Positions 1-54,202 of a DNA stretch of 54,202 nt are shown here, piece after piece. The notes under the pieces are model-generated. The model searched no databases, was not told the origin of the DNA, and saw nothing but the letters and a program-made list of their open reading frames with translations. Location: positions 1 to 54,202 of the forward strand of contig NZ_LASA01000055.1 of NCBI RefSeq assembly GCF_001562015.1, read 5' to 3'. Each line of letters opens with the position of its first letter. Position 1 is the stretch's first letter. This DNA comes from Endozoicomonas arenosclerae. Lineage in GTDB: Bacteria > Pseudomonadota > Gammaproteobacteria > Pseudomonadales > Endozoicomonadaceae. Both the position numbers and the translations under genes were made by a program.

Positions 1-186
1 ATCCTTATCAGCACCAATTTCTAAGAAGTAAATTTCATAACGCTCTGAGATAGCCAAGCATACCTCCTTCAACGTCTTGTCTACTTCATCGCTAAAGACC
101 ACTCTTCGATACTTTGCTGGACAGACCAAGTGATACATAAGAACAGTGACATTGTGGGATTTGTGGATGAACCTACTTTTAGCCAT
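1..186 (-). CDS. tnpA: IS200/IS605-family transposase TnpA, cut by window edge
   Basis: The reverse strand is open from an ATG at 186 to base 1, giving the first 62 residues of a small transposase. The stretch HNVTVLMYHLVCPAKYRR is typical of the N-terminus of Y1 HUH single-strand transposases of the IS200/IS605 group, which cut and rejoin the transposon top strand at hairpins. The HUH motif and the catalytic tyrosine would lie beyond the edge and cannot be checked. Two compact hairpins lie just upstream (213-247), as expected for the left end of such elements. Whether the element is intact is unknown. Confidence 0.85.
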   Translation of the reverse strand, partial: MAKSRFIHKSHNVTVLMYHLVCPAKYRRVVFSDEVDKTLKEVCLAISERYEIYFLEIGADKD

Positions 187-212
187 CCACAAAATGTAGT
201 CACAAGTTCATG

Positions 213-247
213 CTGCGGCTAATGCCGCAGAAACGCAGCAAGCTGCG
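213..247. repeat. Paired hairpins at the IS200-like left end
   Basis: Two adjacent perfect stem-loops are visible: CTGCGGC-TAAT-GCCGCAG (213-230) and CGCAGC-AA-GCTGCG (234-247). IS200/IS605 elements carry subterminal imperfect palindromes that TnpA recognises, and IS200 also has a leader hairpin that dampens tnpA translation. Position directly upstream of the transposase start fits either role. The exact IS end cannot be placed; nothing else is apparent between 248 and 328. Confidence 0.55.
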
Positions 248-328
248 GGGAATATGACCCGTAGAGATTTAAAACTTTCTATTGCAGTCAGTTGCAACAA
301 TCTGACTGCTGAAGATGTATAAAAACAA

Positions 329-1534
329 ATGGAGTTTGTAGCTGTGTCCTCGTACCACACCCCACGACAAAACCATCTTATTGCTGGAAAGCATGGCGGC
401 GTCAAAATCTTTTGCAGCCCTAATGCCTACCCCGTGTACCAACAACTGGTCAGTAAGTCGAATAATGCTAATTACTGGGCAACACTTATCGTTAGAGCAG
501 TAAAAGGGCTCAAAAGTGGCGCAGTTAACAGCAAAGATGTTTTTGTTCGAACTTCAGCCGTAAACCAGGGGCTACAGGATTTTCAAATTGTATTGCCTGG
601 CTGCAAAGTTTTTGCCCAGCGCCATGATAATGGTGAGTATGTTATTAGCTCGATTGTGCATGCTGATGATTATGAGCAACTGCAGGAAAGCCACCAACGC
701 CCTGCTTTACACAGGGCTCAGCGAGAAGGCCGCTTGTGGAAAACTGAAATAGCAGAAAACAATAAGGTAAAAAGCCGACCTGTAATCAGTGTCGTTGCCG
801 TTTCTGATACTGGATTTAATAAACCTCTACATGCTGCTGAAAGAGTGGGTCCAAGAGTCAAAAAAACTGTTAATAGTAGTGTTAACGAAACCGGCTTCGA
901 CCTGTTTTTCACACCGGGTAAAGGACAAATTGCAGGCCTGAGCAATCTTCGCCGTGCCATGAAAGCAGACACGGATGAAAGCCTGAATGAAGCCGCATTT
1001 CTCCTGGCCAATATTATGAAAGAGGCTCGAAAAGAGGAGAATATCACCTGGTTTGCTGACTTTGGCGGAGTAGCCATACTGACACAAGCAATGAACATTC
1101 TTAACCGCCATAACCTGAAGCTGGCAGGTCACAAACTTTATCTTCACCGGCCTACAGCCCGTAAAGACACCATCTACAAATTGAGTCAGTCCCTTGGAAT
1201 GACCGTCGATAGAACGTTCGTCACCAATAACCCTCTGAACACCAACGAATTGATAGGCTCTGGCAGCCTTACTCTTCCTTTCCTTCGCAAACAGAAAGAA
1301 GATAGCTATACCCTGTTACAAATGGGAATGGATATAGGTAAGGGTATTACTGGTGGTAAAAGCGTTTATAAAGCGGGGTTGGCACTAGCCGGTGCTGCCA
1401 CAGCTGCAGCCTTTTTTCCCGCCTCGGCTACCATCATTGGTGCTATTGGATTAGGTGCAAAAGCGGGTGCTGCTGTACCCCTGATTTCAGCTCATATGCC
1501 CAATACCACTGATCGTATTATGGCGAAGTTTTGA
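329..1534 (+). CDS. Unrecognised 401-aa protein with hydrophobic C-terminus
   Basis: I do not recognise this family. The protein is basic and mixed alpha/beta for about 340 residues, then has a Gly/Ala-rich hydrophobic stretch (about residues 345-390) that could form one or two membrane helices, and ends TTDRIMAKF. No signal peptide is evident. The ATG at 329 has no clear ribosome site; an in-frame GTG at 344 is preceded by GGAG nine bases upstream and may be the real start. Its stop is two bases before the ATG of the next gene, so the two are probably co-translated. The last ~35 bases were copied along with the following gene in a tandem duplication. A toxin- or effector-like role next to duplicated partner genes is speculation. 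Confidence 0.6.
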   Translation: MEFVAVSSYHTPRQNHLIAGKHGGVKIFCSPNAYPVYQQLVSKSNNANYWATLIVRAVKGLKSGAVNSKDVFVRTSAVNQGLQDFQIVLPGCKVFAQRHDNGEYVISSIVHADDYEQLQESHQRPALHRAQREGRLWKTEIAENNKVKSRPVISVVAVSDTGFNKPLHAAERVGPRVKKTVNSSVNETGFDLFFTPGKGQIAGLSNLRRAMKADTDESLNEAAFLLANIMKEARKEENITWFADFGGVAILTQAMNILNRHNLKLAGHKLYLHRPTARKDTIYKLSQSLGMTVDRTFVTNNPLNTNELIGSGSLTLPFLRKQKEDSYTLLQMGMDIGKGITGGKSVYKAGLALAGAATAAAFFPASATIIGAIGLGAKAGAAVPLISAHMPNTTDRIMAKF

Positions 1535-1536
1535 CA

Positions 1537-2385
1537 ATGTTTTATCTACCCATAGAATTACGAGAACCAAAAGAGAGGGTAACCCCCAAAGGGCCCAATT
1601 TTTCCAAAGCAAAATGGGCTTCAGTTAACTTTGGAGGCACCATTGTCAGGCTGCGATTACCGAAACATAAGCCTACTCATTCAGACTTAGAACAGAGCCA
1701 CCTGAAAGGTGAGATCCAACTCAATAGCAAAAGCATCTATTCAGAAGACAATCCTACCGGTCACTGGCAACACTGCCATGCCCTGGTGCGTGACTGGCGT
1801 TTTTGTGGTCCCTGGTTTACTGGAGCACTAGGCAAGATTCATTTTGCATTAAGTGTTAATAAATGCCAGCTTCAAAATAAGTCTGAAACGCTGTTTCAGC
1901 CCAGCATATTTGAACGTGAGATAGACTATTGGCTCACAATCAGATATTCCCATCAAAAATATCAAGGCTCGTGCCATTGGGAAGCCCCTTTAAACTGGAG
2001 AGTTCATTCAAATCTACCAGTATTTGCAGTCTCATTCGATGCTATCAAAGTTAGAGGGGGAGGAGGGTATGTTGATAAAGAGTTCGCATTTCCTATCACT
2101 AATGACTGTTTGATAACACTTTCTTTTTTTCATGACAGGTCTTCGCCCGGTACGAAGGAGGATATCGATGCCATCATCGACCGCAGCACCATGGAAGAAC
2201 TCAGCTGGGATATTATCAATAGCCTTCAGGTGGAACTTTCGGAAGAAGCGCAACAACAACTGGCAGAAGCCCAGAGAAAGTACCCTGATGAAAAATTGAG
2301 CGAACACCGACAACCTTTGAAATGGACAACACCGGAAGATGACGAGCTCAATGCTCGCTATAAAGCCAACCCACATCTTTTTTAG
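1537..2385 (+). CDS. Unrecognised 282-aa protein, tandem paralog 1
   Basis: Soluble, with no signal peptide or membrane segment and no family that I recognise. It is a tandem paralog of the gene at 2454. The two share near-identical N-termini (MFYLPIELREPKE) and a C-terminal ~75 residues that are identical from AIIDRSTMEE to the end. The middle third (roughly residues 130-205) is clearly diverged, although a Gly-rich GGGG turn is kept. ATG 1537 was chosen; a TTG at 1531 in the same frame would overlap the previous stop. The mosaic pattern with a variable centre recalls polymorphic specificity or immunity proteins, but function is unknown. Confidence 0.65.
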   Translation: MFYLPIELREPKERVTPKGPNFSKAKWASVNFGGTIVRLRLPKHKPTHSDLEQSHLKGEIQLNSKSIYSEDNPTGHWQHCHALVRDWRFCGPWFTGALGKIHFALSVNKCQLQNKSETLFQPSIFEREIDYWLTIRYSHQKYQGSCHWEAPLNWRVHSNLPVFAVSFDAIKVRGGGGYVDKEFAFPITNDCLITLSFFHDRSSPGTKEDIDAIIDRSTMEELSWDIINSLQVELSEEAQQQLAEAQRKYPDEKLSEHRQPLKWTTPEDDELNARYKANPHLF

Positions 2386-2453
2386 GCAAAGTATTCAAGG
2401 TGGGTGACACAGAGGCTTGCCACCACTGATCGTATCATGGCGAAGTTTTGACT

Positions 2454-3305
2454 ATGTTTTATCTACCCATAGAGCTACGAGAGCCAAAAGAACTGGTAAC
2501 TCCTAAAGGGCCCAATTTTTCCAAAGCAAAGTGGGCCTCAGTCAACTTTGGAGGCACCATCGTCAGGCTACGATTACCCAAGCACAAGCCTCCTCACTCA
2601 GATTTGGAGCAGACCCACCTTAAAGGTGAAATCAAGCTAGATAGTAAAAACTCCTATATGGAAGCTAATCCTACCGGCCACTGGCAACACTGCCATGCTC
2701 TGGTACGTGACTGGCGTTTCTGTGGTCCCTGGTTCACTGGGGCCATAGCTAGAGTGCATTTTGCATTAAGTGCCAATAAATGCCAGCTACAAGATAAATC
2801 TGAAACCCTGTTTCAACCCAGCGTATTTGAACGTGAAATTGACTATCTGCTTACAGAACGTTATGCGGATGAAAAATTCAGAGGAGCCAGCGATTGGCAA
2901 GCACCATTGAATTGGCAAGCCCATCAAAACTTACCTGTCTTCTCTACCTCATACGACATTGCGAAAACCAATACAGGTGGAGGCGGAGATGTTCAGAAAA
3001 GAGTTGCCTTCCCCATCCTTAATAATTGCATAGTGACTCTTCACTTCTCTCATCGCAGACCCTGGCCGGGCAATATGGAAGACGTCAATGCCATCATCGA
3101 TCGCAGCACCATGGAAGAGCTCAGCTGGGATATTATCAATAGCCTTCAAGTGGAACTTTCGGAAGAAGCGCAACAACAACTGGCAGAAGCCCAGAGAAAG
3201 TACCCTGATGAAAAATTGAGCGAACACCGACAACCTTTGAAATGGACAACACCGGAAGATGACGAGCTCAATGCTCGCTATAAAGCCAACCCACACCTCT
3301 TTTAA
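2454..3305 (+). CDS. Unrecognised 283-aa protein, tandem paralog 2
   Basis: Second copy of the gene at 1537, preceded by the same junction sequence: the bases encoding the final residues of the 401-aa protein are repeated at about 2420-2450 just before its ATG at 2454. Both ends of the protein are almost identical to copy 1, whereas the central part differs (for example DYLLTERYADEKFRG against DYWLTIRYSHQKYQG). This points to duplication followed by central diversification, with the ends homogenised by recombination. No catalytic motif is recognised. Confidence 0.65.
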   Translation: MFYLPIELREPKELVTPKGPNFSKAKWASVNFGGTIVRLRLPKHKPPHSDLEQTHLKGEIKLDSKNSYMEANPTGHWQHCHALVRDWRFCGPWFTGAIARVHFALSANKCQLQDKSETLFQPSVFEREIDYLLTERYADEKFRGASDWQAPLNWQAHQNLPVFSTSYDIAKTNTGGGGDVQKRVAFPILNNCIVTLHFSHRRPWPGNMEDVNAIIDRSTMEELSWDIINSLQVELSEEAQQQLAEAQRKYPDEKLSEHRQPLKWTTPEDDELNARYKANPHLF

Positions 3306-3342
3306 AACACCCGTAAATCGGGTCACTCCCCCTGACAGAGAG

Positions 3343-3816
3343 TTAATCTCTGTCAGAAACTTCCAGCACCTTGCTCATTACTACCTTTTCAACACCACTC
3401 ATGCCATCAGTGAACTGACGCTGAATAGCGTATCCACGATGCTGGAAGAAAGTGATGGATGATTCATTCAGGCATTCGGCCGTCATGTCTGCATATCTAC
3501 CGGTCAGACCTTGCTCAGCTTCATCCAGTAACTTTAAACCAATTCCCTGCTGTCGAGCCTGCTCTGATACCCACAGAATATCGATATGATTGCGGTTAGT
3601 GGCAATCAATCCGACCAGCTGGTCTTCATCCCAGGCTACTTTCATGGAAGGCCAGTTGCCACGGATGTACTTTTCTACATCGTCTCCGTCTACCCAGGGC
3701 ATGCTTTTACCCGGCTCCATCAGACCTTCATAAATTTTCATCAAAGAGTTTCGACAAAGATCAGCTATCGCTCCCATATCCACTTCGCGTGCTTCACGAA
3801 TGACCATACTGCTCAC
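3343..3816 (-). CDS. GNAT-family N-acetyltransferase
   Basis: A 157-aa Gcn5-related acetyltransferase that would transfer acetyl from acetyl-CoA to an unidentified amine. Visible features are the N-terminal strand MVIREAREVDMGAIADL, the central motif A region DILWVSEQARQQGIGLKLL with the Q-x-x-G-x-G pyrophosphate loop, and the motif B end NESSITFFQHRGY. The GTG at 3816 is preferred because AAAGGA lies seven bases upstream; an ATG at 3807 is the alternative, and the longer reading to 3852 has no ribosome site. It stands alone, convergent with the duplicated genes. Substrate unknown. Confidence 0.85.
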   Translation of the reverse strand: MSSMVIREAREVDMGAIADLCRNSLMKIYEGLMEPGKSMPWVDGDDVEKYIRGNWPSMKVAWDEDQLVGLIATNRNHIDILWVSEQARQQGIGLKLLDEAEQGLTGRYADMTAECLNESSITFFQHRGYAIQRQFTDGMSGVEKVVMSKVLEVSDRD

Positions 3817-4062
3817 GTGGTATTCCTTTTTTGCATTGTGTAAAAAGCGCAAAACCCTGCGCTCTATAAAGTGGGTGGTATGTAAGGGCTAACGACCTGC
3901 TTTTCAATGCCTAAAGAAAAACGGGGCGCCAATAAGGGTCTTTCCCCCGAAAAACCACAAGAAGACGAACAATCGTTCTGGTATGTCGCAAAAAACCGAC
4001 AGATATACGAATTGGTTACAAGATGATCAGTCTTTACTCTGCAACCTTCTAACTGGTTGCCT

Positions 4063-4225
4063 GGAGCCTGCTGGGCTTATGCTTTCGAGCATGAAATTCG
4101 GTAGAGCGAGTCAGATTTTTCGATGGATTTGGGCGAATAGTTGACCTATTTAAGCAAATTCATCGGAAAATCTGGCCGCTCTTTCTGGATTTCAGGCCGA
4201 AATTGTCTTCAGTCCAGCAGGCTCC
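4063..4225. repeat. 163-bp imperfect palindrome, MITE-like or leader RNA
   Basis: The outer 12 bases are a perfect inverted repeat (GGAGCCTGCTGG at 4063-4074, CCAGCAGGCTCC at 4214-4225). Pairing continues inward with few breaks: GAAAT..., AGAGCG against CGCTCT, CAGATTTT against AAAATCTG, CGATG against CATCG, ATTTG against CAAAT, to a centre near 4144. The whole segment would fold into one long hairpin. It could be a small non-autonomous element or a structured 5' leader, since it ends 17 bases before the next ATG. Confidence 0.75.
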
Positions 4226-4233
4226 TTTAGGAG
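4222..4233 (+). promoter_or_regulatory. Possible Shine-Dalgarno-sequestering mini-hairpin
   Basis: CTCC-TTTA-GGAG places the ribosome site of the next gene (GGAG 4230-4233, eight bases before ATG 4242) in a four-base stem. The same CTCC also closes the outer stem of the long palindrome by pairing with GGAG at 4063-4066. The two pairings exclude each other, so the long hairpin would leave the ribosome site free. The switch is inference; the short stem alone is weak. Confidence 0.35.
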
Positions 4234-4241
4234 TGATGACT

Positions 4242-4562
4242 ATGACAGCACGTCTTCAGGAAAGCCTGGCTGAGATGCTTCTTGGGTTTCATGATCTCGA
4301 GGATCTTGAGCAGATCAAATCCCTCGTTGAATCTGCTAACAAGGGTTCTGCTTCCGGTGCCAACCACTTTGTAGAAAATGCCGGTCAGGCTGTTCAGCCA
4401 CATGACCTGAAAAACTTCCTCCGAATGTATCCGATGGCACAGGCTATGGTCGCCATGGTTCGTCACTACGAGCTGAACAAAGAAACTGACACTCTTAAGG
4501 TCGTATTGGAATCCCTGCTGGAAGGTTTGGAAGAAAGAGAAGCTAACGAAACATTGCACTGA
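4242..4562 (+). CDS. Unrecognised small helical protein, 106 aa
   Basis: Acidic, predicted almost entirely alpha-helical, cytosolic, with no cysteines and no motif I recognise. The centre NFLRMYPMAQAMVAMVRHYE looks like a packed amphipathic helix and the C-terminus is Glu-rich (LLEGLEEREAN). The ATG at 4242 was chosen because AGGAG ends eight bases upstream; upstream in-frame codons lie within the palindrome. It is a single gene with its own leader. Codon use resembles the neighbours, so it is probably a real gene. Confidence 0.65.
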   Translation: MTARLQESLAEMLLGFHDLEDLEQIKSLVESANKGSASGANHFVENAGQAVQPHDLKNFLRMYPMAQAMVAMVRHYELNKETDTLKVVLESLLEGLEEREANETLH

Positions 4563-4644
4563 TCAAAGCACTCTGAAGGGCTTTTTATTCGGCTCAGGGC
4601 TGTTTATTCTAAAATGACCTGAACCGAATCAGTGAGGCGTATGC

Positions 4645-5466
4645 ATGTTGACTCTGTCAAAGGAAGATAGGCGCCAGCTAAAAGAGAACGGCTACCTGGT
4701 GATTCCTGATGCCGTTCCTCTGACACTTTGTAATGATGCTGCCAGCCTGATTGAACAGTTTCTCAATGTTGATCCTGGCAATTCTAAAAGCTGGTATGAC
4801 AAGGATCTGGGTTACAATGGCATTGTTCCTGTTCACCAGCATCAAAGTGTCTGGAATATAAGACAGCATCCCAATATCCACTCACTCTTTTCTCAACTAC
4901 TGGGTACCGAAAAGCTTTGGGTCCGCCTCGACAGGCTTTCTTTCAAACCCCCTTCTCTTAATCCGGAGATTGATCGACCCAAACGCCATATCCACCTGGA
5001 CTTTCCGGTTGAACAACTCACGTCCCTGAGACTGCAGGGCATTCTATATCTCACAGACACCCAAAAAGATCAGGGTGCTTTCTGCTGTGTTCCCAGCCTT
5101 TATAAAAACGAGAAAGTGCTCAAGAATCGCAAAAGTCTCTGGTTCGATAATGAGGAGCTGAGCCAGAACCCTATTGAATCAATTGAAGGCAAAGCGGGCA
5201 CATTAATCATTTGGGACTCTGGATTGCCACACTCCGGAGGACTCAATACATCCGACCTTCCAAGAATGGCGCTCTATGTTTCCATGTTCCCGGCTGGCGC
5301 AGAAGAAACCAGTGAAGAGCGTATACGACTCTGGCAGGAAAACCGTGCACCGGAAAAGTGGCGAGGCCTGCCTTATCAACAAGACCCGGAACCCGGAAAG
5401 CCAGCCAATCTGAGTGATCTGGGGAAAAAGTTACTGGGTCTGGAAGATTACTCTGCCGACTGCTGA
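4645..5466 (+). CDS. Phytanoyl-CoA dioxygenase (PhyH) family oxygenase
   Basis: A 273-aa Fe(II)/2-oxoglutarate-dependent oxygenase of the PhyH group. The N-terminal LKENGYLVIPDAVP is the usual family opening. The iron triad is visible as H117-x-D119 in HIHLDFP and H196 in WDSGLPHSGG, and R207 is well placed to bind 2-oxoglutarate. It is the usual length for the family. Such enzymes hydroxylate lipids, amino acids, antibiotics or small osmolytes; the substrate cannot be deduced here. GAGG lies eight bases before the ATG. Its last 19 bases overlap the convergent amidase gene. Confidence 0.85.
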   Translation: MLTLSKEDRRQLKENGYLVIPDAVPLTLCNDAASLIEQFLNVDPGNSKSWYDKDLGYNGIVPVHQHQSVWNIRQHPNIHSLFSQLLGTEKLWVRLDRLSFKPPSLNPEIDRPKRHIHLDFPVEQLTSLRLQGILYLTDTQKDQGAFCCVPSLYKNEKVLKNRKSLWFDNEELSQNPIESIEGKAGTLIIWDSGLPHSGGLNTSDLPRMALYVSMFPAGAEETSEERIRLWQENRAPEKWRGLPYQQDPEPGKPANLSDLGKKLLGLEDYSADC

Positions 5467-6107
5467 ATCAACCTGACCGAAGTTTCCGTCAACTCACTGA
5501 CCCTTTGCCAGAAGAGTGTTCGCTGCTCTCTATCAGCAGGTTCAAGTGGCTGTAGCTTTTCAAGGGAAGCCTGAAGTTCCTTCGGGCAAGCAGGCTCTCG
5601 AACGGGGTGTGATTGATTTGGGAACAGATCAGTGAACAGCCGGTTCCAATCAAAGCAACAACCCGGGTCAGCCTTACCCCTAAAACCAGCTATCTGCTCA
5701 TGGCCCAAAATCCGCTCTGGATCACTTAACTTGGGGTAATGTTGCTGCAACTGCTGAATAACCTGTTGCAACGCCAGATACTGCTCATCCGTGAATGAAA
5801 AGATGTTGCCATTGAAGTTAACCAGCTCAATACCAATGGCAAAATCATTAAAAGCTTCCTTTTCCTGCCAGCGGCTGACACCTGCATGCCAGGCCCTGTG
5901 AGCCGTACCATTCAGGCAGCTGACCAGCTCATAGACCGTTCCATCCAGATCTATCACCAGATGGGCTGAAACCCCATACTCAGCACTCGAAAATATGTCC
6001 AGCGTGCCCTGAAGATCGACGGCTGTGTAATGCAAGATCAGGAATTCTACAGGTATTTCCCTGGAATCGAAGTTGGGACTGGGATGGGAATGGATGCTCA
6101 GGGACAT
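5448..6107 (-). CDS. N-acetylmuramoyl-L-alanine amidase, AmpD/AmiD-like
   Basis: A 219-aa Amidase_2 zinc enzyme cleaving the bond between N-acetylmuramic acid and L-alanine in peptidoglycan or its anhydro fragments. Zinc ligands fit H26 (LILHYTAVD), H136 (LGHEQIAGF) and D147 (KADPG). The core segments VSAHLVIDLDGTVYE and GIELVNFNG are typical. There is no signal peptide or lipobox, so a cytosolic AmpD-like recycling role is more likely than periplasmic AmiD, although an extra ~50-residue C-terminal tail is not standard for AmpD. Confidence 0.85.
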   Translation of the reverse strand: MSLSIHSHPSPNFDSREIPVEFLILHYTAVDLQGTLDIFSSAEYGVSAHLVIDLDGTVYELVSCLNGTAHRAWHAGVSRWQEKEAFNDFAIGIELVNFNGNIFSFTDEQYLALQQVIQQLQQHYPKLSDPERILGHEQIAGFRGKADPGCCFDWNRLFTDLFPNQSHPVREPACPKELQASLEKLQPLEPADREQRTLFWQRVSELTETSVRLIQQSAE

Positions 6108-6210
6108 TGCAATGCCTGTAAAAGTTCAGCCAATAAGGATCTTACGTCGGAACTTTTAGCCTAACCAGCCCTCTAACTAGAGATCAAGGACGAATTTTAA
6201 GGAGTTCATT

Positions 6211-7068
6211 ATGCAAGGAATAGCAACGTCTCCCTCACTCTCATCTCTCAGCTCATCATACTCTGATAGCATCGAAGGTTCTGGTCGCTGGTCTCTGCCA
6301 CCTGAAGTTAATCGCTTTCTGGCACTGAACAGGCAGTATCCTAATTGCCCTTATGATGCTACTCCAATCATCAGTAGACATATCGATCAGGAAGCATCTG
6401 CCTGCTCTCAATTGCTTCTCCGTATGATTCACGCTACTTCAGAGGACGAAATGAGCAATGAGCTGTTTTTCATGCTCCTTGACGCCATGCCGGACGGTGC
6501 CATTCTTCAGTTGATCAATTGCCATGACTGTTATGAAGATGACGTTCTGACCAAAAAGAAAGTCAAAATCCTGCAAGATTACATGACGACCAGAAAGACC
6601 CGGCTGAATACTCGCAGCCAGGCATATGATGATGTAAGACGATTTGCGCAAATGGCCAGGTTCCAGCCCAACAGAAGCTTCAATGCCTCCGTCATTACCC
6701 AACGCTGGAGTGATTCATCTGTAGACGCCAAGACTCTTCCAGAGCTGGTAACCATGATGATCCGAAGCAGTTCAGCCTATACCCTTCAAACTCCGATCTT
6801 CACTCAGTTTCTTAATGCCATGCCTGAAGACGCTATCAAGGCTTGCCTGCAGTTCTGTATGCGCGATGGAAGGCACTTTGTACCAGCAAATAATATCGAG
6901 ATTCTGCAGGACTATTTCACTAAGAGAATAAGAAAAGAGATAGATTTGACACAGGACAGTGGCACAAAAACGCCTGAGTCCGGTTATGACAGTGGTAACG
7001 AAAGCAAAAAGCCATCTCAGCAAGAGTCCGAGTTTTATAACCAGATCATGGAAAACATGGAGCTCTGA
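6211..7068 (+). CDS. Unrecognised protein with two internal repeats
   Basis: A 285-aa protein with no family that I recognise. It has a Ser-rich N-terminus (about residues 8-24) and a polar C-terminal tail (SGYDSGNES). Two related helical segments are visible: residues ~67-131 and ~178-242, sharing LLDAMPDGAI / FLNAMPEDAI and KILQDYMTTRKTR / EILQDYFTKRIRK. A strong AAGGAG lies seven bases before the ATG. No signal peptide or membrane helix is seen. Ser-rich disordered ends around helical repeats are common among secreted effectors and scaffolds, but nothing here proves secretion. Confidence 0.6.
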   Translation: MQGIATSPSLSSLSSSYSDSIEGSGRWSLPPEVNRFLALNRQYPNCPYDATPIISRHIDQEASACSQLLLRMIHATSEDEMSNELFFMLLDAMPDGAILQLINCHDCYEDDVLTKKKVKILQDYMTTRKTRLNTRSQAYDDVRRFAQMARFQPNRSFNASVITQRWSDSSVDAKTLPELVTMMIRSSSAYTLQTPIFTQFLNAMPEDAIKACLQFCMRDGRHFVPANNIEILQDYFTKRIRKEIDLTQDSGTKTPESGYDSGNESKKPSQQESEFYNQIMENMEL

Positions 7069-7140
7069 GTTTCATTTTGGCCATGGCCAGCTTTTCAATT
7101 CCATGTATCATTGCCCACAGTGATTTTTGGGAGACAGAAG

Positions 7141-7551
7141 ATGGCCAAAGGCTTACTGAAACACCAGGAACGACAGGCAGCCCTGAACCTGTTGGGCAAG
7201 GATCTTGCCCGCAGGGCCAGCTCCAAGTGTGAGCTATGCGAAGCATCAGGCGTTCCTCTGAAAGCCTACGAAGTAGCTCCGGTTCCTGAAGAACCCGATT
7301 TTGAACACTGCCTGATGACCTGCGAAACCTGCAGGGACCAACTCAGCCTTTTCGAAAAGAAACCCGCCAAAATGAACGCTGACCACTGGCGCTGTCTGGG
7401 CAAAACAGTCTGGAGCCAAGTGCCGGCCGCTCAGGTGATGTCCGTAAGAATCCTACGTCAGATGTCCGAGCAATACCCCTGGGCTGCGGAAACTCTTGAA
7501 AATGTGTTCCTTGAGCCTGAAATAGAAAACTGGATTCAAGAGACAGACTGA
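7141..7551 (+). CDS. phnA: PhnA-type zinc-ribbon protein
   Basis: A 136-aa protein of the proteobacterial PhnA group. The N-terminal zinc ribbon shows two CxxC pairs, C30-ELC-C33 and C61-ETC-C64, separated by the typical YEVAPVPEEPD segment. It is followed by the conserved DHWRCLGKTVWSQVPAAQVM stretch. The name comes from the phosphonate operon, but no phosphonate genes are near and the cellular role of this group is poorly defined. The ATG at 7141 has GGGAG seven bases upstream; a TTG at 7111 lacks support. A sigma28-like site for motY begins just after its stop. Confidence 0.85.
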   Translation: MAKGLLKHQERQAALNLLGKDLARRASSKCELCEASGVPLKAYEVAPVPEEPDFEHCLMTCETCRDQLSLFEKKPAKMNADHWRCLGKTVWSQVPAAQVMSVRILRQMSEQYPWAAETLENVFLEPEIENWIQETD

Positions 7552-7578
7552 TACAACTCTCTGCCTGATAGCCGATAC
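7552..7578 (+). promoter_or_regulatory. Sigma28 (FliA)-like promoter for motY
   Basis: TACA (7552-7555), 15 bases, then GCCGATAC (7571-7578) match the FliA consensus TAAA-N15-GCCGATAA with one mismatch in each box. It lies 50 bases before the motY ATG in the correct orientation, which fits control of a stator-associated late gene by FliA (34394-33594). Confidence 0.5.
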
Positions 7579-7627
7579 AAATGCCTATAGCGAAAGAAAA
7601 GCTGGATGACCCGATTTCCAAGAGCTT

Positions 7628-8509
7628 ATGTATCCTATGTCAGGCAGACTTCTTTACAGCACATTATTCCTGCTTCTCTCGGTAACTCTGGTTGCCAGTA
7701 ACAGCCGTGCCGAACTGTTCAAGGCCGCCCTTGATGAGAGCGAATGGCGCTTCAAAGGCTCACCCTTTCTTTGCGAACTGACACATCCGGTCCCAAGATT
7801 TGGGCAGATACACTTTCTTGCAGAGGCTGGTGAGTCTCTCAAAATGTCCATAGAGTCTGCCTGGATGAAAGATTTTCAAGGCTCACTGACTTTTGGCATC
7901 ACACCGGCTCCCTGGCAGTTGACTCAAAAGCCGGAAATTATCGGCATGAAAAACTTTGCTGAACAGAACGCTCCCATTACCCATGGCGTTCTCAGGTTGC
8001 TGGAAAAGATTCAGAATGGACACTGGGCCGAACTGAATATTCAAAGGCCTGACCATCCGCTCTGGAAGGTTCGATTATCCGGCGTCGGTTTCAGTGAAGC
8101 CTACCTTCCCTTTAATCGTTGTCGTACGCAATTGTTACCCGCTAATTTTGATCAGCTCAGATTCACCACTGTTTTATATCGCAGCGGTAAATCCGTTTTG
8201 ACCAGAGAACAGAGAAAAGAACTGGATAAAGTCATCGAATACATGAAAACCGATCCGAGAGTTGTTCGTGTAGAAGTAGACGGTCACAGTGATCGTGTAG
8301 GCACCGCTCTGGGCAATCGCAAAATATCCAGACTGAGAGCAGAAAGAATCCGCAACTACATGCAGGAAGAAGGCATTGAAGAGTCACGGATTGTGCTGCG
8401 TTTCCACGGTTCCCGCTACCCACTGAACAAAGGCACTACCAAAGAATTGCGTGCTAAAAACCGTCGTGTTGAACTCCGTTTGGTTCGCCTGCAAAACCCC
8501 GACAGCTAA
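7628..8509 (+). CDS. motY: MotY, T-ring protein of the flagellar motor
   Basis: A 293-aa periplasmic protein that builds the T-ring under the LP-ring and recruits or stabilises stators. It has a signal peptide (LLYSTLFLLLSVTLVASNSRA), the MotY N-terminal domain (ALDESEWRFKGSPFLCELTH; PRFGQIHFLAEAGE), and a C-terminal OmpA-like peptidoglycan-binding domain with EVDGHSDRVG and NRRVELRL. The two N-domain cysteines are present. It heads the motY-lafK-fliE order seen in lateral clusters. MotY is often discussed with Na+ motors, but it also serves H+-type stators, as the MotAB here appear to be. Confidence 0.93.
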   Translation: MYPMSGRLLYSTLFLLLSVTLVASNSRAELFKAALDESEWRFKGSPFLCELTHPVPRFGQIHFLAEAGESLKMSIESAWMKDFQGSLTFGITPAPWQLTQKPEIIGMKNFAEQNAPITHGVLRLLEKIQNGHWAELNIQRPDHPLWKVRLSGVGFSEAYLPFNRCRTQLLPANFDQLRFTTVLYRSGKSVLTREQRKELDKVIEYMKTDPRVVRVEVDGHSDRVGTALGNRKISRLRAERIRNYMQEEGIEESRIVLRFHGSRYPLNKGTTKELRAKNRRVELRLVRLQNPDS

Positions 8510-8584
8510 CCGGAAGGTGTTTTCCGGAAAAGCGCTTCTCGTGCAATAAAGAAACCCATTTCCTAGTCGATAGAAAAGTTCTAG

Positions 8585-8607
8585 CGGAAAACCTTTTCCG
8601 TTTTCTT
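8585..8607 (+). terminator. Rho-independent-like terminator between motY and lafK
   Basis: Stem CGGAAA-ACCT-TTTCCG (8585-8600) followed by TTTTCTT. The stem is short and AT-rich, so it may be weak. A second small hairpin (CCGGAA / TTCCGG, 8510-8527) sits right after the motY stop but has no T-run. Together they suggest motY and lafK are largely separate transcripts. Confidence 0.5.
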
Positions 8608-8645
8608 CACCAAATCTTTATCTGATTGATCTGACCGGGAATGGA

Positions 8646-10040
8646 ATGAGCAACAAAGGCCATATTCTGATTGTGGGGGACAAACCGGAAGGGAATTCTG
8701 ACCTTCGGGATAAGCTCAAGGATGCTCACTATCGAGTCGAGCAGATTGTGTCCGCTGAGCGTGCTTTAAAAGTTCTCCATAAAGGCATGGTCGACCTGAT
8801 CATTGCTGACTTCCAACGATCTCCTCAAGACAGCCTCGGCTTTCTCAATAAAATGAGAGCTCTGAACAACAAGCCTCCTGTCATCATCACTGCGGATCAG
8901 CCAGATGTAGAACAGGCTGTAGCGGCCATGAAAGCGGGGGCTTCCGATTACATTGCAGACTCAGACAACAGTGACCAGCTACTGGCCCTGATGGAGAAGT
9001 GTCTTAGAGCATCTGACAGTAGCGAGATGGTGCCCATTGCTGTAGCCACAACCAGTCAGAAGACGCTCCAAATGGCACAGCAGGTTGCTCAGTCAGATGC
9101 CACAGTATTGATCACCGGTGAGTCAGGCACAGGCAAAGAAGTTCTGGCTCATTTCATCCATCACCAATCACCCAGAAAGTCCGGTCCTTTCATTGCCATC
9201 AATTGTGCGGCAATTCCTGACAATCTTCTTGAGTCAGAGCTTTTTGGCCACACCAAAGGTTCTTTTACAGGCGCTCACTCTGATCAGGCTGGTCGATTTG
9301 AACAAGCTAACTCCGGCACATTGCTGCTGGATGAAATCGGTGAGTTACCCTCCAGCCTTCAGGCCAAACTGCTCAGGGTTTTACAAGAAAAAGAAGTAGA
9401 AAGAGTGGGTGGGCGCAACAGCATCAAGCTGGATGTCAGGGTACTGGCCGCCACTAATCAGAACCTTCAGGAAGCCGTGCAAAATGGCAAATTCAGAGCT
9501 GACCTGTTCTATCGCATCAATGTCTTTCCGCTGACCTGGGCGCCCTTAAGAGAAAGGAAAGAAGACATCATTCCCCTGGCAGAATACTTTCTCAAAAGTC
9601 TGGCTTTCGACCAGAACATTCTGTTGTCCCAGGAAGCCAGAGAGCAGCTCAGCACCTACCACTGGCCAGGCAATGTCCGAGAGCTGGAAAACGTTATCCA
9701 GCGAGCTCTGGTCATGTGTCAGAACAACATGATCTCAGCCGGAGACCTGATGCTGGAAGTTCAGGTTATCCACTCCAGTGATGCCCAGCTGACACCCCAA
9801 ACAACGCCCCGGGAAGTCTTGTCTGACTCTGGTGAAGTCAGCCTTGAATCCAAGCGAAAGCAGGAAGAGTTCAAACACATTATCAATACACTGCGATTGC
9901 ATAATGGACACAGAAGCAAAACGTCAGAAGCCCTGGGCGTCACTACCCGAACCCTGAGAAACAAACTGGCAGAAATGCGCAAAGACGGAATGGATGTAGA
10001 GGCATTGATTAATCAGTCTACGGCACAGGAGAAACCCTGA
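8646..10040 (+). CDS. lafK: LafK-like sigma54-dependent flagellar activator
   Basis: A 464-aa enhancer-binding protein: receiver-like domain (1-120), AAA+ domain (about 135-370; Walker A GESGTGKE 158-165, DEIGEL Walker B) and Fis-type helix-turn-helix (about 410-450, TSEALGVTTRTLRNKL). The sigma54-contact loop reads GSFTGA (205-210) instead of GAFTGA. The receiver keeps D55 and T82 but has G11-D12 in place of the usual acidic pair and D105-S106 in place of Lys-Pro, so normal phosphorylation is doubtful. Its place after motY and directly before fliE is that of lafK, the regulator of lateral flagella; no cognate FlrB-like kinase is in the window. FlrC/FleR is the alternative name by homology. 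Confidence 0.85.
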   Translation: MSNKGHILIVGDKPEGNSDLRDKLKDAHYRVEQIVSAERALKVLHKGMVDLIIADFQRSPQDSLGFLNKMRALNNKPPVIITADQPDVEQAVAAMKAGASDYIADSDNSDQLLALMEKCLRASDSSEMVPIAVATTSQKTLQMAQQVAQSDATVLITGESGTGKEVLAHFIHHQSPRKSGPFIAINCAAIPDNLLESELFGHTKGSFTGAHSDQAGRFEQANSGTLLLDEIGELPSSLQAKLLRVLQEKEVERVGGRNSIKLDVRVLAATNQNLQEAVQNGKFRADLFYRINVFPLTWAPLRERKEDIIPLAEYFLKSLAFDQNILLSQEAREQLSTYHWPGNVRELENVIQRALVMCQNNMISAGDLMLEVQVIHSSDAQLTPQTTPREVLSDSGEVSLESKRKQEEFKHIINTLRLHNGHRSKTSEALGVTTRTLRNKLAEMRKDGMDVEALINQSTAQEKP

Positions 10041-10042
10041 TC

Positions 10043-10381
10043 ATGGAAAACTTGAGCACCAGCGGGATTGCCCGGGATGTGCAGGAGTTAATCAACCTCG
10101 ATAACAAGACGGGCAAGCCCGGGTCAGTCATGCCACCCGAGGCCATCTCCAGTGAAGAAACACCGGGTTTCGGTGAACTGATGAAAACAGCTCTGGATGC
10201 AGTCAATCAACAGCAACAAAACGCTGCAGGACTGCTCACAGATATTGAAACCGGCAAAAGCAAAGATCTGCTGGGTGCCATGCTGGCCAGCCAGAAAGCC
10301 AGTTTGTCATTCCAGGCTCTGGTACAGATCAGGAACAAGGCTGTAGCCGCTTACGAAGAAATTATGAGGATGCAGGTGTAA
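10043..10381 (+). CDS. fliE: FliE, MS-ring/rod junction protein
   Basis: A 112-aa protein linking the FliF MS ring to the proximal rod and among the earliest export substrates. The C-terminal half LGAMLASQKASLSFQALVQI and VAAYEEIMRMQV is the family signature. It starts two bases after the lafK stop, so it is transcribed with lafK; the whole run to the 1269-aa gene is tightly packed. Confidence 0.93.
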   Translation: MENLSTSGIARDVQELINLDNKTGKPGSVMPPEAISSEETPGFGELMKTALDAVNQQQQNAAGLLTDIETGKSKDLLGAMLASQKASLSFQALVQIRNKAVAAYEEIMRMQV

Positions 10382-10427
10382 GTCTTCATGGATAAGAACA
10401 CCAGGTCACTGACCAGGAACAGGAATC

Positions 10428-12077
10428 ATGGCTGAGAAGAAAAAGCAGCAAGAGGAGACAGTCATCGAGCATGAAGAAGTGCCTCAGTGGCGACGTATGC
10501 TTGAGCAGATCCCCGGTTTCTTCAAGGGCAATGCCCGAAACCAGGGCATGCTTCTTATTGCCCTTTCGGGCACCATTGCTCTGACAATGGTTCTGTTTAT
10601 CTGGAGTCAGACCAGCAACTGGCAGCCATTGTATGGCAATCAGGAAATGTACGACGCAAGCAGTATCACCCAGGTACTGGAAAGCCGTCAGATCAACTAC
10701 CGCATACACCCTGATACCGGCCAGGTCATGGTTGATGCCAGCGAAGTCAGTGCCGCCAGAATGCAACTTTCAGCCGCAGGTATCAAAACAGGCCTTCCGG
10801 AAGGACTCAAAGTTCTGGAAAAAGAACAGGGTCTGGGTACCAGCCAGTTTATTGAAAATGCCCGTTATCGCCATGGACTGGAAGGTGAATTGGCCAAAAC
10901 AATCATCAGCCTTAAACCGGTTCGCAACGCCCGGGTACACCTTGCCCTCCCCAAACGAACAGCTTTTGTTCGCAAGCAGGCCAAGTCTTCGGCCTCCGTT
11001 TTTATCGATCTGTTTGCCGGAGGACAGCTGGACAACAAGCAGGTTGAAGCCATCGTTAATCTGGTCGCCTCAAGTGTACCGGGACTGGCAAAGAAAGATG
11101 TTTCCGTGGTCGATCAACAGGGCAACCTGCTGTCCAGAGATATAGCCATGTCCAATGGCAGCATGGCCATTGCCAATGCTCAACTGAAATACATTAAAGG
11201 CGTCGAGCAACATTATATTGATCGGGTAAACAGCCTTCTTGATCCGATCATTGGCTCCCGCAATTTCAGGGTTCAGGTTTCTGCCGACGTTGATTTCAGT
11301 CGGGTGGAACAGACTGCAGAACAATACGACCCAGACCAGAAAACCGTTCGCAGCGAGAAAGGTCGGGAAAGAACGCCCGCCACACCGGAAGCTCTGGGAG
11401 TACCGGGTTCCCTAAGCAATCAGCCTCCCGATACAGCCGCGGAAAATGCTGAAACCGCTGCCACACCAACGCAGAACGAATACACAAGAAACTATGAGCT
11501 GAACAAGACAGTGCGCCACACCTCTTTCCAACAGGGCAGAGTCCAGCGCATCAGTGTTGCAGTGGTGCTTAATAACAGCCCCTCAGCAGTGGCCATTGCC
11601 GGTGAGTGGAACCAGGAAAAGCTCGACAATCTCAAAGAACTGATCATGGATTCTGTCGGGCTACCTGCAGAAGTGGCCGATCAGGTCAGTCTGCATACCG
11701 CTTCTTTTATAGAAGTACCCGAAGCAGAATTCATTTCACCGGCCTGGTGGCAGCAACCTGAAATCATGACTTATGCCCGTTACGGAGCCGGTACTTTACT
11801 GGGGCTGGCAGCGATCATCTTTCTGCTAAGGCCACTGGTACAACAAACCTTACCGAAGCATGCGGCGCTCAAGCAGGAAGCCGCCATGCTAGAACAACAG
11901 AATCAGCAAAAAGCGGCTCTGGATCACCCGGCTGTCATGGATGAAAACACCGCACTGTTACCGCCGGAGCTGGCGGACTTTGATACCCAGCTGGGTTACC
12001 TGCGCAAACTTTCTACCAAAGAACCGGAAAGGGTTGCCCAGGTCATCAAGCTCTGGATGAAGTCAGGAGGAAATTGA
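10428..12077 (+). CDS. fliF: FliF, flagellar MS-ring protein
   Basis: A 549-aa inner-membrane ring protein on which the motor and export gate assemble. Membrane helices lie at about residues 38-60 (MLLIALSGTIALTMVLFIW) and 443-465 (YGAGTLLGLAAIIFLLRPL). Between them are the YscJ/FliF ring-building modules (VMVDASEVSAARMQLSAAG). The C-terminal ~35 residues (KLSTKEPERVAQVIKLWMK) form the FliG-binding segment. A typical length and an intact copy. Confidence 0.95.
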   Translation: MAEKKKQQEETVIEHEEVPQWRRMLEQIPGFFKGNARNQGMLLIALSGTIALTMVLFIWSQTSNWQPLYGNQEMYDASSITQVLESRQINYRIHPDTGQVMVDASEVSAARMQLSAAGIKTGLPEGLKVLEKEQGLGTSQFIENARYRHGLEGELAKTIISLKPVRNARVHLALPKRTAFVRKQAKSSASVFIDLFAGGQLDNKQVEAIVNLVASSVPGLAKKDVSVVDQQGNLLSRDIAMSNGSMAIANAQLKYIKGVEQHYIDRVNSLLDPIIGSRNFRVQVSADVDFSRVEQTAEQYDPDQKTVRSEKGRERTPATPEALGVPGSLSNQPPDTAAENAETAATPTQNEYTRNYELNKTVRHTSFQQGRVQRISVAVVLNNSPSAVAIAGEWNQEKLDNLKELIMDSVGLPAEVADQVSLHTASFIEVPEAEFISPAWWQQPEIMTYARYGAGTLLGLAAIIFLLRPLVQQTLPKHAALKQEAAMLEQQNQQKAALDHPAVMDENTALLPPELADFDTQLGYLRKLSTKEPERVAQVIKLWMKSGGN

Positions 12078-12078
12078 C

Positions 12079-13086
12079 ATGCCAGAAGAACTTGCTTCAA
12101 GCCCCCATGAAGTCGCTGTTTTATTACTGAGTCTGGGTGAAAAAGGCGCTGCCCAGGTTTTCAAACACCTGTCGTCCAGAGAAGTCAGGCAGATCAGTCA
12201 GTCCATGGCCAATATGCCCCCCATGAAACGGGACGAAGTGCAAAATGTCATGAATCACTTCTTCCATGAGTACCGTTATGAAGTCGGTATTGCCGGAGGT
12301 ACCCGAAGCTATCTGGAGAAATCCCTGAAAATAGCCATGGGGGACAAGGACGCCAAAAATCTGATGGACTCCATCTACGGTGAGGAAAACACCAGCAGTC
12401 TGGAAATGATGAAGTGGATGGAACCTTCTGCGGTGGCCGAGCTGATTGTTGACGAACACCCACAGCTACAGGCAGTGGTACTGACCTATCTTGAACCAGG
12501 TCAGGCAGCACTGGTACTTCAGCGTTTGCCCGAACGATGCCATGAAGACCTGCTCACCAGAATCGCGAAGCTGAAAGAGCTTCATCCTTCTATTGTTCAG
12601 GAGCTCAATGTCATTTTTGACGACAGTGTTGGCTTGATATCCACCAGCCAGAACACTTCAGTCAGCGGTCTAAGGCAAGTTGCTGACATCATGAACCGAA
12701 TGAATGAGTCTTCTGTCTCCCATATGCTGGATCACTTCAAGGAGCAGGACAGCGAACTGGCTGATCGTATTGAGCAACAGATGTTTGTCTTTGAGCACTT
12801 CAGTCGTCTGGATGAAGATACGATCCGGAAAATTATTGAAGAAGTCCCACAGAACACTTTATCACTGGCACTGAAAGGCGCTTCAGATTCTATCAGTGGC
12901 AAGTTTATCAACACCATGACCCGTCGTGAGGCCAAGTACTTACAGGACGATATGGACAGCCTGGGTTCCGTTCGCTCAAGTCAGGTTCAGCAAGCCCGCC
13001 AGGAAATTCTTAATACGGCCAGAACCTTGTCTCAAAATGGCCAGATTGAGCTCAACCTTAGCGACGAAGATGAAATGATCGAATAA
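12079..13086 (+). CDS. fliG: FliG, motor switch/torque protein
   Basis: A 335-aa rotor protein that binds FliF through its N-domain and FliM through its middle domain, and meets MotA through its C-domain. The middle-domain EHPQ motif reads DEHPQLQAVVLTYLEPGQAA. The C-terminal torque helix reads REAKYLQDDMDSLGSVRSSQV, keeping the charged Arg/Asp-Asp pattern needed for MotA contact. It starts one base after the fliF stop with AGGAGG upstream. Confidence 0.95.
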   Translation: MPEELASSPHEVAVLLLSLGEKGAAQVFKHLSSREVRQISQSMANMPPMKRDEVQNVMNHFFHEYRYEVGIAGGTRSYLEKSLKIAMGDKDAKNLMDSIYGEENTSSLEMMKWMEPSAVAELIVDEHPQLQAVVLTYLEPGQAALVLQRLPERCHEDLLTRIAKLKELHPSIVQELNVIFDDSVGLISTSQNTSVSGLRQVADIMNRMNESSVSHMLDHFKEQDSELADRIEQQMFVFEHFSRLDEDTIRKIIEEVPQNTLSLALKGASDSISGKFINTMTRREAKYLQDDMDSLGSVRSSQVQQARQEILNTARTLSQNGQIELNLSDEDEMIE

Positions 13087-13107
13087 TGATTCAGGGATGA
13101 ATTCGAG

Positions 13108-13884
13108 ATGAAAAGAAACGCCACCATTTTCAAGGCAGGCACGACAGAGTTTCATCGTTACTCATTGCCATCGGCCCATGATGCGACCGAGTCTTTTCCT
13201 GCTCCAGAGACCATTGCTGAACAAACAGCACCACCTGAACAGCAAGCTACTGTCGCCATGTCGATGCAGGATTTGCAGAAAAGTCGGCAGGAAGGTTATG
13301 ACGATGGATACAGAACCGGGCTGGAAGCTGGTCGCATACAGGGCGTCAAAGAAGGTAATGAACAGGGACTCAAGCAGGGCATTGAAGAAGGTTATATTCA
13401 GGGTCAGGACAAGGGCTACCGCGATGGTCTGAATGCCGGGGAAGAAGAGCTCCAGAAAGTATTGCGGAACCTGGATCTCAACCTGAAAAACATTCAGCAG
13501 TACTACAAAACTCGAAAGGAAGAGCTGAGTTACTGGCTCACCGCCTTAATCGAAGAAGTCAGCCGGCAAGTCATTCGAACCGAACTGAAGCTGCAACCTG
13601 AAATGATTCTGAACATTGTCAGGGAAACCCTCACCCATCTTCCAGATGAAAACAGTCAGCTAACCATTCATATGCATCCGGAAGATGTGGCTCAACTTAG
13701 AAAAGCGAGAGCAGACTTCAGTAATACCTGGACCCTCCTGGAAGACGACCAGGTGGCTCAGGGAGACTGCAGAGTACTGACAGAGAATGCCGAAGCCAGT
13801 GCCAGCATTGAAGAGAGACTCAATGCCTGCATGGATATTCTGAAAGAGAGCCTGCCAGAAGAACTCGACAGGAGTCTGGCATGA
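13108..13884 (+). CDS. fliH: FliH, regulator of the export ATPase
   Basis: A 258-aa stalk protein that dimerises and ties the FliI ATPase to the C-ring through FliN. Its centre (about residues 60-115) is the family's GxxxG repeat run (GYDDGYRTGLEAGRIQGVKE and following), forming a long helix. The C-terminal domain (VSRQVIRTELKLQPEMIL, HMHPEDVAQLR) is the V-ATPase subunit E-like part. It overlaps fliI by four bases. Confidence 0.92.
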   Translation: MKRNATIFKAGTTEFHRYSLPSAHDATESFPAPETIAEQTAPPEQQATVAMSMQDLQKSRQEGYDDGYRTGLEAGRIQGVKEGNEQGLKQGIEEGYIQGQDKGYRDGLNAGEEELQKVLRNLDLNLKNIQQYYKTRKEELSYWLTALIEEVSRQVIRTELKLQPEMILNIVRETLTHLPDENSQLTIHMHPEDVAQLRKARADFSNTWTLLEDDQVAQGDCRVLTENAEASASIEERLNACMDILKESLPEELDRSLA

Positions 13885-15266
13885 ACCATCTGGGCAACAA
13901 GTCCGAAAACAGACGTCAGGAAGCCCCTGTCGTCGATATCATGCGACAGAAACTGCAAAAGATTCCTGTGGCTCGTGTTTTTGGTCGCCTTACCCGAATG
14001 AAGGGCCTGATATTGGAAGCTGGAGGTTGTGTGCTGGCCACTGGGCAGCGCTGTTTTATCGAAGCCCGCTCTGGTGCCAGGATAGAGGCTGAAGTCGTTG
14101 GCTTTTCAGATAATGTTCACTACCTGATGCCACTGACCCGTACCGAAGGGCTCAGCCCAGGAGACCGGGTCATTCCTATGGATCAGGACAACACTATTCC
14201 TGCAGGTGACGCCTTGCTGGGAAGAGTCATCAATGGCTTGGGCGAACCCATTGATGGACTGCCTCTCACTACCAAGCAACGGATCAGTCTTTCAGCCAAC
14301 CCTATCAATCCGCTGAACCGTAAACCTGTGAACGAACCTCTGGATGTTGGAGTGCGCTCCATCAATGGTCTTCTGACTGTCGGTAAAGGCCAGAGAATGG
14401 GCTTGTTTGCGGGCAGTGGCGTCGGTAAAAGCGTTCTGTTGGGAATGATGACTCGAAATACTACCGCAGACGTCACAATCGTTGGACTTATAGGCGAGCG
14501 TGGTCGTGAAGTAAGAGAATTTATCGAACAGACTCTGGGTCCGGAAGGTTTAAAAAATGCAGTTGTCGTTGCCGCCCCTGCTGATGAGTCCCCTGTCCTG
14601 CGTCTGAGAGCAGCAAAAGTTTGCCACAGACTGGCGGAACATTTTCGAGACCAGGGCAAGAGTGTTCTTTTGCTCATGGATTCACTGACCCGCTTTGCCC
14701 AGGCTCAACGCGAAATTTCTTTATCTGTCGGAGAGCCGCCCGCAACTCGGGGCTACCCACCTTCTGTCTTCAGCCAGATTTCCGAGCTGCTTGAGCGAGC
14801 GGGTAATGGATCAGACAACCAGGGTTCCATCACTGCAATTTATACCGTCCTTATGGAAGCAGACGATCTTCAGGACCCGGTGGCCGATGCATCAAGAGCC
14901 ATTCTTGATGGGCACATTGTTCTCTCTCGTACTCTGGCGGACAGCGGCCTTTACCCTGCTGTCGATATTGAAGCTTCCATCAGTCGCATAATGCCCAATG
15001 TGGTCACTGAACAACAACAGGCTTCGGCACGACTGTTGAAGTCTCTCTATTCCCGCTACAGCCAGTCGAGAGACTTAATGGCCGTTGGCGCTTACCAAAG
15101 GGGAACCGATCCGGAACTGGATCGCGCCATTGACTCTTATCCGGACATTCACCGCTTTCTGCAACAAGGCATGTATGAGCAGATCCCCCTGGACACCTGC
15201 ATCAGCCAGCTGCTTCAGCTCTGGCCTGCTGCAATGCCTGAGGCCATTGGAGGGCAAGTGTCATGA
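13881..15266 (+). CDS. fliI: FliI, flagellar export ATPase
   Basis: A 461-aa F1-beta-like ATPase that energises and chaperones flagellar export. Walker A is AGSGVGKS (about 177-184), followed by GLIGERGREVREF; Walker B is in VLLLMDSLTRFAQAQREI, with the family signature PPATRGYPPSVFSQ. All catalytic features are intact. Start and stop overlap fliH and fliJ by four bases each, indicating translational coupling. Confidence 0.96.
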   Translation: MNHLGNKSENRRQEAPVVDIMRQKLQKIPVARVFGRLTRMKGLILEAGGCVLATGQRCFIEARSGARIEAEVVGFSDNVHYLMPLTRTEGLSPGDRVIPMDQDNTIPAGDALLGRVINGLGEPIDGLPLTTKQRISLSANPINPLNRKPVNEPLDVGVRSINGLLTVGKGQRMGLFAGSGVGKSVLLGMMTRNTTADVTIVGLIGERGREVREFIEQTLGPEGLKNAVVVAAPADESPVLRLRAAKVCHRLAEHFRDQGKSVLLLMDSLTRFAQAQREISLSVGEPPATRGYPPSVFSQISELLERAGNGSDNQGSITAIYTVLMEADDLQDPVADASRAILDGHIVLSRTLADSGLYPAVDIEASISRIMPNVVTEQQQASARLLKSLYSRYSQSRDLMAVGAYQRGTDPELDRAIDSYPDIHRFLQQGMYEQIPLDTCISQLLQLWPAAMPEAIGGQVS

Positions 15267-15694
15267 CCTCGGTTAAATTACTGGCTCGCTGGCTCAAGAT
15301 GCAACAGCTGAGATATGACAGAGCTCTGGCTCAGGCCATGCAAGCCAGAAAAGAGTTTCAGAAACACCAGCAGCAACTGGATTACCTGCAGCAGGTACAG
15401 TCTGACTATGACTGTAAGGAAGGCACTACGATCAAAAGCGTGAATCTGGCTGGACGCAAAAACTTCCAGCAGTTTGTACAGAGCATGTCAGATAAACAAA
15501 GCATTCAGGTTCAGCAGTTTGAAGAGAAATGGAAGGGCCTTGCTGAAAAGCTCGCAGCTGAGAAAAGAAAGCTGCAGTCCATTGAAAAACTGCTGGATCG
15601 CCAGATGAAAAAAGAACAGAAGAAAGCCGACCGTGCCGAAGCCAAGGCATTGGATGAATGGCAGGCCCACAGGCACACTGAGAAAACGGACTAG
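15263..15694 (+). CDS. fliJ: FliJ, export chaperone/ATPase stalk
   Basis: A 143-aa charged coiled-coil protein that enters the FliI ring like the gamma subunit of F1 and couples it to FlhA. Sequence similarity in this family is low, so the call rests on length, two long helices rich in Lys/Gln/Glu, and its place directly after fliI with a four-base overlap. Three bases separate its stop from the start of the 1269-aa gene. Confidence 0.9.
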   Translation: MTSVKLLARWLKMQQLRYDRALAQAMQARKEFQKHQQQLDYLQQVQSDYDCKEGTTIKSVNLAGRKNFQQFVQSMSDKQSIQVQQFEEKWKGLAEKLAAEKRKLQSIEKLLDRQMKKEQKKADRAEAKALDEWQAHRHTEKTD

Positions 15695-15697
15695 ATC

Positions 15698-18600
15698 ATG
15701 GACTCACTATTTCCCAGCCGGGATGGCACTCCATTACCCTCGCTTAGCACCGAAGAGTCTCCTTTGGCTTCGCTTCAATCCATGCGTTTGGGCAATGAAG
15801 TGGTCTTCACTCCAAGGAAAGAGGGGACCTTCAAGGGTTATTCTGTGTGGGTTCACGAAGGCACCGAAAAACAGCCATTCATAGAAAATGAAGTACTGAT
15901 AGAAAACCGACGGCCTATTCCTAACAGGACGCTGTCAGAAAGAACAGTGATCGCCGAAAAATGCGATGACCGGTCCTGGTATACCCATTATTTCTTCGGG
16001 AGATTCATCACCTGGCTGACGGAACCCAAAGAGTATCAAACTTACCTGAATGAAGTGGATGACTATAGAACGGCCTGCACCAAGGATAATATTTCTATCG
16101 CTGAAAAGTTGCGCATGCTGTCCTCTCTTTCCAGACACTGTAAAAGCGTCGTTCACTCTCTGGAAAACAAACAGCGTGGCTGGATGACGTTTACTGACCT
16201 GGATCAGGCCCGACTGGATACCTTCCGGGAAGAGCTAAAGAAACTGGAACACGAAACCTGGTACGTCATGGGTCTGGAAGACCCTGAAAAAGGCACCATT
16301 TATACCTCTGAAGATGAGCAATCTTCAAAAGAAAATTATGCCAGCGGTCAGTCCGCCACCGTAGCCAGAGTCAAGTACAAAAATGGCTTTGAAGCCGTAT
16401 TCAAACCAACCAGTCACCAGCATACTGTTCGATCCAATGCTGCAGACAGGTTCGGTCTGCTGGAAACCCAAGGCGATATCAAACCCATTTTTACCGAACC
16501 CAACTCCGGTTTTGAACCACACCAGCGGCAGGATCTTAAAACATTCAAAGAGGTAGCTGCCTTTCATGCACTGGATAGTATTTTAGGCACAAATGTCACC
16601 CCCAGAACCCGGTGGACGCACGGTGAGGAAACGGACGTTCTCACTGAGGACCTGGCCGTAGACAGTTACAACATGTTCGAGCAAGAAGCTGAGTATGTTT
16701 CGGACGATGCCCAGGCTCGCCTCAGACCCAAGCTGCTGGAGATCTACAAAAATAATGTCGCGGGCCATGAGCTTGAACTACAGGTTTCTCACGAGTTCCC
16801 AATGGGGCAAGCCCCCTCAGAAGAAGAGAGAGCACTTTTTCATCTGGAGGGTGAGCTGGTTCCACTGCAAAAAGAGGATGGATCTCAAGTTCTGATTGCC
16901 TGGAGTAATCGTTTTCCTGAAGGTTACACTCCCACTCAGGAAGAACTGGAGAAAATGCATCTGCATGGGATGTTACGCATCCGAAAGCTGGTTCCCAGAA
17001 TCGTTCCCATGTCGCCTTCTTCCAAAACCATGCAGACCTGCATGTCCAATCTTCAGTTGTTGGACTTCCTGATGGGCACCAGCACTCTTCAACCCAGAAA
17101 ATTTAAATTCTATGAAACCGAGGACGAACTTGGATTCTCTGACTGGAGACCGGAAGCGTCCAACACTAAACAGCAATTCTTCAAGGCTAACTTTGCGGTC
17201 AGTATTCCAAAACGAATCGACCGTGATACGGCTCAGCGTATTCTGAATACCTCTGCTGAAGCCATCACTGAAATAGCACAAGCTCACCAGCTGTCTGATC
17301 AACAGGCAGCCTTCATGCGAGAGCGCTTTGAACATCTGAAAGCCATCATTAATGCCACGATGAGAAACGTAGATATCCCAGAGGAAAGCAGCCAACACAT
17401 CCAGGGTAAGCTCTTTATCATTGATCACTGGGATCAGGACACACTCAATGACTCTGCCATGGAGAAAGGCAGCTATATGAGTGAATATGTTTTAAAACCC
17501 AGAATGGAGATCCAGCCTTTAGAACCTCTTTCCGCCGCTCAGGCAAAACTGGCCAACAGAGCTGTCCTATTCTGCGAGCTGGACAGTCTGATGGGGATAA
17601 ATCTGACGCCTCCGACCTGGTATTCCGAGCATAAGGGTGAAAATGGTTACTGTCAGGAGTTTGTCCAGGAGGCCAGAGAGCTGGTAACCGAAAAACCTGT
17701 ACCTTTACCTGAGCATCAACAGGTAAATTACAGAGATCAAGTTCCAGATATCGTCAATGGAGAAGCCAAGCCCAAAGGGTATGAAATAAGTCCTGAGCAT
17801 CAACCAGAAAATATTCAGGCACTCTCTGAACAGGAACTGCTTCAACTCCATGATCAAGGTCACCTCAAAGTGACCCAGCCTAAAACGGTAGACATATTAC
17901 CTCTGAACTCCTCAGCCCCTGAGCTGCAAAAATGCATGGCTAACAGTCAGTTACTCGACTTTATTACGGGTAGTGTTGACCGCAACCCAGGTAATTTCCT
18001 CTATGTGAAACAGCTTCGAGAAGATGGGTCTGAGGTCTGGGTGCCCAGAATGATCGACAATGATCTGAGTTTTTTTGGCCGACTAGTCAGCTCAAACCCC
18101 ATTGAGATGAGTATCCGAGACGTAAACAGTCAGCACGCCTCTATCGGCTTTCCGACCCAGATAGATTTGGAAACAGCCAGACATATTGTGGAAGTGGACT
18201 CAAAAGAGTTGATTCTTCTGGCTCAGGTTCATCAACTCCACATAACAGAAATAGCGGCATTGGTAGACCGTTTCCAGGCTTTGAAAGAAAGCCTTCAAGC
18301 GTTATTAGATGGAAGAGATATTCCGTTCGAACATAGAAAATACCTTAAGGGACCCATCAGGCTGATTGACCAATGGGACTTACGCTCATACAGCGAGGCT
18401 GCGGGAGACACTAACAGCTATATCCGAAGGCATATTATTGATCGTCGCCTGAATGAGCTCTGCAACCTGAGAGACACTAACCCCGTATTAATGGTGAAAA
18501 CACTGCATGAATTACTACGAACCCTCGGCCCAAAAACCCTGGCTCACCGGTTAGTTCAATATAACCCTACCGATATTGACGCAATATTCGATTTGTACTC

Positions 18601-19507
18601 CCAAAGCTATCAGGTTAAAAGTTTGGCCGATGCAAACCAGGTCACTCACCTTGTCAGAGAATACTATCAGGGCCGGTACGACCTTGAGCAGCAGAGATAT
18701 CAAAATGAACAAGCCTCCTATCCAGAGCTCGAAGCACAATGGCAAAAAGACAAAGAACAGTGGGACAGAGGCATAGAACAATGGAAAAGGGAAAAAGGCC
18801 ATTGGAGTGAAGATGAACTAAAAGCAAAAACAAAAAAGCCTCCCCCGCCTCGTTACCCAGCTATACCGGTGCCCGGAAAAACGCTTACAAGTCCTGTAGA
18901 ACTGGAACGACTAAAAGCCAAACTCATTCACCAGATGTTGGGGAAAAACTGCTCGGCACTCTCTATTGGCCACATGATTTACTGGACACAAGTCAATGGC
19001 CTGCAGAGCTACGAGGTGTTTCATTCCCTGATGACCCAGCTTCAGTCTCGACTGCAAAAGGAGAAGCCACACCAACACAGACAGCCATCATTTGAATTCA
19101 GAAAGGCCTTCCCGGAACTCTGTGGCCCCGACACCCCTAAAGCTCGAAGAGCCATGCTAGAGTTCTGCTTCTCTACATTCAGCGATCAGAATGCCCCTGA
19201 AGTACCTATAGCCATGATGCGTTTGTGGGATAGATTGCAACAGACTATCAACGACAATCCTGAAGCATACTGGGCAGTGACTAACAGCGAAGAGTTTATG
19301 GAAGCTCTTGATAGCTTAACAAAGACCCCAGGTCTTCTCGAGACGCTCACTGAACGCCTTAAAGATCAGGAAATGGGAACCTGTACCAATGTGCTCAGAG
19401 GCCAGCTTCTCCCACAGAGGGTGCCGGGAGCGCCTGCCCGTGATGCAGAAAAAGAGCAAGAGGCAGTAACATTATTAGCGAAATGCTTTAACCCGGATCT
19501 GCGTTGA
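15698..19507 (+). CDS. Giant protein with duplicated PI4-kinase-like domain
   Basis: A 1269-aa protein starting three bases after fliJ, so part of the fliEFGHIJ operon; not a known flagellar component. It shows kinase-like motifs of the PI3K/PI4K/FAM20 kind: a lysine motif VKYKNGFEAVFKPTS (K236, compare AVFKP of type II PI4-kinases), a catalytic-loop-like D761-RNPG-N766, and a metal-site-like I786-D787-N788-D789. Residues ~285-603 and ~612-918 are two diverged copies of one unit (LDSILGTNVTPRT / LDSLMGINLTPPT; QLLDFLMGTSTLQ / QLLDFITGSVDRN). Copy 1 has the lysine but lost the DRxxxN loop; copy 2 keeps that loop but lacks an evident lysine lobe. A charged Trp/Gln/Glu/Lys-rich segment (~995-1050), a Pro-rich link and a helical C-terminus follow. 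No signal peptide or membrane helix. Kinase activity, and any role in or export by the flagellum, are inference. Confidence 0.7.
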   Translation: MDSLFPSRDGTPLPSLSTEESPLASLQSMRLGNEVVFTPRKEGTFKGYSVWVHEGTEKQPFIENEVLIENRRPIPNRTLSERTVIAEKCDDRSWYTHYFFGRFITWLTEPKEYQTYLNEVDDYRTACTKDNISIAEKLRMLSSLSRHCKSVVHSLENKQRGWMTFTDLDQARLDTFREELKKLEHETWYVMGLEDPEKGTIYTSEDEQSSKENYASGQSATVARVKYKNGFEAVFKPTSHQHTVRSNAADRFGLLETQGDIKPIFTEPNSGFEPHQRQDLKTFKEVAAFHALDSILGTNVTPRTRWTHGEETDVLTEDLAVDSYNMFEQEAEYVSDDAQARLRPKLLEIYKNNVAGHELELQVSHEFPMGQAPSEEERALFHLEGELVPLQKEDGSQVLIAWSNRFPEGYTPTQEELEKMHLHGMLRIRKLVPRIVPMSPSSKTMQTCMSNLQLLDFLMGTSTLQPRKFKFYETEDELGFSDWRPEASNTKQQFFKANFAVSIPKRIDRDTAQRILNTSAEAITEIAQAHQLSDQQAAFMRERFEHLKAIINATMRNVDIPEESSQHIQGKLFIIDHWDQDTLNDSAMEKGSYMSEYVLKPRMEIQPLEPLSAAQAKLANRAVLFCELDSLMGINLTPPTWYSEHKGENGYCQEFVQEARELVTEKPVPLPEHQQVNYRDQVPDIVNGEAKPKGYEISPEHQPENIQALSEQELLQLHDQGHLKVTQPKTVDILPLNSSAPELQKCMANSQLLDFITGSVDRNPGNFLYVKQLREDGSEVWVPRMIDNDLSFFGRLVSSNPIEMSIRDVNSQHASIGFPTQIDLETARHIVEVDSKELILLAQVHQLHITEIAALVDRFQALKESLQALLDGRDIPFEHRKYLKGPIRLIDQWDLRSYSEAAGDTNSYIRRHIIDRRLNELCNLRDTNPVLMVKTLHELLRTLGPKTLAHRLVQYNPTDIDAIFDLYSQSYQVKSLADANQVTHLVREYYQGRYDLEQQRYQNEQASYPELEAQWQKDKEQWDRGIEQWKREKGHWSEDELKAKTKKPPPPRYPAIPVPGKTLTSPVELERLKAKLIHQMLGKNCSALSIGHMIYWTQVNGLQSYEVFHSLMTQLQSRLQKEKPHQHRQPSFEFRKAFPELCGPDTPKARRAMLEFCFSTFSDQNAPEVPIAMMRLWDRLQQTINDNPEAYWAVTNSEEFMEALDSLTKTPGLLETLTERLKDQEMGTCTNVLRGQLLPQRVPGAPARDAEKEQEAVTLLAKCFNPDLR

Positions 19508-19532
19508 AAAGGGAAAGGTTGAAGCAGAGCTA

Positions 19533-19567
19533 TGAATGCCTGAGAGATTCAAACCTTCAGGCATTCA
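19533..19567. terminator. Hairpin between convergent genes
   Basis: An 11-bp perfect stem (TGAATGCCTGA / TCAGGCATTCA) with a 12-13-base loop, between the 1269-aa gene and flgN and reaching the flgN stop. No T-run follows on either strand, so it may act as an RNA 3' end or a weak bidirectional terminator. Confidence 0.4.
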
Positions 19568-20033
19568 GCCCCATCTGAGCAGTCTTTACAGCGACGGGAA
19601 CACCTTTTGAGGAATAGGTGGACAGTCGATAATAATGATCGTCAATCATGCCAATCAAACGCTGTGTCACTGTCCCCAGACGAGCCTGCACCCGTCCGTT
19701 CAACTTGTTTAACTCCTGACAATGACGAATCCCTGACTCCAGTCTCGACCAGCTGGCCATAGCGGTTTCTATTTCTTCCTCTGGCAGTGTCGACAATAAC
19801 TGCTTCATACCTGAGGTATCATTGGAAAAGCCCAGCTCTTCCACCAGTTTGATTCTGAGCTCGGTATTCTGTCGGATCTTATTTAAAAGCCTGGACTGCT
19901 CTTTGATACTGAGCTCCAGTCTGGAAATATCGCGGGATAACAACTGATAGTGAATCTGGTTCAGCAGATTCTCCAGCTCGATGAAAAAGTGGCAGGCTTC
20001 GCTGATGGTATTGAGAACAAGTGCGGCACTCAT
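19557..20033 (-). CDS. flgN: FlgN, chaperone for FlgK and FlgL
   Basis: A 158-aa, largely helical cytosolic chaperone that keeps the hook-filament junction proteins export-competent. Typical FlgN elements include FFIELENLLNQIHYQLLSRD near the N-terminus and the C-terminal amphipathic helix followed by STYSSKG. It lies downstream of flgM and converges on the 1269-aa gene. Low-similarity family, but the flgM-flgN pairing is conserved. Confidence 0.88.
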   Translation of the reverse strand: MSAALVLNTISEACHFFIELENLLNQIHYQLLSRDISRLELSIKEQSRLLNKIRQNTELRIKLVEELGFSNDTSGMKQLLSTLPEEEIETAMASWSRLESGIRHCQELNKLNGRVQARLGTVTQRLIGMIDDHYYRLSTYSSKGVPVAVKTAQMGLNA

Positions 20034-20119
20034 AGATATTTAACTCACCGTTTTAGCTCATGGCTGCATTAGCGCATGGCTGTTTTATTGTGAAACCTCA
20101 GCCTAGTCAGGTTCTGTAA

Positions 20120-20458
20120 CTATTCCGAGGGGTCATTACCCTGAGGATTATGGTTTTCCTGTTCCTGGCTGTGGAGTTCCAGCATTTTCTCCGCCAGTTG
20201 CTCTCTGTTCAGCGGCAGCTTGCCGTCTTTTATAGCCTGGCGAATCTCTTCTACTTTTATGACATCCACTTCCGGTGCATCCATCAAAGCCTGCTGAAGG
20301 TCATTCAGCAAAACGGCATCTGCACTCAACTCCAGTTGATCCAGATCGGTTGACTGAGTAGTCCGGCTCTTTGCAGCAGCCTGAGTGCTTTTGGCTTTCT
20401 TCGCGCCTTTTACACCCCCTGAGCGGGAGCCACTGCCTACTCCGTTGATGTTCGACAT
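20120..20458 (-). CDS. flgM: FlgM, anti-sigma28 factor
   Basis: A 112-aa (ATG at 20458) inhibitor of FliA that is exported once the hook is complete, releasing late gene expression. The N-terminal half is disordered and Ser/Gly/Lys-rich. The C-terminal half carries the FliA-binding helices (DLDQLELSADAVLLNDLQQA; DVIKVEEIRQAIKDGKLPLN). The TTG at 20470 would add four residues; GGA is better spaced for the ATG. The final acidic/polar tail (EQENHNPQGN) is an extra. Confidence 0.9.
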   Translation of the reverse strand: MSNINGVGSGSRSGGVKGAKKAKSTQAAAKSRTTQSTDLDQLELSADAVLLNDLQQALMDAPEVDVIKVEEIRQAIKDGKLPLNREQLAEKMLELHSQEQENHNPQGNDPSE

Positions 20459-20492
20459 GGATGGTTCCAAAAAGGAATCTTCATGACATACA

Positions 20493-20519
20493 AAATCGAC
20501 TCAGGAGACGATTTCTTGA
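20493..20519 (-). promoter_or_regulatory. Possible sigma28 promoter for flgMN
   Basis: On the minus strand TCAA, then 15 bases, then GTCGATTT, compared with TAAA-N15-GCCGATAA. Spacing is exact but the -10 box has three mismatches. It sits about 35 bases before the flgM start, where feedback of FliA on its own inhibitor would be expected. Confidence 0.35.
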
Positions 20520-20585
20520 CCCTGATAAGGCACGCGACCGTTTTCAATCGCCAAGGGGTGGTCACTCAACAGGCTTTTAAAAAAC

Positions 20586-21737
20586 TCATCGAATGTAATT
20601 AAACAGGGTTAATCCCTGAATCATGGAATAGGATTGCTGGCCCGCCTGCAGAACCACCTGCTGACGATTCAGTCGACTGATAGCCTCGACATAATCGAGG
20701 TCTTCCAACTCGGATTTCAGGATATCGTTTAACAGCTTCAGGTCGTCCAGACTCTCGCTGCCGTTCTCCAATGCATTCATCCGACCACCAATGCTGGTTT
20801 GAACCTTACCGACCTTGCTCATGGTGTTATCCACTGAATGTAACCAGCTGGAAAGTTCTGAGGGGCCACCGGGACTTTTTAATGCTGCAGACAGCTGCTC
20901 CAGCTCAGTAAAAGTATCTTCCGGTGTCAGTGTGATATTGAAGGCACCTGCAGGCACTGCATCCAATTCAACAGTCCCACCGTTGAGAGTAATACTGGTA
21001 CCTGGCGTCCAGGGAGTGGTGCTGTCTACAGTGGTATTGCCAGCATGATCGGTATAGGTCACATCAAGATCGGTGCCGTTATAGACCAACGTTACGCTAG
21101 CGAAATCACCAAACGTTTCCAGGTTGGAAATCGTGTAACGATCAACATTCACAGCGCCGCTATTAGTAGTGCTGTTAAGACTGACATTAAAGAACAAGTC
21201 ACGGGCTGTATCGTTAGCCGCCACCGTTGTAGAACTGTTGATATTGATCTGTCTCTGCTGATCATTACCTGCATAGACATAGCCTGGGCCAGAGCTCTGA
21301 AGAGGCTGGGTCAAAGCGTCTGTCCCTGAAAAGATGTACTGCCCATCCGCCTGTTGGTAGTTGGCCAACCCTTTCAATGCCTTGATTTGCTCATCCAGCT
21401 CCAGAGCCAGCGCGTTTCTTTCCCCATCACCGTAGGTTGAGTTGCCTGCACTGACCACAATTTCCCGAACTCTCTGCAGAATATTATTCATGCTGTTCAG
21501 GACTGTTTCTTCTTCCGAGAGTCCGCGTTTCAGAGCATTAATATTGCCCTTGTACTGGCTGATCGCAGCCAATTCCTGATCAATGTGCAACAGCTTCACT
21601 GCACTGATGGGATCGTCAGACGGCACACTCAGTTTCTTGCCGGTGCCCAGCTGGTTTGAAGTGATCGCCAGCTCAGAATTATTTCTCTGCATGTTTTGCA
21701 GCATCATATTACTGAATTGCAGGGTACTGATTCTCAT
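20586..21737 (-). CDS. flgL: FlgL, hook-filament junction protein 2
   Basis: A 383-aa axial protein (HAP3) joining FlgK to the filament. The flagellin-like N-terminus (MRISTLQFSNMMLQNMQRNN; LGTGKKLSVPSDDPISAVKL) and C-terminus (EAISRLNRQQVVLQAGQQSY) that form the coiled-coil core are present, with a variable central domain (about 150-290). GGGAG lies eight bases before the ATG. It follows flgK closely, so both share a transcript. Confidence 0.94.
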   Translation of the reverse strand: MRISTLQFSNMMLQNMQRNNSELAITSNQLGTGKKLSVPSDDPISAVKLLHIDQELAAISQYKGNINALKRGLSEEETVLNSMNNILQRVREIVVSAGNSTYGDGERNALALELDEQIKALKGLANYQQADGQYIFSGTDALTQPLQSSGPGYVYAGNDQQRQININSSTTVAANDTARDLFFNVSLNSTTNSGAVNVDRYTISNLETFGDFASVTLVYNGTDLDVTYTDHAGNTTVDSTTPWTPGTSITLNGGTVELDAVPAGAFNITLTPEDTFTELEQLSAALKSPGGPSELSSWLHSVDNTMSKVGKVQTSIGGRMNALENGSESLDDLKLLNDILKSELEDLDYVEAISRLNRQQVVLQAGQQSYSMIQGLTLFNYIR

Positions 21738-21762
21738 AACCGTTGCTCCCTCCTGGAATTCT

Positions 21763-23712
21763 TTAAAACATTCTTAGCAGAGCATCAAAGGTACTCTGAG
21801 CTACAGAAATCACTTTGGCATTGGCACTGTAGGCCTGCTGGAACCTCATAAGATCAACCGCTTCTTCATCCAGGTTAACGCCACTGACGGCGCCTTTGGC
21901 CGCCTCTGCCTGTTGCAGCAAAGCGACACTGGCAGAAGCTTCTGTCTTGGCCTGAGCCGTGAGTACACCGACATATCCGACAATCTGTGTGTAACTTTCT
22001 GCCAGGCTCAAATCGCCCTGCAGCACATCCTTGTTTTGTAACTCAAGAACCTTTTGCAGATTGCCATTGTCACCGGGACTCCCACTGGCGGAAAAAGCCA
22101 GGCTTCTGGCACTCTCCATCACCACCTCAAGTTGAGATGAACCTTCACGGGTGGGTTGGAGAACAAATTGGTCACCAGCAGCCAGCGTACCGTTGTTCAC
22201 CATTATGTTGAGACCATCAACCGTGATGCCCGTATTCAGATCAGTCGCATCGCCACTCCAGCTCTGGCCGTCGCTTTTACGGATCAGGGTGTACTGGTCA
22301 GGCGCTCCTGAAGTAATACTCAGAGCATAATCACTGGTAGTAATCTGACTGGTATCGCTGATTTCCACCAGAACCAGCCCAGTACTGCCGCCAGCCCTGT
22401 TCAGCTCAACAGCTCGGGTTGCAGCGGGAGAACCGGAAAGAGGCAGGGAAAGGCGATAACTGTCGCCATTCTGCAGAGCCCCTTTATGGAGGGTAATTTC
22501 CAAACCATTAAAAGCAATGATGCCGCCAGCAGCCAGGGTCGATCCTGCAGCAGGTACAGTAGTTACTACGGCGTTTGATGCGTCATACACTGTAAAAGTG
22601 CCACCAGCACCAACATCCAACCGATACTGTTGATCCTGCAGGGCACTGCTGTTGGTCACCGCCATTCCCATCAATGCATCGCCCGAGCCAGTGGTTTTGA
22701 CGATACGATCTTTCTGCGGCAGCCAGTTGATATCGTTGAAAAGGTAATTTCCCGGAGTACCTGCGTTGCCATCCAGATCCGTACCCTGTGCCAGGGTTGT
22801 ATTCATCTGATCACTCACCGCCAGAGCCACACGCCCCAGCTGATTCATGATATTGCCCAGCACATCGTTCTGATAACTCTGCAGCCCCCCCATTAATCCC
22901 CCCAGGTTGTCACCCAGAGACAGAGTTGAATTGGAGGTGTTTAATAAAATTTCTGACTTTCTCGGATCATTGGGATTGGCTCTGACTTCCAGCTTGTTGG
23001 CCTGATCACCCAGCACCAGCGGCTGGCCGGATTGCAGGTAAATATTCATCGAGCCATCTGGCTGTTCCAGTACCGTGACGCCTACCAGCTCAGCGAGTTT
23101 GGTTACGGCCTGATCCCGCTCATCCAGCAAACTGTTTGGCTGGGCATTACCCGTAGCAGCGGTTCGAATACTGTCATTCAGTGCTGCAATACTGTTGGCA
23201 AGACTATTGACCTGCTGGGCGGAAGTATCCATCTGCTTGAGCAGCAACTGATTCTGTTTATCCAGCTGAGAAGCAAGATTATTAAAACGTGTCACTAGTG
23301 TCTGGGCGGTACTGATCACCTGTTGACGGGCAGACATGGAAAGGGGTTCAGAAGAAGCCGCATTAAGTGCCGTGAAAAAACTGTTGATGCCCTTGGCCAG
23401 GGAGGTGCTTTCGTTCCCCAGCAGCTTGTCCAGCTCGCTGAGGTATTCATTCATGATCTTTTTCTGACTGCTGACCGTTGTACTGTCCCAAACCTGACTG
23501 GTCAGGAAAGTATTGGCAATTCGGGTAATGTCCCCTGCTACCACACCCGATCCACGACTGATATAGCCTGGCAAAGTAGTGGCCACTGGCAACAATTGCA
23601 CACGCTGCCGACTGTACCCCTCAGTATTGGCATTGGCTACGTTGTTACTGGTGACATTGAGTGCGGCCTGTGAGGCGATAATGCCCGACTTGCCAATTTC
23701 CAGCAGGCTCAT
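21763..23712 (-). CDS. flgK: FlgK, hook-filament junction protein 1
   Basis: A 649-aa axial protein (HAP1). The N-terminus (GKSGIIASQAALNVTSNNVA; ANTEGYSRQRVQL) and C-terminus (VDLMRFQQAYSANAKVISV) are the conserved core ends. The central region (about 330-540) is expanded with beta-rich repeats (GSGDALMGMAV, TSGAPDQYTLIRKSDG), making it longer than the ~550 aa of enterobacterial FlgK. A sigma28-like site overlaps the end of flgJ upstream. Confidence 0.95.
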   Translation of the reverse strand: MSLLEIGKSGIIASQAALNVTSNNVANANTEGYSRQRVQLLPVATTLPGYISRGSGVVAGDITRIANTFLTSQVWDSTTVSSQKKIMNEYLSELDKLLGNESTSLAKGINSFFTALNAASSEPLSMSARQQVISTAQTLVTRFNNLASQLDKQNQLLLKQMDTSAQQVNSLANSIAALNDSIRTAATGNAQPNSLLDERDQAVTKLAELVGVTVLEQPDGSMNIYLQSGQPLVLGDQANKLEVRANPNDPRKSEILLNTSNSTLSLGDNLGGLMGGLQSYQNDVLGNIMNQLGRVALAVSDQMNTTLAQGTDLDGNAGTPGNYLFNDINWLPQKDRIVKTTGSGDALMGMAVTNSSALQDQQYRLDVGAGGTFTVYDASNAVVTTVPAAGSTLAAGGIIAFNGLEITLHKGALQNGDSYRLSLPLSGSPAATRAVELNRAGGSTGLVLVEISDTSQITTSDYALSITSGAPDQYTLIRKSDGQSWSGDATDLNTGITVDGLNIMVNNGTLAAGDQFVLQPTREGSSQLEVVMESARSLAFSASGSPGDNGNLQKVLELQNKDVLQGDLSLAESYTQIVGYVGVLTAQAKTEASASVALLQQAEAAKGAVSGVNLDEEAVDLMRFQQAYSANAKVISVAQSTFDALLRMF

Positions 23713-23781
23713 AAAACTATTCCCTGTTTTTGACCTTTTCTTCCCTGAAGAGACTCTCTGTAAACAGACAGCCTCCTGAAT

Positions 23782-23808
23782 TTATCGGCTCTCTACTCCC
23801 CGACTCAA
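23782..23808 (-). promoter_or_regulatory. Sigma28-like promoter for flgKL
   Basis: On the minus strand TTGA (23808-23805), 15 bases, and a perfect -10 box GCCGATAA (23789-23782). The -10 box overlaps the flgJ stop codon, about 70 bases before the flgK ATG. It would give flgKL a FliA-dependent late promoter in addition to read-through from flgB. Confidence 0.55.
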
Positions 23809-24099
23809 CTGCCGAATCATGACATCCGCCAGCCCCAGCCCACCGCTGTTACTCAAGTCAGAAGCAAGCTGGGTATCCATCATTGACTGGAACTGCTTTT
23901 CATTCTGGCCGCCGAGCAGATTTTCATCGCTGAAAGCCTCGTTGGCCTGTCGCATGTTCTTCAAAAGCATGTGCATAAAGACCGATTCAAACGCTTCAGC
24001 GGCTTCTCTCAAAGCTTCTGGCGTATCGCCTTGAGTCTTGATCTGATTCAGTTTGCCCTGTTGCAAGAGGGCATCCGATGGCATCCCTGTAATATTCAT
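23782..24099 (-). CDS. flgJ: FlgJ, rod-cap scaffold, single-domain form
   Basis: A 105-aa protein containing only the N-terminal rod-binding domain (LREAAEAFESVFMHMLLKNM; GGQNEKQFQSMMDTQLASDL). Enterobacterial FlgJ is about 310 aa and adds a C-terminal glucosaminidase that bores through peptidoglycan; that domain is absent, with no remnant before flgK. Single-domain FlgJ is known in several bacteria, which use a separate lytic enzyme. None is encoded nearby, except possibly the amidase at 5448-6107, which has no export signal. Confidence 0.9.
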   Translation of the reverse strand: MNITGMPSDALLQQGKLNQIKTQGDTPEALREAAEAFESVFMHMLLKNMRQANEAFSDENLLGGQNEKQFQSMMDTQLASDLSNSGGLGLADVMIRQLSRGVESR

Positions 24100-24135
24100 A
24101 CAATCCTCAAGCAGCCATGAGCTGCATTTCCATAA

Positions 24136-25218
24136 TTAAATGACAATCAACTCAGCCCTTAGGGCTCCGGCTGCTTTTAATGCCTGCAGTATCGACATGA
24201 GGTCGGTAGGCGTAGCCCCCACACTGTTAATGGCGGTGACAATCTCCTGAAGAGAAACACTGTCGGGCATGATAAAAGTTCGACCCTTCTGCTCTTCAAT
24301 TTGCACATCGCTCTTATCTATTGCCGTAGTAGTACCCTGTCCGAACGGATTGGGCTGACTCACTTCGGTCGACTCCCTGACGGTCACCACCAGACTGCCA
24401 TGGCTGACAGCTGCAGGCAGTACGCGAATGTTCTGCCCCATCACAACGGTGCCGGTCCGTGAGTTAAAGATGACCCTTGCGGGTGGTGCGGAAGGTTCAA
24501 CCTGCATTTCTTCCAGCATGGCCATGTAAGTAACCCGCTGATCGCTCTCCTGGGGCGCACGCACTTCAACCGTTGAACCGTTGAGGGCTGAAGCAACCTT
24601 GGGACCAATAACCTTGTTAATAGTGGAAGCGATGGTTCGAGCTGTGGAAAAGCTTCTTTCACGCAGATTCAGAATGATGGGCCCGTGATTAAATCCAGAG
24701 GCGACCGTTCTTTCTACAATTGCCCCATTAGGAATAATACCGGCACTGGTACTGTTGATGGTTACTCTGGAGCCACTGGCGCCACTGGCGGAAGCTCCAC
24801 CGACCAGAACATTCCCCTGGGCTATGGCATACACTTCACCATCAATCCCTTTCAGAGAAGTCATCAGTAGCGCACCACCCCTGATGCTTTTGGCATCGCC
24901 TATAGAAGACACAGTTACATTAATCTTCTGACCTGGGCGAACAAAGGCAGGCAATTCTGCATGGACAGACACGGCTGCCACGTTATCCACAGAAGGTTCT
25001 TTACTCAGCGTGATACCAAACTCACGGAGCATATTAACCAACGATTGATTGGTGAACTCGGTACTGCCACTGTCGCCAGTCCCATCAAGCCCCACAACCA
25101 GCCCGTAACCAATCAGCTGATTACTGCGTACGCCCTGAATATCAACAAGGTCCAGCAAACGTTCTGCGTGGGCTTGCCAAGCCGTCAACAACAGGAGTAT
25201 CGAAAGAAGCTTTTTCAT
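24136..25218 (-). CDS. flgI: FlgI, P-ring protein
   Basis: A 360-aa periplasmic protein forming the peptidoglycan-level bushing around the rod. It has a signal peptide (MKKLLSILLLLTAWQAHA) and the family opening RLLDLVDIQGVRSNQLIGYG then LVVGLDGTGDSG. The ATG at 25218 was chosen because AGGAGG lies just upstream; the longer reading to 25242 adds eight residues before the signal peptide. Complete to the C-terminal LMSILQALKAAGALRAELIV. Confidence 0.95.
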   Translation of the reverse strand: MKKLLSILLLLTAWQAHAERLLDLVDIQGVRSNQLIGYGLVVGLDGTGDSGSTEFTNQSLVNMLREFGITLSKEPSVDNVAAVSVHAELPAFVRPGQKINVTVSSIGDAKSIRGGALLMTSLKGIDGEVYAIAQGNVLVGGASASGASGSRVTINSTSAGIIPNGAIVERTVASGFNHGPIILNLRERSFSTARTIASTINKVIGPKVASALNGSTVEVRAPQESDQRVTYMAMLEEMQVEPSAPPARVIFNSRTGTVVMGQNIRVLPAAVSHGSLVVTVRESTEVSQPNPFGQGTTTAIDKSDVQIEEQKGRTFIMPDSVSLQEIVTAINSVGATPTDLMSILQALKAAGALRAELIVI

Positions 25219-25226
25219 ACTCCCTC

Positions 25227-25979
25227 CTAAAATGGAAACCATGGACTGTTAATAATCTTGGTGCCCCAGCCAGGCTCATGAACGTCAGCATCACTGCCCA
25301 CTCCGGAGTAGGTAATTCGAGCCTGAGCCAGCTTGGTAGAAGCCACTTCGTTATTGGTATTGATATCTTCAGGCCTGAGCATGCCGCTGACACGAACAAA
25401 CTCCGCTTCGTTATTCAGTTGCAGCCACTTTTCCCCCTGCACGCGCAAAGCACCGTTGGGGAGAACCTGAATGACTTGTACTGCAATCTGCCCCTCGGTG
25501 AGCTTTGACGCTCTTTTCAGGTTGGTGTTGCCATAGGATTGTCGTGTAGGTGCAGCATTGAATGCCAAGGATCGACCTGAGCCCAGGATACTGGCCCCGG
25601 TTTTCCCGAAAATGGTCGGATCATTGAATGCTATCGACCCATTCTTATCGAGTGTGGTGTTGGAATCCTTCTTGATATCGAAGTTATCCCCGGCAATGTT
25701 GATCGTCAGGATATCTCCAACTCGATAAGCTCTGCGGTCGGAAAATATCTGAACAGGATAGTTAGCTCGATAAAGACTTCCGGCTGTTCCTGTATCAACT
25801 TGCCTCACCTCTGGAGCTGAAACAGGTATAGCAGTAACAGGCTGAACCGCAGCCGGTTTGGCTGGAGGAATGCGATCGTATTTTTGCTTGGTATTGGGCA
25901 TTCCGGTACACCCCAACAGAAGAAACGAAGTCACCCAGACCAGCATAAGAGGATAGATGTTACTCAGCTGTCTAATCAT
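25227..25979 (-). CDS. flgH: FlgH, L-ring lipoprotein
   Basis: A 250-aa outer-membrane lipoprotein forming the L-ring. The signal ends in the lipobox LLLGC with lipidated C24. Family segments GSLYRANYPVQIFSDRRAYR, VGDILTINI and LRVQGEKWLQLN are present, and it ends with GWGTKIINSPWFPF. It lies two bases after flgG and directly before flgI. Confidence 0.95.
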   Translation of the reverse strand: MIRQLSNIYPLMLVWVTSFLLLGCTGMPNTKQKYDRIPPAKPAAVQPVTAIPVSAPEVRQVDTGTAGSLYRANYPVQIFSDRRAYRVGDILTINIAGDNFDIKKDSNTTLDKNGSIAFNDPTIFGKTGASILGSGRSLAFNAAPTRQSYGNTNLKRASKLTEGQIAVQVIQVLPNGALRVQGEKWLQLNNEAEFVRVSGMLRPEDINTNNEVASTKLAQARITYSGVGSDADVHEPGWGTKIINSPWFPF

Positions 25980-25981
25980 GA

Positions 25982-26767
25982 TCAGAGCACCTGATTGGCA
26001 TAGGACATCATTTCGTCTGCGGCAGAAATGGCCTTGGAATTCATCTCATAGGCTCGCTGCACTGAAATCATGTTGACCAGTTCTTCCACAACACTGACGT
26101 TCGAAGCTTCCAGAGTAAACTGCTTCACTTCGCCCAAGCCTTCTGATCCAGGCGCAGCTTCAACTTCTTCTCCACTGGAAGCAGTCTGGACATAAAGGTT
26201 GCCGCCCCGACTGGCCAAACCCGCCGGGTTAACAAACGACACCAGGTTAACCTGCCCGATTTCTGTGGGATCCACCTCTCCGGGCAAAGTCACCATCACA
26301 ATGCCGTCACGACTAATGGTCAGATTCTGAGCGCCATTGGGTACTGTAATTTCTGGCTCCAATGGCAAACCTGCTGCCGTCACCATAGTGCCCTGAGTAT
26401 TAAGGTGAAACTGGCCATTTCGGGTATAGGCAGGAGAACCATCTGGCATCAATACCCTGAAAAAACCATTTCCGACAATGGCCATATCCAGGGACTGATT
26501 GGTGGTTTGATAACTGCCTGGAGTAAAGACTTTCTGGGTACCGGTAATGCGTACGCCACTCCCCAGCTGAAGACCGGAGGGTAATTCATTCTGTTGGTCA
26601 GAGAGGGCTCCGGGCTGACGCTCTACGTGATAGAAAAGATCTTCAAAACTGACCCTGTCACGCTTGAAACCTATGGTGCTGACGTTGGCCAGATTGTTAG
26701 AGATCACGGCCATCTGCTTGTCTTGAGCACTCAGACCGGTTTTACTGATCCAAAGAGACGGGTTCAT
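25982..26767 (-). CDS. flgG: FlgG, distal rod protein
   Basis: A 261-aa axial protein of the distal rod. The N-terminus (SLWISKTGLSAQDKQMAVIS; NNLANVSTIGFKRDRVSFED) and C-terminus (VVEELVNMISVQRAYEMNSK) are diagnostic, and the length matches the family. Confidence 0.95.
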   Translation of the reverse strand: MNPSLWISKTGLSAQDKQMAVISNNLANVSTIGFKRDRVSFEDLFYHVERQPGALSDQQNELPSGLQLGSGVRITGTQKVFTPGSYQTTNQSLDMAIVGNGFFRVLMPDGSPAYTRNGQFHLNTQGTMVTAAGLPLEPEITVPNGAQNLTISRDGIVMVTLPGEVDPTEIGQVNLVSFVNPAGLASRGGNLYVQTASSGEEVEAAPGSEGLGEVKQFTLEASNVSVVEELVNMISVQRAYEMNSKAISAADEMMSYANQVL

Positions 26768-26805
26768 GGAAAATCCTTTTTCCAGTTAATTATTGCCTTC
26801 GGAAG

Positions 26806-27546
26806 TTACCGTCCACGCATCATTCTGTCGCCTGCGGACGCCAACTCACTGGCTGTCTTCATTACTTTTACCTGGACTTCAAACTGTCGGCTTAAATGCA
26901 TCATCTGCACCAGCTCTGATACGGCACTGACGTTACTGGCTTCGAGATATCCGGATTTGATTTGTACCGCTTCATCCACATCCGCTTCTTCACCATTAAG
27001 CATTCGAAACAATCCATCTTCACTTTTGCCAATCAGTCGGGTCTCTGGATTCACCAGCTTGATTCGACCCACTTCAACCGGCTGAGCACCAGCACCTCCT
27101 ACCGGGATAATAGAGATGCTGCCGTCTATTCCAATATCCAGCTGTTGGTAAGCCGGAATATTAATAGGTGCACCATCACCCATAACTGGCAGACCCTGCT
27201 CAGTCAGCAGATTGCCATCAACACTGGTCCTTAAATGACCGGCTCGGGTATATGCTTCCCCCCCAGCGGCATCCTCTACAGCTATCCAACCAGAACCATT
27301 GACTGCCACATCCAGCACTCGTCCTGTATGAGACAGGGTTCCGGGATTCAGGCGGCTTCCACCACCCGCAGTAGCTACCATGTAACGACTGTCATTCCCC
27401 TCACCTTCCATCTGCTTGGTCACGGCATAACTAAAATCAGACCGAAAGCCACCGGTATTAATGTTTGCCAGATTGTTCGCATGAATACGCTGGGCTGTCT
27501 GGGCATGTCTGGCACCGCTCATGCCAATGTAGATAACCTTATCCAT
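26806..27546 (-). CDS. flgF: FlgF, proximal rod protein
   Basis: A 246-aa rod protein. Conserved ends include MDKVIYIGMSGARHAQTAQR, NNLANINTGGFRSDF and the C-terminal VSELVQMMHLSRQFEVQVKV. Its ATG overlaps the flgE stop by one base (TGATG), showing translational coupling. Confidence 0.94.
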   Translation of the reverse strand: MDKVIYIGMSGARHAQTAQRIHANNLANINTGGFRSDFSYAVTKQMEGEGNDSRYMVATAGGGSRLNPGTLSHTGRVLDVAVNGSGWIAVEDAAGGEAYTRAGHLRTSVDGNLLTEQGLPVMGDGAPINIPAYQQLDIGIDGSISIIPVGGAGAQPVEVGRIKLVNPETRLIGKSEDGLFRMLNGEEADVDEAVQIKSGYLEASNVSAVSELVQMMHLSRQFEVQVKVMKTASELASAGDRMMRGR

Positions 27547-28784
27547 CAGATAATCTGCATCAGTGTCTGGGTTAAACTACTGGAGGTTTCAATGGTCTTG
27601 GCATTGGCCTGATAGTTTCTCTGGGCTTCAATCAACCTCACCAATTCTCTGGAAAGGTCTACGTTGGATTGCTCCAGAGCCGCTGATTGAAGCTGACCCA
27701 TAGAACCTTTGCCCGCTGCACCAAATAACGGACTACCAGAAGCAAAGGAAGCTGACCAAAGACTGTCACCGGAGGGTATTAATCCGTTGTCGTTTGGAAA
27801 AGCAGCCAGAACAATTTGCCCCTGAACGGCACTCTGGCCATTAGAGTAAAGTGCTTTCAAAACACCATCCTTGCTGACTTCAAGACCGGTCAATTGCCCG
27901 GGAGGGAAGCCATCCTGAGTGGCTTTATTCACCGTAAAATCAGAGCCCAACTGACTGAAAGTGCTCAGATCAATGTTCATGGTCATATCTGCTACACCCA
28001 CCAGTGAAGCATTGGTAGCTTCAGGCACGGGAATACTGAATGTACCACCGGTAGCCAGCTGACCACTGGAATTAAACGTGATCGTTTGAGAACTAATGGG
28101 TGTACCACCCGCATCGTTGATTGTGGCGTTATCAAACTGGAAATTCACCGTCCACTGATTCGGCGTTGCATCCTTCACGAAGTACATACTCAATGTATGG
28201 GGATTCCCCTGGCTGTCATAAACATTGAACGCCATGGTATTGTTGTAGCTGTTGGGGTCTGAAGGGTTGAAGGTACCGACGCCCGGTACTGTATTCCTTG
28301 AATCCAGGTTGGCAGAGCCTGTGACACTGGTCGTCGCAGTCGCTGGCAACTCACTTTGGCCAATCTTAAGATCAGTCAGCGTACCTGGCAGAATGTTCCC
28401 GGCCGCATCGGCAGCGTATCCCTGTAAATTCAAACCCTGGTTATTCACCACATTCTTGTCAGAATCCAGGGCGAAGTAGCCTGCACGGGTGAATGATTTC
28501 TCACCGTTCTGATCAACCACAAAATAGCCGTTACCGGTGATCATCATATCCAGACTGTTTTCAGTATTGATTCGATCACCCTGGGAAAACTGCTGAGCTG
28601 TATTGGCCAGCTGAACCCCTGTCCCCTTACTGGCGCTGCCCCCCACCGATGAGGCATATAGATCTGCAAACTCAGTTCTTGAGCCTTTGAAGCCGACAGT
28701 GTTGGAGTTGGCGATGTTGTTACTGATGACATCCAGATCCTGCCTGGCTGCATTCAGTCCGCTGAGTCCTATTCCAAATGACAT
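27546..28784 (-). CDS. flgE: FlgE, hook protein
   Basis: A 412-aa hook subunit. The N-terminus (GIGLSGLNAARQDLDVISNN; SNTVGFKGSRTEFADLYASS) and C-terminus (LVRLIEAQRNYQANAKTIET) form the D0 core. The outer domain (about 150-330) is beta-rich. The length is near that of E. coli FlgE (402 aa). Confidence 0.95.
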   Translation of the reverse strand: MSFGIGLSGLNAARQDLDVISNNIANSNTVGFKGSRTEFADLYASSVGGSASKGTGVQLANTAQQFSQGDRINTENSLDMMITGNGYFVVDQNGEKSFTRAGYFALDSDKNVVNNQGLNLQGYAADAAGNILPGTLTDLKIGQSELPATATTSVTGSANLDSRNTVPGVGTFNPSDPNSYNNTMAFNVYDSQGNPHTLSMYFVKDATPNQWTVNFQFDNATINDAGGTPISSQTITFNSSGQLATGGTFSIPVPEATNASLVGVADMTMNIDLSTFSQLGSDFTVNKATQDGFPPGQLTGLEVSKDGVLKALYSNGQSAVQGQIVLAAFPNDNGLIPSGDSLWSASFASGSPLFGAAGKGSMGQLQSAALEQSNVDLSRELVRLIEAQRNYQANAKTIETSSSLTQTLMQII

Positions 28785-28794
28785 AACTGTTCCC

Positions 28795-29445
28795 TCAGTT
28801 TCCTATTTTCCGAATGGACGACAATGGCAGTTCGCCAATGCCAGCCAGAGATACGGTTGATTCCTGCCCATTGCCCGGTATGGTAACGCTGTCTACTTTT
28901 GCCGCCAGATTGATGGGGACGTTGTAACGTTCACCGTTCACCAGAGCCGTTGCAGTCACGGTATAAGTACCCGCTTCAAGAGAATTGGTAGAGAAGTCGA
29001 TATTCCCCGCTGCAGAAGCGCCCAACTCCACCTGGTCCACAAGCTGCTTATTGGCTCCATAAATATTCAGGGTTAAAGCCTCACTGTTTGCCGCCACAGA
29101 AACCTCACCGGTGATCTTGCCATCGTCCTGAACAGACATACTGCTGCCTTGAACCAGAACGTTTTCACCCACCAGCGCTTTGGCATTAAGAGATTGCGAT
29201 AACTGCAAAGAGCTGGTTAAACCCGAGATCTGTTTATTGATGGACTCAAGATTTTCCACACTTGTGATTTGAGCTAACTGAGTAGTGAACTCAGAGCTGT
29301 CCTGAGGGTTGAGTGGGTCCTGGTTTTCGATTTGAGCCAGCAGGAGTGTCAGAAACTGACTTTTATCCAGCGCATCATTTGGCTTGGCTTCCTGAACTCC
29401 AGCACTACTCGGTTGCTGTGACTGTCCGATTCCCGTTATAGACAT
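28795..29445 (-). CDS. flgD: FlgD, hook-capping scaffold
   Basis: A 216-aa protein that caps and is needed to assemble the growing hook. The N-terminal motif LDKSQFLTLLLAQIENQDPL and QDSSEFTTQLAQITSVENL is the FlgD signature, followed by an Ig-like beta domain (SVAANSEALTLNIYGANKQL). Close spacing on both sides (3 and 10 bases) keeps it in the flgB operon. Confidence 0.95.
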   Translation of the reverse strand: MSITGIGQSQQPSSAGVQEAKPNDALDKSQFLTLLLAQIENQDPLNPQDSSEFTTQLAQITSVENLESINKQISGLTSSLQLSQSLNAKALVGENVLVQGSSMSVQDDGKITGEVSVAANSEALTLNIYGANKQLVDQVELGASAAGNIDFSTNSLEAGTYTVTATALVNGERYNVPINLAAKVDSVTIPGNGQESTVSLAGIGELPLSSIRKIGN

Positions 29446-29448
29446 AAA

Positions 29449-29874
29449 TCAAGCTCCCAGTGCTAACAAGCGCTGCTGTAACTGCTTGGCGGTTGTCATC
29501 ACTTCCATGCTGGTTTGAAAGGATCGAGAGGCTGATAACATGTCAGCCATTTCTTCAATGACACTGATGCTCGGGTAGTAAACATACCCGGTCTCGTCTG
29601 CCAGAGGATGCTCAGGTTCATACTGCCTGATAGCCTCTGAAGGCTGTCTGATCACTGAATCCACTTCTACTTTGGCGACGGGAGCAGTACCTCCCCCCTC
29701 TGTCAGAACTTCGTCGTACACCGTTCTGAATACCGGCTTCAATGCCTTGAAAACAGCCTCCGGGGAAGAAGCTGCGGTATTGGCGTTGGCAATATTACTG
29801 GCCACAGCATTGAGCCGGATGCTTTGAGAGGTGAGGGAAGAGCCGATGACTCCGTAAATATTTTCCAGAGACAT
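29449..29874 (-). CDS. flgC: FlgC, proximal rod protein
   Basis: A 141-aa rod protein. SLENIYGVIGSSLTSQSIRL, VASNIANANTAASSPE and the C-terminal MADMLSASRSFQTSMEVMTT are typical. The ATG at 29874, two bases after the flgB stop, was chosen over a TTG at 29880 that would overlap flgB. Confidence 0.94.
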   Translation of the reverse strand: MSLENIYGVIGSSLTSQSIRLNAVASNIANANTAASSPEAVFKALKPVFRTVYDEVLTEGGGTAPVAKVEVDSVIRQPSEAIRQYEPEHPLADETGYVYYPSISVIEEMADMLSASRSFQTSMEVMTTAKQLQQRLLALGA

Positions 29875-29876
29875 AA

Positions 29877-30260
29877 TCAAACCCTTCCGTTAATGGCCAA
29901 CTCAAGGCCTTTGAGTTTCTTATTCAGAAAAGTCAGGCTGGCCTGAAACTGTATTGAGTTCTGGGTGAACTCACCCTGCTCAACATGAAGTTCAACCGTA
30001 TTGCCATCGGATGATTTCTGAAAGGGAAGTCGGTAAAGGAGGCTGGACTCGGTTCCATCGGGTCCCATAGGCATGTGAAGATTGTCGGTGTTGACCTTGC
30101 CGGTCAGCTCTCCTTCGAGAACATCATCAAACCGAATGTCTCTGGCAAGAAACTTTGGCGTATCAACATTGGCCAGGTTACCTGCCAGAATCTGCGCTCT
30201 GGAAGATCGAAATGCCAATGCCTGAGGGTGAATACCCAGAGCCTGTTCAAAGCTGATCAT
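29877..30260 (-). CDS. flgB: FlgB, proximal rod protein
   Basis: A 127-aa rod protein, first gene of the long flg operon. Visible hallmarks: LGIHPQALAFRSSRAQILAG, NLANVDTPKFLARDIRFDD and the C-terminal FQASLTFLNKKLKGLELAIN. A sigma54 site lies 63 bases upstream; flgA is divergent. Confidence 0.94.
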   Translation of the reverse strand: MISFEQALGIHPQALAFRSSRAQILAGNLANVDTPKFLARDIRFDDVLEGELTGKVNTDNLHMPMGPDGTESSLLYRLPFQKSSDGNTVELHVEQGEFTQNSIQFQASLTFLNKKLKGLELAINGRV

Positions 30261-30322
30261 GGTTCATTCCTTTGAGCCAATGATGTTTTACCAGGCAACC
30301 GTTGCCTGCATCCAGTACATTA

Positions 30323-30338
30323 AGCGAATAGTGTGCCA
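30323..30338 (-). promoter_or_regulatory. Sigma54 promoter for flgBCDEFGHIJ
   Basis: On the minus strand TGGCAC-ACTAT-TCGCT reads against the consensus TGGCAC-N5-TTGCW, with the invariant GG and GC dinucleotides spaced exactly 10 bases apart and one T-to-C change. It is the natural target of the LafK activator encoded at 8646-10040. No equally good site was found before lafK or the flagellin gene. Confidence 0.7.
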
Positions 30339-30514
30339 ACTTTTAAAATTCAAACTTTGAGTGCCTGTTCTGTGGATTGTCTCTGGTTTCAACCCCTGCA
30401 AAGGGTTACTCTGAAAGAAAAAAGACAGGGAGAAAGGCGGAAAATTCCTTCCTCTGTGACCGGGAGTTTTCCGGATGTATCCGGAAGCGGGAAAGGATTT
30501 TCCTCTGGCATGTT

Positions 30515-31243
30515 ATGAAAAGGCACTGGTACTGGCTAAGGTTGGCAACACTACTGCCGCTTATGGCCCATTCAACCCTTATCCAGGGTTCTGACCTCAC
30601 CTCGGAAGAACAGATTCTTCAGGCCACCGATCAATACCTTGAAAAGAAAGTAAAAGATTACACACAGAATCTTGGCTCCTCCCAATACACTATTCTTCTC
30701 AAACCACCTCCTGGACTGAACAGGCTCCCGGTTTGTGGTGCAGCCCCAATAGTTGCACTGGTTAACTCCTCCAAAAAGCCGCTGGGAAATGTCAGCACCA
30801 AGGTCAGCTGCAGGAAAGGCTCATCCTGGAATATTCTGGTCAAAGCAGAGATTGCGGTTTATCTGCCGGTTGTAGTCAGTGGCGTCACTCTTGAAAGGGA
30901 TGAGCAAATTTTTTCTGAGCAGCTGCAGGTAAGAGAAATGGATATAGCCAGACTGAAACAGGGCTATTTCACATCGATTGAATCAGTTGCGGGACAGAAA
31001 GCCAGAAGAACCATTACACAGGATAAAGTCATAACCCGACGCCTGCTGAGAGCGGCTGATCTCATCAACAAAGGAGAAAAAGTCATAATTATTGCTGGCT
31101 CAGCCGGCTTCCAGGTCACCATGCCCGGCATCGCCCTTCAAAAAGGCCAGAAATACGACCAGATCAGTGTACGAAACCTGAAGTCAGGAAAAGTTGTTGT
31201 CGCCAGAGTTGTTGATAAGGGAAAGGTTAAGACGGATTATTAA
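30515..31243 (+). CDS. flgA: FlgA, P-ring assembly chaperone
   Basis: A 242-aa periplasmic chaperone for FlgI. It has a signal peptide (MKRHWYWLRLATLLPLMAHS), an N-terminal domain with two cysteines (RLPVCGAAP, TKVSCRKG) and the C-terminal SAF domain: ITQDKVITRRLLRAADLINK, VTMPGIALQKGQKYDQISVR and GKVVVARVVDKGKV. The ATG at 30515 begins the signal peptide; the 46 upstream in-frame codons look non-coding. Unlike flgNMA clusters, flgA here is divergent from flgB, while flgMN lie beyond flgL. Confidence 0.9.
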   Translation: MKRHWYWLRLATLLPLMAHSTLIQGSDLTSEEQILQATDQYLEKKVKDYTQNLGSSQYTILLKPPPGLNRLPVCGAAPIVALVNSSKKPLGNVSTKVSCRKGSSWNILVKAEIAVYLPVVVSGVTLERDEQIFSEQLQVREMDIARLKQGYFTSIESVAGQKARRTITQDKVITRRLLRAADLINKGEKVIIIAGSAGFQVTMPGIALQKGQKYDQISVRNLKSGKVVVARVVDKGKVKTDY

Positions 31244-31273
31244 ACAAAGAGATAATGCTAAGAGAAAGCTGGC

Positions 31274-31465
31274 TTAGGATTGGTTTTTATCGTTGTAACA
31301 ATTTTCGTATAAGACACTTCCAAATGAACCCAGTGTTTCCTGCTGTTTTCTGTGCTTGATGTACTCTGTCAATGCTACATTAACAGTCTCTCTCCTGGTT
31401 TTATGACCACCTAATTTCTGAGCTTCTTTAACAAGATCATCATCAATTGAAAGGTTTGTAAGCAT
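31274..31465 (-). CDS. Orphan VapB-like antitoxin
   Basis: A 63-aa protein of the short VapB/DUF2191 kind: MLTNLSIDDDLVKEAQKLGG with KTRRETVNVALTEYIKHRKQ forms the ribbon-helix-helix DNA-binding part, and the C-terminus would bind a PIN-domain toxin. No vapC toxin follows; flgA converges immediately downstream. The C-terminal tail (GSVLYENCYNDKNQS) differs from the usual short end and may be a remnant of a lost junction. Probably solitary and possibly decaying. Confidence 0.7.
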   Translation of the reverse strand: MLTNLSIDDDLVKEAQKLGGHKTRRETVNVALTEYIKHRKQQETLGSFGSVLYENCYNDKNQS

Positions 31466-31592
31466 TAGGGAGACTTCTATGCAATGTATTTCTATAACCA
31501 GCTTAGTCTTACCCTACAAAGCATGCTTCCAAAATTAAACACCCAGACTTCATACCTTTGAGAGCTTGATAGTACAGCTAAGCACTAAACCC

Positions 31593-31666
31593 CATACCGT
31601 TCGCACTGAGCTTGTCGAAGTGCCTTACCAGCATCCTTCGACAAGCTCAGGATGAACGGAGTATGT
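31593..31666. repeat. REP-like intergenic palindrome
   Basis: Inverted arms of about 28 bases (left 31593-31620, right 31636-31666) around a 15-base loop. The core CTGAGCTTGTCGAAG pairs perfectly with CTTCGACAAGCTCAG. This core is widely seen as a dispersed intergenic repeat in many proteobacterial genomes. The rest of 31466-31737 shows nothing coding. Confidence 0.7.
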
Positions 31667-31737
31667 ATGACTATGAACGCTTGGCTGCACTAGGTAACAC
31701 TAAATGAATCATCAGAGAATCAAACGTTTTTTGGGAG

Positions 31738-32679
31738 TTATTCCGGCTGGTACACCTCAGGCAACTGGTTCGCTTCCGCTTTACTCTTTGCCTCTTTGAC
31801 AGCACTGCTGCCCACCGGATGATCCTTGTCATGGCGCTCATCAACTGGAGCAAACATATCGATCATTCGGTGTTCTGTGACTTCATTCAATAGCAAGATT
31901 TCAATTCGACGGTTAGCACCACTTTCGGGGTCATCCATAATGCGTGGAACCCTGTCCGCCATTCCAACAACAAATAAAACCTGTTGATCCGGGACTCCAC
32001 CGTGGATCAGGGTTCTCCTCGCCACCTGGGCTCGGCTGCTCGACAGTTCCCAGTTTGAGTAATCATCCCGGGCATAGGCTACAGAATCGGTATGACCGCT
32101 GACCATGAGAGGTCGCTTCGCTTTCGCAATGATGGGAGCAATCGCCAATAAGAGGTCTTCATAGAAGGCTGTGATGGCCGAGCTGCCACTGCGAAACATA
32201 TTGCCTTTATCACTGTCGAGAATGACGATTCTCAATCCTTCCGGCAACATTTCCAGGTGAATATAGTCGTAGAACTCTTTTTCTTTCTTCAAACCGATAA
32301 TCAAACTCTGGAGTTCATCCATAAAGGGTTTGAAGTCAGGATTCTTATTTTGGGTGGTGGCGTTACCATCACTGATGATTTCCGGACCTTCCCGGCCTTT
32401 CATGGCCAGACCTTCTCCTTCGATATTCATAATGGTTTGCTTACCACCAAAATCAATCGGACTGAGACTGCTCTTGTGGCGGAAAGCACCTGGATCGGCA
32501 AAATAAGCGGCAATTGCCGCTTTTTGATCATCATCGGCAACATTCAATAACCACAGCACAAGAAAGAGTGCCATCATGGCCAGGGCAAAGTCTGCCAGGG
32601 CGACTTTCCAGCCTCCTCCATGATGCCCTCCGTGTCCATGCAGGACACGCTTGATCACTATGGTCTTGTTCTCACTCAC
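31738..32679 (-). CDS. motB: MotB/LafU, stator protein
   Basis: A 313-aa stator subunit anchoring the motor to peptidoglycan. A single N-terminal membrane helix contains the proton-carrying aspartate D30 in WKVALADFALAMMALFLVLW. A plug/linker follows, then a C-terminal OmpA-like domain (LMVSGHTDSVAYARDDYSNW; NRRIEILLLNEV). A His/Gly-rich N-terminal leader (HGHGGHHGGG) is unusual. Last gene of the flagellin-to-motB run, as lafU in lateral clusters. Confidence 0.94.
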   Translation of the reverse strand: MSENKTIVIKRVLHGHGGHHGGGWKVALADFALAMMALFLVLWLLNVADDDQKAAIAAYFADPGAFRHKSSLSPIDFGGKQTIMNIEGEGLAMKGREGPEIISDGNATTQNKNPDFKPFMDELQSLIIGLKKEKEFYDYIHLEMLPEGLRIVILDSDKGNMFRSGSSAITAFYEDLLLAIAPIIAKAKRPLMVSGHTDSVAYARDDYSNWELSSSRAQVARRTLIHGGVPDQQVLFVVGMADRVPRIMDDPESGANRRIEILLLNEVTEHRMIDMFAPVDERHDKDHPVGSSAVKEAKSKAEANQLPEVYQPE

Positions 32680-32723
32680 AGGTTCTTACCTTATGAAGAT
32701 GAGTGATGCCCAGAAGTGGTGTA

Positions 32724-33590
32724 TCAGGACTGCGGCTTCTTCTCACTGATAATTTCTTCCATCTCAGTGAATGAAGGCCGGTTCTCTCCAAACAGCATCT
32801 TTCTGCCTGCATCAATAGAGATTTCCGGTGGTGTACCGCCATGATGGCTGACAATTGCGGTCTTGATCAGCTCATAAGCTTTCATTTCGTATTTGATAGA
32901 GTGTTCAATGGCTGCAGCCAATGGGCCCACTACACCATAACCAAGAAAAACGCCCATGAAGGTACCCACCAGGGCGGCAGCAATATGAGTACCAATCTGG
33001 CCTGCTGGTCCATCCAGAGACTGCATAGTAATAACAATGCCTAACACAGCAGCCATGATTCCAAACCCGGGCAAAGCATCAGCTGTCGTTTGAAGTGCCT
33101 GTACTGGACGTGTCATCTCTACTTCATGATTATGCATTTCCTCTTCAATCAGGGCTTCCAGCTCATGGGTTTCAATAGCCTCAACCAGAACCAGACGGAG
33201 ATTATCCACAATAAAATTCTGAACATGAGGCGTGGTGGCAATGCGGGGGTAGGTATTAAAAAGCGAACTCTCGGCAGGATTTTCTATATGTTCTTCCAGA
33301 GTCTTTCGACCCCCCTGTCGACGAAGCATGACGAAAATTGCATTCAACAAGTGCATCAGTTCATCGTAATAAATTTTATTAAATCCCGAACTGCCAAAAA
33401 CATACCTGGTGTGTCTGCCAATGGCTCTTAGGACCTGGGGAGGGTTGGCTATGATCATGGCACCGAATGCACCACCTGCAATAATCAGGATCTCATAAGG
33501 TTGCCAGAGTGCCAGCATTTTTCCGTGAGCCAGCACATAACCACCAAATATGCTGGCAAAAAGTATAACCAAGCCAATCAGAATGAGCAC
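32724..33590 (-). CDS. motA: MotA/LafT, stator protein
   Basis: A 288-aa four-helix stator subunit of the H+-driven E. coli/LafT type. The N-terminal helices (LILIGLVILFASIFGGYVLA; PYEILIIAGGAFGAMIIAN) and the C-terminal pair with DALPGFGIMAAVLGIVITM and HIAAALVGTFMGVFLGYGVV are typical, including the prolines of the torque helix region. It starts with GTG at 33590, eight bases after AGGAGG that lies within the end of fliA. Confidence 0.94.
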   Translation of the reverse strand: MLILIGLVILFASIFGGYVLAHGKMLALWQPYEILIIAGGAFGAMIIANPPQVLRAIGRHTRYVFGSSGFNKIYYDELMHLLNAIFVMLRRQGGRKTLEEHIENPAESSLFNTYPRIATTPHVQNFIVDNLRLVLVEAIETHELEALIEEEMHNHEVEMTRPVQALQTTADALPGFGIMAAVLGIVITMQSLDGPAGQIGTHIAAALVGTFMGVFLGYGVVGPLAAAIEHSIKYEMKAYELIKTAIVSHHGGTPPEISIDAGRKMLFGENRPSFTEMEEIISEKKPQS

Positions 33591-33593
33591 TGG

Positions 33594-34394
33594 TCAAACC
33601 TCCTTGTCTTTTCCAGCCTGCAGAATGGATTTCAACTGCATTAACGCCTGTCGATGCAGCTGGCAGACTCTGGCCTCAGTAATTTCAAGAACCTGGGCCA
33701 CTTCCTTCATGTTGAGCTCGTGCTCATAATAAAGATTCAACAGCAGTTGTTCCCGCTCAGATAAATGCCCGAGCGCTGAAGCAAGAGTACTGCTGTTCAG
33801 ACCCCTCTCTTCCTGCTGATCAGACGACTGCTGATACGAGACGCTATCACTGCCGGCAATCAGATCTTCCAAGCTGACAATATGGCTGATATTGCCTTCG
33901 ATCAGCATCTGCTGATATTCATGAAGCTCAACGCCCAGCTCTTCAGCAACTTCTCTCTCTCTGGGAGGACGGCCCAGGCGCCCTTCCAGTGTCTTGATCG
34001 CCTTACGAATATCTCTGCTGTCTTCTCTGAACGATCTTGGTCGTCCATCAATGGCTCTCAGCTGATCGATCATGGCTCCATGGATGCGCAGCTGTGCAAA
34101 CTTTCTGAACCCTGCCAGACCCCGGCCATCATACCTTCTGGCTGCTTCAAGCAGCCCTACCAACCCTGACTGAATCAGATCATCCAATGAGACGGTACTG
34201 CCTGTGAGCCCCATTAAATGCAGCGCCGTTTTCTTTACCAGACCGGTATGGCTGTGCACCAGCTCTTTAACATCCAGCTGTTGCACCTGACTGTAGGCCA
34301 TCGCACCGCTCCCGCCCAGAGCTGAAGCTCCTGACAGTTTCTGACCAGAGCCTGAATACGGATGGCTCCCGGTGGGTGGTTGAGAGTCAGGCAT
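33594..34394 (-). CDS. fliA: FliA (LafS), sigma28 factor
   Basis: A flagellar sigma factor that directs late genes and is held by FlgM. Region 2 (TVSLDDLIQSGLVGLLEAAR), region 3 (LEGRLGRPPREREVAEELGV) and region 4 (MKEVAQVLEITEARVCQLHR) are intact. ATG 34394 gives 266 aa with a Gly/Ser-rich N-terminal extension of about 30 residues. ATG 34301 (GGGAG seven bases upstream) would give the usual ~235-aa length. A GTG at 34403 is also possible. Which start is used is uncertain. Confidence 0.93.
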   Translation of the reverse strand: MPDSQPPTGSHPYSGSGQKLSGASALGGSGAMAYSQVQQLDVKELVHSHTGLVKKTALHLMGLTGSTVSLDDLIQSGLVGLLEAARRYDGRGLAGFRKFAQLRIHGAMIDQLRAIDGRPRSFREDSRDIRKAIKTLEGRLGRPPREREVAEELGVELHEYQQMLIEGNISHIVSLEDLIAGSDSVSYQQSSDQQEERGLNSSTLASALGHLSEREQLLLNLYYEHELNMKEVAQVLEITEARVCQLHRQALMQLKSILQAGKDKEV

Positions 34395-34410
34395 CGCCGT
34401 CACTTCCCGG

Positions 34411-34905
34411 TTATTGAACCACCAGATCAGTAATTAACAGGTCTTCGAGCGCTACAGCTGCCAGCTCTGCGGTCAGCAATTCATTGATCCGCTCTATAGT
34501 GTTGTGCCGAATCTGGTCAGTCGCTTCCTTGGCCGTTGCTTCCTTGTAGGTCATCTGACTGAGATAGTTGACGATGGCATTGCGAATCAATGGCACATAG
34601 GTTTTGAGCACCTCAACAGCACCTTCGTCACGACTCATAAGCGTCAGCTTGATTTGCATATAACGAGGACGACCTTGTGTCTGGAGGCTGATCACAAAGG
34701 GTTCCAGAGTGACAAATTTAGGCACTTCCGGCTTGACTACCTCGGGTGTTTCAGCCATTTCTGGTTTCGCAGCCATGAAATACCAGGCCGCAAAAGCGCC
34801 TCCTCCCAAAAGCATCAACAACAGTAAAACGATGACAATAATCAGCGACTTACCCGAGCTCTTCTTTGGGCTTTCCGCCCCACCTTCTTGTTCTTCATCA
34901 GCCAT
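34411..34905 (-). CDS. fliL: FliL (LafF), stator-associated membrane protein
   Basis: A 164-aa single-pass inner-membrane protein that rings the stator and supports torque. After a charged cytosolic start, the helix LIIVIVLLLLMLLGGGAFAA is followed by a periplasmic domain with KFVTLEPFVISLQ and a stomatin-like C-terminus (LTAELAAVALEDLLITDLVV). It lies between fliK and fliA, as lafF does. Confidence 0.92.
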   Translation of the reverse strand: MADEEQEGGAESPKKSSGKSLIIVIVLLLLMLLGGGAFAAWYFMAAKPEMAETPEVVKPEVPKFVTLEPFVISLQTQGRPRYMQIKLTLMSRDEGAVEVLKTYVPLIRNAIVNYLSQMTYKEATAKEATDQIRHNTIERINELLTAELAAVALEDLLITDLVVQ

Positions 34906-35054
34906 AATTCTGCCCTGCCAGCATTAAACAGCCATGAGCCGTAATTCAGCTCCCCTCAAACCGTGAAAATCATTACAGAGCTGCCGAAACGGAATTTTCA
35001 CGGTAGATAAAGTGTTTTTTGATGAAAGAAATATCGGTTTCAGCCCGTCAGGTC

Positions 35055-36266
35055 TCAGGCAAAAGTATCCAGAAAACCGGAAGTTACAGTCGTGTAAGGA
35101 CCTGATGTCAGGTTGCCGCTTTCATCAGTACTCTCATCGACCATGAGATTTGAAACTGAAGCAGGGGGAGGGGAGGCCAGTTCGTCCTTTTGTCTACCGG
35201 ATTCCTTATCCGAAGAAACATCGACATTGACCAGATCCAGATCATGGCCCGCCATGGCCATGCGAAGTCGATCAATCTGTTGCAGGATCAGCTCCCGAAC
35301 GGCATTACCGGAAGCCTGGAAGTTTACAGAAACCTTATCACCATCAATATTCAACAGTAATTCAAGCTTGCCCAACTCAGGAGGATCGAGACGAATAACC
35401 GCTGTTTTCTGATCACGACTGGCCAGCCAGGCCAGACGATCTCCCATGGCATTGGGAAAGTCCTGAAACTCCTTAAGACGCATCGTCATCGAAGGTTGTG
35501 GTTCAACCTGCAGAGCGGCTGGCATCGTCATAGATTTAGGCTCTACCACCTGCAGACTCAAACTGGGGGTACTCACAGATGTTGCTGAATTACTCTGTGT
35601 ATTAAATGTCTGAAGTTGGGATTCTACCTTGGTGGAAAGTTCTGGTTTGAGGGGCGCTTCAGCAACTTTTATCTCCCGAGCTAACAATTCAGGTTTGAGT
35701 TCTCTGCTTTCCTGAATGGGCATCTCTTTCTGGACAGGCTTCCCATCAGTCATTGAGAGTTCTCTTAATGCCCTGAATTCTTCTGACTTCTGCAATGGTT
35801 GTTGCTCTGAAAGTAATTCAGCATCCTTGTTCAAAACTGATTGTTCAGCCGCTCTGTTTGCAACAGCAGTGACTTCCAAGGGCTGCTGCTTCAGTTTTAG
35901 AGATGAATTATCGACTTGAACTGAAGGGTAATTTTGCGCCAGAACTTGCAGGTCAGACTGACCTTTTGGAAGAGGTTTTGGAACCTGATCAATGGCCAAA
36001 GCGGCTATCTCAGGAGGTAAGTGATGTAAAACTTCAGTGTCTGCCTGGAGCTGAGCATAAGGCTCAGTATTCAGAGCTGACTGAGCAACGTCTTTTAATG
36101 GCTGACTCGATAACAAATTCAGTAGCAGATCAAATGACTCTCCACCCGTAGTCGTTGACTGAAGGTCAGGTAAGTCTGGCAGAGACTGTCCATTAGGATG
36201 GATCGAAGCATTGCCCGATGATGAAGGCAGTAAATGAGAGAAATCCAGAACCGGTAAACTTTCCAT
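35055..36266 (-). CDS. fliK: FliK (LafE), hook-length control protein
   Basis: A 403-aa exported ruler that ends hook growth by switching FlhB specificity. The N-terminal ~270 residues are low-complexity Gln/Ser/Glu/Pro-rich. The conserved C-terminal domain reads AVIRLDPPELGKLELLLNID, then VSVNFQASGNAVRELILQQI. Its ATG overlaps the fliT-like stop by one base. Confidence 0.92.
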   Translation of the reverse strand: MESLPVLDFSHLLPSSSGNASIHPNGQSLPDLPDLQSTTTGGESFDLLLNLLSSQPLKDVAQSALNTEPYAQLQADTEVLHHLPPEIAALAIDQVPKPLPKGQSDLQVLAQNYPSVQVDNSSLKLKQQPLEVTAVANRAAEQSVLNKDAELLSEQQPLQKSEEFRALRELSMTDGKPVQKEMPIQESRELKPELLAREIKVAEAPLKPELSTKVESQLQTFNTQSNSATSVSTPSLSLQVVEPKSMTMPAALQVEPQPSMTMRLKEFQDFPNAMGDRLAWLASRDQKTAVIRLDPPELGKLELLLNIDGDKVSVNFQASGNAVRELILQQIDRLRMAMAGHDLDLVNVDVSSDKESGRQKDELASPPPASVSNLMVDESTDESGNLTSGPYTTVTSGFLDTFA

Positions 36267-36583
36267 CAGCCTCGACTCTTATCACTCTGCTGATAGTTAT
36301 CAATGGCTTCCTGACGTCGCCGACTGGCCATTAACTGTTCCTGTATATGATCTCGCTCAAGCTGGCAGGCAGAAATCATTTCCTGATAAAGCATCTGAAG
36401 ATCCTGCAGCAGTCGTTTAACCTCTTCAGAAGGAGCAGAGCCATTATCCAGAGCTTCTTCTATCGCCTGACGAGCTTCGGAATCCAGAGCTTCCAGTGAA
36501 GACCAATCCTTGTTCCGGGTTGCCTCACCCAGATTATGGATAGACTCCTGAAGCTTTTCTTTCAATATGTCAGGATTTTTCAT
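36266..36583 (-). CDS. fliT: FliT/LafD-like flagellar chaperone
   Basis: A 105-aa helical protein at the lafD/fliT position between fliS and fliK. FliT binds the filament cap FliD. The segment NLGEATRNKDWSSLEALDSE resembles the N-terminal helices of FliT-like proteins; similarity is weak and the call rests mainly on position, size and helix content. ATG 36583 has AGGGG six bases upstream; ATG 36601 would add six residues. Both overlap the end of fliS. Confidence 0.75.
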   Translation of the reverse strand: MKNPDILKEKLQESIHNLGEATRNKDWSSLEALDSEARQAIEEALDNGSAPSEEVKRLLQDLQMLYQEMISACQLERDHIQEQLMASRRRQEAIDNYQQSDKSRG

Positions 36584-36977
36584 CAGGAGCCCCTGATCCA
36601 TCAGTTATGGCATCCCAGGCTGACTTGATATCGCCCATCAGACGAATAACTTCTTCCAGCTTGTCACTATCATCTTGAGCATTGGCCTGAATCAGCCCCT
36701 GCATTGAATATTGGTAAAGCGCACGAAGGTTGGCGGACATTTCTCCACCGGCCTGCATATCAATAGAGCTGTTAAGGGTAATGATGATATCAAGGGCTTT
36801 ATCAATACACTGGGCTTTCTCGCTACGCTGTTTGCGCTCCATGAATCCTCGAGCTTGATGAAGGTCTTTCATGAGGGCACTGAAAAGCAATTGAACCATT
36901 CTCTGAGGGGTTGCAACTTCAGCAGCGATGCCTCCCTGAACCTTGCTGTAGGCATTCACTGCAGCCGAATTTGCCAT
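36570..36977 (-). CDS. fliS: FliS (LafC), flagellin chaperone
   Basis: A 135-aa four-helix chaperone that binds the flagellin C-terminus before export. The N-terminus AVNAYSKVQGGIAAEVATPQ and RMVQLLFSALMKDLHQARGF are characteristic, as is the helix IITLNSSIDMQAGGEMSANL. Follows fliD by about 40 bases. Confidence 0.94.
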   Translation of the reverse strand: MANSAAVNAYSKVQGGIAAEVATPQRMVQLLFSALMKDLHQARGFMERKQRSEKAQCIDKALDIIITLNSSIDMQAGGEMSANLRALYQYSMQGLIQANAQDDSDKLEEVIRLMGDIKSAWDAITDGSGAPDEKS

Positions 36978-37017
36978 ATAGAATTCCTGCGACGATGATT
37001 ACTCCAGTCTATATCGT

Positions 37018-38373
37018 TTAGTTATTGCTATTGTTTAAGCTCGCCAGATTATTGGTCAGATACTGGCTGGTAGCGTTCAACTGACCTACCAGAGTTTCCA
37101 TCGCAAGAAAGCGATCACGGAGGTATTGTTCGAAGGTTTCCATTCTGACATTCAGTGCCTGTCTTTCATCATCAAGCTTCGCTAGACTCTTGTTCAGGGT
37201 ATCCATTCGATCCTTGAAGATGCCGTCACTCTTGTCATAAGCCTCCATAAGCCCATCCAGCTTGCCGGCCATACCAGAGTCTCCGGTAAAGAAGCTGGCA
37301 AGTTCACTGAAGTTATTTTGCACAGCATCCGTCAGTTTGCTGGAAGTAACCGACAAAGTCCCATCAGATTGGGTCTTGATGCCCATGTCAGCCAGCATTT
37401 TGATATGGCCCGTTCCCGGGTTGTCACTGATGATTCTTCTGAGCTGACTTTGCAAGGATCTGACCGTAGCATCACCCACCAGTGCAGCAGCATCCTGACC
37501 AGGCCTGTATAAAGTGAGTTCATTAATTTTATTAATGAGTGAGTTGTATGCATCCACAAACTCTTTGACGGCATCTTCCGCGGTTGAAGGATTTTCAGCG
37601 ATATCCAGTGTGACTGAACCAGACGTCACCTTCTTTACATCAATAGAGACACCTTCAATCAGGTTTTCAAAACGATTATCGGTAGACTTGATGGTGATCT
37701 GTCCAGCCCCCTCACCCAGAACTATTTCCGCATCACGAGCTGGACTTAACTCAGAAATACCTGTCGTCAGATTTTTATCACTGCCACCCACGGTAAGGGC
37801 ACTACCATCAACGCTAACAGTATTAGCCGCTCCGGATTTATTACTGGTCAGCAGTAATCTCTTACCACTGCCATCGTTGATAATAGTGGCTTGAACACCG
37901 GGGTTATCAGAAGCTGAATTGATAGCATCACGAATACCTGTGAGCGAATTGTTGCTATTGGTCAAAGCAACATTGAAGCTGTCGCTGCCCAGATTAATCG
38001 TCAGATTTCCGGTACCGAAAGTATCCGCATCCTGAAAAGTGTCGGAGGCAATGCTATGACTGCTGGCCAGAGCGTTAACCTGAAGCTTGTAGGTGCCTTT
38101 TACCGATGCACTATTTGCTGTAACCACCATAGCGTCGGCATCAGAAAGTGTGGTTGTTCTTGCCTGAAACGAATCAGCATTATTCAGCTTATCTATAGCT
38201 GTCTGGAAGTCATCAATAGCTCCCTGAATAGAGCCCAGAGCTGAAAGCTCAACATTGTAGGCACTGCGGGAGCGATTGATCTGGGACTCCTTGGGAGCAC
38301 GCTCGGCCTGAACCAGAGACGTTACCATGGCATTAACATCCAGACCTGAATTGAAACCACTGACTGAAAACAT
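37018..38373 (-). CDS. fliD: FliD (LafB), filament cap
   Basis: A 451-aa cap protein under which flagellin folds at the filament tip. The N-terminus MFSVSGFNSGLDVNAMVTSL and the C-terminal coiled coil (LDDERQALNVRMETFEQYLR; LVGQLNATSQYLTNNLASL) are the family ends. ATG 38373 was chosen because AGGAG lies seven bases upstream; the longer reading to 38445 has no ribosome site. A -10-like GTCGATAA (38502-38495) upstream hints at FliA control, but its -35 box is poor. Confidence 0.94.
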   Translation of the reverse strand: MFSVSGFNSGLDVNAMVTSLVQAERAPKESQINRSRSAYNVELSALGSIQGAIDDFQTAIDKLNNADSFQARTTTLSDADAMVVTANSASVKGTYKLQVNALASSHSIASDTFQDADTFGTGNLTINLGSDSFNVALTNSNNSLTGIRDAINSASDNPGVQATIINDGSGKRLLLTSNKSGAANTVSVDGSALTVGGSDKNLTTGISELSPARDAEIVLGEGAGQITIKSTDNRFENLIEGVSIDVKKVTSGSVTLDIAENPSTAEDAVKEFVDAYNSLINKINELTLYRPGQDAAALVGDATVRSLQSQLRRIISDNPGTGHIKMLADMGIKTQSDGTLSVTSSKLTDAVQNNFSELASFFTGDSGMAGKLDGLMEAYDKSDGIFKDRMDTLNKSLAKLDDERQALNVRMETFEQYLRDRFLAMETLVGQLNATSQYLTNNLASLNNSNN

Positions 38374-38512
38374 GACTTCACTCCTGCTATTTTTCGAGGA
38401 AAAACATTTTGACGCATCAATTTTTCGTATCTGATGAGGATGCAAAATGTTTTGAATCGCTCATGGCTGCTTTGAATTTGACCCGACTCTGACTTTATCG
38501 ACCCCTCTCTAC

Positions 38513-38537
38513 AAAAAAGGAGGCGCAAAGCGCCTCC
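38513..38537 (-). terminator. Strong intrinsic terminator after flagellin
   Basis: On the minus strand GGAGGCGC-TTT-GCGCCTCC followed by TTTTTT: an eight-base GC-rich stem with a triloop and U-tract, 36 bases past the flagellin stop. It isolates the abundant flagellin mRNA from fliD, so fliD needs its own promoter or read-through. Confidence 0.9.
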
Positions 38538-38572
38538 CTACTGCGGGTTCTACTAAACCAACTATCCAGAAC

Positions 38573-39376
38573 TTATCTGAGAAGAGACAGAGCGTTCTGA
38601 GGAATCTGGTTAGCCTGAGCAAGAACAGCTGTACCAGCCTGTTGCATGATCTGGTACTTGGTCAGATTCGCAGTTTCTGTAGCGAAGTCAGTATCCAGAA
38701 TACGGCTACGGGAAGCCGACATGTTCTCACGAACATTGGACAAGTTGTTGATAGTAGAAGTCAGACGGTTCTGGGCAGCACCCAGTCCGGCACGTACAGT
38801 ATCAACAGTGACGATGTCAGCATCGATCTGTCCCAGAGCTGTATTTGCAGCAGAAACAGTACCGATACTACCAGCAGCAGTGATTGTCACAGCAGCTATA
38901 GAAATAGTTACACCAGTACCATTCTTATAGTTAACCGCAGCAGTGAAAGACTTGGCTGAAGACAACAGAACCTGACCGTTGAATTCAGTGGTGTCCTTGA
39001 TACGGGTAATTTCAGACTGCAGAGCTGTGAACTCAGCATTCAGAGAAGTACGGTCTGCAGTGGCATAAGTACCGTTGGAAGCCTGCAGGGCCAGCTCACG
39101 CATACGCTGCAATGAGTTAGTGATTTCCTGCATGGCACCTTCAGCAGTCTGAGCCAAAGAAATACCGTCGTTTGCGTTCTTGATGGCTACAGACAGACCT
39201 TTGATCTGGGTAGTCATCTTGTTAGAAATCTGCAGGCCAGCAGCATCATCCTTGGCACTGTTGATACGAAGACCTGAAGACAAACGTTGCATAGCTGTCT
39301 GCAGCATGCTCTGACTGGAAGTCAGGTTACGCTGGGCGTTCAGTGATGCAATGTTGGAGTTTACTGACATTACCAT
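38573..39376 (-). CDS. fliC: Lateral-type flagellin (LafA/FliC)
   Basis: A 267-aa filament subunit. The N-terminal D0/D1 ([40 protein letters not shown]) and C-terminal D1/D0 ([35 protein letters not shown]) are complete. The central variable domain is only about 45 residues, close to the size of known LafA flagellins. Surface Ser/Thr residues in the centre ([13 protein letters not shown]) could be glycosylated by the Maf protein at 43396-44691. GGAG lies eight bases before ATG 39376. No convincing sigma28 or sigma54 site was found in the 250-base leader, which carries a 14-bp palindrome. Confidence 0.95.
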
Positions 39377-39433
39377 GTTGGTTTCTCCATCCGATGGAAT
39401 TATTCATTTTCACAGCGCTATTGGCTGCTTACT

Positions 39434-39447
39434 GCGAAAGCTTTCGC
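39434..39447. promoter_or_regulatory. 14-bp perfect palindrome in flagellin leader
   Basis: GCGAAAGCTTTCGC is perfectly self-complementary and lies 58-71 bases upstream of the flagellin ATG. It could be an operator for a dimeric regulator or an RNA stem. No family assignment is possible. Confidence 0.35.
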
Positions 39448-39634
39448 TGCTGATCGACTTTCATTAGGTCACAACACTCAGGAGGTGGCCATATGATTTC
39501 GATTCAACAGTACACTTCACTCGGAGAAACCATGATCGGACTTAAATGATTTAAAGAATAAAATGAGATAAAAAATTGATTTAATAATCCTTATTCCCTT
39601 TTAATAGTGAAACATGCCTTTTCTGGAGCGCCCT

Positions 39635-39904
39635 ATGACCCCCGAGGTGGTCGTTGATCTGCTCAGGCAAGCGCTGTACCTGGTGGTTCTGATGGTTTCT
39701 GTCATTATCCTGCCCAGCCTGCTGGTTGGGCTGATTGTCAGTATTTTTCAGGCTGCCACCCAGATTAATGAACAGACGCTCAGCTTCCTACCCAGACTTC
39801 TGGCCACTCTCATGGCACTTGGGCTGGGAGGACACTGGTTGATTCGGGAATTTATGGACCTGTTTGTCAACCTGTATACATCCATACCCGAGCTGCTGTT
39901 CTGA
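39635..39904 (+). CDS. fliQ: FliQ, export-gate protein
   Basis: An 89-aa two-helix membrane protein of the export gate (FliP5Q4R1). TPEVVVDLLRQALYLVVLMV and LVGLIVSIFQAATQINEQTL are typical. ATG 39635 has GGAG six bases upstream. It is separated from fliP (48907-49635), which normally precedes it. Its stop overlaps the fliR ATG. Confidence 0.95.
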   Translation: MTPEVVVDLLRQALYLVVLMVSVIILPSLLVGLIVSIFQAATQINEQTLSFLPRLLATLMALGLGGHWLIREFMDLFVNLYTSIPELLF

Positions 39905-40680
39905 TGATCAACCTCACCACTGCTGAATTGACGGCATGGGTTGGTCAGTTCCTGTGGCCTTTTATTCGCATCAGCACCCTGTTCATGTTCATGCCCATCA
40001 TTGGAGCAGCTTCTGTACCGGCCAGAGTCCGACTTTCGATGGGACTTTCCATAGCCTTCCTGATCATGAACATCATTCCCGCAGTTCCTGCAGTAGAGCC
40101 CTTTTCAATAGCTGCACTGGGTATCATGCTCCACGAGTTGGCTATTGGCCTGACTGGCGCTCTTCTCCTTAATTTATTCATGGCCACTTTTACAACCGCC
40201 GGGCAGATGATGTCGATGCAGATGGGATTGGGTATGGCGGTCATGGTAGACCCGGTCAATGGCGTTAATATCCCGATTCTGGCCCAATTCTTTCAGTTAC
40301 TGGCTTTTCTGATGTTCCTCAGCCTGAATGGCCACCTGATCGTCATTGAACTGCTGATCAACAGTTTCTATCTGATGCCCATCAGTACCGATCTTGGTTT
40401 TTCGGACAGCCTTGATCAATTGATTAAACTCGGGGCCTGGGTATTCAGCAGCGCGCTACTCATTTCTCTTCCTGCAATTACTGCAATGATGGTGGTGAAC
40501 TTCACCTTCGGGGTTATGAATCGAGCAGCTCCCCAGCTGAATGTATTCTCTCTGGGATTCCCCATGTCCATGTTGTGTGGATTGCTGGCTCTGCTTCTGA
40601 GTGTTGCCAATATTTCCGGTATTTTCCTGCAGCTCACTGAAGAAACCATGACAATGCTAAAAGTCATGTGGAGGCAGTAA
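39904..40680 (+). CDS. fliR: FliR, export-gate protein
   Basis: A 258-aa inner-membrane gate subunit with about six hydrophobic helices. RISTLFMFMPIIGAASVPAR, VRLSMGLSIAFLI and GQMMSMQMGLGMAVMVDPVN are family segments. It overlaps fliQ and flhB by a single base at each end (TGATG and TAATG), so the three are translationally coupled. Confidence 0.95.
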   Translation: MINLTTAELTAWVGQFLWPFIRISTLFMFMPIIGAASVPARVRLSMGLSIAFLIMNIIPAVPAVEPFSIAALGIMLHELAIGLTGALLLNLFMATFTTAGQMMSMQMGLGMAVMVDPVNGVNIPILAQFFQLLAFLMFLSLNGHLIVIELLINSFYLMPISTDLGFSDSLDQLIKLGAWVFSSALLISLPAITAMMVVNFTFGVMNRAAPQLNVFSLGFPMSMLCGLLALLLSVANISGIFLQLTEETMTMLKVMWRQ

Positions 40681-41813
40681 TGGCAGAAGATCCCAATGGC
40701 ATGGAGCGTACCGAAGAGCCCACTCAGAAACGCCTGCAGGATGCGCGTAAAAAAGGACAGGTAGCCCGCTCTAAAGAACTGGTTACTGTTGCTCTTTTTC
40801 TGGCAGGAGTAGGAGGGATTATTCTGTCAGGCTCTTTTATGGCAGAAACCCTGGGAGATGTTGCCCGCTTCGGATTTTCCTTCACCAAGGAAAGGCTCGT
40901 AAATGTAGAGAACCTGCCGGGACTGATGGCCCATCAGGTGGTCTATGGATTCAGCAGTCTCATTCCCTTTTTCAGTTTCACGATTCTGTCTATCGTAGCG
41001 GCTTCTCTAGTGATGGGGGGCTGGCTCTTCAGCGGAGAGCCTTTAATGCCAAAGCTGGAAAAACTCAGTCTAATCAAAGGACTGGGCAGAATGTTCTCAA
41101 AGAAATCCATGATCGAGCTGCTGAAGTCTATTTTAAAAATCGTTCTGGTCGGCGGCGTTATGATGATTTCTGTCAGCTATTTCTATCGCGAGATTCTGGC
41201 ACTGAGTTTACTGCCAGTTCAGCAGGCCATCCTTCACAGCCTTGTGATTCTTGGACAGGCCATTATCAGTTTGTCCATTGCTCTGGTGGTGATCTCATTG
41301 ATTGATATCCCCTTCCAGATCTGGGATCACAAACAGCAGCTGAAAATGACTCGTCAGGAAGTGAAAGACGAGATGAAGGAAACCGAAGGTAATCCTGAAC
41401 TTAAAAGCCGGGTCAAAGAGCTTCAGAAAGAAGTCGCAAATCGGAGAATGCTGGAAGCTGTTCCAGACTCAGATATTATTATTACCAACCCAACTCATTA
41501 TGCAGTGGCATTAAAATACGACACAAACAAGGCAAAAGCCCCCTATGTCATTGCCAGAGGTGTGGATCATATGGCTCTGAAGATCTGTGAAATAGCCCGT
41601 GCCCACAACCGAACCGTTCTCCAGTCGCCAGCTCTGACACGAGCCATCTATCACTCGACCAAACTGAATCAGGAGGTGGCTACTGACCTCTACCTGGCTG
41701 TGGCTCAACTACTGGCTTATGTACACAGACTGAATGAATACCGGGCTGGCAGAAACAGCGTTTACCCGGAAAAGCCTGAAGAACCTGATATTCCGGAGTA
41801 TTTAAGAAAATGA
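40680..41813 (+). CDS. flhB: FlhB, export switch protein
   Basis: A 377-aa membrane protein that switches export from hook to filament substrates. The N-terminus (ERTEEPTQKRLQDARKKGQV) and four helices are standard. The autocleavage site N270-P271-T272-H273 (IIITNPTHYAVALKY) is intact. ATG 40680 has GGAGG five bases upstream. It converges on the diguanylate cyclase gene with no gap. Confidence 0.96.
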   Translation: MAEDPNGMERTEEPTQKRLQDARKKGQVARSKELVTVALFLAGVGGIILSGSFMAETLGDVARFGFSFTKERLVNVENLPGLMAHQVVYGFSSLIPFFSFTILSIVAASLVMGGWLFSGEPLMPKLEKLSLIKGLGRMFSKKSMIELLKSILKIVLVGGVMMISVSYFYREILALSLLPVQQAILHSLVILGQAIISLSIALVVISLIDIPFQIWDHKQQLKMTRQEVKDEMKETEGNPELKSRVKELQKEVANRRMLEAVPDSDIIITNPTHYAVALKYDTNKAKAPYVIARGVDHMALKICEIARAHNRTVLQSPALTRAIYHSTKLNQEVATDLYLAVAQLLAYVHRLNEYRAGRNSVYPEKPEEPDIPEYLRK

Positions 41814-43019
41814 TCATTCTGCAAATGTGTATCGATTCTTGCCCGCTTCCTTGGAACGATACATGGCCTGATCAGCCCGCTTCACCCAGTCATCCGCCTC
41901 TGAGAAAGTACCATCATTAAAGGCAATACCCATACTGAGTCCAACGCTAAGGGCTTGCCCTTGAAATTGTACCGGCTGGGCAATAGAGGCCAGCAACCAG
42001 TCACAGAGCCGACGGATAGACTCTTTATCTTCGAACTGATCCACGATAATGGCAAACTCGTCCCCACCTAATCGAAAAGCCTCCCCCATATTTCGGGCAG
42101 CACTGGCCATTCGATCCGAGACTACTTCAAGAATCCTGTCACCGGCAGCGTGGCCAAAGGTATCGTTCACGCCCTTGAAACCATCCAGATCAAGATATAA
42201 GAGATAACCTGGGGACCGCTGTTGAACCAGATCCGCTAAAGCTGCCTGAAAGGCAAACTTATTCTGCAGGTGCGTCATCTGATCAACCAGAGCCAGATCG
42301 CGGAGGGAATCCTCGGACTTTTTGCGGCTAAAGAAAAACAGAAACAGTATCACGGAAAGAAAAAAGACCAGTCCGAGCCCTGCCGATACTGTTTTGGCAA
42401 TCTCATGCCCTTTTTTCTGAGCCGTACTCAAAGACACTCTGGTTTTAAAAACGGCCCTGATATCACCCACCTGCCAATCTTTCTTGACCGACTGCGGATG
42501 CACATTATGGCAACCCGTACAGACACTGGAAGTCATTGACTGAGGCAAAGCAATATTGACCCACTCTTTCCCATCCATCATTTCTCTTTTCAGAAAGAAG
42601 GATTTATGCCCCTTGCTTAAAACAGCCCAGGCTTCCCGATCAAAATCCGAGATGTTCCGCTTCCGACCTTCAAATGGATAAGGACTGTAGACGGAAAAAT
42701 TATCTGAAAGATCACCGTAAGCCTGCCCCAGCTCAACAATAAAGGTAAATGGAACAGGCAGTTGTTTTTTATCACCCATTGGCTGAGTACCCAGATGAAA
42801 ATCATCCGAAGTACGAACCTTGGATATCACCTGCTCATCATAAAAATCGATCAGGACTCGTACTTTCTCGACTTCTTTCTGGGCATTGATTATTGCCTGA
42901 TGTTCAGCGAAGGATTTAAGAGTTTTGGGTGTATAAATCAGCAGACCGGAAACCAGAGCTAGCAGCAAGAGAAGCGAAAAAAACAACGGGGCATAGTTAC
43001 TTTGTTTGAATAACGACAT
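41814..43019 (-). CDS. Haem-binding DUF3365-type sensor diguanylate cyclase
   Basis: A 401-aa membrane enzyme predicted to make cyclic di-GMP. Order: transmembrane helix (~11-30), periplasmic sensor with a c-type haem motif C167-TGCH171 in a Tll0287/DUF3365-like domain, second helix (~210-231), then a GGDEF domain with intact GGDEF (318-322) and the substrate loop DLDGFKGVNDTFGH. The inhibitory RxxD site reads R309-N-M-G312, so product inhibition is probably lost. Haem in the periplasm suggests sensing of redox or a gas. Placement inside a lateral flagellar locus suggests, by inference, control of motility versus attachment. Confidence 0.88.
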   Translation of the reverse strand: MSLFKQSNYAPLFFSLLLLLALVSGLLIYTPKTLKSFAEHQAIINAQKEVEKVRVLIDFYDEQVISKVRTSDDFHLGTQPMGDKKQLPVPFTFIVELGQAYGDLSDNFSVYSPYPFEGRKRNISDFDREAWAVLSKGHKSFFLKREMMDGKEWVNIALPQSMTSSVCTGCHNVHPQSVKKDWQVGDIRAVFKTRVSLSTAQKKGHEIAKTVSAGLGLVFFLSVILFLFFFSRKKSEDSLRDLALVDQMTHLQNKFAFQAALADLVQQRSPGYLLYLDLDGFKGVNDTFGHAAGDRILEVVSDRMASAARNMGEAFRLGGDEFAIIVDQFEDKESIRRLCDWLLASIAQPVQFQGQALSVGLSMGIAFNDGTFSEADDWVKRADQAMYRSKEAGKNRYTFAE

Positions 43020-43055
43020 CTGAAAAACAGGTCTTTGCTGATGAGTGTTAATCCC

Positions 43056-43082
43056 TCATCGGCCGGACTGTTCAGTGAATAA
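43056..43082 (-). promoter_or_regulatory. Possible sigma28 promoter for the diguanylate cyclase
   Basis: On the minus strand GCCGATGA (43063-43056) matches the FliA -10 box in seven of eight positions, 37 bases before the start. The -35 position reads TTAT, a poor match to TAAA. Weak evidence for co-regulation with late flagellar genes. Confidence 0.25.
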
Positions 43083-43129
43083 TCATACTCTTTTAAATAC
43101 TTTTCTCTCTTTGTCACCTGGACAACATT

Positions 43130-43399
43130 TTATTGAATATTTTTTTCGGGGTATAAAGCGGTTAACTCGTACTCCAGATAATCTGCAAAGCCCAGCCAGT
43201 CGTGCTTTTCCTGAGACTGAGCCACTTTATTCATTAAACCTTCCAACCAACGCCGATCTTCACTTTCTAACTGTTCTAAAACAAGCATTGTTTCATTCAT
43301 TATGATGGGGATGCAGGCATTGGCATCAGCCAGGTTTCCTACCCTCATCATATGAGCAACAACCGTCAGCTTTTCTCTTGGGGTCATGTAATCTTTCAT
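43130..43399 (-). CDS. Small partner of the Maf glycosyltransferase
   Basis: An 89-aa soluble, helical protein that I do not recognise by family. Its ATG overlaps the stop of the Maf gene by four bases (ATGA), so the two are translationally coupled. The sequence (LTVVAHMMRVGNLADANACI; LEQLESEDRRWLEGLMNKVA) is typical of small adaptor-like helix bundles. A role as accessory factor in flagellin glycosylation is inferred only from coupling. Confidence 0.65.
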   Translation of the reverse strand: MKDYMTPREKLTVVAHMMRVGNLADANACIPIIMNETMLVLEQLESEDRRWLEGLMNKVAQSQEKHDWLGFADYLEYELTALYPEKNIQ

Positions 43400-44691
43400 G
43401 CCATCTCACCTGACTTGTAGTGAACCGCACCCTCAATTTGGGCACCTTTGAGACTGGAATTAAAGAAGCTGATCGATGGGTGCATGCGGATGTAATATTC
43501 AACCCCCACCAAATAACTGATCAAGTTAGGCTGGGAGGGAACTTTCTCACCCTTGCCATTAAGAACCCAATGTTGAGCTTTGCTGGAGTGCTGGGTCAGT
43601 GTGCCATTTTTCCAATGTGCATGAGACTCTCCTCCAGGATATGAGAAGTCCGCACCAAAAAATGAGACGCTTTTCACCCCCATCTTCACTGCTAAATCAA
43701 TGGCTGGATGGACCACACTGCCGTAGGTAAACAAATCTCCCTTGGGATGACTTTCCCTGATAGATTCAAACAGCTCTGTAACGGAGTACGCACAAAATCT
43801 TGGGCCTTGCCATGTAGACAGAGCGTCATGTGTGACCAGAGGAAAATAAACCAGCGGGATAGAACCACTTCGTGCAGATCCAAGACGTTCTGCCGTCATG
43901 TAGTAATCAATACTGACGACAATATCAGGTCGTATTCCATGCTCTATCAGAGGAATAAAAGCGGTATCTACCGATATGATCAAGGGAGGGTTACTCGATT
44001 CCTTTTGCCTTAAGATGTGTTCGTAATTGTCTTCAAGAGTAGGGCCACTGGCGATGATATAGGCATTTCGACCTTTGGCAGAATCGAACCACTCCGAGAC
44101 ATCCTGATCCTGTTCAATCAGGGATATATTCTCATTCAACCGTTCATTAAATTCAGGATTATCCTTTTTAAATGGCCGGTTCATATATTCATCATTGCAG
44201 TCATTCCAGAGCTGGTTTCTTGAAGTAATATTGACCTCTGAAGCCAGCACCAGATCGGAAGGAATGGCAAAGTAAGGCTTTTCTATATCTCTGAAGACAG
44301 CAGCACTGGCCAGATCAACTCTTGGATCTTCAAGCCAGTGGGTCTGATCTGTGTAATGCATGACCAGACTGAATATCGCTTCATTCATTATGCGTACATG
44401 AAGTTCACTCAGCTGGCTTCGCTTGAGCAATTCATCCTGAATGTCGCCCATACCTGTACCGTAAAGAAAGGCTACTGCACTCTCTTCCGGTACCATAGCG
44501 GCCTGTAACATAGCCTCATGCAGACGGTTATGCCTGCTCGACAACTGAACATTATTGACACTGATCGTCTGATTCGCCCCCGTAACCAGGTGCGCATCCA
44601 ATTGTTCTAAATCCTGTTGCCGAATGACCTCTGCCAGTTCCGGCCAGCGATCTTCTATCACCTGGATGTTTTTCTCGAAGAGTTCAGACAT
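43396..44691 (-). CDS. Maf-type flagellin glycosyltransferase (DUF115)
   Basis: A 431-aa motility-associated factor. The MAF/DUF115 core shows GRNAYIIASGPTLEDNYEHI, LIISVDTAFIPLIEHGIRPD and IVVSIDYYMTAERL, then GVKSVSFFGADFSYPGG, typical of sialyltransferase-like Maf enzymes that attach nonulosonic acids to flagellin. The N-terminal DUF domain is present (residues 1-190). No sugar-biosynthesis genes are in the window. In Vibrio and Aeromonas a maf gene also accompanies lateral flagellin. Confidence 0.85.
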   Translation of the reverse strand: MSELFEKNIQVIEDRWPELAEVIRQQDLEQLDAHLVTGANQTISVNNVQLSSRHNRLHEAMLQAAMVPEESAVAFLYGTGMGDIQDELLKRSQLSELHVRIMNEAIFSLVMHYTDQTHWLEDPRVDLASAAVFRDIEKPYFAIPSDLVLASEVNITSRNQLWNDCNDEYMNRPFKKDNPEFNERLNENISLIEQDQDVSEWFDSAKGRNAYIIASGPTLEDNYEHILRQKESSNPPLIISVDTAFIPLIEHGIRPDIVVSIDYYMTAERLGSARSGSIPLVYFPLVTHDALSTWQGPRFCAYSVTELFESIRESHPKGDLFTYGSVVHPAIDLAVKMGVKSVSFFGADFSYPGGESHAHWKNGTLTQHSSKAQHWVLNGKGEKVPSQPNLISYLVGVEYYIRMHPSISFFNSSLKGAQIEGAVHYKSGEMA

Positions 44692-44823
44692 GGAATGATC
44701 TCACTCTGCCCATTTGCCGACTGAAGATGCCATCGACTGATCGCCCTGATCATAAAGGCTGACTTTCTTTAGAAGGTTCATACTGTTACGTTTAAGAAAT
44801 CACGTCAGCCAACGGATACTCCC

Positions 44824-46944
44824 ATGGACAGGGGATTTCTGGACTCTCTCGGCAATTCACTTAACAAAGACACTCTGAAGAGAATAGGTGGGGGTTACCT
44901 GGGTATTCCCCTGATCGTACTGATTACCATCGGTATGGTCACACTCCCCATTCCAGCATTTATGCTGGATATGCTATTCACATTTAATATTGCCCTTTCT
45001 CTGCTGGTTCTACTGGTCAGCATCTACACACTCAGGCCACTGGACTTTGCTGTTTTCCCCACCATTCTGCTTGTGACGACGTTATTGCGCCTGGCACTGA
45101 ATGTTGCCTCAACTCGTGTGGTACTGCTCCAGGGACATGAAGGCAGCGGTGCTGCCGGAAAGGTGATTCAGGCATTTGGTGAAGTCGTCATTGGCAACAA
45201 CTATGTTGTCGGTCTGGTGGTGTTCTTTATCCTGATCATCATTAACTTTGTTGTGGTCACCAAAGGCGCCGGACGTATTTCCGAAGTATCTGCCCGCTTT
45301 ACTCTGGATGCATTGCCTGGCAAACAGATGGCTATTGATGCCGACTTGAATGCTGGGCTGATCGATCAGAAAGAAGCCCACGATCGCAGGGAAGTTGTAC
45401 GACGAGAGGCTGATTTTTACGGCGCTATGGACGGTGCCGGAAAGTTTGTACGCGGGGATGCTGTTGCAGGTCTACTGATTCTTGCCATCAATATTATTGG
45501 TGGGCTTTGTATTGGCATCATGCTCCACAACCTGAGTTTCAGTGAAGCTTTCTCTATTTATGCATTGCTCACCATTGGAGACGGTTTGGTTGCCCAGATT
45601 CCCTCTCTCCTGCTGTCCACTGCTGCAGCCATTATTGTTACCCGGGTTTCTGAATCTGCCGATGTCGGCAATCAGATCTCTGACCAGATGTTTTCCTCCC
45701 CTAGAGCTTTGGCCGTCACCGCCACCATCATCATTGTGATGGGGCTGGTACCTGGGATGCCTCATCTCGCCTTTTTGTCTTTGGGTAGCGTTGTAGCCGC
45801 CATGGCTTGGTGGGCCTACAAGAAGAATCAATTACAGGAATCACAGGAGAACTCTGAAGATCAGGAGCAAGAACAAACGCCAGAAGCAGGACAATTGACC
45901 TGGGACGATGTCCCTCCGGTTGATCCTTTAGGGTTGGAACTGGGCTACCGACTTATAACTCTGGTTGATGATAACCAGGGCGGAAAGTTACTGACCCAGA
46001 TTAAAGGGATTCGAAAAAGCCTTTCCAACAAGCTGGGCTTTCTGATTCCCAGTGTACACATTCGCGATGATCTTGGGTTAAAGCCCAGTGCTTACCGGAT
46101 TTCACTGATGGGCGTTGAATCTGCAGAGGGTGAGCTGGAGCCGGATAAATTCCTTGCAATCAATCCGGGAGAAGTATTTGGAGAGCTGACAGGCATGCCC
46201 ACCCATGACCCTGCTTACGGACTGGAAGCTATCTGGATTGCAGAAGACCTTCAGGATGATGCCATTTCACTGGGCTATACCGTTGTTGATCCTTCAACTG
46301 TCATTGCCACACACATCAGCAAAGTGATTGAAGAAAATGCTTCTGAACTACTGGGTCATGATGAAGTACAACAACTGCTCGAAAATCTCACCAAACATTC
46401 TTCCAAACTATCTGAAGAACTGGTGCCTAAAAAATTATCCACCAGCCAGGTCATGCGAGTCTTAAGAGAACTGTTGCTTGAAGATGTCCCTGTCAGCGAT
46501 TTCAAAACTATTGCCAGTACCTTGCTGGAAGCCACTGAACGACACAGCCACCCGCAAATGCTGGCTGGTGAGGTCAGAGCTGCATTAAAAAGAACCATTG
46601 TTCATAACCTGGTAGGCAGTGAACAAAATATTCCGGTTGTCACACTGGATGAAAAACTGGAACAGGTGATGATGCAGGCATGGCAGCAAGCGCAGCAAAA
46701 CAGCCAGTTCACACCCGATACACTGCCTCTGGAGCCCGGCATTTCAGAACAACTACAAACACATTTACCGGAAGTCACCCGGCAACTAATGGCCGAGGGG
46801 AAGCCTGCTATCCTACTGGTTTCAGCTCAGTTAAGACCCATGATGGCTCGCTATGCCCGACTCTGTACTGAAGGGATGAAAGTGCTGTCCTTTAATGAAG
46901 TGCCAGAGAACAAAGACATTACCATTGTTGGGAAAGTAGGTTAA
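44824..46944 (+). CDS. flhA: FlhA, export-gate protein
   Basis: A 706-aa export-gate protein that forms a nonameric ring. The N-terminal eight-helix membrane domain includes LDFAVFPTILLVTTLLRLAL and LDALPGKQMAIDADLNAGLI, the FHIPEP signature region. The cytosolic domain (~340-706) binds chaperone-substrate complexes. Complete. The start is ATG 44824, 132 bases from the divergent maf gene; fliM follows after 129 bases. Confidence 0.96.
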   Translation: MDRGFLDSLGNSLNKDTLKRIGGGYLGIPLIVLITIGMVTLPIPAFMLDMLFTFNIALSLLVLLVSIYTLRPLDFAVFPTILLVTTLLRLALNVASTRVVLLQGHEGSGAAGKVIQAFGEVVIGNNYVVGLVVFFILIIINFVVVTKGAGRISEVSARFTLDALPGKQMAIDADLNAGLIDQKEAHDRREVVRREADFYGAMDGAGKFVRGDAVAGLLILAINIIGGLCIGIMLHNLSFSEAFSIYALLTIGDGLVAQIPSLLLSTAAAIIVTRVSESADVGNQISDQMFSSPRALAVTATIIIVMGLVPGMPHLAFLSLGSVVAAMAWWAYKKNQLQESQENSEDQEQEQTPEAGQLTWDDVPPVDPLGLELGYRLITLVDDNQGGKLLTQIKGIRKSLSNKLGFLIPSVHIRDDLGLKPSAYRISLMGVESAEGELEPDKFLAINPGEVFGELTGMPTHDPAYGLEAIWIAEDLQDDAISLGYTVVDPSTVIATHISKVIEENASELLGHDEVQQLLENLTKHSSKLSEELVPKKLSTSQVMRVLRELLLEDVPVSDFKTIASTLLEATERHSHPQMLAGEVRAALKRTIVHNLVGSEQNIPVVTLDEKLEQVMMQAWQQAQQNSQFTPDTLPLEPGISEQLQTHLPEVTRQLMAEGKPAILLVSAQLRPMMARYARLCTEGMKVLSFNEVPENKDITIVGKVG

Positions 46945-47073
46945 CCACTCAGTAAAAGATGCTTGCGCTTCACGCTTTGCCGTGAATATGATAAGAATTA
47001 ACTAGAAGGTGAAAGGCTTAAGCCTGCATTTTCACTAGCAGTCTGGATCGAGTACGCGCGAGCAGGAGGCTGC

Positions 47074-48054
47074 GTGAAAAAATCTGTACCGCAAGACGTC
47101 TTGAACCTATTGGTTAACAACTCCAGGAAGACAAATGAAAAAGTCTCCAACGGGGAAAGTTATGCCAATGTTAAGTCTTATGACCTGACCAATCCTGATT
47201 ACAAAATTCATGATCTGCTCCCCACTCTTGAGCTGATCTATCGACGCTTTGCCCAAAACTTTCGACACAGTCTTTATAATCTTCTTCACACGGGTATTGA
47301 AGCCAAATTCGAAAGGGTTGATTCCCTGAAATACGGCGACTACATCAACGAAAACCGCTCTGCTGAAGTTCAACATCTCTTCAGGGTGCAATCACTAAAA
47401 TGCTCCGGTTTCTTTGCTCTGGATATCAAACTGGTTAGTGCCATGGTTGAGCTGTTCTTTGGTGGTCCGGGCGACAGCTCAGATGAAAGCGATCGGGAAA
47501 TGACCCAGACCGAGCTGAGAATGGTCAGACGTTTTCTCAAGTCCGCCATCGAAAACCTTCAGCAATCCTGGGAAACCATTCTGCCCTTCAGGGTTCGGTT
47601 GCCAGAATACGACTCTAATCCGGTATCAACCATTTTCACCAGTGACGCAGAATTAATTCTGGTCAGCCGCTTCCGATTAAAACTGGCCAACAAAGAAGGC
47701 CACCTTCATATCATTTTGCCTTATCGGGCTCTGGAACCGGTCAGGGAAAAACTACACACCTTCAAATTTACAGAGCAGGACCCGGAATGGCGACAAAATC
47801 TGCGCAACAGCATTCTGATGGCACCGGTTGAAATGAGTGCCACCCTCTGCAATGTGCAGCTCTCGCTCGAACAAGTGTTAAAGCTTCAGGTAGGCGACAT
47901 TATTCAGGCAGATATGCCCAAGCTGGTTTCTGTCAAAGTGGCAGGTATTCCCTGTCTACAAGCCAGTGTTTGCAGAGATGATGACATGTTGGCGCTGAAA
48001 GTATCACGCAAGGTGAATTCAAAAATTGCGCTCCAGAATAAAGAGGAAGTGTAA
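47074..48054 (+). CDS. fliM: FliM, motor switch protein
   Basis: A 326-aa C-ring protein. The GTG start at 47074 has AGGAGG four bases upstream. The middle domain shows LIYRRFAQNFRHSLYNLL, VELFFGGPGD and REMTQTELRMVRRFLKSA; the C-terminal SpoA domain includes VGDIIQADMPKLVSVKVAGI. The N-terminal CheY-binding motif, normally LSQDEIDALL, reads VPQDVLNLLV, losing the acidic residues. Its stop overlaps the fliN start (TAATG). Confidence 0.93.
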   Translation: MKKSVPQDVLNLLVNNSRKTNEKVSNGESYANVKSYDLTNPDYKIHDLLPTLELIYRRFAQNFRHSLYNLLHTGIEAKFERVDSLKYGDYINENRSAEVQHLFRVQSLKCSGFFALDIKLVSAMVELFFGGPGDSSDESDREMTQTELRMVRRFLKSAIENLQQSWETILPFRVRLPEYDSNPVSTIFTSDAELILVSRFRLKLANKEGHLHIILPYRALEPVREKLHTFKFTEQDPEWRQNLRNSILMAPVEMSATLCNVQLSLEQVLKLQVGDIIQADMPKLVSVKVAGIPCLQASVCRDDDMLALKVSRKVNSKIALQNKEEV

Positions 48055-48464
48055 TGAGCGATCAGGACGATCAGGAACCTCAGGAAGGCTCGGCCCCAGA
48101 AGAGCAGGACTCTCAACAGGAAGCCACAAGAGACAGTGCAACCATTATTGAAGAAGCGGTCAGTGGTTCAGTCGAAAGCGACGATGAAGACAGTCTGGAG
48201 AAGAGTCCTGATCTTGGACTGATTCTGGACATCCCCGTGACTCTTTCACTGGAGCTGGGCAGCACACAAATCAGCATTGCTGACCTTTTGCGTCTCAATA
48301 AAGGCTCTGTGGTTGAGCTTGAGAAAGAAGCCTCTGAGCCTCTGGACGTGAAGGTCAATGGTACCCTGATCGCCTATGCAGAAGTGGTTGTTATCAATGA
48401 TCGATACGGTATTCGACTCACAGACGTTGTGAGTGAATCGGAACGCATCAAGAAATTGTCTTAG
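48054..48464 (+). CDS. fliN: FliN, motor switch protein
   Basis: A 136-aa C-ring protein with an acidic disordered N-terminus (~1-50) and a SpoA domain: LGLILDIPVTLSLELGSTQI, LNKGSVVELEKEASEPLDVK, VNGTLIAYAEVVVINDRYGI. It ends with RIKKLS. Translationally coupled to fliM; fliO starts two bases after its stop. Confidence 0.95.
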   Translation: MSDQDDQEPQEGSAPEEQDSQQEATRDSATIIEEAVSGSVESDDEDSLEKSPDLGLILDIPVTLSLELGSTQISIADLLRLNKGSVVELEKEASEPLDVKVNGTLIAYAEVVVINDRYGIRLTDVVSESERIKKLS

Positions 48465-48466
48465 CC

Positions 48467-48910
48467 ATGAGAAACGTTTCATTGCCCCCACATCTGAAAA
48501 GTTTTCTTATCAAAGTGTGGCTTGCATGCCTGACGGGCTTCACAACGGCTGCTGTTGCAGAAGCCGAACCAGAAAAAGCCGCAGACCTCAGTCTGACGCA
48601 AGTCATCGCGCCGCTATTCTTTGTGATTTTGCTGATTTTTGCCCTGGCATGGATTGTCAAAAAGCTGAATATCGGCACACCGGCTATAGGGCAGGGAATA
48701 AAAGTGATCTCCAGCATCCCGGTATCCAGTCAGGCCAGAGTCTGCCTGATTCGAGTGGGTGAAAAAGATATTCTGCTGGGCGTCACTAACCAGCAAGTCA
48801 ACCTGATCCAAACATTTGACGAATCGCCGATACCGCCTGACAACAAAGAAAATCAGCACGATTTTGCTGATCAATTCAGGAGTTTATTAAAAGGCAGGAA
48901 CTCAAAGTGA
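48467..48910 (+). CDS. fliO: FliO, export-gate assembly protein
   Basis: A 147-aa membrane protein that helps FliP assemble. It has an N-terminal hydrophobic leader ([19 protein letters not shown]), the single membrane helix [20 protein letters not shown], then a small cytosolic domain ([32 protein letters not shown]). It overlaps the fliP GTG start by four bases. Confidence 0.92.
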
Positions 48911-49635
48911 GCCGGTACCTTTTACTTGCTCTTCTTCTGATTCCAACCTTATCTCTGGCAGAGCCCTCTGGCTTTCCTCTGCTGACTGTAACCGATACAG
49001 AAGACGGTCAAGAATACAGCGCAACCCTGCAGATTCTGGTGCTGATGACCCTGATCGGGTTTATTCCAGCAGCCCTGATGATGCTCACCAGCTTTACCCG
49101 GATCATTATTGTGCTGGCGATCCTTCGTCAAGCCATTGGCCTTCAGCAATCGCCTCCCAATCAGGTGCTCATTGGCATAGCTCTGGCTCTGACCCTGCTG
49201 ATCATGTCTCCAATTTTCGGCAAAATGTATAATCAGGCTGTCACGCCCTACATGAATGAAGAGCTGACAATGATGCAGGCCTTGAAGACAGCTTCTGAGC
49301 CTATGCGAACCTTTATGCTGAACCAGACCAGAGAAACCGACCTTTCCCTTTTTATGCGCATAGGTAATGAAGAAGGGATTCCGCTGGAGGAAGTCAGTTT
49401 CTCTATTCTAATTCCTTCCTTTATCACCAGTGAACTGAAAACCGCCTTTCAGATCGGCTTTATTATTTATATCCCGTTTCTGGTCATAGACCTGGTGGTT
49501 GCCAGCGTACTGATGGCCATGGGTATGATTATGCTCTCGCCACAAATGATTTCTTTGCCCTTCAAACTGATGCTTTTTGTCCTTGTAGACGGCTGGGTAC
49601 TGACCATGGGTACTCTGGCTTCCAGCTTTGGTTGA
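48907..49635 (+). CDS. fliP: FliP, export-gate protein
   Basis: A 242-aa gate subunit with a cleavable signal peptide ([17 protein letters not shown]), then helices including [40 protein letters not shown] and [20 protein letters not shown]. The GTG start has AGGA seven bases upstream. Unusually it ends the cluster: fliQ, fliR and flhB are about 9 kb away at 39635-41813. Confidence 0.95.
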
Positions 49636-49722
49636 AACTTTCCTTATCCACTTATCTCTGACAGTATTGATGCTTCAAAGAATAAGACTGAGCCCCAAAA
49701 TACATCATTAAAGGATTAATGT

Positions 49723-49806
49723 ATGAAATCCAAGACTGTAGTTGCATCAGGCTTCACATTCGGTGTCCTCTCCTATCTGGTTCTTGCCTTTATAATCAAT
49801 GCGTAA
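49723..49806 (+). CDS. Membrane microprotein 1 (27 aa)
   Basis: A 27-residue reading frame starting with ATG, with AAGGA seven bases upstream. Three basic/polar residues (MKSK) are followed by one hydrophobic helix (ASGFTFGVLSYLVLAFIINA). It is likely a single-pass inner-membrane peptide. Good ribosome site and membrane pattern support it; no homology is known to me. Confidence 0.4.
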   Translation: MKSKTVVASGFTFGVLSYLVLAFIINA

Positions 49807-49845
49807 TTTTTATCAGTATCATTTTCACAAAAGGGAATTCATAGC

Positions 49846-49944
49846 ATGGAAAATAGACAGTCTCGAAAACAGCTACTTCTCACTCTGTATTTCATTGCTG
49901 GCAGCATTTTTGGCTCATACCTCTTCAGCCTTTATGTCCAATAG
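49846..49944 (+). CDS. Membrane microprotein 2 (32 aa)
   Basis: A 32-residue frame starting with ATG, with AAGGGA nine bases upstream and a basic head (MENRQSRKQ) before a hydrophobic helix (LLLTLYFIAGSIFGSYLFSL). It lies 39 bases after microprotein 1 and resembles it in layout and in an FG..SYL stretch, so the two may be diverged copies. The remainder of 49636-50157 shows nothing else that I can assign. Confidence 0.4.
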   Translation: MENRQSRKQLLLTLYFIAGSIFGSYLFSLYVQ

Positions 49945-50157
49945 CGTTTAGTTCTTTCTTTTAATTTCTTTCGCAATCAGATTCTGATTCCGGTAATCAA
50001 CTGCTGATTATCGGAATCAATTCATAACCTTTTCCATCAGTGCTTGATTCATCTGGTAATGCCCTGACAAAGACGATAACTTTCTAATTACGCCTTTTAA
50101 TATCAATGCCCATAGCTTGAAAATTAAAGCGCTTAGCCATAGTTCCAAGGAGGGGTT

Positions 50158-51963
50158 ATGAGCCACGACATCATCAAGCAGTTAGCCAGGAAAAAATCAT
50201 TAGCCAATAAAGGGCCGGCTGGAAAAAGCTGGTTTTCAGATTACTGGCTGACTGTCGGGCAAATACTGGTCTGGCAGAAACTGACCGATGAAGAATGGCT
50301 TGAAGAATCCCTGCAATTCGATCCGACCCTTTCACTGACATCCAAAGACAGTGTTGCACAATACCTGATCAGGTTAGGCCGTGAAGCTCCAGAGCACAGT
50401 CGGGACGCCTTTAAAAAAGCTGAATCATTTATTCATTCCATCCCTGAATCCAGCTTCGCTGAGATGTTTTCCATTCTCAAAGTAGCCTGGCAACAAAAAC
50501 TTATTGAACCCGAAAAAGTTGTTCCCTCGTTACTGGACGTTCTGGCAGGATGCCAGATGCAACCTTTGCCTATAACGGATAGTTTTGCGGAACTTCTGGC
50601 TGGTCTGGCTGACATTAAGGAAGAAGATGAAATCTACTGCCCATTTGAAGCATCCACCTCATTGATGCTGAAAGCGGCAAAGCAACCAGGCCAACGCTTT
50701 TTTGAAACAGATTCAAACTCTCCTCTGGCTGCCATATGTAACGTATTACTGGATACCCCTGCAGAGCTGACTTACAACAATCCCTTGAATACACCAGAGT
50801 GGACTGAGCCTGGGAAGCTAAAGCTTTTTGATATCAGCATTGCTTTGCTGCCCATTGAACAACAGCTGGATTCTGACAGAGTCACTGACCTTTATGACAG
50901 GTACCCTGAGAGCTGTTTCAATCAGGAGATTCTGGCCCTGTTTCATACCCTTGCACAAACCAGAAAACGGGCCGTTATACTGATTTCCCAGGCATTTCTG
51001 CAAAAAAGCACCCAGAAAGAACAGTCTTTCAAACAGAAACTTTTACAAAACCAACATTTAAAGACCGTGATTGCACTGCCTTCTGACCTCCCAGTGGCAG
51101 GAAAGTCGTCATCTGCGCTTTTAGTTTTTGATCAGCAACAGTCTTTTGACTCAGTGACAATGATTGATGCCAATCATGACTTTTTTAAATCCCGGGCATT
51201 ACCTCCGGCAAAAGGAACACGCCTGAGAAATATCAACACCCTGGTTGAACAAAGTGAAAGTTTCTCAAATGATCGGTTTGCCCGACAGGTATCTTACGAG
51301 GACATTACTTCAAACCACTACAACCTTCAGGTGTCCCGCTACGTTCTCCCTCATCATCAATTGAAACTGAACGAACTGATAGGTCAGCTGAAAACCACTC
51401 CATTATCACAACTCACGGAACTGATTCGTGGACAAGCCATCCGACACCAGGACTCAATGAGTGGGGAGTCGTTTATTGAAGTTCTGCCCGGTGATATCAA
51501 TGAAGCCGGAGAGATAGAAAACCCTGAAAAAAGTATCCGAACAGAAGATCAACTCAAGCGAGCCAGACAACAACTGCTGAAGCCAGGGGATATTCTACTG
51601 GTCGTGAAAGGACAGGTAGGTAAGGTCGGTATAGTGCCTCCTCTATGCGGTCATAACTGGGTGGCAAGCCAGGCTTTTATCATTGTTCGGCTGATGTCAG
51701 ATAAAGGCATTCAAGATCCTGTTGTCTTATTCAGATACCTCTCTTCTCCTCTCGGAAAAGCCTTGATTAACCGGATTAAAACGGGAGGAAAAGTACCTCT
51801 TTTACACACTGAAGATATCCATAACCTTCCAGTGCCAGCAATTAATGAGCAGGACCAGCAACAGGCAATCGCTTCTCATAATGATATCAAGCAGGCCTAT
51901 GCAGAAATTCGATTCCTCAGAGATAAGGCAGTCAATATTAATAAACAACTCTGGTCAGTCTAA
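50158..51963 (+). CDS. Degenerate N6-DNA-methylase-like protein fused to HsdS-like domain
   Basis: A 601-aa protein laid out like a type I modification subunit fused to a single target-recognition domain. The methylase-like part (~120-330) keeps the fold order, but motif I, normally a Gly-rich DPACGSG-type loop, reads CPFEASTS (161-168), and the NPPF/Y catalytic motif position reads ALLPIE (229-234). It therefore probably cannot methylate. Residues ~390-600 (LTELIRGQAIRHQ; QLLKPGDILLVVKGQVGKVG; KTGGKVPLLHTEDIHNLPVP) match the usual HsdS TRD layout. AAGGAGG precedes the ATG. No HsdR or other restriction gene is in view. It may be a sequence-specific DNA-binding or nucleoid protein. Confidence 0.7.
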   Translation: MSHDIIKQLARKKSLANKGPAGKSWFSDYWLTVGQILVWQKLTDEEWLEESLQFDPTLSLTSKDSVAQYLIRLGREAPEHSRDAFKKAESFIHSIPESSFAEMFSILKVAWQQKLIEPEKVVPSLLDVLAGCQMQPLPITDSFAELLAGLADIKEEDEIYCPFEASTSLMLKAAKQPGQRFFETDSNSPLAAICNVLLDTPAELTYNNPLNTPEWTEPGKLKLFDISIALLPIEQQLDSDRVTDLYDRYPESCFNQEILALFHTLAQTRKRAVILISQAFLQKSTQKEQSFKQKLLQNQHLKTVIALPSDLPVAGKSSSALLVFDQQQSFDSVTMIDANHDFFKSRALPPAKGTRLRNINTLVEQSESFSNDRFARQVSYEDITSNHYNLQVSRYVLPHHQLKLNELIGQLKTTPLSQLTELIRGQAIRHQDSMSGESFIEVLPGDINEAGEIENPEKSIRTEDQLKRARQQLLKPGDILLVVKGQVGKVGIVPPLCGHNWVASQAFIIVRLMSDKGIQDPVVLFRYLSSPLGKALINRIKTGGKVPLLHTEDIHNLPVPAINEQDQQQAIASHNDIKQAYAEIRFLRDKAVNINKQLWSV

Positions 51964-51984
51964 AAAAGTTTCAATGATTGAAAC
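51962..51984 (-). terminator. Intrinsic terminator of the ceramidase remnant
   Basis: On the minus strand GTTTCAATCATTGAAAC followed by TTTTTT: a seven-base stem with U-tract. It overlaps the stop codons of both convergent genes. Confidence 0.7.
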
Positions 51985-53710
51985 AGGAGTGATTCAGTCG
52001 GCTGCCAGAACTGGAATAATTAATAGACTGGAGTTGAAAGTGATTATCGCAATCAAAAGAATAAGTGAATTCCCTCGATATTGATTCGTAATACTTTTTA
52101 ACGCAATCTTTATTTTTGCAGGAAGAGTTATAAGTCCCTCTTAGCAGAATTCTGTAAGTTCCAGGCAGGTCATAGATGTCAGGAGTCCACTCTACAGTAG
52201 CTTTGCTGTAACTCCAGCGAAACTGCGTTGTCCAGTCATCGTCAGTGGCCACCGTTTTCCAGATCCCTGTCCACTGGTTTCTCATCTGAACATAAACAAA
52301 ACTGTCCAGGCCCATACCTGATCTTGGATGTGAAGCATAAAACCTCACCTTCGCCGTCTGCCCTGAGTGAATTTCTTCAGGAACATCCTCAAGGATTCTA
52401 CCAAAAGGCAAATTATCTCTCTCTACAATATCCGGAACGTGAACATCATCGTATAAATAACTGAGATCAACAGGGCTGATCTCTTCATCAGGGGGCGGTT
52501 CTGAACCCTCGAGCTGTCCCGATAATCTGGAAAATATCTGCAACATGGCACTTAACTCCCAGCGTCCATATAAGGTTGATGCGCCTTCATAATGTTGCTT
52601 GTCGAACTCTTCTGCAGTGGTCAGATAACTGGCGTAATCATTGGAGTAACCTGCAATCACTATATAACGGGGAAAGATTCCTGAAAGTTGCGCCAGTTTC
52701 GTTCGAAGCCTCCTCCCAGCCATAACAGTGGGCTCAACGGGAAGTGCTGCAATCTGGAAGTTACCGATCCGGGCCAGTAGCAATGGCAATACTGCCGGAA
52801 CCCATGGCTGATTAATCACTTCTCGATGCATGTTTCCGGATGGCAACCAGTCATTCAGGTAGTGGTAATTTTTCTCTCTTCCCAAAGACAGCATGACCGG
52901 CTTGGGTTTCTGGCAATCCAGATCATCAGCTGAGGGGGCAGTCAGAAACTTATTCACAACCCTTACTAACCACCTCTCACTGTTTCTTCCCTCATAGGCC
53001 CCTAACAGCATTCGCATCAAAAAAGGTGGTCGACCATCTTCCGTACCCGCTGCAAATCCATACCCCATGGCAGGAGGGCAGGTTCGCACGCTATCTTTCA
53101 TCCCGGTATATTCCGGTGAAACCTCATAGTTGGAAAAATCTACCCATTTCTGTGCTGATACAATATCGCCATAGACTCTTTTTCCCACACTGGTAAAAAG
53201 CTTCAGAGCTTTGTGAAACTGCCTTCGACCAATCTCCCTGGCATTTTCATCTGGAGTCTTACCCGGCCCGGTTCCATCAAGGTTCAGATTGGGTGTCATG
53301 TCTCCTGCATTGCTTTGCGGAAAAGCAGCAACGAATGAATCTACACCCCAGGTGTATTTTGCATATCGCTCAAATGCCCAGCTGGCATAACCTTTGTTAT
53401 CACTGCTCAGAAGGTGATTGCTGCTCGGAAGAGAAACCGCATGTGTCGCAAACCAGGTAATAGCGCCCAATGGTTTACCATTACGGACAAACCTGAGCTG
53501 TTGAATATGTCGATCTATAGAGTTGCGCTTATTAGCATCAATATTATTTTCATACGCAGGAAGAGAACGATTGCGACTGGCATTCCCAAGCAGCCCTGTC
53601 TTCATCCAGACCTCAGAGGGAGCTAAATCTTCATGGGCTTTCTCAATGGCTGAAACAATACCGGAAACCATTTTCTCAAGGCTCTTAATGGATTCCGGGG
53701 AGTTATCCAA
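51971..53710 (-). pseudogene. Neutral ceramidase, 5'-truncated by an IS
   Basis: A 579-codon remnant of a neutral/alkaline ceramidase, which splits ceramide into sphingosine and fatty acid. Matching blocks: ITWFATHAVSLPSSNHLLSS-DNKGYAS (zinc-ligand H90), NAGDMTPN, ARIGNFQIAALPVEPTVMAG, IAGYSNDYASY and the C-terminal beta domain with YRILLRGTY. The family's first ~170 residues, including the signal peptide and first zinc histidine, are missing. The frame now begins at a TTG that overlaps the transposase stop. The nucleophile in the GDVSPN motif is Ser; here GDMTPN has Thr (T139). Both changes indicate loss of function. Confidence 0.85.
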
Positions 53711-54202
53711 ACAACACTCCCAGAAGACCGGTTAGAGCTGCTTTCCCGCGCTTCTTGATATTGTGCAGGCACTCGAAGAAACCCAAATACAGCGGTAACT
53801 TCTCTTGTGATATACCCCGATGAGGACGCAACCAGGAACGCAACAGCGACCAGAACCCCTCCATTGTATTCACATGAATCTCATGAAAACCGTCGCCGTC
53901 CTCATCTCGTGCATATTCACCGGCTCCATGGCAGACAGATTTATGGCCATAACCCCATTCTGCCAGTTCGTTGTAAATCGAGTATTCATCCGTGTACACC
54001 AGAGTGCCTGGCTCTATAGTAGCTCTGATCAGTGGCTTGATGGTTGCCCGTTTAACATTGGCAAGCATACGGATCACTACCTGGCCACCTCGCTGAATCA
54101 TACCAAAGATGGGTGGTTTCTCTTTTTCCAAGGTTCCTCGGCCACGAGCAGCTCTCAGTCTGTTTCTTCGTCCTTTTCGACGTTTTTTTTCACAGCCTCT
54201 GG
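53703..54202 (-). mobile_element. IS1595 (ISXO2-like) transposase, partial
   Basis: The reverse strand is open from the window edge to a TAA at 53703 and encodes the C-terminal two thirds of an ISXO2-like DDE/N transposase: RGTLEKEKPPIFGMIQRGG, then TLVYTDEYSIYNEL (catalytic Asp), HEIHVNTMEGFWSLLRSW (Asn/Glu region) and LPLYLGFFECLHN. Its end abuts or overlaps the interrupted ceramidase at about 53700, placing the insertion boundary there. The other IS end is outside the window, so no target duplication can be checked. Confidence 0.88.

Follow-up and report, generated by a model that had tools for sequence, protein, structure and literature searches.

A predicted PI4KII/FAM20-like kinase encoded beside fliJ in Endozoicomonas arenosclerae, probably a passenger of its flagellar cluster

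Does a large kinase-like gene that sits directly behind a run of flagellar genes belong to the flagellum, or does it only travel with it? The question is raised by the window, the 54,202-nucleotide stretch of Endozoicomonas arenosclerae contig NZ_LASA01000055.1 analysed here. In it, an uninterrupted open reading frame of 1269 aa (15698..19507, + strand; no internal stops) begins with an ATG 3 nt beyond the end of fliJ (15263..15694, +), just as a sequence-only reading of this DNA had described, and is followed after a 50-nt gap by the convergent flgN (19557..20033, −). FliE, FliF, FliG and FliI exceed their NCBIfam cut-offs, FliH is narrowly under (190.9 bits against 192, the best cut-off), and FliJ passes the Pfam but not the NCBIfam cut-off. 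Transcription of the kinase gene probably continues from fliJ; no terminator-like site was seen on the + strand between fliJ and its end, in a scan of little power, whose total of 7 sites compares with 5.9 for shuffled sequence. G+C content falls to 0.46–0.48 over the kinase gene, against 0.48–0.53 in the upstream fli genes.

A fold search with the predicted structure of an orthologue's core placed type II phosphatidylinositol 4-kinases (PI4KII) on top, with FAM20 close behind. The list returned by the model of the window protein itself offers weak support, because it is led by helical proteins over residues 103–195, with PI4KII rows over residues 614–886. Judged by predicted structure, the gene product is most likely an atypical kinase, a PI4KII/FAM20-like variant of the protein-kinase fold, as had been proposed from sequence; the fold unrelated to kinases that would have spoken against the proposal did not turn up. 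Lipid, protein and sugar substrates are not told apart by a fold of this kind. A HipA/CtkA-type kinase that stays in the cell and modifies a bacterial target, with no tie to host or flagella, appears rather unlikely, as both PI4KII and FAM20 score above HipA/CtkA in the search. Searches of Pfam, NCBIfam and PDB sequences with the window protein alone gave no convincing match, and its nitrile hydratase, DnaJ-type and other Pfam/PDB hits were set aside as weak and unsupported. The protein has no match to Pfam PF00454 (PI3_PI4_kinase) at the 27.1-bit cut-off, a threshold also missed by the best-scoring member of a sister family (23.3 bits), and a scan of its own genome found nothing over that cut-off.

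The motifs on which the sequence-only reading had relied, K236 within AVFKP, DRNPGN at residues 761–766 and IDND at residues 786–789, were all found at those residues. The N-lobe (residues 199–253; 16292..16456, +) contains G217 and K236 (codon 16403–16405) in invariant alignment columns, while translation and alignment place the catalytic loop DRNPGN at 17978..17995 (+) and the metal-binding IDND at 18053..18064 (+). K236, D761, R762, N763, N766, I786, D787 and N788 are invariant in six aligned relatives. Across a wider family of 25 sequences, in which the row of the window protein is its second C-lobe only, the loop residues D, R and N do not vary, nor does the D of IDN, and the F-K pair, the loop G and the N of IDN are conserved at 90% or more. 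The residue set of a type II PI4-kinase, comprising an ATP lysine, a catalytic D with N and a metal-binding D, is therefore present as K236, D761, N766 and D787; by analogy of fold, K236 would hold ATP, D761 and N766 would form the catalytic loop, and D787 would bind metal. The lysine assignment depends on how the MAFFT alignment is made: K236 stands opposite the family lysine in the two alignments that keep the N-terminal part, and K600 in the two from which it was trimmed or omitted. K236 is preferred because the glycine loop and the adjoining AA..FG stretch are also conserved, and because K600 lies in the tail of a duplicated unit, although K600 may be the alternative.

This duplication is a new observation. 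Residues about 273–600 (16514..17497, +) align with residues about 609–915 (17522..18442, +) with a local score of 264, against 60 for the highest of 300 shuffles, and the two copies are 25.7% identical. The first copy has T, L, K and N, as read by eye from the alignment, in place of D761, R762, N766 and D787, and its branch in the tree is 2.32 long compared with 0.75 for the second; support for the position of the duplication is only 59. On the self-alignment and the tree, residues about 273–600 are a decayed copy of the protein's own C-lobe that has lost its catalytic residues, and residues about 609–915 are the live one. There is only one N-lobe, so that the protein runs from N-lobe through dead lobe to live lobe. 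If the first C-lobe is indeed catalytically dead, K236 would have to reach past it to the live second C-lobe of its own chain, or pair with the live lobe of another molecule, and the dead lobe is probably a structural or regulatory insert. The remaining C-terminal region (residues 916–1269; 18443..19504, +) has no assigned family and aligns weakly with four orthologues. That the duplicated unit begins past the N-lobe could also describe a dead protein, in which the lysine sheet pairs with the decayed C-lobe so that the live-looking one lacks an N-lobe, but conservation of the second unit and of K236 while the first copy decays, together with the intact reading frame, makes this a decidedly improbable account.

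The predicted kinase with its spare lobe can be set beside several known systems. Identity to PI4KII alpha and beta is 11–15%, the likeness being in the fold of the catalytic domain, and the window protein differs in its extra dead C-lobe, its score below the PI3_PI4_kinase cut-off, and its lack of CCPCC, the palmitoylation motif of type II PI4-kinases, which a sequence scan found neither in it nor in eight relatives. A phosphatidylinositol 4-kinase specifically, exported for host membrane remodelling, would suit the best fold matches, yet it is unlikely given this missing motif and the closeness in the fold list of FAM20, whose members phosphorylate protein or sugar. For the FAM20 kinases identity is 13–18%, the window protein being bacterial, and Helicobacter pylori CtkA, at 10–11%, is a short chain. 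The Legionella lipid-kinase effectors MavQ, AnkK and LepB, reported to be type IV-exported, score lower in fold and had no sequence relation to the window protein in the searches made. The insert of the Legionella Lmor_1975 family is described as helical, whereas that of the window protein is its own decayed C-lobe.

While the kinase assignment of the sequence-only reading is supported, its suggestion of a flagellar component or a filament- or rod-modifying kinase is not. Comparison clusters were taken from other genera with the closest FliI, and in three of them (L073, L074 and L076) fliJ and flgN are direct neighbours; a different 324-aa gene occupies the junction in L077, and tblastn of the kinase against 14 flagellar loci found nothing. 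With these junctions lacking it, and with other genes in L077 and L072, the kinase is no standing part of such clusters, and the presence in related clusters expected of a core component was not found. The L077 gene (L077:919-1893, −) is DUF2608/HAD-like and ends in CTVI, which resembles a prenylation box; it is the one such ending among 277 ORFs of the scanned loci. The protein after fliJ in G019 (L072:5312-7204, −) has 630 aa, a signal-like start and no family, while fliJ in G029 is followed by ~4.7 kb (L075:1950-6690) of A+T-rich sequence with no N and no listed ORF of at least 90 aa. The genome of the window also encodes a second FliI-like ATPase, 44% identical, adjoined by putative export-gate-like ORFs read by eye.

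The family is narrowly distributed. Among 57 relatives, members were matched in five, the window's own genome included and all of one genus; orthologues of 835–884 aa occur in G005, G006, G007 and G009, and a paralogue of 454 aa is encoded at another location in the own genome. In G005 the match runs on in another frame with two stops, so the C-terminal tail is apparently cut. Two further scans of genome contigs found no relatives, and only the own genome was matched by the family profile among 369 genomes of the class and by the 25-row profile among 398 of the phylum. The sister profile matched 17 of the 57 relatives, G006 only via its window-family member, and one of 274 class genomes. The sister alignment (A8) comprises 19 sequences and omits L098, L099 and L111 (short or split frames), L110 (a repeat of one gene), and L103 and L109 (window family). 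A weak match to the effector NleE precedes the kinase part in L100, L107 and L108 (best E 0.0014, below cut-off); confined to three of the 19 sister members, it was not accepted as identifying the family as type III export effectors. A phage or plasmid origin was likewise rejected, there being no match in phages (P0001), plasmids (orthologue L014) or viral contigs. Near the kinase in G009, three tandem ORFs of 231–249 aa with similar starts were noted (L014:12940-15395).

The surroundings of the orthologues bear on the tie to the flagellum. Gene order is common to the window and the orthologue loci, running GNAT, a PhyH dioxygenase (4645..5466, +; family match), an amidase (5448..6107, −), a small protein called ZnR (7111..7551, +; no family in the window copy), the kinase, a FliT-like gene (36266..36601, −) and FliO (48467..48910, +). 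FliO lies beside the kinase in all four orthologue loci, the FliT-like gene in three and ZnR in three, with the remaining cluster missing; FliO is over its Pfam cut-off, and FliT is below it in the window and in L013. The neighbours had first appeared as unlabelled ORFs, and a provisional view that the homologues are unlinked to flagella was overturned by this synteny. The scattering without flagellar linkage or conserved residues against which the sequence-only reading had warned is not seen, since all four orthologues keep the residues and the kinase is at the same flagellar locus in 5/5 genomes with this orthologue group.

Collapsed loci that end in FliO and have no kinase occur in G001, G002, G003, G004 and G008, with FliT labelled in G002, G003 and G004. 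Identity to the window is 76–79% for PhyH and 83–86% for FliO in G002–G004, as against 58–59% and 58–67% in the four kinase-bearing relatives, and by these two proteins only the window species stands nearer to G002–G004. Should this grouping be correct, their common ancestor already had the kinase next to fliJ; it would then have disappeared together with the cluster in G002–G004 and survived the cluster's loss in the other four. On this comparison, linkage to the flagellar cluster is ancestral. Several other features of these genomes were recorded: FliO is present in 10/10 genomes of the genus, collapsed loci included; no flagellar-type FliI was seen in G001, G006 and G009; the collapsed locus of G002 holds an autotransporter (L141:1126-3498, −) and that of G004 a 707-aa gene that matches zinc fingers weakly (L143:9997-12120, +); and in the second flagellar cluster of G008 a 1272-aa ORF without a Pfam family follows flhA (L147:15450-19268, +). 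Small ORFs in L144 and L145 had been labelled FliJ and FliT, without support from Pfam.

The 3-nt spacing from fliJ and the constant locus would suit an intracellular motility kinase, a functional member of the cluster with a flagellar or regulatory protein as target. This is improbable, as the gene is missing at fliJ–flgN in the comparison clusters and four species keep it without the rest of the cluster, although G005 and G007 have another flagellar-type FliI elsewhere (G006 and G009 have only the 44% type). Having outlasted the cluster in relatives, and being absent from flagellar clusters related to this one, the kinase is probably a passenger and not a part of the flagellum. Four features suggest a kinase with a role of its own rather than a flagellar component: the conserved catalytic residues, the PI4KII/FAM20-like fold, the confinement to one family and the persistence where the cluster has gone.

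Taken as a whole, the account given somewhat better than even chances here is of an atypical PI4KII/FAM20-like kinase that joined the flagellar cluster and is exported into host cells. The gene would have entered next to fliJ ahead of the divergence of the window species from the four relatives in which it outlived the cluster, and its product would use a type III apparatus, or else the flagellar gate, to leave the cell and would act on a host lipid or protein. Export as an effector is possible, and export into host cells is the leading reading because the known bacterial effectors include divergent kinases of this type (PMC9758233). A more elaborate version, in which a host-directed kinase was recruited into the flagellar operon, leaves via the flagellar gate and uses its decayed C-lobe as a built-in switch, seems very unlikely in its entirety; the switch would prevent the ATP-lysine sheet from meeting the live lobe before the protein has reached the host.

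With these findings the PI4KII/FAM20 branch of the kinase fold gains a family that has no name and that was seen here in a single bacterial family. Its split into lysine sheet, dead lobe and live lobe would provide a natural test of how a kinase tolerates, or uses, a spare lobe. A gene that entered a flagellar operon and then outlasted its flagellar neighbours also offers a way to test whether cargo genes for host interaction travel in clusters of this kind.
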